From contig CAIKGD010000029.1 in NCBI GenBank assembly GCA_903826865.1, forward strand, positions 1 to 38,533: DNA of 38,533 bases, read 5' to 3'. Source of the stretch: an uncultured Verrucomicrobiota bacterium. GTDB taxonomy: Bacteria > Verrucomicrobiota > Kiritimatiellia > Kiritimatiellales > Tichowtungiaceae. The translations under genes and the position numbers were made by a program. The notes under the pieces were generated by a model. That model saw only the letters and a list, made by a program, of their open reading frames with translations, did not search any database and had not been told where the DNA came from. Shown piece by piece: positions 1-38,533 of this stretch (within the stretch, counting starts at the first letter, position 1; the number at the start of each line of letters is the position of its first letter).

Positions 1-164
1 CACCGCGTTCAGTCTATTCGGAAAGAAACGCGGTGAGGACACCGCGTCTACACTTTGTAAAATCTTTACCGTCGCCGCACTTGCCTCTACGTCCGCCAAC
101 TTGCTAAAAATCTTCGTGCCAAAGGCAACTTGAAAATTAAAAAATACCAGTTTGGAGATGAGAC
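1..164. repeat. Gene-free start of window with CACCGCGT palindromes (repeat family C)
   Basis: There is no credible gene here. CACCGCGT occurs at 1-8, its complement ACGCGGTG at 28-35 and CACCGCGT again at 40-47, so the segment can fold into alternative hairpins. The 13-mer ACACCGCGTCTAC at 39-51 recurs at 19834-19846 just after the tRNA gene, which points to an interspersed repeat rather than a local structure. The rest is AT-rich and leads into the ribosome-binding site (TTTGGAGATGAGAC) of the next gene. The segment may be the end of something lying outside the window. Confidence 0.45.
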
Positions 165-620
165 ATGGGGATTTTTGGTTTTGGAAAGAAGAAATGCTAC
201 TTCAACTGTCCAGTATGTCAGCGAGAGTACTGGCTCGAATTCGACCCCGCTAAATTAACAGACTTTGATCGGCGTGATTACGCCAAACTTTCTGAGACAA
301 CTTGCGGATTTTGTAAAACTAAAATTTCGTTATCTTTCCACAAGGGAAGCAAATCGATTCTTGCTGAAGACATTGAGTGGGAGTCATATCAGGTCGATTT
401 TTGGAAAAAACATTCTGATATAGAACAGTGCATCGAAGATCTAAACGAGAGCATCAACGCACTTGAGGAAAAAGGTGAATCTGCTAAGCAGGAAAAAGAA
501 AAGCTTAAGCACTTGGAGTCACAATTAAAAAAAATGGATAGTCAGTATAACAAAAAAGAATCTGATTATTTTGAAAAGCAGGGACGATGGAGTGACAAAT
601 ACGATCAATCACAAAGTTAG
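165..620 (+). CDS. Small cytoplasmic zinc-ribbon/coiled-coil protein of unknown function
   Basis: I do not recognise this 151-residue protein. The N-terminal half carries two Cys-x-x-Cys pairs (CPVC near residue 18, CGFC near residue 47) in a layout typical of a zinc ribbon. The C-terminal half (about 85-150) is Lys/Glu-rich with heptad-like spacing and is probably a coiled coil. No signal peptide or membrane segment is visible. The ATG is preceded by GGAG at suitable spacing. The next gene starts 8 nt downstream and is also a zinc ribbon, so the two probably form a small operon. Base composition and codon use are AT-richer than in the gatB and Bat genes that follow, which would suit recent acquisition. 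Function cannot be assigned. Confidence 0.65.
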   Translation: MGIFGFGKKKCYFNCPVCQREYWLEFDPAKLTDFDRRDYAKLSETTCGFCKTKISLSFHKGSKSILAEDIEWESYQVDFWKKHSDIEQCIEDLNESINALEEKGESAKQEKEKLKHLESQLKKMDSQYNKKESDYFEKQGRWSDKYDQSQS

Positions 621-628
621 GAGACCAA

Positions 629-856
629 ATGCCACTTGTTAAATGCCCAGATTGTCAAAAAGAAATCAGCGATCAAGCACCTGTCTGCCCTGGATGTGGC
701 CGTCCCATGCAAAAAAGCGTCACGAAGGTAGAGGATGTCAACGCCTGCGGTCTGATGGGAAAGCCTGGAACTTTTTCCCACACGATGAATGTCGGATGCG
801 CCGCGCTAATTATCGGAATCATAATTATTTTCGTGCTGCTAGGATCGCTCCGTTAA
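629..856 (+). CDS. Short zinc-ribbon protein with C-terminal membrane anchor
   Basis: This 75-residue protein begins with a double zinc knuckle (CPDC at about 6-9, CPGCG at about 20-24), the pattern of the zinc-ribbon domain found at the N-termini of many small bacterial membrane proteins. A variable linker follows, then a single hydrophobic segment rich in Ile and Val (about 54-72). The zinc domain would lie in the cytoplasm, tethered by the C-terminal helix. AGGAG lies just before the ATG. The gene follows the previous one by 8 nt and is presumably co-transcribed with it. It converges on gatB with about 30 nt between stops and no clear terminator. Function unknown. Confidence 0.7.
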   Translation: MPLVKCPDCQKEISDQAPVCPGCGRPMQKSVTKVEDVNACGLMGKPGTFSHTMNVGCAALIIGIIIIFVLLGSLR

Positions 857-888
857 CGGAAAAACTCCTGTCATTCGCGGTTCAACTT

Positions 889-2331
889 TTACGCACCCAG
901 CTTCTTTTTCAGCATAGCGATGACGGCGGGTGGATTGGCTTTGCCTTTGCTCTGTTTCATGACGTAGCCCATGAGAGCATTCACAGAAGCGGCGTTGCCC
1001 GCTTTGTAGGCGTCAACCGCTTTGGCATTCGCCGCGATGGCTTCTTCGGCCCATTTTTCGAGCGCGCTGTCGTCGTTGACCTGCGCCATGCCTTTGACTT
1101 CAACAATCGCTTTCGGGTCACCGCCTTCCGTAAAGAGCACTTCAATCAGTTCATTGGCGGCGCTGGAGCTGATGTTTCCGCCGCCGACCAGATCGGCGAC
1201 CTGCGCCAGCGTTCCGGCGGTCAGCTTGCTTTCGATAACGCTGACGCCTTTCTCCGTAACGAGGCTGGCGACTTTGCCCATCATGTAGTTTGAAAGCAGT
1301 TTGTACTGTTTCGTTTTGTGGCAGGCGGTATCGAAGAAGTCAGAAATATGTTTTTCAGCCGTAAGGACTTTGGCGTCGTAGTCAGGCAGTCCGAGTTCGC
1401 GGACGTAGCGTTCGCGCCGCTGTACCGGCAGTTCGGGCAGTTCGGATTTCCATTGGGAAATCTGCGCGGCGGAGATTTCGACCGGAAGCAGGTCGGGTTC
1501 GGGAAAGTAGCGGTAGTCGTGGGCGTCCTCTTTGGTGCGCTGGGAAAAGGTTTCACCGCGGTCGGAGTCATAGCCGCGCGTTTCCTGCACGACTTTACCG
1601 CCGTTTTCGATCAGTTCAATCTGGCGCGCAATTTCAAAGTTGATGGCTTCGACGATGAAGCTGGGCGAGTTCATGTTTTTGATTTCGACCTTGGCACCGA
1701 GTTTTTCCTGCCCTACCGGACGGACGCTGACGTTGACGTCGGAGCGCATGTGTCCTTTTTCGAGGTCGCAGTCGGAAATGCCGCCGTATTCCATAATGAG
1801 CTTCAAGGCCTGAATGTAGGCGAAGGCATCGTCGGCCGAATGCATGCAGGGCGTGGAGACAATTTCCATCAGTGCGGTGCCGGCGCGGTTGTAGTCAATC
1901 AGACTGCCGCTCTTATCGTGCGTATTCTTGGCGGCATTTTCTTCCTGATGGATGCGCTCAATGGTGAACGTTTTCATCTCGCCGTTCACTTCCGTCACGA
2001 TCTGTCCGCCGAGGCAGAGCGGCCGGTCGGCCTGCGTGATCTGGTAGTTTTTGGACATGTCGGGATAGAAATAGTTTTTGCGGTCCCACTTGGAATGCGG
2101 GTTGATCTCACAGCCGAGCAGCAGTCCGGCTTTGCAGCAGAGTTCGATGGCTTTGGCATTGAGCACCGGAAGCGCGCCGGGATAGCCGAGGCAGACAGGG
2201 CAGACGTTGGTGTTCGGCGGCGCGCCGTATTCGTTGCGGCAGCCGCAGAACATTTTCGTGACCGTTTTCTGCATCACATGGGTTTCAAGCCCGATACACG
2301 CTTCGTATTTCATAGGTGCGCAAGTATCCAT
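889..2331 (-). CDS. gatB: Aspartyl/glutamyl-tRNA(Asn/Gln) amidotransferase subunit B
   Basis: GatB is the kinase/tRNA-binding subunit of the GatCAB complex, which converts mischarged Glu-tRNA(Gln) or Asp-tRNA(Asn) to the amidated form using ammonia passed from GatA. The 480-residue length is normal. The family N-terminus is clear: an IGLETHV motif, then the zinc-type cysteines of MFCGC and NVCPVCLGYPG, then PVLN. The SSAANELIEVL-like helical region and Gln/Lys-rich YqeY-like tail close the protein. The ATG at 2331 has an upstream AAGGG; a second Met six codons later is also possible. gatC and gatA lie together about 10 kb away (12308-14079), so the three subunits are split over two transcription units. 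The gene diverges from the Bat operon. Confidence 0.97.
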   Translation of the reverse strand: MDTCAPMKYEACIGLETHVMQKTVTKMFCGCRNEYGAPPNTNVCPVCLGYPGALPVLNAKAIELCCKAGLLLGCEINPHSKWDRKNYFYPDMSKNYQITQADRPLCLGGQIVTEVNGEMKTFTIERIHQEENAAKNTHDKSGSLIDYNRAGTALMEIVSTPCMHSADDAFAYIQALKLIMEYGGISDCDLEKGHMRSDVNVSVRPVGQEKLGAKVEIKNMNSPSFIVEAINFEIARQIELIENGGKVVQETRGYDSDRGETFSQRTKEDAHDYRYFPEPDLLPVEISAAQISQWKSELPELPVQRRERYVRELGLPDYDAKVLTAEKHISDFFDTACHKTKQYKLLSNYMMGKVASLVTEKGVSVIESKLTAGTLAQVADLVGGGNISSSAANELIEVLFTEGGDPKAIVEVKGMAQVNDDSALEKWAEEAIAANAKAVDAYKAGNAASVNALMGYVMKQSKGKANPPAVIAMLKKKLGA

Positions 2332-2392
2332 ATTTCACCCTTCAATTCAAGCGGCGATACCGCTATAGTCACGCGCTTTAAAAGGAGCCGCT

Positions 2393-3370
2393 ATGCAACA
2401 GAGAATTTCCGCGCTGAGTGAACAGCTCAACCGCATCCGTGAAGCCATTTCGCAGGTGATTGTCGGCCAGCAGGATCTGGTGGATAAACTGCTCACCGCC
2501 CTGCTCTGCAACGGCCACGTTCTGCTGGAAGGCGTTCCCGGCATCGCCAAAACAATGATCGTCAATTCGCTGGCCGGCGCGCTCGACGCCAAATTCAGCC
2601 GCATCCAGTTCACGCCGGATCTGCTGCCCGGCGACCTGATCGGTACGCAGATTTACCGCCCGGAAAGCGGCCTGTTTGAAACGCAGAAAGGGCCGGTTTT
2701 CGCCAATCTGGTGCTGGCCGATGAAATCAACCGCTCGCCCGCCAAGGTGCAGAGCGCCCTGCTGGAAGCGATGCAGGAACATCAGGTGACGCTGGGACGC
2801 GAAACGTATAAGCTGCCCGAACCGTTCATGGTACTGGCCACCCAGAATCCGATCGAACAGGAAGGCACCTACGCCCTGCCCGAGGCGCAGATTGACCGCT
2901 TTATGTTCAAGCTGGTGGTCAGCTATCCCACCATGAAAGAGGAGCACGCCATCCTGAAACGCATGGCGAAAACCGCGCCGAACACAACCGTTGCGCAGGT
3001 CGCTACGCTGAAAGACATTCTTGAGATGCGCAAACTGGTGGACGAAATCTATCTCGACGAAAAGATCGAGCGCTACATTCTGCGCCTGGTCGCCGCCACC
3101 CGCGATCCGTCCACCTGCGGACTGCCGGAACTGAAATCCTACATCCGCTTCGGCGCTTCGCCGCGCGCTTCGATCTACCTCACACTCGCCGCGCGCGGTC
3201 ATGCGCTGGTACAGGGCCGCGAATTTGTTGTTCCCGACGACGTCAAGGCCATGCTGCACGATGTCGTCCGCCACCGCATCGCCATCAGCTACCGCGCGGA
3301 GGCCGAAGGACTTGATTCCGATGCTCTATTGGATCGAATCGTCGCCAACGTGCCCGTAACGGAAGGATAA
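2393..3370 (+). CDS. MoxR-family AAA+ ATPase (first gene of Bat operon)
   Basis: This is a MoxR AAA+ ATPase of 325 residues, the usual length. MoxR proteins are thought to act as chaperones that mature partner proteins carrying von Willebrand A (VWA) domains. Walker A is GVPGIAKT (47-54), Walker B is LADE (108-111), followed by the INRSPAKVQSALLEAMQE signature and sensor 1 in LATQNP. The C-terminal lid domain is present. AAAGGAG lies 6 nt before the ATG. It is the first of six tightly packed genes, followed after 5 nt by the DUF58 gene, with VWA proteins BatA and BatB downstream as likely clients. The divergent neighbour is gatB, 61 nt away, so both promoters must lie in that gap. Confidence 0.96.
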   Translation: MQQRISALSEQLNRIREAISQVIVGQQDLVDKLLTALLCNGHVLLEGVPGIAKTMIVNSLAGALDAKFSRIQFTPDLLPGDLIGTQIYRPESGLFETQKGPVFANLVLADEINRSPAKVQSALLEAMQEHQVTLGRETYKLPEPFMVLATQNPIEQEGTYALPEAQIDRFMFKLVVSYPTMKEEHAILKRMAKTAPNTTVAQVATLKDILEMRKLVDEIYLDEKIERYILRLVAATRDPSTCGLPELKSYIRFGASPRASIYLTLAARGHALVQGREFVVPDDVKAMLHDVVRHRIAISYRAEAEGLDSDALLDRIVANVPVTEG

Positions 3371-3375
3371 CCTTC

Positions 3376-4263
3376 ATGTCCGGCGATCTGGACAAGAAAC
3401 TCCGTCAGCTCCAGCTGCAAACCCGCTATCCGGTCGAGCACTTGCTGGCCGGGGAATACCGCAGTGTTTTCAAAGGACGCGGCATGGATTTCGACGAAAT
3501 CCGTCCCTACACGCCGGGCGACGACGTCCGCACTATGGACTGGAATGTCACAGCCCGCACCGGCAACCCGCATATCAAGCGTTACATTGAAGAGCGCGAA
3601 CTCGCCGTCTGGTTTCTCATCGACACTTCGGCCTCGTGCCGCACCGGACACGGCAGGCGCACCAAGTGGGATGCGGTGCATGAAATTACCGCCCTGCTGA
3701 CGCTTGCCGCCACCCGCAACAACGACCGCACTGGACTGATTCTCTTTTCCGACCGCGTGGAACACGTGATTCCTCCGCGTAAAGGGCGGCTCCATGCCAT
3801 GCGGTTGCTGAACGATCTGCTCAAGGCCGAACCGCAGGGACGGAAAACCGGTCTGCAGCCCGCGCTCGATGCGCTGGCCCACCTCGCACGGCGGCGCAGT
3901 CTGGTTTTCATTATTTCCGACTTCCTGTTCGACACCGGGCGCGAGCAGCTCGGCGCAATGGGTTTCCGGCAGGATCTGATCGCCGTTGCCGTCAACGATC
4001 CGCAGGAAATCGATCCGCCGGTCTGCGGGCTGGTCGCGGTGGCCGATTCCGAAACCGGCGAAACGATGCTGTGCGATTTGAATCGCGCTCGCCAGGCCGA
4101 CTACCGCCGCGCATTTGCCGCACGCCGCGACGCACTGAAAATCGAACTGGATGCCGCCGGAGCCGATCTGATTGAACTCGATACGCAGCAGAACTGCGCC
4201 GAAGTGCTGACGCTCTTCTTCCGCAACCGCCTGCGCCGCACGGCCGACGAAACGGGTGGGTGA
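3376..4263 (+). CDS. DUF58 (VWA-like) protein of Bat operon
   Basis: This 295-residue DUF58 protein is the standard partner of MoxR. The family signature is intact: GRGMDFDEIRPYTPGDD at about 34-50, followed by VRTMDWNVTART (51-62). A VWA-like fold follows, with a degenerate metal site at LIDTSASC (81-88). There is no signal peptide or membrane segment, so it is cytoplasmic or peripheral. Its role is unproven in most species; genetically it goes with the MoxR ATPase in stress tolerance and envelope maintenance. It starts 5 nt after moxR. Its TGA at 4261-4263 overlaps the GTG candidate start of the next gene, which suggests translational coupling. Confidence 0.95.
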   Translation: MSGDLDKKLRQLQLQTRYPVEHLLAGEYRSVFKGRGMDFDEIRPYTPGDDVRTMDWNVTARTGNPHIKRYIEERELAVWFLIDTSASCRTGHGRRTKWDAVHEITALLTLAATRNNDRTGLILFSDRVEHVIPPRKGRLHAMRLLNDLLKAEPQGRKTGLQPALDALAHLARRRSLVFIISDFLFDTGREQLGAMGFRQDLIAVAVNDPQEIDPPVCGLVAVADSETGETMLCDLNRARQADYRRAFAARRDALKIELDAAGADLIELDTQQNCAEVLTLFFRNRLRRTADETGG

Positions 4264-4826
4264 AAATGAAATATTTAAAAACAGCCTTACTGCTGATGGC
4301 CGGCACCGCACTGGCCGGTGAACCGGTGCTGACGGTTGAGCCGTGCGAACTGCGCGGCGTGCCGGGCGCTCCGTTGCGCGCGGAGCTGACCGTCACAACC
4401 CCGGATGCAAAACCGGTACGCCTGCTGATTCCCGAAACTTCCAATCTCGTTCTGCGGGCGGTTGAAAAAATTCCGCTGCAACGCACCGGCGCTGGACTGT
4501 TCGTTCAGAGGCGGATTGTCATCTGGCAGGGCGTCGAAGCCGGGCAGACTGTACTGACCAACCTCACGGCCGGGATCGGCGGTGTGCAGTATATTTTTCC
4601 AAACCTTGGAATCACGGTTGATGCCGTACCGGTTGCGCCGCCGCCGGAAAAAATAACACCAAACAATCTGGACAACCCACCCCGGCCTGCGGCCACCCCT
4701 CCGGTGGAGGGGAATACGAAAGGTTCCATGCGCGATCCCCTCCTTTGGAGGGGTGCCGGAACGGCGGGGTGGGTTCTCTGTTTTCAAAAATTAAATTCCC
4801 GCCATGTTCTGGAGAAAGCCGAATGA
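4260..4826 (+). CDS. Small secreted protein of Bat operon with a repeat-derived C-terminus
   Basis: I do not recognise this 188-residue protein at family level. It starts at GTG 4260, overlapping the previous stop, or at ATG 4266. A signal peptide (MKYLKTALLLMAGTALA) is followed by a beta-rich, immunoglobulin-like exported domain to about residue 130. It may be a small BatD-like or DUF4381-position protein, since a short membrane protein is expected here between DUF58 and BatA. Residues about 139-172 are encoded by repeat A1 (4674-4775), and another short palindrome (family F, 4595-4612) lies just before it. The natural C-terminus, perhaps including a membrane anchor, therefore seems to have been replaced. 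The reading frame stays open, and its TGA overlaps the ATG of BatA (ATGA at 4823-4826). Confidence 0.7.
   Translation: MKMKYLKTALLLMAGTALAGEPVLTVEPCELRGVPGAPLRAELTVTTPDAKPVRLLIPETSNLVLRAVEKIPLQRTGAGLFVQRRIVIWQGVEAGQTVLTNLTAGIGGVQYIFPNLGITVDAVPVAPPPEKITPNNLDNPPRPAATPPVEGNTKGSMRDPLLWRGAGTAGWVLCFQKLNSRHVLEKAE
4595..4612. repeat. Family F palindrome (TTCCAA-N3-TTGGAA), inside a gene
   Basis: TTCCAA ACC TTGGAA at 4598-4612 is a perfect inverted repeat with flanking T residues. Related sequences occur at 14157, 14237, 16042, 24767, 24821 and 25331. It lies in frame inside the small secreted protein, 60 nt before repeat A1. Confidence 0.5.
4674..4775. repeat. Repeat family A, full copy A1, within coding sequence
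   Basis: This is a 102-nt imperfect palindrome bounded by AACCCACCCCG and its complement CGGGGTGGGTT. Each half holds a smaller hairpin made from CCCCTCC/GGAGGGG arms and a GGCC/GCCGG arm. A second full copy lies at 32608-32697 in the opposite orientation, and a left half-copy at 25349-25390. Here it is translated in frame as the Pro/Gly-rich tail of the small Bat-operon protein. The dyad structure resembles REP/BIME-type or miniature transposable elements; I do not recognise a named family. Confidence 0.85.
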
Positions 4827-5872
4827 GCTTTGTCTTTCCATGGGCTCTGCTGCTGCTGCCGTTCGCCGGTCTGTTTCTGCGTAAACAGCGGCTGAACGCC
4901 GTAGTCGTTTCAAGTCTGGCCGGCTGGCGCGGCGCGGCGCAGCCGCGCCGGGTCAAATGGCTCGCTGCCCTGCGGATTCTGCGCACAGCGGCTTTTGCTC
5001 TTTTAATCATTGCGCTGTCCGGACCGCGCACCGAACGGACGGTCAGTGCGGAAATCCGCCACGGCATCGCCATTGAAGCGCTGATTGATATTTCCAGCAG
5101 CATGGACCGCACCATCACCGGAATCAATGTGCAGAAACAAAACCGGCTGGAAGCGGCCAAGAAAACCGTTACGGCGTTTATTGAAAACCGGCCCGACGAC
5201 CTGATCGGGCTGATCACTTTCGCGCGCTACGCCGACACGCTCAGTCCGCTGACCTGCGGCCACAGCGCACTCATTCAACTGGTGCAGGCGATGAAAATCC
5301 AGGACCGCCCGAACGAAGACGGCACCGCCTACGGCGATGCGCTGATGCTGGCCTGCGCGCACCTTGAACGGATGAATGACTGGCGCGACGATAAAACAGT
5401 TTCCGTAAAGAACCCCGCCGCACCGATTCAAAGTAAAACCATCATTCTGCTGACCGACGGCGAAAATAACTGCGGCCTGCACCTGCCGCAGGAAGCCGCC
5501 GGTCTGGCAAAAAAATGGGGCATCCGGCTTTACGCCATCAGTCTCGGTGATGCGGACGAAGTCCGGCGCGAACTGACCGAAGCGGAAAAACTGCTTCAAA
5601 CGATCAGCGAGGCGACCGGCGGAACGTTCTGGAAAATTTTCGACCTCGACGCGCTGTCGAAAGCCTACGAAACGATTGATAAGCTTGAAAAAAGTGAAAT
5701 CAAAAACACGACTCTGATCCATCTGGAGTACCGGAATATTTTTACCTTTTTCGCCCTCCCCGCCCTGCTGCTGCTTTTACTGCACCTGGTTCTGAGCACC
5801 ACGGTCCTGCGGGTAACCGAAGAGCCGGGCGCGCCAAGCCGCTTGAACCCCGAATATCGAACATCGAATTGA
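4823..5872 (+). CDS. batA: BatA-like VWA membrane protein
   Basis: The product is a 349-residue BatA-type protein: an N-terminal hydrophobic hairpin (about 4-20 and 55-66), a periplasm-facing VWA domain with an intact metal-ion-dependent adhesion site (DISSSM, Asp89, Ser91, Ser93; later LTDGENNCG), and a C-terminal membrane segment (about 318-335). Bat proteins were named for aerotolerance in Bacteroides; the precise molecular role is still unclear. I chose ATG 4823, which overlaps the previous stop as ATGA, rather than an upstream in-frame ATG at 4745 that lies inside repeat A1. The last dozen residues (PEYRTSN at the end) come from an AT-rich ATATCGAACATCGAAT simple repeat, so the original tail was probably altered. 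Confidence 0.93.
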   Translation: MSFVFPWALLLLPFAGLFLRKQRLNAVVVSSLAGWRGAAQPRRVKWLAALRILRTAAFALLIIALSGPRTERTVSAEIRHGIAIEALIDISSSMDRTITGINVQKQNRLEAAKKTVTAFIENRPDDLIGLITFARYADTLSPLTCGHSALIQLVQAMKIQDRPNEDGTAYGDALMLACAHLERMNDWRDDKTVSVKNPAAPIQSKTIILLTDGENNCGLHLPQEAAGLAKKWGIRLYAISLGDADEVRRELTEAEKLLQTISEATGGTFWKIFDLDALSKAYETIDKLEKSEIKNTTLIHLEYRNIFTFFALPALLLLLLHLVLSTTVLRVTEEPGAPSRLNPEYRTSN

Positions 5873-5875
5873 GAA
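5851..5875. repeat. ATATCGAACATCGAATT simple repeat at the end of batA
   Basis: The stretch CGAATATCGAACATCGAATT is built from degenerate CGAAYATCGAA units. A similar AT-rich block (GGAATTCGATATTCGGATTT) lies at 25700-25719. In this copy the repeat supplies the last codons and stop of batA. Confidence 0.45.
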
Positions 5876-5882
5876 TAAAAAA

Positions 5883-7847
5883 ATGATTTTAAAAGCTCCG
5901 GAAATGCTGCTGTTGCTGCTGATTCTTCCAGTCCTCTGGAAACTTGCCGTCCGGGCTGTCCGCCTGCAAAGCGAATCCGCCGGAAAACTGCGCGGGGAAA
6001 AAGATTTTTCCAATATCCGGGAAACCCGGATCGTTCTGCAGCTGGGCGCATTCGCCGCACTCATTCTGGCGCTGGCGCAACCGGCGTGGAATCCGCATCC
6101 CGGCCCGGCCGGTGTCCGCGGACGCGATCTGGTGATAGCGCTCGACATCTCACGCAGCATGCTGGCCGCCGATGTTTTCCCTACCCGCCTCGACGCGGCA
6201 AAAATTGCGCTGTTCGAAAGTCTGGATCATCTGCGCGGACAGCAGATCGGCCTGATCACCTTTGCAGGTGCCGCTTCGGTGCGCGTACCGCTCACGCTTG
6301 ACCACAATTTTGTACGCTACATGCTCGAACACGCCTCGCCGTCCGATGCCGACGTCGGCAGCACCTCGCTGCAGGCGGCAATTGAAAAAGCGATTGATGT
6401 GGTTTTGAAGGAGTCGGAAAAAGGACGGCAGGACTTAATCATTTTCACTGACGGAGAAGATTACCTCAGCAATATCGAAAAAACAGCTCAGGAACTGCGC
6501 GGCTGCGGAGCGCGGGTGCTGATCATCGGAATCGGTGATCCGGTTGCCGGTGCAAGAATTCCCGACCTCGCGAAAACCAATGGGTGGATGCAGTACGAAG
6601 GAACGGACGTTGTTACACGGCTTGATGAAGAAAAGCTGACGCAGCTGGCCGCCGGAAGTCCGAACGTCACCTATTTTCCGGCACGCACCCGACCGTTTGA
6701 CATGATCTCCAGCTATCGGCGGATGCTGACGGATACGACGGGGATTCCCGCCGCCGACAGCGGATCAATCGCTTACACAGAGGGGTATCCTTTTCTGATC
6801 GCGTTTGCGCTGCTGCTCTGGTTTTTTCCGCTGTACCGTCGGATTCTGCCCATACTGACGCTTCTCATGCTCGCGGGCTGCTCGCCCTCGGCCCGTTCAT
6901 TGGAAAAAGAGTTTTCGCAGCATATCGGAAAAGGCCGCGCATTCTGGCTTGAAGCACAAACGCCGATTGAAACCGACCCGCGTACGGCGCTGGCTGTTCT
7001 GTTGAGTGCGCGCGAAGAATTTCTGCGCGCCGCGCTGATTCTGCCCGGCAGCGGGCAGGCTGCACAGCAGATTGCCGGCGTCAGTGCGCAGATCAACACC
7101 GTTAAACAGACGGTGAAAGCGCAGGAAACGGCCGAAGAGAATCTGCAGGAAAAGCTCAAAGCCGTGATCGAAGAACTGAAGGTTCTGACCCGGCGGGAAA
7201 GCGCTCTCTCCCAGCAAAGCCAGCAGCTTCTCAAAAAACATCCGCCAGCCGCGCCGGAAGAAAAAGGCATCGCAGCGGCATCCGGACTGACAGAACAGAC
7301 AGATATTGGAACCGGTACCGGCAAAGTGCTGGATGTCGTCAAAGAGATTCAGGGCATAATTCAAAAAATGCTGGCGGCCGCGTATGGCGACAGAGAAATG
7401 CCTCCGCCGACCGAATTCGATCAGGCCGCAGACAAACTGAAAGCTGCGGAAGAATCCCAGCAAGCCGCCGCCGCAACCCTTGCGCCCGATGTGACCGACT
7501 GGCCGCAGGCCAATTCATCTCTTCTCACAGCAACGCGCCGCATGCAGGAGGCGCTCGCGCTGCTGGCAGATCAGAGTAAAGGAAACAGTTCAGACGGAAA
7601 GTCTCAGGAGAGTGATCAGTCCGACTGGGATTTTGACGAAAACGCCGAGCAGAATGAATCCTCACAGGACAGCAACCTGTCGATTCCGATGAATTCTGCG
7701 AACTTCCAAACCTCGCTCGACAGCCGCTCGCTGCCGACGCCCAACTACACCGCCGAAGAAATTCTTCAGGAGGAATCGGCCAATACGGAACAGCGGGCCC
7801 GGCAGAAATCCTCGCGCGCCGGCGCCAATGTGGAGAAAAATTGGTGA
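5883..7847 (+). CDS. batB: BatB-like VWA membrane protein fused to a lipoprotein/helical-repeat domain
   Basis: Residues 1 to about 325 are a typical BatB: membrane hairpin, VWA domain with intact metal site (DISRSM, Asp88, Ser90, Ser92; later FTDGEDYL), and a closing membrane segment (YPFLIAFALLLWFFPLY). The chain then continues through a second hydrophobic stretch, ILPILTLLMLAGC, that looks like a lipoprotein signal with a LAGC lipobox (Cys333). About 320 residues of helical, Gln/Glu/Ala-rich sequence follow, with an acidic Ser/Asp-rich tail. In Bat operons a separate BatC-like TPR protein usually follows BatB, so this 654-residue protein reads as BatB joined to a BatC-position lipoprotein. 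An internal Met at 6867 precedes the lipobox. It starts 10 nt after batA and its TGA overlaps the next ATG. Confidence 0.9.
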   Translation: MILKAPEMLLLLLILPVLWKLAVRAVRLQSESAGKLRGEKDFSNIRETRIVLQLGAFAALILALAQPAWNPHPGPAGVRGRDLVIALDISRSMLAADVFPTRLDAAKIALFESLDHLRGQQIGLITFAGAASVRVPLTLDHNFVRYMLEHASPSDADVGSTSLQAAIEKAIDVVLKESEKGRQDLIIFTDGEDYLSNIEKTAQELRGCGARVLIIGIGDPVAGARIPDLAKTNGWMQYEGTDVVTRLDEEKLTQLAAGSPNVTYFPARTRPFDMISSYRRMLTDTTGIPAADSGSIAYTEGYPFLIAFALLLWFFPLYRRILPILTLLMLAGCSPSARSLEKEFSQHIGKGRAFWLEAQTPIETDPRTALAVLLSAREEFLRAALILPGSGQAAQQIAGVSAQINTVKQTVKAQETAEENLQEKLKAVIEELKVLTRRESALSQQSQQLLKKHPPAAPEEKGIAAASGLTEQTDIGTGTGKVLDVVKEIQGIIQKMLAAAYGDREMPPPTEFDQAADKLKAAEESQQAAAATLAPDVTDWPQANSSLLTATRRMQEALALLADQSKGNSSDGKSQESDQSDWDFDENAEQNESSQDSNLSIPMNSANFQTSLDSRSLPTPNYTAEEILQEESANTEQRARQKSSRAGANVEKNW

Positions 7848-10348
7848 TGAGAATTACCAGTTATCAGTTAACGGTTATCAGTTTCTTTGCCGCAATCTTT
7901 GCGGGGCAGGCAGAGCTGAACATCAGCCTGAAGCCGGAGGCGGCCAGTCTGTTTGTTTATGAGCCGTTCACACTGCTGCTCAAAGCCGGCAGTGAAATCG
8001 AACTGCCGGCGGTTCCGTCCGGAAACGGGTTTACCGTAACGGGCATTACGCCGGTTCAAACCAACAGTTTCCGCATCGAAATGATCGCCGAAGAATCCGG
8101 CATCCTGACGGTTCCGCCCGTCTCAGTGAAATCGAAGGATGAAACCGCTGAAACTCCGCTGCTGCGTCTCGCAATTTCCGCGCCGCGCCGCGCGGATGAA
8201 ATGGCTCTGTCGGTTGTGTTCAGCGCGACCAATCTTTATACGGATCAGCCGGTAAAAATGGCGGTGACATGGAATAGCAAAGTCCCGTTCACACGCTGTC
8301 AGGAACTGCTGCTGGAACTGCCGATTCTGCGCAATCCGGACTGGGAAGTGTATCCTCTCGACCCCGGCATTCCGGAAAATAACCGTATCGGACTGCCGGT
8401 TAACAATCAGCGTGTCATCGCTGAAAAAACCATAACGGAAACCGGAGAACAGCTGGTTTTTAACTTTATGCTGGTTCCGCGCCGCGAAGGGCTGAGCCGT
8501 CCGGCAACCGCCCGGCTGAACTGCGCGCTGATGCAGGACCGCCGAACCTCCAGCCAGTATCCCAGTTATTTTGACAACCACTTCTTCAACCGGCCCGAAA
8601 AGAGCGACCGGTTCGAACGCATCTATCTTTCCATCCCTCTGCCGGAGTTCACGGTGCAGGCGCTTCCGGAAACGGGCCGCACTTTGCGCTATAGCGGTAT
8701 TGCCGGCGCCTGCACGGCAAGTGCCTCGGTTCAGCCCGCAGACACCGTTGTCGGTCAGCCGATGCTGCTGACCGTGGCGCTGAAAGAACTTGCGTTCGGC
8801 GGGCAGATTGCAGCGCTGCCGGATGCGGTTCTCGAAGGGGTAGGTTCTGAGTTTCAATTGATACCCCGCCCGCTGCACGAATCCGCAACAGAGAACTCCA
8901 GAAGCTTCACATACGTCCTGCGCCCGCTGCGCAGCGGCATCACAGCGGTTCCCGCACTGGCTCTTCAGATTTTTGATCCCGAACAGAAAGCCTATCGGAT
9001 CATCCGCACGGAACCGCTGAGTATCCGGGTCAACCCTGACGGCAGCCAGACCATCTATCAACCGTCTCCCGGCGGGGATCGGAAACCGAAAAACCATCTC
9101 ACGGGCATTAGAGGAAACTGGAAAGAAAGCAGACTGCATATGAACACCTACAGAACCGTCGAATTCGTTGCGCACAACGCATGGGCCTTCTGGCTGCTGC
9201 CGCCCCTGCTGTGGCTGGCGTTGCGCCCGTGGCTGCGCCGGCGCGACCGCTGCCGCGCCGATCCTGCGTACGCCCGGGCTCTGCGCGCCGCGCGCAATTT
9301 CCGCCGCGCCGTCAAACAAGACGAGGAATCCGCCTGGAAAAACTATCTGGCTGACCGTTTCAACCTGACTGCTGAAGCTGTCACTTTCGAAGCCGTCGCG
9401 CCGGAATTCGAAAAACAAAACGCAAGCCCCGAACTGATACAAGATGTCCATGACCGCTTTGCACGGCAGGACACCGAACAATACGCTCCGCAAGGCACTC
9501 CGCCGCGCAAGGCATCCACCGCCAGCGAACTGGTTCGTCGGATCGAAAAAACTCTTCCGCTAAAGGTAGGGCGCGACCGCCGGGCGCGCCGTGGACGGCT
9601 CGGCGATCCGTCCCTACCCAACATCATTCTCATGGTATGCGTCTTTGCCGCGTTTTCCAGCTTTGCCTCCACACCGGACGAACTGTTTGCACAGGCCATG
9701 CAAATGCGCACCGAACAGCCGGATAAAGCACAGCCGCTCTTCACGGAAGCGGCACTCGGGTTCGAGCCGCAAAAACAGTTCTTCAATGCCGGCAACAGCT
9801 GGTTCTTCGCCGGAGAAAACGGCCGGGCACTCGCCAACTACCTCGCCGCCGAACGGCGCAATCCGTTTGACCGGCAGACGCGCGAAAGCATCGCCTTCAT
9901 CCGCGCCCAGCGCACCGACCGTTTCAAAACAGCGGAAACTCCGGCTTCAAAAATTTCCGGCGTCTGGAATCAGTTCAGCCGCTGGAGTCCGGCGACTCGC
10001 GGCGTACTGCTGACGCTGATTTATCTGACCGGTTGGGCGCTTTTCCTAACGGCCCGTGTCCTTGGCAAAAAGACTCCGCGCCGCACTTGGATTGTTCTCG
10101 GAATTGCCGCACTGATCCCGGCGGCTTCTTTACTGACCTCGCTTTTCCAGCCTTCGGTTGGTGTGATAATTGAACCCGCCGACGTGCGTCTTGGACCGGG
10201 TTATGCCTACGACGCGGCGTACGACACTCCGCTGCACGAAGCGACTGAGTTCCAATGCCTGGAAACACGCAACGGCTGGATTCACGCCCGCATGCCGGAT
10301 AAATCCGAAGCATGGCTCTGTGAATCAGCCTGTGTGAGAGTCCTGTAA
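7847..10348 (+). CDS. batD: BatD-like protein fused to BatE-like TPR/SH3 domain
   Basis: This 833-residue protein starts at ATG 7847, overlapping the previous TGA. An N-terminal signal peptide is followed by repeated BatD beta-domains (to about 410), a membrane segment (about 443-460, WAFWLLPPLLWLAL) and a basic cytoplasmic stretch. At about 573-591 comes a peptide encoded by repeat B1 (VGRDRRARRGRLGDPSLP). Directly after it, MVCVFAAFSSFASTPDELF looks like a fresh signal peptide, followed by TPR-like repeats, two membrane segments and a C-terminal SH3-like domain: the BatE architecture. The likely history is two adjacent genes, batD and batE, merged by the repeat. Independent translation of BatE from ATG 9632 remains possible, although no good ribosome-binding site precedes it. 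Confidence 0.9.
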   Translation: MRITSYQLTVISFFAAIFAGQAELNISLKPEAASLFVYEPFTLLLKAGSEIELPAVPSGNGFTVTGITPVQTNSFRIEMIAEESGILTVPPVSVKSKDETAETPLLRLAISAPRRADEMALSVVFSATNLYTDQPVKMAVTWNSKVPFTRCQELLLELPILRNPDWEVYPLDPGIPENNRIGLPVNNQRVIAEKTITETGEQLVFNFMLVPRREGLSRPATARLNCALMQDRRTSSQYPSYFDNHFFNRPEKSDRFERIYLSIPLPEFTVQALPETGRTLRYSGIAGACTASASVQPADTVVGQPMLLTVALKELAFGGQIAALPDAVLEGVGSEFQLIPRPLHESATENSRSFTYVLRPLRSGITAVPALALQIFDPEQKAYRIIRTEPLSIRVNPDGSQTIYQPSPGGDRKPKNHLTGIRGNWKESRLHMNTYRTVEFVAHNAWAFWLLPPLLWLALRPWLRRRDRCRADPAYARALRAARNFRRAVKQDEESAWKNYLADRFNLTAEAVTFEAVAPEFEKQNASPELIQDVHDRFARQDTEQYAPQGTPPRKASTASELVRRIEKTLPLKVGRDRRARRGRLGDPSLPNIILMVCVFAAFSSFASTPDELFAQAMQMRTEQPDKAQPLFTEAALGFEPQKQFFNAGNSWFFAGENGRALANYLAAERRNPFDRQTRESIAFIRAQRTDRFKTAETPASKISGVWNQFSRWSPATRGVLLTLIYLTGWALFLTARVLGKKTPRRTWIVLGIAALIPAASLLTSLFQPSVGVIIEPADVRLGPGYAYDAAYDTPLHEATEFQCLETRNGWIHARMPDKSEAWLCESACVRVL
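7860..7883 (+). repeat. Direct repeat GTTATCAGTT in the batD signal-peptide region
   Basis: GTTATCAGTT occurs at 7860-7869 and 7874-7883, a 14-nt period, encoding part of the SYQLTVIS segment at the start of BatD. It belongs to the class of simple AT-rich tandem spacers that occur between genes in many bacterial genomes. Here it has become the n-region of an export signal. Confidence 0.4.
9565..9619. repeat. Repeat family B, copy B1, at the BatD/BatE junction
   Basis: This 55-nt element begins GGTAGGG and ends CCCTACC. Inside are two further hairpins: GGCGCG/CGCGCC and GACGG/CCGTC around a CTCGGCGAT loop. Copies lie at 15979-16032 and 31688-31755. This one is translated in frame (VGRDRRARRGRLGDPSLP) exactly between the BatD part and the apparent BatE signal peptide. 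Confidence 0.85.
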
Positions 10349-10410
10349 TCCATGATTAAACATTTTCCGGACAATCGACAGATCGTATAGAACTCAGTTA
10401 GCGAAACGGT

Positions 10411-12222
10411 TTATTCCGCTTCCTGTTTCGTATTTTCACTGTATTGCAGGGAGACCGCATCGAATCCCGGCTGCACCTGTATCCCCCGCAACTGAGTATG
10501 AACACCTTTAAGCTGACAGGATTCCACTGTAAAATATCCCGTACCTTCATCCAGCCAAACACTTCCTTCCAGGCTTTTCTCATCAGGTTTCACTGACAGA
10601 CGGCACGCGTTTTTTCCAAACCTGAAAATCAGCGCTCCCTCTGAACCGAACCAGTCGGAATGTATACCGGACACTTCTATTTTGTATCTTCCGGAACGCG
10701 CCACTTTAATCCGCCAGCCATTATCATGCGGCTGGTCTGTGACAGAGTGTAACTGCGCGGTCGTAAACGAAGTGATCATTTCTTTGTCGGAACCGGCAAT
10801 TGTATAGGATGGTTCAAATCCATCCGTATCATGAAAAACTTTTGCATACCACTGGTCATAAACAGCCTGATATTTTTTCACAATAGCAGCGTAGTGTTCT
10901 GCAACATTATATTTCTCAGAGGGATCTGCCGTAAGATCATACAGTTCATTTCGGTTTACCAACTTAAAGTGTTCTGTACGCACACAGGCATTCACCCAGG
11001 GGTGAGGCACATCAACTCGATCGGATTGAAACATCAAGGCCCGGTCATCGTCCCAGCGATCAGATGTTCCGGTCAGCAGAGGAACAATGCTGCGTCCATC
11101 CAGCGGAAGATCCGACGGCCGTTTCGCGCCGGCGATCTCAAGCAGCGTCGGCAACCAATCCACATGTGCAGTCAGGGCGGCAACGTCCCGGCCTGCCTCA
11201 AAATGTCCCGGCCACCGCACAAAACAAGGAACATGAATACCGCCCTCGTAAACCAGCGTCTTGCCACCGCGCAACCCCATAGTGTAGCGGTCGGTGTAGT
11301 CATATTCCCGGACAACACTGCTTTCATATGGAGTCTTCAGCTCCGGACAGTTTCTCAACGGTCCATTATCTGAGAAAAATATTACAATGGTGTTAGCTGC
11401 AAGATCTTCCTCATCCAAAGTTGCCAGGATTCTCCCGATATTATGATCGAGATTGGCCACCATCCCGTAAACGGAAGCATCACCCTTGGTCAACCCCGCA
11501 TCCAGATACGGCTTTACATATTTATCCGGCGCCATAGGCGGCGGACAGTCGTGCGGTAATTTACTGGCAACATAGGCAAAAAAGGGCTGTTTTTTTTCTT
11601 TGATGAAACGAATGGCATCATCTGTCATAACGTCATCGTGGAATTCATCAACCTCGCGACGTTGCCCGTCAATTGTGACACAACTTCTCAACCCGGGAAG
11701 TACATCAATCTCGCAAGTATGTTCGAAACCTTTATCCTGAGGCCGAGACGGATAAGAATTGCCTAAATGCCATTTATTAAAAAAACCCGTTCGGTAACCG
11801 GCATCCTTCAACAGCATTGGAATTGTAACTGCGTCTTCACGCAACATAGCCCGGCCACCGTACGTATCAGAAACCCCGCTGAAGTATTCGTGGCGACCGG
11901 TCATTACCGCGGCCCGCGTCGGCGCACAGAGTGGTGATACACAGTAATTCACAAGCCGTACACTTTGGGTGTACAGGCGATCCAAATTCGGCGTCTTCAG
12001 AACCGAATTCCCGAAACAACTGAAATCGCCATAGCCCTGATCATCCGAAATAATCATTAGAATATTCGGTCGAAGGTCATTAGTCGAAGACCGCACCTCG
12101 GCGCCATAGCTTTGAAAACATAAGCTCACCCCGCCCGCAATGATACCGGCAACCCCTTTGTTTAAATTCTCTTTGATGCTGCCGTGCCGTACAGACGGCA
12201 TATACAACCCGTATCGTTTCAT
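10411..12222 (-). CDS. Formylglycine-dependent sulfatase (S1 type), exported
   Basis: The product is a 603-residue type I sulfatase, hydrolysing sulfate esters, probably of a polysaccharide or glycosaminoglycan. The catalytic signature C-x-P-T-R is present (Cys99-Ala-Pro-Thr-Arg103, within SPLCAPTRAAVMTG); Cys99 would become formylglycine with the help of a maturase not seen here. Metal ligands Asp60-Asp61 (ISDDQGYG) and the FFSDNGP motif are intact. After a long polar n-region, residues about 21-41 form a signal-peptide-like segment, so export is likely. The last 100 residues form an extra beta-rich domain. AGGAG lies 11 nt before the ATG. It follows gatA by 85 nt on the same strand but has no functional link to it, and is visibly AT-richer than its neighbours. 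The substrate cannot be told from sequence. Confidence 0.95.
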   Translation of the reverse strand: MKRYGLYMPSVRHGSIKENLNKGVAGIIAGGVSLCFQSYGAEVRSSTNDLRPNILMIISDDQGYGDFSCFGNSVLKTPNLDRLYTQSVRLVNYCVSPLCAPTRAAVMTGRHEYFSGVSDTYGGRAMLREDAVTIPMLLKDAGYRTGFFNKWHLGNSYPSRPQDKGFEHTCEIDVLPGLRSCVTIDGQRREVDEFHDDVMTDDAIRFIKEKKQPFFAYVASKLPHDCPPPMAPDKYVKPYLDAGLTKGDASVYGMVANLDHNIGRILATLDEEDLAANTIVIFFSDNGPLRNCPELKTPYESSVVREYDYTDRYTMGLRGGKTLVYEGGIHVPCFVRWPGHFEAGRDVAALTAHVDWLPTLLEIAGAKRPSDLPLDGRSIVPLLTGTSDRWDDDRALMFQSDRVDVPHPWVNACVRTEHFKLVNRNELYDLTADPSEKYNVAEHYAAIVKKYQAVYDQWYAKVFHDTDGFEPSYTIAGSDKEMITSFTTAQLHSVTDQPHDNGWRIKVARSGRYKIEVSGIHSDWFGSEGALIFRFGKNACRLSVKPDEKSLEGSVWLDEGTGYFTVESCQLKGVHTQLRGIQVQPGFDAVSLQYSENTKQEAE

Positions 12223-12307
12223 AATTTACTCATCTCCTCTCCGCTCGGTTCGATAAATATCATTCGGGTGACAGCTCCCCGGTCCGGGTGCCGCATCACG
12301 CTGAATA

Positions 12308-13771
12308 TCAATTGGCCGGGCGGCGCTCATGCCAACCGGTGGTCTGTTCGTAGGCGTGGCCGACTTTGAGGATGATCGGCTCCATAAACGAGTCGCCGAG
12401 AATCTGGAGTCCGATCGGCATTCCGGCTTTGGAAAATCCGCACGGGACGCTCAGCCCGCAGATGCCCGCAAGATTGACCGGCGTGGTCAGAATATCGTCG
12501 AGATACATCTTGAGCGGATCGCTGGTCTTCTCGCCGATGCGGTACGCGGGTGTTGGCGTAACCGGCGCGAGAATGGCATCGCAATGAGCAGATGCGGCTC
12601 TAAAATCATTATGAATCAGCGTACGGACTTTCTGGGCGCGCAGGTAATAGGCGTCGTAGTAACCGCTCGAAAGAACGTAGGTACCGAGAATAATGCGGCG
12701 TTTGACCTCGGGGCCGAAACCGGCGGCGCGGGTTTTGCCGTAGAGTTCAATCGGATCGGCACCGTCCTTACGCAGGCCGTAGCGGATGCCGTCGAAGCGC
12801 GCGAGATTGGCGGAAGCTTCCGCTGTGGCGATGATGTAATAGACCGCAATCGCATACTTCGAGTGCGGCAGGCTGATGTCCACAATCTTCGCGCCAAGCT
12901 TTTTACAATGCTCGATCGCGTTGCGGACCGCTGTTTCGACTTCCGGATCCATCCCTTCGACAAAATATTCCTTCGGCAGGCCGAGCCGCATTCCCTTCAA
13001 ACTGTGGTCATCGGTCAGATCTTTTGAATAGTCTGGAACGGGCAAATCGACCGTGGTGGAATCCATAGGATCTTTACCGACCATTGCGGTGAGCAGAATG
13101 GCGGCATCCTTGACCGTCTTGGTGATCGGCCCGATCTGGTCGAGCGATGAGGCGAAAGCGGTCAGGCCGTAGCGCGAAATCATGCCGTAGGTCGGTTTCA
13201 GGCCGACGCATCCGCAGAAGGCGGCGGGCTGGCGAATGGATCCGCCGGTGTCGGAGCCGAGTGCGGCAATCGCTTCATCTGCGGCGACACTGGCGGCAGA
13301 ACCGCCGGAGGAACCGCCGGGAACGTGGTCGGTATTCCACGGATTACGGGTCTTTTTGAAAGCCGAACTTTCCGTGCTCGAACCCATCGCAAATTCGTCC
13401 ATATTGACGCGACCGAGAAAAACTGCACCCGCTTCGCGCAGTTTGGCGATAGCGGTGGCATCGTACGGTGCGATATAGCCTTCGAGAATTTTCGACGAAC
13501 AGGTACACGGCTGACCTTTGACGTTCAGCAGGTCTTTAATCGCCAGCGGAATGCCGAGCAGTACGCCTTTTTTTCCGGCGGCGCGCGCTTTGTCGGCGGC
13601 TTCGGCCTGAACCAGCGCGGCGGCGCGGTCAACGGTCAGGTAGGCCCCGATCCTGCCGTCACGTTCATCCATTGCGGCCAGCACGTCGTTGACGATTTCG
13701 ACGGAAGTGCATCTGCCCTGCTCCAGCAGTCCGGAAAGTTCAGAAATGGTTTTTGTATTTAGTCCGGCCAT
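12308..13771 (-). CDS. gatA: Aspartyl/glutamyl-tRNA(Asn/Gln) amidotransferase subunit A
   Basis: GatA is the glutaminase subunit of GatCAB. It releases ammonia from glutamine or asparagine for amidation by GatB. The 487-residue length is typical. The amidase-signature catalytic triad is complete: Lys79 (LAIKD), cis-Ser154 (GGSSGGSAA) and nucleophile Ser178 ([15 protein letters not shown]). It starts 2 nt after gatC, and the pair is clearly one transcription unit. The short tail ending HERRPAN is normal. gatB lies elsewhere in the window (889-2331). Confidence 0.98.
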
Positions 13772-13773
13772 GG

Positions 13774-14079
13774 TTATTCCATTATTTTAGGGACAAGAAT
13801 CTGCCCGTCGCGGGCGGCGGGAGCGTTGGCGATGACGGCATCATGGTCGAGTGACGGACGAGGTGTATCGTCACGGAGCACGTTGACCCCTGGGTGTTCG
13901 AAAGCAGCCGTCGACCGAGTGGTCGGCTCGACGTTTGAAAGGTCGAGTTCGCCAAGCTGCTCGACATAGTTGAGCACCTGATCAAGCTGTCCCTGAAACA
14001 GTTCCGCCTCCCCGGCGGCGAGGTGAATCCGCGCCAGATGCGCGATGTAGGACACGTCCATATGAGTTGCGTCGGCCAT
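13774..14079 (-). CDS. gatC: Aspartyl/glutamyl-tRNA(Asn/Gln) amidotransferase subunit C
   Basis: GatC is the small stabilising subunit of GatCAB that wraps around GatA. I start it at ATG 14079, giving 101 residues ([20 protein letters not shown]), the usual family length; TTTGGAG lies 7 nt upstream. An in-frame upstream Met at 14199 would add 40 atypical residues translated from a region full of repeats and is rejected. The family pattern, an N-terminal helix with [11 protein letters not shown], then the [18 protein letters not shown] core and a C-terminal REDxP-like segment ([10 protein letters not shown]), is clear. Confidence 0.95.
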
Positions 14080-14132
14080 GATTTGCTCCAAATGAGGCGG
14101 AACTATAGACAGGCGGCCGGAACGGGGCAAGC

Positions 14133-14219
14133 GGCAACTGCGTTGCGGCCTGCCTGTTTCCAAACATTGCAAAATACGCCGGACTTGAGCGTAAAACACT
14201 GTGCCGCAACGCAGTTGCC
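14133..14219. repeat. 17-bp perfect inverted repeat between gatC and the M42 peptidase gene
   Basis: GGCAACTGCGTTGCGGC at 14133-14149 is the exact complement of GCCGCAACGCAGTTGCC at 14203-14219, with a 53-nt spacer. Family F-like palindromes sit in the spacer (TTTCCAAACATTGCAAAA, 14157-14174) and just outside (TTTTTTGCAATCCTTGAAAA, 14237-14256). The block lies between the divergent starts of gatC and the peptidase gene, so it could affect both promoters. No T-tract makes it a good terminator. Confidence 0.75.
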
Positions 14220-14288
14220 TGCGTTGGGGCTTGCTGTTTTTTGCAATCCTTGAAAAACTCCCTCGCCTGATTCAAAAAAGGAAGCCCT

Positions 14289-15359
14289 ATGAATAAAACA
14301 TCGAAGCAATTTCTCGCCGATATGATCAACGCCATCAGCCCGTCCGGCTATGAACACTGCGCCGCTGCGGTCTGGAAGGCCTATGCCAAGCCGTTCGCCG
14401 ACCGGGTCGAAACCGATGTCCACGGCAATTCACACGCCGTCATCAATACCGGCGGAAAAGTAAAAGTGATGCTGGCGGGCCATTATGACGAAATCGGCTT
14501 CCTCATCTCCCACATTGACGACAAAGGCTTCCTCTGGATTGTGCCGATCGGCGGCTGGGACCCGCAGATCGCACAGGGTCAGCGGGTCGATATTATCGGC
14601 AACGGCGGCAAAACGGTTCGCGGCGCGGTCGGGAAAATCGCTATTCATCTGCAGGAGGCCGAACAGCGCAAGAAGGTTTCGGAGATCAAAGACCTGTGGG
14701 TCGATATCGGCGTGAAAAACAAAAAGGAGGCCGAAAAGCTGGTCAGCATCGGCGATCCGTTGGTGATCCAGTACGGATTTGAGGAACTGCAAAACGGTCG
14801 CGCCGTCGGGCGGGCCTTTGACGACCGCGCCGGAGCCTTCGCCATTCTGGAAGCCGGACGATTGCTCGCCAAAATGAGCACCCAGTGCGAAGTGCATGTG
14901 GTAGCGACCGTTCAGGAGGAAATCGGACTGCGCGGCGCGCGCACTGCGGCATTCGGCATTGAGCCCGATGTCGGCATCGCCGTTGACGTCACCTTTGCCA
15001 CCGACCATCCGAATATTGGAAACGTGGTGAATCAGGAAGGCAAAGTGGAACTCGACGGCGGACCGGTCGTTACGCGCGGGCCGAATATCAACCACAAGCT
15101 GTTTGATCTGATCATTGAAACGGCAAAAGAAGAAAAAATTCCGGTGCAGATTGTCGCCGAAGCGCGCGGAACCGGCACGGATGCCAACGCGATTCAGCTC
15201 AACCGTGCCGGGGTGGCCACCGCGCTCATCAGCGTTCCGCTGCGCTATATGCACAGCCCTTGCGAACTGCTGAGTCTCAGCGATCTTGAAGCGGTTTCAA
15301 AACTGCTTGCCGCTGTCGTTAAAAAGATCACTCCGCGCACCGGCTTCATACCGTTCTAA
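14289..15359 (+). CDS. M42-family metalloaminopeptidase (glutamyl aminopeptidase/TET-like)
   Basis: The product is a cytoplasmic dizinc aminopeptidase of family M42, 356 residues, as expected. These enzymes form tetrahedral dodecamers that trim peptides released by the proteasome or other proteases. Metal and catalytic residues are all visible: His65 and Asp67 (AGHYDEIG), the bridging Asp in RAFDDRAG (178-179), catalytic Glu210-Glu211 (VQEEIGLRGA), Asp233 (AVDVTFATD) and His322 (YMHSPCE). AAAAGGAAG precedes the ATG at good spacing. It diverges from gatC; a 17-bp inverted repeat lies between. The next gene, trmB, follows at short distance. Confidence 0.95.
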   Translation: MNKTSKQFLADMINAISPSGYEHCAAAVWKAYAKPFADRVETDVHGNSHAVINTGGKVKVMLAGHYDEIGFLISHIDDKGFLWIVPIGGWDPQIAQGQRVDIIGNGGKTVRGAVGKIAIHLQEAEQRKKVSEIKDLWVDIGVKNKKEAEKLVSIGDPLVIQYGFEELQNGRAVGRAFDDRAGAFAILEAGRLLAKMSTQCEVHVVATVQEEIGLRGARTAAFGIEPDVGIAVDVTFATDHPNIGNVVNQEGKVELDGGPVVTRGPNINHKLFDLIIETAKEEKIPVQIVAEARGTGTDANAIQLNRAGVATALISVPLRYMHSPCELLSLSDLEAVSKLLAAVVKKITPRTGFIPF

Positions 15360-15366
15360 GAGAAAT

Positions 15367-15392
15367 ATGAAAGATGAAGTATGAAAGATGAA
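15367..15392 (+). repeat. Tandem ATGAAAGATGAA units at the trmB start
   Basis: ATGAAAGATGAA occurs at 15367-15378 and 15381-15392 with a 14-nt period. The first unit runs into a stop; the second supplies the listed trmB start codon. It resembles simple intergenic repeats rather than coding sequence, so the first residues of TrmB may be repeat-derived or untranslated. Confidence 0.4.
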
Positions 15393-15983
15393 AGTGGAAT
15401 GAAATCCACTTTGCGCATTTTTCCGGAACAGTGGTTGAATCCGATTGATTTCCGGGCGCACTTTGACCATCCGGAACATCCGCTGGAAATCGACCTCGGC
15501 TGCGGCAAGGGCCGCTTTCTGCTGGCGCGTGCGCGCAAGTTCCCTGAAACAAACTTTCTGGGAATCGACCGGCAGCTTGGGAGAATTCGCCGCATTGACC
15601 GCAAAGCTCTGCGGGCGGGATTGTTCAACCTCCGTGCTTTGCGTCTGGACGGTTATTACACCGTCACCTATCTCGTACCGCCGCAGAGCGTGGACACCTA
15701 TTACATCTTCTATCCCGATCCGTGGCCGAAAGGTAAGCACCACCATAACCGCATTTTCAACGAACTGTTTATGGACGCGATTACCCGCACGCTGAAGCCG
15801 GGCGGACAAATCCACGCCTCGACCGACCACCTGCCCTACTTCAAGGAAATCCACAAGCTGATCAAAGCTGACACGCGCTTTGAAGAAACCGAAACCTTTG
15901 TCCCGGCGGAGGATGAAGTCAGCGACTTCGAGCTGATCTTCGCCCACAAAACACCGGGCCGTTGCTCGTTTGTCCGGAGGTAG
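15381..15983 (+). CDS. trmB: tRNA (guanine-N7-)-methyltransferase
   Basis: TrmB methylates N7 of guanine 46 in the tRNA variable loop with S-adenosylmethionine (SAM). The SAM motif is EIDLGCGKG (36-44). The family hallmark FYPDPWPKGKHHHNR (about 110-124) and the closing substrate motif STDH (147-150) are intact. At 200 residues it is on the short side for the family, without an N-terminal extension. The start is uncertain: ATG 15381 lies in a tandem repeat, and ATG 15399 (MKSTLRIF) is an alternative; neither has a strong ribosome-binding site. The stop TAG at 15981-15983 is provided by repeat B2, so the last residues (FVRR) may reflect the insertion. Confidence 0.94.
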   Translation: MKDESGMKSTLRIFPEQWLNPIDFRAHFDHPEHPLEIDLGCGKGRFLLARARKFPETNFLGIDRQLGRIRRIDRKALRAGLFNLRALRLDGYYTVTYLVPPQSVDTYYIFYPDPWPKGKHHHNRIFNELFMDAITRTLKPGGQIHASTDHLPYFKEIHKLIKADTRFEETETFVPAEDEVSDFELIFAHKTPGRCSFVRR

Positions 15984-16032
15984 GGCGATTTCGCCGAAAG
16001 CGCCGCGGACGGCTCGGTGAGCCGTCCCTGCC
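15979..16032. repeat. Repeat family B, copy B2, after trmB
   Basis: This 54-nt copy begins GGTAGGGCG and ends GCCGTCCCTGCC. It aligns along its length with copies at 9565-9619 and 31688-31755. The second hairpin is perfect here: GGACGGCTC-GGT-GAGCCGTCC. It provides the trmB stop codon and may act as a 3'-end stabilising structure. A family F palindrome follows at 16042-16059. Confidence 0.85.
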
Positions 16033-16041
16033 AAAAAGTCC

Positions 16042-16059
16042 TTCCAATGTTTGAAAAAA
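16042..16059. repeat. Family F palindrome (TTCCAATGTTTGAAAAAA)
   Basis: TTCCAATGTTTGAA is an imperfect member of the TTCCAA-N3-TTGGAA family. It overlaps the proposed TTG start (16051) of the next gene, so that start is uncertain. Confidence 0.35.
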
Positions 16060-16467
16060 TTCCTGATGCTCTTCGGCATGAACTGGGGCTGTTTATCCTT
16101 TTTGATTTTGTTCCCCGTCGGAATCTTCATCTGGGCGGCCGGAGAAAAACGTCGCCGCGACGCCCTGCCGACAGAGGAACTGAAAGAACTCGAAGCCGAC
16201 GAGGATTACGGTGCCATCGATCCAGTACTAGAATGCATCTTCTGCCATTCAAAAAACTGCGTGCGGACAAAACAAGAAACGTGTTATGTCGAAGGCGATC
16301 ACGACAAGAACTCACCGGCAGGCTTTATAGATCTCTGTACCATCGCAGCTGCACGAGCAAGGCCACAGGAAGAAGATCGAATAAAAGTCCACTGCATGAA
16401 TTGCGGAAACGACTGGGAACTGTTCCCGCCAGAAGAAACGGCGGAACAGTCCGGGGTAAAAAATTAA
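16051..16467 (+). CDS. Small membrane-anchored zinc-ribbon protein
   Basis: I do not recognise this protein of up to 138 residues. An N-terminal hydrophobic segment (about 6-30, CLSFLILFPVGIFIWAA) is followed by a basic stop-transfer stretch, an acidic linker and a cysteine-rich domain with two pairs (CIFC near 62-65, CMNC near 115-118) that could bind zinc. The listed start is TTG 16051 inside a repeat; ATG 16066 or ATG 16078 are plausible alternatives, the latter giving MNWGCLSF. A much longer reading in another frame covers the same DNA but is Arg/Ser-rich shadow sequence. It lies between trmB and the YmdB-type gene, 35 nt before the latter. Function unknown. Confidence 0.6.
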   Translation: MKKFLMLFGMNWGCLSFLILFPVGIFIWAAGEKRRRDALPTEELKELEADEDYGAIDPVLECIFCHSKNCVRTKQETCYVEGDHDKNSPAGFIDLCTIAAARARPQEEDRIKVHCMNCGNDWELFPPEETAEQSGVKN

Positions 16468-16502
16468 GTGCCCCCGCCCGCCCCTTATGGCATGGTGTGC
16501 GC

Positions 16503-17273
16503 ATGAAGATTCTCTTTACAGGCGATATGGTCGGCAGCACCGGCCGGCAGGTTTTTCAGCGCGTCACGGAACGGTTGCGCGCGGAGGGCCGGATTGATCT
16601 GGTCATCGCCAATGCCGAGAACGCCGCAGGCGGGCGCGGTCCGTCACCGGAAATCGTCGAAGCTCTTTTCGCCGCCGGAGCCGATGCACTGACGCTGGGC
16701 GACCATACGTGGGACGATAAAAACCTTGCCGCCCTGCTCGAAACCGAACCGCGACTGGTCCGCCCCGCCAATTTCCCGCCAGCCGCTACGGGCCGCGGCA
16801 TGACAACTATCGAGACCGATGAAGGTTCCATCTGCATCATTTCGCTGATCGGTCGCGTTTTCATGGATCCGGCCGACTGCCCGTTCCGCACGGCTGACCG
16901 GCTGATCGGCATGGCGCAAACCAAAACCATTCTGATCGACTTCCACGCCGAGGCGACTTCGGAAAAAATTGCGCTGGGCCGTTATCTCGACGGACGCGTC
17001 ACCGCCCTGCTCGGCACGCATACGCACGTCCAGACTTCGGATGAAACCATTCTGCCGAACAGCACCGCCTATATTACCGATCTTGGCATGACCGGCCCGA
17101 AAGATTCCGTCATCGGACGCGAAGTGGAACCGGTTGTTCAACGCTTCATCACCGGCATGCCGCAGAAGTTTGATACAGCAAAAAACGATCCGGCGCTCGA
17201 AGGCGTCATTCTGGATATCGATATCAAAACCGGCAAAGCCCGTTCGATCGAACGGATCAGGGAACGGAACTGA
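16503..17273 (+). CDS. YmdB/TIGR00282-type metallophosphoesterase
   Basis: The product is a 256-residue calcineurin-like phosphoesterase of the YmdB type, known in Bacillus as a dinuclear-metal cyclic-nucleotide phosphodiesterase. I start it at ATG 16503 (MKILFTGDMVGSTGR); an in-frame extension to 16017 reads Arg-rich shadow of the previous gene. Metal-site motifs are GDMVG (Asp8), NAEN (36-39), GDHTWD (family usually GNHTWD), DFHAEATSEK and GTHTHVQTSDE. The Asn-to-Asp change at GDH is worth noting but may be normal in this lineage. No good ribosome-binding site is visible. The DUF480 gene follows after 12 nt. Confidence 0.93.
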   Translation: MKILFTGDMVGSTGRQVFQRVTERLRAEGRIDLVIANAENAAGGRGPSPEIVEALFAAGADALTLGDHTWDDKNLAALLETEPRLVRPANFPPAATGRGMTTIETDEGSICIISLIGRVFMDPADCPFRTADRLIGMAQTKTILIDFHAEATSEKIALGRYLDGRVTALLGTHTHVQTSDETILPNSTAYITDLGMTGPKDSVIGREVEPVVQRFITGMPQKFDTAKNDPALEGVILDIDIKTGKARSIERIRERN

Positions 17274-17285
17274 GCGGGAGGAAAA

Positions 17286-17951
17286 ATGGACGTTTTACTG
17301 AATCAGGTTGAAGCCCGGGTGCTCGGCGCACTGATCGAAAAACAGATTACAACTCCGGACTACTATCCGCTAACCCTCTCAGCGCTGACGGCGGCCTGCA
17401 ACCAGAAGAGCAACCGGAACCCTGTAACCAGTCTGGCTGAGACGGATGTCGTGCGGGCCATCCTGACGTTACGAGACAAGCAGCTCGCATGGGAAGTTGC
17501 CGAAGCCGGCGCGCGGGTCATGAAGTACAGCCACAATATGGCCGGACAGTTCACACTCTCCGACGTGCAACTGGCCGTCCTGTGCGAATTAATTCTTCGA
17601 GGGCCGCAAACCGGCGGCGAACTGCGCACGCACTGCGAGCGCATGCACCCGTTAGGCGACACTGCACAGACGGAAGCCGCTCTTCAGTCGCTCATGGAAT
17701 ATCCCGGCGCGCCGCTGGCGGCCCGGCTTCCCCGCGAACCCGGCCGCCGTGAAAACCGCTACACGCACCTTCTGTGCGGGGAAGCTGTCCTGCAACCCGA
17801 AACCCTCAAACCGCCGCCGGAAGCCGCCACGCTGACTATCCGTGCGGAAAATGAACGTCTGGTCGCACTGGAAGAAGAGATTCAGCATCTCCGCGCAGAA
17901 GTTGCCGACCTGAACCGTCAATTCGCCGGGTTCAAAAAACAATTTGAATAA
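17286..17951 (+). CDS. YceH-like DUF480 protein
   Basis: The product is a 221-residue protein of the UPF0502/DUF480 (YceH) family, two winged-helix domains followed by a helix. The N-terminus (LNQVEARVLGALIEKQITTPDYYPLTLSALTAACNQKSNRNP) is the family signature. The second domain holds LILRGPQTGGELRTHCERMH. The C-terminal 40 residues are a predicted coiled coil (EEEIQHLRAEVADLNRQFAGFKKQFE). Winged helices suggest DNA binding, but function is not established. CGGGAGGAAAA lies before the ATG. It sits 12 nt after the YmdB gene and about 3 nt before xseA, so all are probably co-transcribed. Confidence 0.93.
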   Translation: MDVLLNQVEARVLGALIEKQITTPDYYPLTLSALTAACNQKSNRNPVTSLAETDVVRAILTLRDKQLAWEVAEAGARVMKYSHNMAGQFTLSDVQLAVLCELILRGPQTGGELRTHCERMHPLGDTAQTEAALQSLMEYPGAPLAARLPREPGRRENRYTHLLCGEAVLQPETLKPPPEAATLTIRAENERLVALEEEIQHLRAEVADLNRQFAGFKKQFE

Positions 17952-17954
17952 CAG

Positions 17955-19232
17955 ATGCCGCCGCAAATGGAAGATAACCGGAAAATCTACAGCGTCGCCG
18001 AACTGAACCGCGCGGCTCGTTTTACGCTGGAAAACGGCATCGGTGAAGTCTGGGTTGAAGGCGAAATATCACGCCTGACACGCCATGCGAGCGGCCATTG
18101 GTATTTCACGCTCAAAGATGCCGAGGCCTCCGTCTCCTGTGCCATGTTCAAGCAGAACAACGCCTCAACGATCTTTGCACCAAAAGATGGACTCAAGGTG
18201 CGCGTCCTTGGACAGGCGAGTCTCTATGAGCCGCGCGGAAGCTATCAGCTCATCATCCGAAAAATGGAGGAAGCCGGCAAAGGCTCGCTTCAGGAGCAAT
18301 TTGAAAAACTGAAAGCCAAACTCGCCGCCGAAGGACTCTTCGACGCCGACCGCAAAAAACCGTTGCCGCTTCTGCCGCAGAAAATCGGCGTAGTCACCTC
18401 GCCCACCGGCGCGGCTATCCGCGACATTATCAACGTGCTGACGAGGCGTTTCCCGAATCTTGGAATCCTTCTGGCGCCCGTCACCGTACAGGGCGAAGGC
18501 GCGGCGGAAAAAATTGCCGCCGCGATTGAATATCTCAACACCCGTGACGACATTGACATTATGATAGTCGGGCGCGGCGGCGGCAGTCTGGAAGACCTTT
18601 GGGCTTTCAATGAGGAAATCGTTGCCCGTGCCATAGCCGCCTCACGGATTCCGGTCATCTCAGCCGTCGGGCACGAAATTGATTTTACGATCAGCGACTT
18701 TGCCGCCGACGTGCGCGCGCCGACACCTTCCGCGGCGGCTGAGCTGGCCGTGCCGGTAAAAACGGCAGTGGAAACACAGATTGCACGGCTGGCCGCGCGG
18801 CTCGGCGGTTCACTGCAGAATCAAGTGCATGTTCTGCGCGAGCGAATTCCCGGCTTCCGTCAAACGATGATGCATGCGCTGATGGACGGCCTCCGGTTGC
18901 GGCAGCAAAAGGTCGATGAAACCGGACGGGCTCTCGCCGCGTGCTTGGAAAATGCAGTGATGATTCAGAAACAGCGTCTGCCGGGATTGCAGCAGACCAT
19001 GACGCACCGGCTAGAAAGCGCGGTGGCGGAACGGAAACAAAACCTTCGGCGGCTTGAAGTTCAGCTTCGCGCGCTGAACCCGCTGGCGGTGCTTGATCGC
19101 GGCTACAGCCTGACGCAGACAGCGGACGGCCATGTTGTACGCGATGCAAGCTGTCTGAAAAAAGGTGATGAGCTGAATACCCGCTTTGCAAAAGGAACAG
19201 TCATTTCAGAAGTCAAAAAGAAGGAGACGTGA
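17955..19232 (+). CDS. xseA: Exodeoxyribonuclease VII large subunit
   Basis: XseA is the catalytic subunit of exonuclease VII, which degrades single-stranded DNA from both ends. The 425-residue protein has an N-terminal OB-fold (SVAELNRAARFTLENGIGEVWVEGEIS), the catalytic domain with GVVTSPTGAAIRDI and the GRGGGSLEDLWAFNEE motif (from about residue 206), then a long helical region and the closing LDRGYSLTQ segment. The length is normal. xseB overlaps or directly follows its stop. A second in-frame Met (MEDNRKI) is a possible start; no strong ribosome-binding site distinguishes them. Confidence 0.97.
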   Translation: MPPQMEDNRKIYSVAELNRAARFTLENGIGEVWVEGEISRLTRHASGHWYFTLKDAEASVSCAMFKQNNASTIFAPKDGLKVRVLGQASLYEPRGSYQLIIRKMEEAGKGSLQEQFEKLKAKLAAEGLFDADRKKPLPLLPQKIGVVTSPTGAAIRDIINVLTRRFPNLGILLAPVTVQGEGAAEKIAAAIEYLNTRDDIDIMIVGRGGGSLEDLWAFNEEIVARAIAASRIPVISAVGHEIDFTISDFAADVRAPTPSAAAELAVPVKTAVETQIARLAARLGGSLQNQVHVLRERIPGFRQTMMHALMDGLRLRQQKVDETGRALAACLENAVMIQKQRLPGLQQTMTHRLESAVAERKQNLRRLEVQLRALNPLAVLDRGYSLTQTADGHVVRDASCLKKGDELNTRFAKGTVISEVKKKET

Positions 19233-19234
19233 GT

Positions 19235-19465
19235 ATGGCCGAAAAAACGGTGGATTTTGAAAAATCGCTCGAACGACTTGAAGCGATTGTCGAAGCGATG
19301 GAAAGCGGCGACCTGACTCTCGAACAGATGATCAAACATTTCGAGGAAGGTTCGAAACTGGTCGCACTCTGCTCCGCCAAGCTCAATGAGGTTGAGCAGA
19401 AGATTGAAAAGCTAGTTAAAAAAGGCGGTATGCTGACCACAGAACCCTTTAAACCGGAGGACTAA
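19235..19465 (+). CDS. xseB: Exodeoxyribonuclease VII small subunit
   Basis: XseB is the small helical subunit that coats the long helices of XseA. The 76-residue sequence (FEKSLERLEAIVEAMESGDL and LEQMIKHFEEGSKL) is unmistakable. I prefer ATG 19235, which has AAGGAG 8 nt upstream, over GTG 19229, which overlaps the xseA stop as GTGA but leaves only 2 nt to the ribosome-binding site. It ends the operon that begins with the M42 peptidase or trmB. Confidence 0.95.
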   Translation: MAEKTVDFEKSLERLEAIVEAMESGDLTLEQMIKHFEEGSKLVALCSAKLNEVEQKIEKLVKKGGMLTTEPFKPED

Positions 19466-19532
19466 GAAGCGTTTCTAGCCATTTCGAAAGACCGGTTTCT
19501 AAAAACTGTTACCTGCATCTGAAGCCACGCTA

Positions 19533-19721
19533 TTACACCTCTGTCACCCGTATCCGTATGTCTTTCGGGCAGTGCCATCCGGCACCTGTATCATATACAT
19601 TGCGATTTATCAGATTTTTCGTTTTACTCCCTGCCCGTTTTCCCATACCTTCCAACCTCTTTGATTTTTGAAAACCGATCTGAACCGTATAGTTGCCTGC
19701 CATCAAAGCGGCATCTTTCAT
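19533..19721 (-). other. Possible small gene or gene remnant next to tRNA-Lys
   Basis: This is a 62-codon open frame that reads like real protein: a balanced composition with GNYTVQIGFQKSKRLE and ending in PKDIRIRVTEV. It has no good ribosome-binding site, and a stop lies nine codons upstream of its Met. I do not recognise it. It could be the 3' remnant of a gene, or chance. It occupies most of the otherwise empty 284 nt between xseB and the tRNA. Confidence 0.25.
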
Positions 19722-19749
19722 GCGGTTTGTTTGAGGTTTTCAATATGTT

Positions 19750-19822
19750 GGGCCGGTAGCTCAGTTGGTAGAGCATTTGACTTTTAATCAAAGGGTCCCG
19801 GGTTCAAGTCCCGGCCGGCTCA
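19750..19822 (+). tRNA. tRNA-Lys (anticodon UUU)
   Basis: The 73-nt cloverleaf is complete. The acceptor stem pairs GGGCCGG with CCGGCTC (one G-U), discriminator A19822. The D arm is GCTC-AGTTGGTA-GAGC, the anticodon stem TTTGA/TCAAA with loop CTTTTAA (anticodon TTT), the variable loop GGGTC, and the T arm CCGGG-TTCAAGT-CCCGG. CCA is not encoded. It stands alone, with xseB upstream and RNase R downstream. Confidence 0.98.
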
Positions 19823-20100
19823 CTCCTTTAAAAACACCGCGTCTACCAATATGCACAAGGTTTTACAATCTACCGCTTTCTCTCTATTCCCATTTCTCCC
19901 CTGCGGCACTTCTTCGGCAGCAAAACAAGCCCTTGCGTGGGGGCTGGAATACTGTCACCTCATCCGCTTCGCCAAGACAGGGGAATCGCCATGACAAGTC
20001 ATTCGTACTATCGACAACAACGCCGTCTCAAAATGACGGCTAACGATCCGATGCCACTTTAAACCGTTGATTGCGTTAAGGAATCAGCTAAGCTCCCGAC
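19823..20100. other. Gene-free stretch after tRNA-Lys
   Basis: I see no credible gene here. The 13-mer ACACCGCGTCTAC (19834-19846) repeats the sequence at 39-51 (family C). An open frame spanning the tRNA and this stretch is not convincing as protein. The segment must hold the promoter of the RNase R gene, but no clear consensus boxes stand out. Confidence 0.5.
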
Positions 20101-22392
20101 ATGACAAATCAACCGCTTGAACAGCGCATCCTCGCCCACCTGACTAAACCGAAGTATCAGCCGCTCACCCGGCCTGATCTCGCCAAAGCGCTGCGTCTGC
20201 ACGACACGGAACGCAATAAACTGCGCCAGGCGCTTATCACTCTCGAAAAACAGGGCAAAGTGGTCTGTCTGCGGAAAAACCGATGGGCTCCGGCCGGAAA
20301 AGGTTCAGGGCAAACGGTGACCGGCAGTGTGCGTGTTATGGAAAAAGGTTTCGGCCTTTTCGCTCCCGACAACGGCGGAGAAGAAATCTATATCGCCCGT
20401 GACGATCTGAAATGCGCGCTCCACGAAGACCGCGTCTCTGTCGAACTTTTCCCGAAGTCCGCGCCGGACCGGCGCGGCGGACGCGGCGGCGGGCAATCTC
20501 CGTCGTTCAGCAACCGCGAAGGCCGCATAGTCGAGGTGCTCGAACGCAAGAATACCGAAATCGTTGGTCTGCTCCGCCGCACCCCCTATTACGCCTACGT
20601 GATTCCCGACAATCTGCGGCTCGTGCAGGACATCCGCGTCGCCAAATGGGAAAGCGGACTCGAACAGACTTCCGAAAATCACAAGGTCGTCATCCACCTC
20701 GACAACTGGAACGATCCCTTCAAACCGCTCACCGGCGTTGTAATTGAAGACCTCGGCCACCGCGACGATCCGAACGTTCAAATGCAGTGCATTCTGCGTT
20801 CCCACGGATTCCAGCAGAACTTTTCAGAGGAAGTTCTCGCCGAAGCCGCGAAAATCCCGAATGAACTGCGCCCCGAGGATTACAAGAACCGCCGCGATCT
20901 GCGCAAACGTCTCACGTTCACCATTGACCCGGAAACCGCGCGCGATTTCGACGACGCTGTTTCCATCGAAAAAGCTCCGGGCGGCTGGAAACTTTCCGTC
21001 CACATCGCCGACGTCGCCCATTTCGTGCCGCGCAATTCGATCATTGATAAAGAGGCGCTGCATCGCGGCAACAGTATTTACCTCGTCGACCGCGTTGTCA
21101 TGATGCTGCCAACCGAACTCACGACGCGCATTTGCAGCCTGAACCCGCACGTTGACCGCCTCGCGCATACCGTTGAAATCATGCTCGATGAAAACGCCGA
21201 AATGGTCAGCGCCGAAACCTGCCGTTCCATCATCCATTCGGACGCCCGCCTCACTTACGAACAGGTGCAGGCGCTGTTCGACGGCACTCCTGATCCCGCC
21301 ATTCCGGCCAACGTCGCTGAAGCAATCAATGCGCTCCGTCCGCTCGCCCGCGCAATCCGCGCACGGCGCATCGTCAACGGCTCACTCGAAATCAATACGC
21401 CGCAGATCAAATGCCTGCTGGATAAAGAAGGCAAAGTCTCTTCCATCCGAAAAGGTGAAGCCAAAGAGGCCTATCAGTTCATCGAGGAGTGCATGCTGCT
21501 AGCCAACGTCGCCGTCGCGCGCAAACTTAGAGAGGCTGAATGGCCCGCCATTCACCGCATCCATGAAGAGCCGGACGCAGACCAGTGGGCGCAGATGGGC
21601 GCGGAGCTTCAGGCGCTCGGCATCAATTCCCTGCCGCTGACGCGCAGTGATATCAATGTCGTAATGGAAAAGATCGAAGGCACACCGCTGGAATATACCG
21701 GCAGTCTGGCCGTCCTGCGCAATCTCAAGCGCGCCGGATATTCCGCCGAGGCCAAAGGCCACTTCGGTCTGGCCTTTGAAGATTATGTCCATTTCACTTC
21801 ACCGATCCGGCGCTATCCCGACCTGGTCATCCACCGGCTGCTGGGCGCGCTCGAAGAAAAACAGTCGTCGCCCTACCGCACAAAAGACATCGAAGCTATC
21901 GCCGCGCAGTGTACCCGTACCGAAACCGAGGCCGATCAGGCCGAAAAGGAAAGCATCGAACTGCGCCGAGTCGAGTACTACAACAACCTGCTCTACAAAG
22001 GCCAAACCGGCCCGTACGCCGGTTGCATCATCCGCATTCTCAACAAAGGACTCATCGTCGAACTCACCGACACCATACAGCGCGGACTGGTTCCTTTCGC
22101 TTCCATCACCGACGACCGCTACGAAGTCAACGCCGCCAGCACACGGGCCGTCGGCCAGCGCACCCGGAAAATGTTCAAGATCGGCGACCTGCTCGATGTG
22201 GATCTCGTCCGGGTCGATCTCGCCCGTAAATTCATCGACTTCCAGATCGCGGGCCAGAAAGAAGCCTCGCCGTTTATGCCGGGCAAGAAAAAAGCCGGAC
22301 CGCCGCGCAGCAAACAGAAAAAGCAGCAGGTCACGCTTACCGGAAACCGCCCGCACGGCCCGAAACAGCATAAACGCCGCAAGCGGAAATAA
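20101..22392 (+). CDS. rnr: Ribonuclease R (RNB-family 3'-5' exoribonuclease)
   Basis: RNase R degrades structured RNA processively from the 3' end, including in mRNA, rRNA and tmRNA-linked quality control. The 763-residue protein has an N-terminal winged helix (about 1-60), cold-shock domains, and the RNB catalytic domain with the acidic active-site motif DPETARDFDDAVS (about 275-287). The characteristic HFTSPIRRYPDLVIHRLL segment follows, then a C-terminal S1 domain (about 640-710) and a Lys/Arg-rich tail. Length and order match the family. No ribosome-binding site is obvious before ATG 20101. The Mpv17-like gene follows after 25 nt. Confidence 0.96.
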   Translation: MTNQPLEQRILAHLTKPKYQPLTRPDLAKALRLHDTERNKLRQALITLEKQGKVVCLRKNRWAPAGKGSGQTVTGSVRVMEKGFGLFAPDNGGEEIYIARDDLKCALHEDRVSVELFPKSAPDRRGGRGGGQSPSFSNREGRIVEVLERKNTEIVGLLRRTPYYAYVIPDNLRLVQDIRVAKWESGLEQTSENHKVVIHLDNWNDPFKPLTGVVIEDLGHRDDPNVQMQCILRSHGFQQNFSEEVLAEAAKIPNELRPEDYKNRRDLRKRLTFTIDPETARDFDDAVSIEKAPGGWKLSVHIADVAHFVPRNSIIDKEALHRGNSIYLVDRVVMMLPTELTTRICSLNPHVDRLAHTVEIMLDENAEMVSAETCRSIIHSDARLTYEQVQALFDGTPDPAIPANVAEAINALRPLARAIRARRIVNGSLEINTPQIKCLLDKEGKVSSIRKGEAKEAYQFIEECMLLANVAVARKLREAEWPAIHRIHEEPDADQWAQMGAELQALGINSLPLTRSDINVVMEKIEGTPLEYTGSLAVLRNLKRAGYSAEAKGHFGLAFEDYVHFTSPIRRYPDLVIHRLLGALEEKQSSPYRTKDIEAIAAQCTRTETEADQAEKESIELRRVEYYNNLLYKGQTGPYAGCIIRILNKGLIVELTDTIQRGLVPFASITDDRYEVNAASTRAVGQRTRKMFKIGDLLDVDLVRVDLARKFIDFQIAGQKEASPFMPGKKKAGPPRSKQKKQQVTLTGNRPHGPKQHKRRKRK

Positions 22393-22417
22393 TCTAACCT
22401 CTATATACACTCCGCTT

Positions 22418-23086
22418 ATGCACATCATTCTTAAAAGCGGGCTGACCGCCGCGAAAAAAAACATGGGGCCAGGACTTCTGCTGCAAGGGTTCGCGCTGGC
22501 AATGGTACTGCTTTATTACTTCCATGCGCCTACTCATCATCTGTTGTTGAAAATTCCTGAAATCAAACAGCAGGCGGGACTCCTGTTTCCCCTTCTGGCC
22601 ACCGCAATTTCCGGCGGACTGATTCCATTTATTTTTACGGCCGTCCGCAGGGAACTGCCTGCGATCCATCCGGCGGCGTACCTTCTGTTCCTGCTGGGAT
22701 TCTGGGCAATCAACGGACTGACGGTGGATCTGCTCTACCGTGCTCAGGCGGTTTGGTTCGGCGATCAGGCCGACGCGCTGACCATTGTCAAAAAAGTGCT
22801 GGTGGATCAGTTTCTGTTCTGCCCGCTCTGGTCGGCACCATTCGCCGCCGTTTCCATGCACTGGAAAAACTGCGGTTTTTCCTTCCGCCGCGCCCGTGCC
22901 GGATTTTCACGAACCCTGCTCACGGTTAAACTGCCCTCGATCCTGATTTCCATCTGGGGCGTCTGGATTCCGGCCGTCGCCATCATCTACAGCCTGCCGC
23001 TGGCTTTACAGTTCCCTCTTTTCAATGTTGTATTGTGTTTCTGGTCGCTTTTATTAACCGCTTTAAGCAAAGGAGAAAAATCATGA
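22418..23086 (+). CDS. Mpv17/PMP22-like multispanning membrane protein
   Basis: This 222-residue protein has about five hydrophobic segments. Its second half resembles the eukaryotic Mpv17/PMP22 family: KKVLVDQFLFCPLWSAPFAA matches the family K-x-x-x-DQ-x-x-x-x-P pattern, and a later segment with SIWGVWIPAVAIIYSLPLAL, followed by FNVVLCFWSLLL, matches the W-x-x-WP-x-x-x-x-x-x-F-x-x-x-P plus N-x-x-x-x-x-W layout. Mpv17 proteins form non-selective channels in mitochondria and peroxisomes; bacterial members are little studied. I start it at ATG 22418; the longer frame back to 21776 is a shadow of RNase R. Its TGA overlaps the ATG of the epimerase gene. The family call rests on pattern recognition only. 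Confidence 0.65.
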   Translation: MHIILKSGLTAAKKNMGPGLLLQGFALAMVLLYYFHAPTHHLLLKIPEIKQQAGLLFPLLATAISGGLIPFIFTAVRRELPAIHPAAYLLFLLGFWAINGLTVDLLYRAQAVWFGDQADALTIVKKVLVDQFLFCPLWSAPFAAVSMHWKNCGFSFRRARAGFSRTLLTVKLPSILISIWGVWIPAVAIIYSLPLALQFPLFNVVLCFWSLLLTALSKGEKS

Positions 23087-23940
23087 ATACCATCACCAGC
23101 AGCAAACTGACGGTCTCTGTCAACACACGCGGTGCCGAGCTGTGCAGTATTAAAAGTGCTGCCGGCACGGAATATCTCTGGCAGGCCGATCCGGCGTTCT
23201 GGAAGGGGCAGGCTCCGATACTTTTTCCGACCATTGGAAAACTGCAGGATGGACGTTACCGGCTTAACGGGCAGACCTATGAACTGGCTCCGCACGGGTT
23301 TGCCCGCACCATGGATTTCACTTTGATCGATCAGCAGCCGGACGTTCTCACCTGTCAGCTTCTTCCGACCGATGAAACCCGCGCCCGCTATCCGTTTGAA
23401 TTTGCGCTGAAAGTCATTTACCGCCTGAGCGGCAACGCTCTGAGCATTGAATACGCCGTACGCAATACCGGATCATCCATTATGCCCTTCTCGATCGGAT
23501 GCCATGAGGCATACAACCTGCCCGGCCCGATTGACGAATGCTTCCTCGAATTCGAAAAAACGGAAACTGCGGATCCCCGCCTGATCAACGCCAAAGGGAT
23601 GGTCTCAACGGACACCGTCGCTGTCCTGAAAAACACCCGCACCCTGCCGCTCAGTAAAACCCTGTTTGACCGCGATGTGCTGATCTTTCTGGATGTAAAA
23701 TCGAAGAAAGTCACACTCGGCGCAAAAAACAGTCCGCGCCGGCTGACCGTCGAATTCGCCGGATTCCCGCATCTCGGCATCTGGGCCAAGCCCGCCGCGC
23801 CGTTCGTCTGCATTGAACCGTGGTTCGGTCATTCTGATCCGGAACAGTCGTACGGTGACATCTGGGAAAAGCCGGGAATTATGAAACTGGAAGCAGGCAA
23901 AACCTTCACCTGCATGCATCGGGTTACTGTGGAGTCTTAG
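23083..23940 (+). CDS. Aldose 1-epimerase family protein (GalM/LacX-like)
   Basis: The product is a 285-residue member of the galactose-mutarotase superfamily, catalysing anomer interconversion of an aldose or hexose-6-phosphate. Expected residues are His71 (APHGFART), the second His in SIGCHEAYNLP and the catalytic Glu in CIEPWFG near the C-terminus. ATG 23083 has AAAGGAG 7 nt upstream and overlaps the stop of the Mpv17-like gene (ATGA), so the two are translationally coupled. An in-frame Met at 23035 would lie inside the previous gene and is rejected. The 3' end overlaps convergent tcdA by 17 nt. Confidence 0.92.
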   Translation: MNTITSSKLTVSVNTRGAELCSIKSAAGTEYLWQADPAFWKGQAPILFPTIGKLQDGRYRLNGQTYELAPHGFARTMDFTLIDQQPDVLTCQLLPTDETRARYPFEFALKVIYRLSGNALSIEYAVRNTGSSIMPFSIGCHEAYNLPGPIDECFLEFEKTETADPRLINAKGMVSTDTVAVLKNTRTLPLSKTLFDRDVLIFLDVKSKKVTLGAKNSPRRLTVEFAGFPHLGIWAKPAAPFVCIEPWFGHSDPEQSYGDIWEKPGIMKLEAGKTFTCMHRVTVES

Positions 23941-24673
23941 ACCGGATCGCATCCTGCACAACCAGTCCGGCGAGATTGAAGCCGAACACACCGGTGATGT
24001 GTACCATCGAGCCGTTGATCTGCGCTTTGGTCTCGCTCCAGGCGTCGCCCGGTTCATCAGCCGGTTCAACTTCAGCAGAAGGCAGAATTTCCTGTGAATA
24101 AACGCACAGGCAGTCTCCGGTTACACCGCGCTGGCGCAACCGTTTGCGAACAAACCGGGCCAGACGGCAGCCGTAGGTTTTCCAGATGGAATCCACGCGG
24201 ATTGTCGTGGCGTCGAGTTTATTGGCCGCGCCCATCGCAGAAAACAGCGTTACCCCCGCCTCCATCGCCGAGGCAATCAGATCAACCTTGTGCGACAGGC
24301 TGTCGATGGCATCGATAACGTAATTATAGCCGGTCAAATTAAACTCACCGCGCGTTTCCCGGTTGTAAACCTTCTGCACAGCGACAACCTCGGCATCAGG
24401 ATGAATTTCCAGCAGCCGTTCTTTCAGAGCCACCACTTTCGGCTGGCCGACGTTTTTCGCCGTTGCCTGAAGCTGGCGGTTGATATTGGTCACACAAATT
24501 ACATCGTTATCCACAATCGTCAGATGGCCGACGCCGGAACGGATCAGCGCTTCGGCGCACCAGCTGCCGACGCCGCCGACGCCGAAAAGAATCACGCGCG
24601 TGTCGGCGAGTTTTTTCAGAGCCGCTTCACCGATCAATAATTCAGTGCGATGAAATGCCGGGTGTTTTTTCAT
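23924..24673 (-). CDS. tcdA: tRNA threonylcarbamoyladenosine dehydratase (TcdA/CsdL-like)
   Basis: TcdA is an E1-like ThiF-fold enzyme that uses ATP to dehydrate t6A in tRNA to its cyclic form. The 249-residue protein carries the nucleotide-binding motif GVGGVGSWCAEALIRSGVG (31-49), the adenylation-site residues in DNDVICVTNINRQLQAT, and the family segment DAIDSLSHK with VFSAMGAANKLD-like sequence (LFSAMGAANKLD). The C-terminal membrane-like helix GVFGFNLAGLVVQDAI is typical. Its ATG overlaps the stop of the upstream gene (ATGA), so it is coupled to the CinA-like/nucleotidyltransferase gene. Confidence 0.93.
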   Translation of the reverse strand: MKKHPAFHRTELLIGEAALKKLADTRVILFGVGGVGSWCAEALIRSGVGHLTIVDNDVICVTNINRQLQATAKNVGQPKVVALKERLLEIHPDAEVVAVQKVYNRETRGEFNLTGYNYVIDAIDSLSHKVDLIASAMEAGVTLFSAMGAANKLDATTIRVDSIWKTYGCRLARFVRKRLRQRGVTGDCLCVYSQEILPSAEVEPADEPGDAWSETKAQINGSMVHITGVFGFNLAGLVVQDAIRSKTPQ

Positions 24674-25629
24674 GAGTTACGCAGTTCAGTCGAAGAGATA
24701 TCCTCGCGAAATTTCGATTCCGGTACCGCTTCAAAAAGCGCTCCGAAGCCGTCCGGCAGATCGAGATTTTCCAATGTCTGGAAACCCCGGCCGCATTGCC
24801 GTCCCGCAACCAGAAAGGAAGTTCCCAAAGTTTGGAACTTTTTCCATTCTTCGGACGAGTAATCCTTGATGATCCGGATGGCCGTGTCGAATCCGACCAC
24901 GAAAGCGGTTTTTTTAAACAGTTCTGCTTTATGAATAAAGCGCGGCGCATGAGTCAGCGCAACCGGAATATCTTTGATAGCGGCGGCGCGGCGCAGGCTG
25001 TCCGCTTCTTCAATCGCGGGTTTGTCCACGTTCGCGCAGGAAAGTTCAAAAATGCCGCACAAGCCGGTCATTTTTTCCGCAACCTTCAGCAGATTCAAAT
25101 GGCCCTGATGAACCGGGTTGAACGAGCCGGGCATCATTAATCCGCGCTCCGCGCCGACAGCCTGTGCAATCAAAACCAGCAGCCAGTCGCTTAAGAGCGC
25201 TTCCTGCTCCGCGCGGGAGGTTTTGGAAAAATAAAGCGCGTAGAGTTTTTCCGCATCGGCCGTTTTGATGCAGATAAAAGCGCGGTCTTCGCCGCGCCGT
25301 TGACGATCCGTCATTAATGCCGCAGTGCAGGAAATTCCAATATCAGGGAAACCCACCCCGCCCTTCGGGCACCCCTCCGACGGAGGGGACTGCTCAAAGG
25401 CCCGCGCTGCCAATTTCCGGGCGGTTTCGGGAGAGACAGATTGTTCCGGCTTTTCACCGAGAAAGCGTTCGAGCGCTTCCGGCGAGTACGGCACATGCGC
25501 TTCAACAACAAAGCGCGATGCGCCGGGTGTGGTGAGCAGTGCATTGAGCGCACCCGATCCGCCGCCGGCAGTAACCAGCACTGCACGGAAGCCTGAGTTG
25601 AGAATGCGCTCTATGCGTTCAGCTTTCAT
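24670..25629 (-). CDS. CinA-like domain fused to NadD-type nucleotidyltransferase
   Basis: The 319-residue protein has two parts. Residues 1 to about 150 resemble the CinA C-terminal (nicotinamide-nucleotide amidase) fold: AVLVTAGGGSGALNALLTTPGASR near the N-terminus and GISCTAALMTDRQRRGEDRAFI further on. Residues about 165-319 form a cytidylyltransferase-like nucleotidyltransferase with GSFNPVHQGHLNLL (HxGH motif) and the closing ISSTELR motif. This suggests NAD or nucleotide metabolism, but the substrate is not proven. The canonical amidase catalytic motif is weak, so the first domain may be inactive. Residues 81-94 (SPPSEGCPKGGVGF) are encoded by half-repeat A2, and family F palindromes occur within the second domain. 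It is coupled to tcdA and preceded by a cyclophilin gene. Confidence 0.85.
   Translation of the reverse strand: MKAERIERILNSGFRAVLVTAGGGSGALNALLTTPGASRFVVEAHVPYSPEALERFLGEKPEQSVSPETARKLAARAFEQSPPSEGCPKGGVGFPDIGISCTAALMTDRQRRGEDRAFICIKTADAEKLYALYFSKTSRAEQEALLSDWLLVLIAQAVGAERGLMMPGSFNPVHQGHLNLLKVAEKMTGLCGIFELSCANVDKPAIEEADSLRRAAAIKDIPVALTHAPRFIHKAELFKKTAFVVGFDTAIRIIKDYSSEEWKKFQTLGTSFLVAGRQCGRGFQTLENLDLPDGFGALFEAVPESKFREDISSTELRNS
24767..24838. repeat. Two family F palindromes inside the nucleotidyltransferase domain
   Basis: TTTTCCAATGTCTGGAAA (24767-24784) and GTTCCCAAAGTTTGGAAC (24821-24838) are near-perfect inverted repeats of the TTCCAA-N3-TTGGAA type. Both are translated, each giving a FQTL tetrapeptide (KKFQTLGTS and GFQTLENLD). 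Two in one domain is unlikely by chance, though part may be native sequence. Confidence 0.45.
25331..25390. repeat. Half copy of repeat A (A2) next to a family F palindrome, inside a gene
   Basis: A degenerate F element (ATTCCAATATCAGGGAA, 25334-25350) abuts AACCCACCCCGCCCTTCGGG and CACCCCTCCGACGGAGGGG (to about 25390), the left half of family A. The reading frame of the CinA-like domain is kept, adding about 14 residues. Confidence 0.75.
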
Positions 25630-25736
25630 AAATTCGACGCACTAAACCCGAAACCCAAAACAAATCCAAATTTCTAAATTCTAATTTTAAAAATTGTTTC
25701 GGAATTCGATATTCGGATTTCGAATTTTCCAAATCG
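25630..25736. repeat. AT-rich intergenic spacer of degenerate simple repeats
   Basis: The 107 nt between the cyclophilin and CinA-like genes is nearly all low-complexity AT-rich sequence with GGAATTCGATATTCGGATTT and TTTCGAATTTTCC units, like the end of batA. No gene or terminator is seen. Confidence 0.5.
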
Positions 25737-26345
25737 TTATTTGACGATTTGGACTGCGGTGATGGTAATCGTTTCGTTTGGCACGTCGCCCGAACCGGTC
25801 GGAACATTCCGGATGGCATCAACCACATCCATGCCTTCGATCACCTTGCCGAAGACGCAGTAGCCCCAGCCCTGCTGGGTCGGCGCTTTGAAGTCGAGGA
25901 AACCGTTGTCGACGACGTTGATGAAAAACTGCGCGCCGGCGCTGTGCGGGTCGGAGGTACGGGCCATGGCGATGGTGCCGCGCAGGTTTTTGAGTCCGTT
26001 ATTGGCTTCGTTCTCGACTTTGTTCAGCGCTTTTTTCTCGGCCATAGTCGCGGTGAGACCGCCGCCTTGAATCATGAAATTGCCGATCACACGATGAAAG
26101 ATGGTGCCGCTGTAGTGGCCGCTTTCAACATATTTCAGGAAGTTCGCAACGGTTTTCGGTGCTTTCGCCGCATCGAGTTCGAGTTTGATATCGCCCTTGG
26201 TGGTTTTCATCAGAATCATTGTTTGAGTTTCCTTTTTTGTTTCCGGTGCCGTTTCAACATTCGCCTTAACCTCATGACGGGAACAGCCGGCCATCAGAAG
26301 CGTTGCTGCAAATATACCGAACAGTGCCTTCAGATTGTTTTTCAT
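25737..26345 (-). CDS. Cyclophilin-type peptidyl-prolyl isomerase, lipoprotein
   Basis: This 202-residue cyclophilin catalyses cis-trans isomerisation of peptidyl-proline bonds. A lipoprotein signal precedes it ([21 protein letters not shown], lipobox LMAGC with Cys21), so it should be lipid-anchored in the periplasm. The domain core is intact: [14 protein letters not shown], then [13 protein letters not shown] and a [13 protein letters not shown] segment. The length of the enzymatic part (about 160 residues) is that of small bacterial PpiA/PpiB forms. I start it at ATG 26345; an upstream in-frame Met (26375) adds ten residues before the signal peptide. Promoters for this gene and divergent purU share about 71 nt. 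Confidence 0.95.
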
Positions 26346-26416
26346 GTGCAAAAACCTATTGGTGTTTGCGTGCAATGTCTATAAAGTTCGTTCTCAATTT
26401 ACGGAGGAACCCGGCT

Positions 26417-27277
26417 GTGAAAAATGAAGCTTCTGCCATTCTGCTGATCTCCTGCCCTGACCGGCAGGGTCTGGTCTGCGCTGTGACCGATTTCCTGATG
26501 CGCCACAATGGCAATATCATTGATCTGGAACAGCACGTGGACACCGAAGAACGGGTCTTTTTTATGCGTCTGGAGTGGGAACTGAACGGCTTTGCCCTGC
26601 CCCGCGATCAGATCAGCGAAAAATTCAGCCTGATTGCGTCACGCTTTGAAATGAAGTACGAGCTGCATTTCTCGGACTACAAACCACGCCTGGCCATCTT
26701 CGTCTCAAAATTCCCGCACTGCATGCTCGACCTGCTGGCGCGCCAAAGCTCCGGCGACCTGAATGCGGAAATTCCGCTGATTATCAGCAACCACACCGAT
26801 CTCGAACCGGCCGCCCGAATGCACGGCATTGATTTCCACTGCATCCCGGTTTCCAAGGACAACAAGGCGGCACAGGAAGCCAAGCAGATGGAACTGATCA
26901 AGCAGTACAACATTGATGTGATTGTGCTGGCGCGCTACATGCAGGTGCTGTCCGACAACTTCTGCCGGAACTACCCGAACCGCATCATCAATATCCACCA
27001 CTCATTCCTGCCTGCCTTTGTCGGCGCAAAGCCGTACCACTCAGCGCATCAGCGCGGCGTTAAAATTGTCGGCGCTACCAGCCATTATGTCACCGGCGAC
27101 CTCGATGAGGGGCCGATCATTGAACAGGAAGTCATGCGCGTTACGCACCGGGACTCTGTTGAAAGCCTGATCCGTAAAGGCCGCGACCTCGAAAAACTGG
27201 TTCTTGCCCGCGCCGTCTGGGCCCATCTGCAAAACAAGGTGCTAGTCTACAAAAACCGCACGGTGGTATTCGGCTGA
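26417..27277 (+). CDS. purU: Formyltetrahydrofolate deformylase
   Basis: PurU hydrolyses 10-formyltetrahydrofolate to formate and tetrahydrofolate, feeding purine synthesis and balancing the C1 pool. The 286-residue protein starts with an ACT domain (ILLISCPDRQGLVCAVTDFL), followed by the formyltransferase-like domain with SNHTDLEP, the catalytic Asn-His-Asp region (IINIHHSFLPAFVGAKPYHSAHQRGVK) and GATSHYVTGDLDEGPIIEQ. The start is GTG 26417, with GGAGGA 8-9 nt before it; an in-frame ATG at 26375 lies before this ribosome-binding site and is less likely. The acyltransferase gene begins 1 nt after the stop. Confidence 0.96.
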   Translation: MKNEASAILLISCPDRQGLVCAVTDFLMRHNGNIIDLEQHVDTEERVFFMRLEWELNGFALPRDQISEKFSLIASRFEMKYELHFSDYKPRLAIFVSKFPHCMLDLLARQSSGDLNAEIPLIISNHTDLEPAARMHGIDFHCIPVSKDNKAAQEAKQMELIKQYNIDVIVLARYMQVLSDNFCRNYPNRIINIHHSFLPAFVGAKPYHSAHQRGVKIVGATSHYVTGDLDEGPIIEQEVMRVTHRDSVESLIRKGRDLEKLVLARAVWAHLQNKVLVYKNRTVVFG

Positions 27278-27278
27278 T

Positions 27279-28241
27279 ATGATAAAAGCGTATAGAATCC
27301 GCCGCCGCCCGTTTGAAACCGCCGCGTTCCGCGCAGGACTGACTGTGATTCCGCAACTCCCGCGCTGCGCCGTACTCTGCCTTGCATGGCTCGGTGGAAA
27401 TATCGGCTTTATCTTCGACCGGCGCGGACGGCGGATCGGCCTGGCCAACCTCGATGTGGCTTTCGGCAATTCAAAAAACGCGGCAGAGAAAAAATCAATC
27501 CTGCGCCGGTCCTTCATCACCTTTACCCGCACGCTGCTCGACGTCATCTGGTTCAGCACCCGTTCCGAAAAACGTCTGACCAAATACGTGGAGCTGGATG
27601 AAAACACCCGGCAGGCCTTCTGCAAAAAAAATCAGATTTGCGTCACGGCACATTTCGGCAACTGGGAAGCGGTCGGACAGATCATGGCGCTCCACGGATT
27701 TCCGTTCCACAGCATCGCTATGCCGGTCAAAAACCCCGAAGTGGACCGCCTGCTGATTGCGCGGCGCGAAGTGACCGGCCAGAAAATTATTCCGCGCGAG
27801 GGTGCCCTGCGCAAACTGCTCGGCGTACTCCGTTCCGGCGGCAAAACCGCTTTCCTGGTGGATCAGAACACCACGGAAGCCGAAGGCGGCATCTGGGTGG
27901 ATTATTTCGGCCTGCCGGTGCCGGTGACACCGGCACCTGCGGCACTGGCGATCAAAACCGCCAGTGAAATTTTTATCGGCTTCTGCGCTCCGCAACGCGG
28001 CGGACGTTACCGGGTTTATGTCGCCGAAACCATTCAACCGCCGGCGGTCGCCGGCGATGAAACCACCCGCGCACTGACCCAGCAGATTCTCTCCGCCATC
28101 GAACGCGAAGTCAGAAAATACCCCGAGCACTGGCTTTGGATGTACAAGCGGTGGAAGTTTATAAAACCGGGCATGGAGTCTTCCGGCTATCCCTTCTACA
28201 CGAACCGGGCGAAAAAACGGATCATAACGGATAATTCGTAA
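27279..28241 (+). CDS. LpxL/HtrB-family lipid A acyltransferase
   Basis: The product is a 320-residue lysophospholipid-acyltransferase-like protein that would add a secondary acyl chain to lipid A (or a related lipid) at the inner membrane. The catalytic HX4E motif is HFGNWE (His125, Glu130); the substrate-binding region includes RREVTGQKIIPREGALRKLL and VDQNTTEAEGGIWVDYFG. The closing PEHWLWMYKRWK is the family signature. An N-terminal membrane segment lies at about 18-46. It starts 1 nt after purU. The last residues (RIITDNS) come from a simple TAACGGATAATTCGTAAC-like repeat, so the true tail may differ. Confidence 0.92.
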   Translation: MIKAYRIRRRPFETAAFRAGLTVIPQLPRCAVLCLAWLGGNIGFIFDRRGRRIGLANLDVAFGNSKNAAEKKSILRRSFITFTRTLLDVIWFSTRSEKRLTKYVELDENTRQAFCKKNQICVTAHFGNWEAVGQIMALHGFPFHSIAMPVKNPEVDRLLIARREVTGQKIIPREGALRKLLGVLRSGGKTAFLVDQNTTEAEGGIWVDYFGLPVPVTPAPAALAIKTASEIFIGFCAPQRGGRYRVYVAETIQPPAVAGDETTRALTQQILSAIEREVRKYPEHWLWMYKRWKFIKPGMESSGYPFYTNRAKKRIITDNS

Positions 28242-28279
28242 CCCGTAACAATTACGCCGCACACTTGCGTTATGACTCC

Positions 28280-29527
28280 CTACAACCGCGTACCGGATGG
28301 AATAACGGTGCCTTTGGGAATGACGATGACGCCGTCGCGGACAACATAGTGTGCTGTCTGTTCGCCGTCCTGTTTGCCGTCGGGCGAGATGTAGACGCTG
28401 TCGCCGATGCGCACGTTTTTATCAATGATGGCATTTTTGATGTAGCAGTCGCGGCCGATGCCGAGCCGGATATGATCGTTGCTGACACCTGCCTTTTCGT
28501 GTTCAAAGAAATCCGCGCCCATGATCACGGAATGCTCAATCACCGTGCCCTCACCGATCACGGCGCGCAGGCCGACAACCGAATGCAGAATCCGGTGGCC
28601 GGAAATGATGCAGCCTTCAGCCAGCAGACAGCGGTTCAGGTCGCAGCAGTTGATTTTGGAAGGCGGCAGATAGCGCATGTGCGTGTAGATCGGCGCGGCG
28701 GTATCATAAAAAGTGAATTCCGGCACCAGATCGGTCAGCTCCAGATTGGCATCATGAAACATGCCGATGGTTCCGATGTCTTTCCAGTAGCCTTCAAAGA
28801 TGTGGCTGTAGACGTTGCAGTCATGGATCGCCGCCGGAATAATATGTTTTCCGAAGTCCGGATGGTCGTTGCCGCACAGCAGGTCGGACAGCACACCGGC
28901 GTTGAAAATATAAATCCCCATGCTGGCAAGGTAGCGTTCATCTTTATACATCGGGGCGCGCAGTTCATTGAGCCGCGGGGTGTCGCCCGGTTTTTCAACA
29001 AATTCAACGATCTTGTTTTTCCCGTCCACATGCATGATGCCCAGCGACCCCGCCTCGCGGCGCGGCACCGGCTTGGTGCAGATGGTCACATCCGCCTTGC
29101 GCTCCATGTGCTCTTTGATCACCTGGGAAAAATCCATGCGGTAAAGTTGGTCGCCGGAAAGAATGACGACAAAGTCCGGATCGCCGTGCATGAAATGTCT
29201 CATTGACTGACGGACGGCGTCGGCCGTGCCCTGAAACCAGATGCTGGAGGTCGGTGTCTGCTCGGCCGCCAGCATACGCACAAAGCCCGGCGAAAACTGG
29301 TCGAAGATATAGGTGGACTGAATGTGGCGATGCAGTGAAACGCTGTTGAACTGGGTAAGCAGATAAATCGAGCGGATGCCGCTGTTAATACAGTTGCTGA
29401 TGGGAATATCCACCAGGCGGTATTTTCCGGCAATCGGAACGGCGGGCTTGGCCCGGTCCTGAGTAAGAGGTTGAAGACGTGTACCGGCTCCGCCGCCCAG
29501 AATCAGTCCGACTGTTTTAATGCTCAT
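28280..29527 (-). CDS. glgC: Glucose-1-phosphate adenylyltransferase
   Basis: GlgC makes ADP-glucose for glycogen synthesis. The 415-residue length is typical. The nucleotide-binding motif GGGAGTRL (11-18) and KPAVPIAGKYRLVDI follow the start; then come the GTADAVRQ motif, the IMHVD segment and a C-terminal left-handed beta-helix with hexapeptide repeats (YIKNAIIDKNVRIGDSVYIS). I choose ATG 29527 (MSIKTVGLIL), which has AGGAAGG 8 nt upstream, over the Met six codons earlier. No other glycogen genes are in the window. It converges on the acyltransferase gene. Confidence 0.96.
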   Translation of the reverse strand: MSIKTVGLILGGGAGTRLQPLTQDRAKPAVPIAGKYRLVDIPISNCINSGIRSIYLLTQFNSVSLHRHIQSTYIFDQFSPGFVRMLAAEQTPTSSIWFQGTADAVRQSMRHFMHGDPDFVVILSGDQLYRMDFSQVIKEHMERKADVTICTKPVPRREAGSLGIMHVDGKNKIVEFVEKPGDTPRLNELRAPMYKDERYLASMGIYIFNAGVLSDLLCGNDHPDFGKHIIPAAIHDCNVYSHIFEGYWKDIGTIGMFHDANLELTDLVPEFTFYDTAAPIYTHMRYLPPSKINCCDLNRCLLAEGCIISGHRILHSVVGLRAVIGEGTVIEHSVIMGADFFEHEKAGVSNDHIRLGIGRDCYIKNAIIDKNVRIGDSVYISPDGKQDGEQTAHYVVRDGVIVIPKGTVIPSGTRL

Positions 29528-29613
29528 ACCGCGTTCCTTCCTCAAAACAATGAATAGCCTCTTTATAGACGTTACGTCCGCGCCTCTGCCAGAAAAAAAT
29601 CCGAACGCAACAG

Positions 29614-31599
29614 TTATTCTTCAATCTCAACCGGACATTCCGGCAGTGCCCGCAGAAAAAGCCGCCCGTACCACTTGCCGGTCACGCGCGGATCAAGAAT
29701 CACTATCGTGCCTTCATCGCTGGCGGTGCGGATCAGCCGTCCCGTTCCCTGCCGGAACTTCAGCACCGCTGATGGCAGCGAATAATCGCGGAACGCATCG
29801 CCGCCGCGCGCCTTGATTTCCTCCAGCCGCGCCTGCACCAGCGGATGATCCGGCACGGCAAACGGCAGGCGGACGATAATCACACTGCTCAGCGCGTCGC
29901 CGCGCACATCCACACCCATCCAGAAACGATCCAGCCCGAACAGTACCGCCGAGCCGTGCTCGCGGAACCGCTTCAGCATCGCATGCGGCGGAAGGCCGGT
30001 CCCCTGTACCAGCAGATCGAATTCCATCGCTTCGAGCGGTTCTTTCAGCCGTTCCGCGACACGGCGCATAAAGCCCGCGTTGGTGAAAAGTACAAACGCC
30101 CGTCCGCGGCTCTGCGCAATAAAACGCGGCAGAACAGTGATCACCGCCTCTTCAAACGCCTGCTCGTCCGACGGATCAGGCATGCCGGACGGAATTTTAA
30201 CGCGCATCTGGCGGCCGTAGTCGAACGGAGAACCGACCTGCAGTTCGTCGCAGTGTTCCGCGCCGATGCGCCCTCGGAACCAGCTCAGGTCGTCGCCGAC
30301 CGCCAGCGTCGCGCTGGTCATCACCACACACGGAACTTCGTCGAACAGCATTCCCTTCAGCAGTTGCGCCACATCCACCGGCGCGGAATAAAGAACCGGC
30401 TGTTTATGGGTGCGCCCTTCCAGCTCGACCCAGTAGACATGGCCTGCCGCACTCTGTTTGAGAAAGGTCGTCAGCATCTCGCCGAAAAGTTTTCCTTTCA
30501 TCCGCGCTGACTGAAGCTCCGCCTTGAGGCTTTCATCCTCCAGATCGCGGATGATATTGCCGAGATGCGCATCGAGTTCCGCCAGCCGGTCCGGCAGACC
30601 GGTTTCGATTTCCGGCGGCTCGCGCAGCCGTACCGACTGGTTGGTTTCCGACAGTTTGCAGTGCTTGTGTATCGTCTTGAAAAAGCGTTCGCTTTCGTCC
30701 CAGATGCGGTTCGTCAGATCGGCGCCCTTCCCGTCGCGCAGCACCGCGAAAAGTCCTTTACGGTTATCCTGAGTAAACAGCCGCCGCAGCCAGTGCTCCA
30801 TCGCGTAACGCGAAAGGCGGATGCCCAGATGCTCCGACGCGACATTTTCCATCTGGTGCGCTTCGTCGAAAACCACCATGCCGTAGTCCGGCAGAAACGC
30901 GCCGCCCTCCGAGCGCACCGCCAGCTCGGAAAAAAACAGATGATGATTCACCACCAGCAGATTCGCCTCGTGCAGTCCGGCGCGCGCCTTCATCGCAAAA
31001 CAGTGTTCGTAGTCGGCGCATTTCTTCCCGAGGCAGTTGCCGTGCTCCACGCAGACCGCGCTCCAGACTTCCGGTGAAGGCTGCGGCTCCAGTTCCTGAC
31101 GGCTTCCATCCGACGTACGATCCGCCCAGGCGCGGATCCTCTCCAGCTCAACCTCTTTCGACGTATCAAACAGGTCGCCGCCCATCTGCCGGGCGCGCGC
31201 CAGACGCCGCAGACAGAGATAGTTTGAGCGGCCTTTGACCAGCCGCGCCTTGAAATCAAGGCCCGTCGCCTGCTGCAGGAAGGGAATATCCTTCTCCATC
31301 AGCTGTTCCTGAAGCGTAATCGTATAGGTGGCAACCACCGCACGAACATTCTGCGCCAGCGCATTCAGGATGAGCGGTACGAGATATGCAAAGCTTTTGC
31401 CGACGCCGGTACCGGCCTCGACCGCAAGATGGCACGAATTGGCACAGGCTTCAGCGACCGCACGCGCCATCTGCTGCTGCTGCGGACGGATTTCAAAAGG
31501 AAACTCGTTGCCTACATGCGCTTCTTCGAGCGCGCCGCCGGACGCAAAAAAGCGCTCGGTCGCCAGCAGGGTTTCGGGATGTTCAACAGGACGGATCAT
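29614..31599 (-). CDS. dinG: DinG-type ATP-dependent helicase with iron-sulfur cluster
   Basis: The product is a 661-residue superfamily 2 helicase of the XPD/DinG type, unwinding DNA 5' to 3' and acting on R-loops, D-loops and forked DNA. Walker A is AGTGVGKS (62-69), the DEAH box is VVFDEAHQMEN, and the C-terminal helicase motifs FVLFTNAGFM and RQGTGRLIRT are present. Four cysteines for a 4Fe-4S cluster are seen, in YLCLRR and in CVEHGNCLGKKCADYEHC. No exonuclease domain is attached. A short gap separates it from glgC. The name dinG is used loosely; YoaA-like function is equally possible. Confidence 0.93.
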   Translation of the reverse strand: MIRPVEHPETLLATERFFASGGALEEAHVGNEFPFEIRPQQQQMARAVAEACANSCHLAVEAGTGVGKSFAYLVPLILNALAQNVRAVVATYTITLQEQLMEKDIPFLQQATGLDFKARLVKGRSNYLCLRRLARARQMGGDLFDTSKEVELERIRAWADRTSDGSRQELEPQPSPEVWSAVCVEHGNCLGKKCADYEHCFAMKARAGLHEANLLVVNHHLFFSELAVRSEGGAFLPDYGMVVFDEAHQMENVASEHLGIRLSRYAMEHWLRRLFTQDNRKGLFAVLRDGKGADLTNRIWDESERFFKTIHKHCKLSETNQSVRLREPPEIETGLPDRLAELDAHLGNIIRDLEDESLKAELQSARMKGKLFGEMLTTFLKQSAAGHVYWVELEGRTHKQPVLYSAPVDVAQLLKGMLFDEVPCVVMTSATLAVGDDLSWFRGRIGAEHCDELQVGSPFDYGRQMRVKIPSGMPDPSDEQAFEEAVITVLPRFIAQSRGRAFVLFTNAGFMRRVAERLKEPLEAMEFDLLVQGTGLPPHAMLKRFREHGSAVLFGLDRFWMGVDVRGDALSSVIIVRLPFAVPDHPLVQARLEEIKARGGDAFRDYSLPSAVLKFRQGTGRLIRTASDEGTIVILDPRVTGKWYGRLFLRALPECPVEIEE

Positions 31600-31811
31600 C
31601 GGGAGAAGAGCCTACTGGAAACTCCGTCGTGAAAGAACGCCAATCGCCGCGAATTTTGTAATTCCAGTCATCCGGCGACATTCCAAAGGTATGGCGCGGT
31701 CGCCGAACGCGCCGCCAGTCCAGAAAGCGGACGGCTCGGCGATCCGTCCCTACCCAATCGAATAAATACCAATCCCATACGGAACTGGTATTACTCGTTA
31801 CGAATTTACTA
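31600..31811. other. Gene-free stretch upstream of dinG with repeat B3 and AT-rich spacer
   Basis: The 212 nt between the dinG start and the end of the NicO-type gene carry repeat B3 (31688-31755) and an AT-rich spacer (ACTCGTTACGAATTTACTA, near 31792-31810). I see no gene. The dinG promoter must lie in the first part. Confidence 0.6.
31688..31755. repeat. Repeat family B, copy B3
   Basis: This 68-nt copy begins GGTATGGCGCGG and ends CGATCCGTCCCTACCC. It matches B1 and B2 at both ends and has a 13-nt insertion in the middle (near CAGTCCAGAAAG). It is intergenic, upstream of dinG. Confidence 0.85.
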
Positions 31812-32522
31812 TCAGAGGCCGAGGAACTGGATGGCGAGGCCGGAAAGGCCGATTGCGCCGCCAGCCAGTGCATGTGTCCAGCGTTCGAGTTTTCCGAGGC
31901 GGGCAAAGCTGATTCCCCACGAAGCGGCCATGACAATACTCAGCATCGTGCCGATGGTCACCACACTGAACACCGTCGCCACCAGCACCGTGCCGGAAAG
32001 ACTGTGCCGCGCCGCCGGATACATCAGCAGCGGAATGAGCGGCTCGCACGGGCCGAGCACAAAGATGGTAAACAGAATCCAGGGCGTAATGTTGGCTTTC
32101 GGAGCCGGTTCGTGCGTGTGGAAATGTTCACCGTCATGGCTGTGCGAGTGAGCCGGTTCACAGCGCTCTTTCAGATGAAGATGGGTATGCGGACGGTTGC
32201 GGATGCCGCGATGAAGCCCCCACGCCGCGTAGGCGAACCCGAAGCCGATCAGCCCCCACGCCGCGAGATTGCCGCGAAAAGCTTCGAACGCTTCGAGCTT
32301 CATGACGGCCACGCCGAAGGCAATACCGATCAAACCGAGCACCACCGAACTGAGTACATGACCCAGCCCGCAAAACAGAGTGATCCACGCCGTTTTAGCC
32401 GGACTCCATTTCCGGGCGCGGTTCATGACGATAAACGGCAGATAGTGATCCGGCCCGAGCAGTGTATGCACAAAACCAAGCGTCGCGGCGGTCCAGCAGA
32501 GAATGGCTACATCCATATTCAT
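31812..32522 (-). CDS. NicO/UreH-type membrane permease with His-rich loop (likely nickel or cobalt)
   Basis: This 236-residue membrane protein has about six membrane segments. The first holds the HTLLGPDHYLPF motif (His19, His26), and the GLGHVLSS motif (His55) follows, as in the NicO/RcnA and UreH-like transport families. A cytoplasmic or periplasmic loop at 112-137 contains nine histidines (e.g. HSHSHDGEHFHTH), typical of nickel or cobalt transporters. It could be for uptake or efflux. A degenerate NikR-type operator lies 23 nt upstream of the start (32546-32572), which supports nickel-dependent control and, by analogy with repressed uptake genes, uptake. ATG 32522 is followed by a second Met two codons later; the ribosome-binding site is weak. 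Confidence 0.8.
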   Translation of the reverse strand: MNMDVAILCWTAATLGFVHTLLGPDHYLPFIVMNRARKWSPAKTAWITLFCGLGHVLSSVVLGLIGIAFGVAVMKLEAFEAFRGNLAAWGLIGFGFAYAAWGLHRGIRNRPHTHLHLKERCEPAHSHSHDGEHFHTHEPAPKANITPWILFTIFVLGPCEPLIPLLMYPAARHSLSGTVLVATVFSVVTIGTMLSIVMAASWGISFARLGKLERWTHALAGGAIGLSGLAIQFLGL

Positions 32523-32545
32523 AAAGGCGTATCGTTCCTAAGGGT

Positions 32546-32572
32546 TTATTACGATTGGAAGAAACGTAACAC
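32546..32572. promoter_or_regulatory. Degenerate NikR-type operator upstream of the NicO-type gene
   Basis: On the + strand it reads TTATTAC, 13 nt, GTAACAC. The right half is identical to that of the perfect site at 35039-35045; the left half matches the expected GTGTTAC at 5 of 7 positions. It lies 23 nt upstream of the permease start, overlapping the likely promoter. Confidence 0.6.
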
Positions 32573-32607
32573 CGGCAGAGAAAGGAGTCCATCCCGAAAA
32601 CAAACTA

Positions 32608-32697
32608 AACCCACCCCGCCGTTCCGGCACCCCTCCGCCGGAGGGGAATTTAAAAGCTCCCCTCCTTCGGAGGGGTGGCCAAAGGCCGGGGTGGGTT
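32608..32697. repeat. Repeat family A, full copy A3 (intergenic)
   Basis: This 90-nt palindromic element has AACCCACCCCG at one end and CGGGGTGGGTT at the other, in inverted orientation relative to A1. Each half contains a CCCCTCC/GGAGGGG hairpin. It lies upstream of the NicO-type gene and its operator. Confidence 0.85.
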
Positions 32698-33084
32698 ACA
32701 GCGTTTGGATTATGATACGCGCTAACCTGCCTTGCGAACTGGAAAACCGCTGGGGCATATAAACCACTTACACCTTGACCGTCTACCGGCTCCCCTTACA
32801 ATCCTGCTCGTTGGATCGCTTTATGAAAATGTATTAGCGCGTAGTTGAAGTTCAATAAAACTTGTAGAGAAAGAGAAAATTATGAAGAAAATAATCAGCT
32901 AACCAGCGAGTATACACTACTTGGACAACGCCCGTTTTTGAAAGCAGAGTCTATTTCCCAAGCGGGTCACTTGAAACGTTCGATCATTCAACGCACAAAT
33001 AAATTATAATTTGCGGCCGGTACTGTGGAATGTTTTCACGATGACGTTTCATAGAAGCAAGTCGCATAAAAAGGAGTAATTGGA
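32698..33084. other. Gene-free stretch before lipoprotein gene
   Basis: These 387 nt are AT-rich like the downstream lipoprotein gene and contain only short, unconvincing open frames. AAAAAGGAG at 33067-33075 is the ribosome-binding site of the next gene. I see no RNA gene or clear terminator. Confidence 0.5.
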
Positions 33085-33747
33085 ATGAGAAAAATAATGC
33101 AAACGTTATCGATTCTGTCGGTCTTAGTAGTCATGGGAACAGGGTGCACATCATTTCCAAGGCATCGCTTACCCGAAATAGGTCAATTGGCACCCCCCGC
33201 CGACCCATCTAAACTTGTTGAGGCCAGCTATACTTGCACATCTGGAGCCGAAATATATAAAGGGCAGAGACAAGAGTTTCAACCGCAAGCCAAACAGCAA
33301 ATCGAGCAGGTATTTATTGATACACTAAAAGAAGCTGGCTACTTCACCGCAGTCCGTCCGGGTCAGGGCGGCGGCATCCAATTGGACGCCGACCTACTAA
33401 ACTATGGCAGTCGTGGTGCCGCCACTGCTGCAGGCATTATCGGCGGACTGTCTCTGACTGCGATTCCGTGCTGGGCAACAGATAATTACAAATTGAAAGT
33501 GATCGTAACGACGTCTCAAGGGATTAAAAAAGAGTACATTCTGGACGATGCCGCGACGACCGTCATCTGGTTACCCCTGATTGTAGCAACTCCATTCAGG
33601 GATACCGAAAAGGTTGCGCCTGATGTCTGGAAAAATATGTACAAGACACTGATCCTGAAAATGCAAAAAGATGGCATTCTTCCAGCAGCACGAAAAGAAA
33701 TTCAAACGAGCTACTTAATCAATGTTGAATTTGTGCTTTTTGCATAA
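33085..33747 (+). CDS. Lipoprotein of unknown function
   Basis: I do not recognise this 220-residue protein. It has a lipoprotein signal (MRKIMQTLSILSVLVVMGTGC, Cys21) and would be anchored in the outer or inner membrane. The mature part has a mixed alpha/beta pattern, with IEQVFIDTLKEAGYF followed by GGIQLDADLLNYGSRGAAT, then a hydrophobic Gly/Ala-rich stretch (about 107-130) that could be a membrane hairpin. The pattern is reminiscent of small lipoproteins with a glycine-zipper-like segment. An AAAAAGGAG lies 9 nt before the ATG. Codon use is AT-richer than in the neighbours. It interrupts the nickel genes on the opposite strand and carries no NikR-type site. Confidence 0.7.
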   Translation: MRKIMQTLSILSVLVVMGTGCTSFPRHRLPEIGQLAPPADPSKLVEASYTCTSGAEIYKGQRQEFQPQAKQQIEQVFIDTLKEAGYFTAVRPGQGGGIQLDADLLNYGSRGAATAAGIIGGLSLTAIPCWATDNYKLKVIVTTSQGIKKEYILDDAATTVIWLPLIVATPFRDTEKVAPDVWKNMYKTLILKMQKDGILPAARKEIQTSYLINVEFVLFA

Positions 33748-33783
33748 GCATATATGGAGGCAGAACCACGAAGACTCACCCGC

Positions 33784-33799
33784 GCGGCGGGTTCGCCGC
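33784..33799. other. GC-rich hairpin downstream of the lipoprotein gene
   Basis: GCGGCG-GGTT-CGCCGC is a perfect 6-bp stem with a 4-nt loop in the gap between convergent genes. No T-tract follows, so intrinsic termination is doubtful. Confidence 0.35.
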
Positions 33800-33850
33800 T
33801 ATGACGCCGAACATTAATCCTTTGGCACACAAATCCAGCAAAAACCAATT

Positions 33851-34180
33851 TTACAGCTTGCGTCCGGTGCTGGCGGCGGTGAGTTCGCCGGATTTGACAC
33901 CTTTGGCGGCTTTCAGCAGGTCGGCCATTTCGCGGATTTCGCGAGCCTCGCCTTTGACAATAATCACTTCAAGGCAGTTGTGATGACCCATGTAGACGTG
34001 TGTGGCTGAAACGATCCGGTCGTGGTGGTCGTGCTGAATCGCGGTGAGTTTATCTTGAAGCTGGCGCTGGTGGTGGTCGTACACCAGCGTGATCACGCCG
34101 ACGACTTCTTCGCCCGCCCGCCACTCTTCATCAATCAGCGCTTTACGCACCAGAAAAGCAGCCCTGATGTAACCGCTCAC
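33851..34180 (-). CDS. nikR: NikR homologue lacking most of its DNA-binding domain (possible pseudogene)
   Basis: Residues about 25-95 match the NikR C-terminal nickel-binding/tetramerisation (ACT-like) domain: GVITLVYDHH, QHDHHDR and THVYMGHHNCLEVIIVKG. Of the usual nickel ligands, the first His, the His of THV and the Cys are kept; the ligand corresponding to E. coli His89 is Tyr. The N-terminal ribbon-helix-helix is incomplete. The frame reads RRGRNNVSGYIRA like its second helix, but the strand and first helix are missing, and a two-residue insertion is suspected in RAAFLVRKAL. The only good ribosome-binding site (GGAG) starts a 16-codon frame (34230-34180) that ends at a TGA overlapping GTG 34180. 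It reads as a frameshifted or truncated gene, or a C-terminal-domain-only sensor. Confidence 0.75.
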   Translation of the reverse strand: MSGYIRAAFLVRKALIDEEWRAGEEVVGVITLVYDHHQRQLQDKLTAIQHDHHDRIVSATHVYMGHHNCLEVIIVKGEAREIREMADLLKAAKGVKSGELTAASTGRKL

Positions 34181-34230
34181 ATTGTTCCGCCCACGGCGGG
34201 TGAAATTAAAGCACCAGCCATATGCATAGT
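34180..34230 (-). other. 16-codon leader frame overlapping the nikR remnant
   Basis: ATG 34230 has GGAG 7 nt upstream and opens MHMAGALISPAVGGTM, ending at TGA 34182-34180. The TGA overlaps the GTG (34183-34181 region) that begins the remaining NikR frame. It could be the damaged 5' end of nikR after deletion, or a coupling leader peptide. Confidence 0.4.
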
Positions 34231-34242
34231 TTTTCTCCTTAG

Positions 34243-35004
34243 TTAAAGTCCGAACGCCCAGGTCAGCCCAAAAGTTGCAGTGAAATCGGGCGCTTCATCG
34301 CCGCGCAAACTCGAACCTGCCGCCATATCCAGAGTCAGCGATTCGGCCGCATTCCAGCGGAATCCGGTATTGTACTGAACTACGGTTTGCATACCGTCTT
34401 GCAGTTCTTTTTCGGCGAACACTTCACCGACCCACTGCACGGCTTCCGTCAACTGATAATCCACAGCCAGCCCGTAATGCACAATATCGCCGACCTCTTC
34501 TCCGGACGGCTCGCCGATCCGGCTGTAACCGGTGTTTACATGAAGGCCGGTTTTTTTACCGATCTTTTTCGATACAATCCAGGTCAGGTCATAATCAGTT
34601 TTTCCGCTGCCCAGTCCTTTGTCGTCGTCAGCCGTCGGAAATTTTACTGCCGCCGCCAGCGCCTGCCGAGGAAGCCATGTACCTTCGGGAAGGAACTGCC
34701 ACTTGACCCCGGCAGTCAAATCGCCGACACCGCTCTCATGGTCTTTTTCTTTATTTTCTGTGCGCTCTTCCAAAATCCCGCCGAACCCGATCCCGGCTTC
34801 GACACCGGGCAGAACACCGGCGGTCAGGCCGAAAGGGAACTCCCATGCAGCACAGGCCGGATCGTGTTCATAGGTTGATCCGAGTTCAAATTCAAACCGG
34901 CCCTTCTCCACCGGACCGGCATCGTCAATCGCCAGCGGACGACCCGCGAATACAGCACCGGCGGTGAGAACAAGAGCGGCGGCAACAACAGTAATCCCCT
35001 TCAT
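34243..35004 (-). CDS. Outer-membrane beta-barrel protein (MetA-pathway/transporter-like)
   Basis: This 253-residue protein has a clear signal peptide (MKGITVVAAALVLTAGAVFA, cleaved near residue 20) and alternating hydrophobic/polar strands ending in an aromatic terminus (TFGLTWAFGL), as expected for an outer-membrane barrel. The GRPLAIDDAGPVEKGRFEFELG start resembles the putative transporter family often listed as phenol-degradation MetA-like. It has AAAGGA 8 nt before the ATG. A perfect NikR-type operator overlaps its promoter, and the nikR remnant follows on the same strand, so it probably admits nickel or a nickel complex through the outer membrane. That substrate is an inference from context only. 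Confidence 0.8.
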   Translation of the reverse strand: MKGITVVAAALVLTAGAVFAGRPLAIDDAGPVEKGRFEFELGSTYEHDPACAAWEFPFGLTAGVLPGVEAGIGFGGILEERTENKEKDHESGVGDLTAGVKWQFLPEGTWLPRQALAAAVKFPTADDDKGLGSGKTDYDLTWIVSKKIGKKTGLHVNTGYSRIGEPSGEEVGDIVHYGLAVDYQLTEAVQWVGEVFAEKELQDGMQTVVQYNTGFRWNAAESLTLDMAAGSSLRGDEAPDFTATFGLTWAFGL

Positions 35005-35018
35005 GAAACAAATCCTTT

Positions 35019-35045
35019 GTGTTACGTTTTATATACTCGTAACAC
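35019..35045. promoter_or_regulatory. Perfect NikR-type operator
   Basis: GTGTTACG at 35019-35026 and CGTAACAC at 35038-35045 form a perfect 8-bp inverted repeat, equal to GTGTTAC-N13-GTAACAC. As I recall, this is the consensus predicted for NikR in Desulfovibrio and Geobacter. Its centre contains TATATA/TATAAA, a possible -10 box of the barrel gene that starts at 35004, so binding would block transcription. Confidence 0.75.
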
Positions 35046-35316
35046 CGCCGGAGAGAACGCGTCAAACTCCAAATTTTTAAAATCAGCGAAAAACAGTCAG
35101 ACAAACCAAATCGTTTCCCCGGTTGCCAAAACCGGCCACGCTTCTTATGCCGATTTCACATGACTGCCGGTTTTAATTACCGCACCCAACGGACGCGGCA
35201 TAACACCGGACACATCTTCAAACGACGAAATTATTCCATTGTCTTTATTCTGCAGGTGGATCCGTCGGATACGCCTCTTCCGGGTCATCCCTTCGGTATA
35301 GATCAAGCCGCGTCAC
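35046..35316. other. Gene-free stretch between the barrel gene and the ABC exporter
   Basis: No gene is seen in these 271 nt. A hairpin CCGGTT-GCCAA-AACCGG lies at 35119-35135, without a T-tract on either strand. The region is the 3' flank of the exporter gene. Confidence 0.5.
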
Positions 35317-37083
35317 TCACTCTATAAACTGCTTATTGTACAGATTCTTGTAGAGTTCATCCGAGGCGTACAGTTCTGAGTGGGTGCCTGCCGTCCGCAG
35401 TACCCCCTGTTCAAAAACCATGATCCGGTCAGCCAGCTTGATGGTACTGAAACGATGGGCAATGATAAAAACCGTCCGTCCTTTAACCAGTTCTGTCAGC
35501 GCCTTCTGCACCATCTCTTCGCTCTCAGAGTCGAGCGACGACGTTGCTTCGTCAAGAATCAGCACCGGCGCATTGCGCAGAAAAGCGCGGGCAATGGCGA
35601 TCCGCTGCTTCTGTCCGCCCGAAAGCCGGGCTCCGCGCTCGCCGACCAGCGTGTCGTAGCCGCAGTCAAAAGCTGTGATAAAATCATGCGCAAAAGCATG
35701 CCGCGCAGATGCTTCCACCTCACCGTCTGTGGCGTTCATCCGCCCCAGGCGGATATTATTGCGGATCGTATCGTTAAAAAGCACGGTATCCTGCGATACA
35801 ATTGAAATGTGGTTGCGCAAATCGCTTTTGCGGAACTGACGTAAATCCATTCCGCCGATCCGGATTGCGCCGCCGGTTACATCATAGAAACGCGGAATCA
35901 GATTCACAAAGGTTGATTTACCCGCACCGCTCGGCCCGACCAGCGCCACGACCGTGCCTGCCGGAATCTGCGCATTGACGCGGCGCAGCACCGGGACTCC
36001 GGGCTCATACTCAAAGCTGACGTCCGCAAACTCAATGCCGGTACTCTCCGCATCAAACGGAACCGGCTGTGTAGCGTCCGGTACGGTATCCGGTGTCTGC
36101 ATGATTTGTTCAACCCGCGCGACGGAAGCCTCGCCCTGTTTGATTTCATTATGAATGGCTCCGAACCGTTTGACCGGCTGATAGGTCATATAAAGAGCCG
36201 CCAGTAACGGCAGCATGTCTTCAACACTCAACCGAACTTTTGCCGCATAAAACACGCCCAGTGCCATCGCACTGGCCGCCACAAATTCAATGATCGGCGG
36301 CAGCATTTTGGCATACTTGGTTTTTTTGAGCTGAAACCGGGCGATGACCTCCATGCGTTCCTTGAATTTATCGGTTTCAACCTGCTGAAGGTTGAAGGCC
36401 CGCACTTCGCGCACCGCACCCAGATTCTCATTCAAGGCGGTCGAAAGATTGCCGGCCCCTTCCTGCAACCGCTTCGCCCGCTCTTTCAGCCGTTTGCCGA
36501 AATACCGGATAGGCAGCATACACAGCGGAACCACCGCCAGCGCGAACAGGATGAAAATAATCTCTTTTTTCTGAATGGAAATGTAAACCACAGACGCAAT
36601 CGCCCCGGCAAACTGAACCGGCTGCTTGATCAGATCGGTCGCCACATTGGTCACCACCATCTGCACCGCCGTGGAATCTCCGACTACGCGCGCCATCAGA
36701 TCACCGATCCGCATTTTACCGAAAAAGCCGAGCGGCAGATCCTGCAGTTTGCGGTAGAGCCTGCTTTGAATCTGAATCAGCACACGGATTCCGCAGTAGG
36801 CTGAAAGATAGGATCCAAAAAAGTCACTGAGTCCACGGATGAAAAATGCCACAGGCATAATGGCAATAACCCCGGCCAGCAGCCAGCCCTGCGGCGGTGA
36901 ATCCGAAAACACTTTAGGGAGCACCTTATAGGCCATAAACGGAAAGCCGAACCCGCTGGCACCGCCGTAGATCAGACCGCAAATGATCGCACCGATAAAA
37001 TGCCACTTCACCGGACGGAGCATGGCAAAATAGGGAGAAAATACCTCTATAAGTTCCGGCACTTTAATTCCGCTTTTTTTCAT
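35317..37083 (-). CDS. MsbA-like ABC transporter (fused permease and ATPase)
   Basis: The product is a 588-residue half-transporter: six membrane segments (about 25-310) followed by an ATPase domain with Walker A GPSGAGKST (about 380), signature LSGGQKQR and Walker B VLILDEATSSLDSESE. It resembles MsbA, which flips lipid A precursor, but lasso and other RiPP (ribosomally made, modified peptide) exporters have the same architecture. It lies divergently, about 151 nt from the leader-peptidase gene of the RiPP locus, so export of the peptide is plausible but unproven. I choose ATG 37083 (MKKSGIKVPELIEVF); an in-frame upstream Met adds 19 atypical residues. No strong ribosome-binding site is visible for either. 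Confidence 0.92.
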   Translation of the reverse strand: MKKSGIKVPELIEVFSPYFAMLRPVKWHFIGAIICGLIYGGASGFGFPFMAYKVLPKVFSDSPPQGWLLAGVIAIMPVAFFIRGLSDFFGSYLSAYCGIRVLIQIQSRLYRKLQDLPLGFFGKMRIGDLMARVVGDSTAVQMVVTNVATDLIKQPVQFAGAIASVVYISIQKKEIIFILFALAVVPLCMLPIRYFGKRLKERAKRLQEGAGNLSTALNENLGAVREVRAFNLQQVETDKFKERMEVIARFQLKKTKYAKMLPPIIEFVAASAMALGVFYAAKVRLSVEDMLPLLAALYMTYQPVKRFGAIHNEIKQGEASVARVEQIMQTPDTVPDATQPVPFDAESTGIEFADVSFEYEPGVPVLRRVNAQIPAGTVVALVGPSGAGKSTFVNLIPRFYDVTGGAIRIGGMDLRQFRKSDLRNHISIVSQDTVLFNDTIRNNIRLGRMNATDGEVEASARHAFAHDFITAFDCGYDTLVGERGARLSGGQKQRIAIARAFLRNAPVLILDEATSSLDSESEEMVQKALTELVKGRTVFIIAHRFSTIKLADRIMVFEQGVLRTAGTHSELYASDELYKNLYNKQFIE

Positions 37084-37234
37084 GGGGTCAGTTTGTATCA
37101 CGGAACCGGCGGACGCTCCAAGCCTTTCAACCGGTTTCAATTATTTCTTTTGTATTTTCCCGTATTTTCCCTTGCGAACATCTCAGGAAAATGACATCTG
37201 TTTTTCGTACATTATTTATGATTCAAAGGCCTAA

Positions 37235-37681
37235 ATGAAAAAACCGCTGTGGAAAGTGAAGATGTTTTTTCTGACGGTACGGTATCTGGCGAATTCCTGC
37301 CTGCTGTTATTCAATCCCCGGCGGATTAAATTGGAGCGGCTTGGCACCCGCACCCTCCCGGTGCCGCACTGGGTTGCGGCACGGAAAATCTGCAAATTTA
37401 TCCGTTTTTTTATCGGGAAGCGGCGGAAAAACTATTGCGTGCTGCAGGCACTTACTCTTTGTCAGCTTTTGCGGCGATATGGCGTGGATCTGCAACTGAA
37501 TCTAACCGTGTCCCCCCAAACGTATGCAGCATCTGGACGCAGAGTGCGCGGCCACAGCTGGCTGACTCTGACCGGCGAACGTTATTTCGATACAGCAACC
37601 GGTACGGCTGCAAAGCATCTGGTGCTTCTCGCGGCGACACAAAAAAATATAAACTATTGGATTGAACGGCCCGAAAAATAA
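37235..37681 (+). CDS. Lasso-peptide B2-type transglutaminase-like leader peptidase
   Basis: This 148-residue protein belongs to the transglutaminase-like B2 family that removes leader peptides in lasso-peptide pathways. The likely catalytic triad is visible: Cys68 (NYCVLQALTLCQLLRRYG), His107 (RGHSWLTLTG) and Asp119 (ERYFDTATG). The N-terminal 60 residues are basic, as usual. It starts at ATG 37235 with a weak AAAGG upstream. The B1 (PqqD-type) gene follows after 16 nt, and the precursor gene follows that, so the three form one transcription unit. Because the precursor lacks an acidic ring-closing residue, the final product is probably not a classical lasso. Confidence 0.9.
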   Translation: MKKPLWKVKMFFLTVRYLANSCLLLFNPRRIKLERLGTRTLPVPHWVAARKICKFIRFFIGKRRKNYCVLQALTLCQLLRRYGVDLQLNLTVSPQTYAASGRRVRGHSWLTLTGERYFDTATGTAAKHLVLLAATQKNINYWIERPEK

Positions 37682-37697
37682 ACCATATTCTAAACTT

Positions 37698-37973
37698 ATG
37701 AGAATAAACTCAGAAAAGGTGGCGTGGAAAGATATGGGCGAGGAAGTCGTCGTCGTCGATATTGATGTAAACGCACAATATGTTTTTAATGAAACCAGCC
37801 GGGCGGCGTGGCTGGCCTTGGGAAGCGGTGACGGCACAATGGATTCGGTACTTGAAGCTATTCGCCAGCAGTTTAGCGATGTACCCGATAACGCGACCCT
37901 GCAGAAAGACGTATCGGTTTTTCTGGATGATCTGATTTCAAAGGGGTTAATCCAGGTGGAAAGCCCTAACTGA
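37698..37973 (+). CDS. PqqD-family leader-binding protein (lasso B1-like)
   Basis: This 91-residue protein is a PqqD-like RiPP recognition element that binds the precursor leader and presents it to the peptidase. The fold pattern is standard: two N-terminal beta strands (WKDMGEEVVVVDIDVNAQYVFN), then NETSRAAWLAL and helices in SVLEAIRQQF and DVSVFLDDLISKGLIQ. I start it at ATG 37698; an in-frame upstream Met at 37662 overlaps the end of B2. The precursor gene begins 24 nt after its stop. Confidence 0.92.
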   Translation: MRINSEKVAWKDMGEEVVVVDIDVNAQYVFNETSRAAWLALGSGDGTMDSVLEAIRQQFSDVPDNATLQKDVSVFLDDLISKGLIQVESPN

Positions 37974-37997
37974 GGCCAACGAAAGGAAGGAACTGCG

Positions 37998-38126
37998 ATG
38001 GAAGACTTCAAGAAAATCGATAGCCGTCCACGTTACAGCGCACCGAAATACGACGTGTTGTCGCCGGCAGGAAATGCCGATGTGACGTATTATTATTACA
38101 CATACACTTACTATTACGTCTCTTAA
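37998..38126 (+). CDS. RiPP precursor peptide with lasso-type leader and Tyr-rich tail
   Basis: This is a 42-residue gene with a strong ribosome-binding site (AGGAAGG, 7 nt before ATG 37998). The leader carries RYSAP (Tyr13-Ser-Ala-Pro16), matching the YxxP motif bound by lasso B1 proteins. Residues 25-30 (GNADVT) end in Thr30, the position where lasso leaders usually have Thr two before the cut. The tail 30-42 is TYYYYTYTYYYVS, with eight Tyr, two further Thr, and no Asp, Glu, Cys or Lys. Cleavage after Tyr31 would leave an 11-residue core. Its codons alternate TAT and TAC, so it is not a simple-sequence artefact. A terminator follows at 38148. The mature structure is unknown. Confidence 0.88.
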   Translation: MEDFKKIDSRPRYSAPKYDVLSPAGNADVTYYYYTYTYYYVS

Positions 38127-38147
38127 TTGCAGGCGGAAAATAAACAT

Positions 38148-38178
38148 GCCCTTCGGTAAATCCGAAGGGCTTTTTTTT
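38148..38178 (+). terminator. Intrinsic terminator after the precursor gene
   Basis: GCCCTTCGG (38148-38156), loop TAAAT, CCGAAGGGC (38162-38170), then eight T (38171-38178). The 9-bp perfect stem and T-tract make a textbook terminator, 21 nt after the precursor stop. It should end most transcripts from the B2-B1-precursor unit. Confidence 0.95.
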
Positions 38179-38195
38179 AGTTTGATAAAGGCAAA

Positions 38196-38528
38196 ATGTT
38201 AAAATTTAAAATTCTTGATGCTATTTTAGCTGTATCAGGGAACCCTTCAATTTGTGAATTCATTGCCGACGATTATCCCTGTCTTTTGTTTCCCTTGAAT
38301 CCGCCAGATAACACCGATTTCCACATGGTTGCGACCCGCCGTGATATTGATCTGCTGATTCCTGCCATACCGGAATGGGCCTTACCAAGGGTTGATTCAA
38401 AACGGTTAGTAGAAAATGACGGGCAAAATTATACGACACACGTTTTTGATAAGAAAAAATTATTTGTTTGTACCCGGTTATTAGACGGTTCGATCGGCAG
38501 AACTCAAGCAGCTTGTAACATCAGTTAG
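38196..38528 (+). CDS. Unrecognised protein at the RiPP locus
   Basis: I do not recognise this 110-residue protein (MLKFKILDAILAVSG...). It has no signal peptide or clear membrane segment, and contains a mixed pattern with AIPEWALPRVDSKRL and a KKKLFVCTRLLDGS strand region. AAAGG lies before ATG 38196. It is only 18 nt after the terminator, so either it has its own promoter or it is expressed by read-through. Its AT-richer codon use matches the B2 and precursor genes. It could be a tailoring or immunity factor, or an unrelated gene. The stop (TAG 38526-38528) is 5 nt before the window end, where another ATG (38531) begins. Confidence 0.6.
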   Translation: MLKFKILDAILAVSGNPSICEFIADDYPCLLFPLNPPDNTDFHMVATRRDIDLLIPAIPEWALPRVDSKRLVENDGQNYTTHVFDKKKLFVCTRLLDGSIGRTQAACNIS

Positions 38529-38533
38529 GGATG

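What the first reader, a model, noticed from the sequence alone, without database searches (positions are those of the whole stretch)
37235..38126. Lasso-type B1/B2 genes with a Tyr-rich precursor that cannot form a lasso ring
Seen: a B2-type peptidase (Cys68/His107/Asp119), a PqqD-type B1 and a 42-residue precursor with the YxxP leader motif, strong ribosome-binding site and terminator. Known: lasso rings need an Asp or Glu at core position 7-9 bonded to the N-terminus, made by an Asn-synthetase-like B3. Here the tail from Thr30 (TYYYYTYTYYYVS) has no acidic residue, and no B3 is in the window. Inference: this is a different RiPP class that borrows the lasso leader-processing module, with Tyr as the probable site of chemistry (crosslinking, oxidation or metal binding).
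Basis: partly seen in the sequence, partly recalled or inferred. Interest (0 to 1): 0.93.

Follow-up and report, generated by a model that had tools for sequence, protein, structure and literature searches.

The report
Tyrosine-rich peptide pathway with radical enzymes
A bacterium carries a small acquired gene cluster that appears to make a tyrosine-rich peptide: it uses the leader-cutting and end-capping enzymes known from knotted 'lasso' peptides, but two radical-type enzymes stand where the knot-forming enzyme should be, which would be a new way of combining known parts if confirmed.

Summary
At 37235-38126 there is a B2-type peptidase, a PqqD-type B1, and a 42-residue precursor with a YxxP leader and the tail TYYYYTYTYYYVS, with a ribosome-binding site and a strong terminator. 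It is not a lasso cluster: no lasso cyclase (B3) was found in the 98%-complete genome. The contig ends there, but the cluster seems to continue at the start of another contig (C62): a kinase (K) truncated at its 5' end, a nucleotidyltransferase (N), a B12-type radical SAM enzyme and a radical SAM/SPASM enzyme, then waaF-lpxK. In sister genomes msbA lies next to waaF or lpxK, so both contig ends probably flank one acquired, low-GC island. Lasso-type A, B1, B2, K and N are thus paired with two radical SAM enzymes instead of a cyclase. The precursor ends in Ser, the residue that lasso K and N enzymes modify. B12-type radical SAM enzymes are known to cross-link a Tyr-Thr-Tyr motif and to beta-methylate Tyr, and this core holds YTYTY. 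The YxxP leader is not specific to lasso peptides: dozens of unrelated precursors in this class have it. The island has no relative in the genomes searched, so conservation of the Tyr frame is untested, and the contig join is inferred.

The parts
37235..37681 (+). B2-type leader peptidase (148 aa), Cys68/His107/Asp119
   Evidence: PF13471 27.0 bits over cut-off; lasso_biosyn_B2 23.1 bits, under cut-off; Cys and His invariant in 14-row alignment; AF2 model poor (pLDDT 61.7)
37698..37973 (+). B1: discrete PqqD-type RiPP recognition element (91 aa)
   Evidence: PF05402 45.8 bits; best NCBIfam match ScmD 32.2 bits, under cut-off; PDB match to a PqqD family protein, E 5e-6, and TbiB1, E 0.32
37998..38126 (+). 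Precursor A (42 aa): YxxP leader, Tyr-rich core YYYYTYTYYYVS with a C-terminal Ser and no acidic residue after Asp28
   Evidence: unique in the window for Shine-Dalgarno plus terminator; single YYYxYxYY hit in the genome
38148..38170 (+). Intrinsic terminator, possibly an attenuator between the precursor and the downstream tailoring genes
   Evidence: 9 bp stem, 7 GC pairs, T8
38196..38528 (+). ORF of 110 aa at the contig end; proposed N-terminal part of the kinase K whose remainder begins contig C62
   Evidence: inference from position and length (P-loop would fall near residue 153; other kinases 128-220); no detectable sequence similarity
35317..37140 (-). Not part of the pathway: msbA-type ABC transporter that flanks the island
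   Evidence: MsbA_lipidA best model, 443 bits, under cut-off; relatives at 62-77% identity in 6 of 13 sister genomes

Best explanation
This is a RiPP gene island, inserted between waaF and msbA, that makes a modified tyrosine-rich peptide. Shown by sequence: the genes B2-B1-A on this contig, and kinase (C-terminal part)-nucleotidyltransferase-B12-type radical SAM-radical SAM/SPASM at the start of contig C62, with no lasso cyclase found in the genome. Inferred: the two contigs join inside the kinase gene; B1 binds the YxxP leader and presents the peptide; the B12-type radical SAM enzyme and the SPASM enzyme modify the Tyr core (most likely Tyr-Tyr carbon-carbon cross-links across YTY units and/or beta-methylation); K phosphorylates the C-terminal Ser; N adds a sugar or nucleotide to that phosphate; and B2 removes the leader near Thr30.
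For: Own-genome search with a RiPP-kinase profile hit the first bases of contig C62. The reading frames there are a kinase piece open at its 5' end (PF07475 25 bits, under its cut-off of 33), NTP_transf_5 (103 bits), B12-binding plus radical SAM (KedN5-type 86.8 bits, RiPP radical SAM C-methyltransferase 61.7, ApyD 45.7, all under those models' equivalog cut-offs), and radical SAM with a CxxxCxxC and a SPASM-like Cys-rich end. K/N and N/radical-SAM genes overlap, as in one operon. Synteny: msbA-waaF are 35 bp apart in G007, and MBL-lpxK lie beside msbA in G008 and G006. Both island halves have lower GC (0.46, 0.49) than flanks of the same size. No B3. Lasso K modifies the C-terminal Ser and PsmN adds hexose to it (PMC9266682); this precursor and several lasso-type precursors of the phylum end in Ser. 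PbsB, a B12-type radical SAM enzyme, cross-links a YTY motif without prior hydroxylation (PMC12257519); ApyD makes beta-methyltyrosine (PMC11117315).
Against: The contigs do not overlap, and the 110-aa ORF shows no kinase similarity, so the join rests on synteny, orientation and composition. B2 is under the NCBIfam cut-off and its fold was not confirmed. The chemistry of the radical SAM enzymes is inferred from distant relatives. No relative of the cluster exists in the genomes searched, so selection on the Tyr frame is untested.
Confidence: 0.72

Rival explanations
1. A true lasso peptide cluster whose B3 gene and real precursor were lost to the contig break or lie elsewhere.
For: B1, B2, K and N all occur in lasso clusters, and most other B2 loci of the phylum do have B3. 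The contig ends 5 bases after the last ORF.
Against: The genome is 98% complete and its only Asn_synthase matches are 20-28-bit stretches of 54-75 profile positions. The far side of the gap starts inside the kinase and ends at waaF. The core has no Asp or Glu to close a ring.
Confidence: 0.07
2. A PqqD-radical SAM RiPP of the kind common in this class (YxxP leader, Cys-type core, radical SAM, kinase, nucleotidyltransferase), with a Tyr-rich core and an added B2 peptidase; the lasso comparison would then be secondary.
For: 50 of 90 PqqD loci sampled in the class matched a YxxP-plus-Cys precursor pattern (a few by chance), 44 of them with a radical SAM-like ORF, and many precursors end in GS. 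The nearest relative of B1 is a non-lasso PqqD.
Against: None of those loci has a Tyr-rich precursor or a B2 of this kind, and their radical SAM enzymes are only about 30% identical to the second one here and unlike the B12 enzyme.
Confidence: 0.15
3. A decayed remnant: the peptide is no longer modified and the tail is drifting low-complexity sequence.
For: Only one genome of its order holds these genes; the 110-aa ORF may be frame-broken.
Against: All reading frames except the one at the contig edge are intact, genes overlap, and the precursor keeps a Shine-Dalgarno sequence, mixed Tyr codons and a terminator.
Confidence: 0.05

Closest known systems
Lasso peptides of the A-B1-B2-C-K-N type (paeninodin, pseudomycoidin, Bsf)
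   Same: Split B1/B2, YxxP leader, HprK-like kinase, nucleotidyltransferase, precursor with a C-terminal Ser.
   Different: No cyclase C (B3), no acidic ring residue, two radical SAM enzymes; B2 is divergent from other phylum B2s.
Biphenomycin-like RiPPs (PbsB) and aminopyruvatides (ApyD)
   Same: A B12-type radical SAM enzyme with a Tyr-containing core; PbsB cross-links YTY and ApyD beta-methylates Tyr.
   Different: No MNIO, arginase or P450 gene recognised in the island; the B12 enzyme is only distantly related; the leader is cut by B1/B2.
SynChlorMet cassette (ScmA-F)
   Same: PqqD-type protein, HprK-like protein and two radical SAM proteins (cassette make-up from memory); B1 matches ScmD best.
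   Different: All matches are far below the model cut-offs; a B2 peptidase and N are present here; one radical SAM enzyme is B12-type.
YxxP PqqD-radical SAM RiPP clusters seen here in the same class (L176, L186, L190 and others)
   Same: Discrete PqqD, YxxP leader, radical SAM; some have K and N.
   Different: Cys-containing cores, no B2, no Tyr-rich core.

Membership tests
Lasso peptide | Asn-synthetase-like cyclase (C/B3) | tested here: not met
   own-genome PF00733 search: only 20-28-bit partial matches; island genes carry none
Lasso peptide | Asp/Glu at core position 7-9 | tested here: not met
   no acidic residue after Asp28
Lasso peptide | B1 plus B2 leader-processing pair | tested here: met
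   PF05402 and PF13471 over cut-off; NCBIfam lasso B2 under cut-off
Lasso peptide | Leader motif YxxPxL and Thr at -2 | tested here: inconclusive
   YxxPxY present; Thr30 two residues further than usual; the motif is also found in non-lasso precursors
Lasso tailoring pair K/N | HprK-like kinase plus nucleotidyltransferase with a C-terminal Ser in the precursor | tested here: met
   C62 3-689 and 676-1719; the precursor ends in Ser; activity not testable; contig join inferred
Sactipeptide/ranthipeptide | Cys in the core, radical SAM/SPASM maturase | tested here: not met
   no Cys in the precursor, although a radical SAM/SPASM enzyme is present
SynChlorMet cassette | ScmD-type PqqD, ScmC-type HprK-like protein and ScmF-type radical SAM over model cut-offs | tested here: not met
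   ScmD 32.2 of 100 bits, ScmF 36.5 of 400; ScmC not among the kinase matches
Aminopyruvatide / biphenomycin-like RiPP | MNIO with its partner protein next to a B12-type radical SAM enzyme | tested here: not met
   no MNIO among the island proteins scanned against Pfam and NCBIfam; the rest of the genome was not searched for one

The most novel reading that the evidence does not exclude
A new RiPP class in which the lasso leader-processing and end-capping enzymes (B1, B2, K, N) serve a linear tyrosine-rich peptide that two radical SAM enzymes, one B12-type, convert into a chain of Tyr-Tyr cross-linked rings (a YTYTY ladder), closed by a phospho-sugar at the C-terminal Ser.
Probability: 0.3. 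Interest if true: 0.88.

Novelty: new variant of a known kind. Interest (0 to 1): 0.74.

Why it matters
If right, the lasso toolkit is modular: the leader-binding, leader-cutting and C-terminal capping enzymes can work without the cyclase that defines lasso peptides, on a core shaped by radical chemistry. It also means that mining for B1/B2 or YxxP alone will over-call lasso peptides, since the YxxP leader is widespread in this class without any lasso gene. The core (YTYTY, ending in Ser) gives sharp mass predictions that one co-expression experiment can test.

Tried and rejected
Genome-wide scans for B2 relatives by single protein and by a two-sequence alignment found none; a six-sequence alignment had no usable stretch. 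A plasmid search for B2 found nothing, and for the B12 enzyme only distant radical SAM proteins at 24-26% identity. A Tyr-rich DNA pattern over 388 genomes of the phylum hit mainly large proteins (RHS-like repeats, BY-kinase-like tails) and no other short precursor. The ABC transporter next door was rejected as a peptide exporter: it resembles MsbA and recurs in sister genomes without the cluster. AlphaFold2 of B2 was poor and the fold search uninformative. Kinase similarity of the 110-aa ORF was not better than shuffled sequence, so that link is positional only. Kinase counts from a loose profile were discarded because the P-loop matches many ATPases.

Full report
CHECK. The three reading frames described are present at the stated coordinates: B2 37235-37681, B1 (best start 37698) to 37973, precursor 37998-38126. 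Pfam puts B2 in Transglut_core3 (27.0 bits, cut-off 26) and B1 in PqqD (45.8 bits, cut-off 23.4). NCBIfam's lasso B2 model gives 23.1 bits against a cut-off of 33, so B2 is a divergent member. Cys68 and His107 are invariant in an alignment with 13 other B2 proteins of the phylum. The precursor is the only one of six short ATG frames with a Shine-Dalgarno sequence in the window that is followed by a perfect terminator. The whole genome holds one match to YYYxYxYY. The eight tail Tyr codons are mixed (4 TAT, 4 TAC).

NOT A LASSO CLUSTER. A whole-genome search for the Asn-synthetase domain gave only four short matches of 20-28 bits; the genome is listed as 98% complete. The core has no acidic residue. 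Of 14 other B2 loci found in the class and phylum searches, most carry B3. This B2 finds none of them by tblastn at E 1e-3, whereas a canonical B2 finds most of the others.

THE MISSING HALF. The window is a whole contig (C29) and ends 5 bases after the stop of a 110-aa ORF. A profile of RiPP-associated HprK-like kinases searched in the same genome hit the first bases of contig C62. That contig starts inside a kinase frame that is open at its 5' end. A nucleotidyltransferase (PF14907, 103 bits), a 674-aa B12-binding radical SAM protein and a 321-aa radical SAM protein with a SPASM-like Cys-rich end follow on the same strand, then waaF and lpxK on the other strand. The kinase, N and first radical SAM genes overlap by a few bases. 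The B12 enzyme resembles CysS and TokK, solved cobalamin-dependent radical SAM methylases, and RiPP C-methyltransferase models.

WHY THE TWO CONTIGS BELONG TOGETHER. In sister genomes msbA is next to waaF (G007, 35 bp apart) or near MBL-lpxK (G008, G006). Here waaF-lpxK-MBL are on C62 and msbA is on C29, with RiPP genes on both facing ends in one reading direction. Both halves have lower GC (0.463 and 0.494) than flanking stretches of the same size. No other genome of the genus or order has the PqqD gene or the N gene. An acquired island between waaF and msbA explains all of this. The join itself is inferred: no bases overlap, and the 110-aa ORF, proposed as the kinase N-terminus because of its place and length, shows no similarity to kinase N-termini beyond shuffled sequence.

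HOW IT PROBABLY WORKS. From the literature: B1 binds the leader and delivers it to B2 for cleavage, without need for the cyclase (PMC5067487). Lasso kinases phosphorylate the C-terminal Ser, and the nucleotidyltransferase-like PsmN adds hexose to it (PMC9266682). This precursor ends in Ser, as do several lasso-type precursors of the phylum. PbsB, a B12-type radical SAM enzyme, forms a carbon-carbon link between two Tyr of a YTY motif without prior hydroxylation (PMC12257519); ApyD makes beta-methyltyrosine (PMC11117315). The core here, YYYYTYTYYYVS, holds two overlapping YTY units. So the likely product is a cross-linked and/or C-methylated Tyr-rich peptide with a capped Ser. The enzyme families are shown; their reactions on this peptide are inferred from distant relatives.

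THE LEADER. YxxPxL is not a lasso signature. Among 90 PqqD loci of the class, 50 matched a YxxP-plus-Cys precursor pattern (a few by chance) and 7 had a GGNYVS type. The RRE literature lists YxxP-like motifs for several classes (PMC12710340), and only about half of lasso-model RREs co-occur with peptidase and cyclase (PMC7470986). In this precursor the spacing from Tyr13 to Thr30 is two residues longer than usual (compare PMC10368454), so the cleavage site is open.

NOVELTY. Each part is known; the combination A-B1-B2-K-N plus two radical SAM enzymes and no cyclase was not found in the class genomes, the plasmids or the papers searched. Most subscription papers and metagenomes were not available. 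I file it as a new variant of a known kind (RiPP), and not as a lasso peptide, since two defining lasso features were tested and not met.

LIMITS. One genome, no close relatives, no expression data, a poor B2 model, and an inferred contig join.

Noticed in passing
L042 (G052) 1840-5327 and L156 (G164) 1258-4251: Two genomes of different families share a cyclase-less B1 cluster (B2 seen in G052; the G164 contig ends at B1) with a PaaK-like ligase, an HprK-like kinase and a nucleotidyltransferase, and 25-aa precursors MKEYQAPEVIEYPALTDVTGGSPLD and MRDYEAPEVVEYPVLTDVAGGSPLD. The conserved tail would be a five- or six-residue core.
   Followed up: partly
90 PqqD loci of the class (L047-L076, L152-L211): About half carry short precursors with a YxxPx(V/I/L) leader and a Cys-containing tail, often ending in GS, usually near a radical SAM-like ORF; no Pfam or NCBIfam model matched the ones tested.
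   Followed up: partly
L061, L159, L162, L163, L168, L178, L192: Seven loci hold a second precursor family with the conserved string GGNYVS and a YxxP leader, without a radical SAM-like ORF in the stretch fetched.
   Followed up: no
L174 3965-4396 and L153 3854-4291: PqqD proteins with a C-terminal tail (YQKP / FQAP)...LLLADPIHD(F/V)D...WP that looks like a built-in substrate, next to polysaccharide genes. The L174 protein is the closest relative of the window's B1.
   Followed up: partly
L146 (G381 C36) 5955-7795 and L144 (G468): B1/B2 loci with no cyclase within the stretch fetched, so B1/B2 without B3 is not rare in this phylum.
   Followed up: partly
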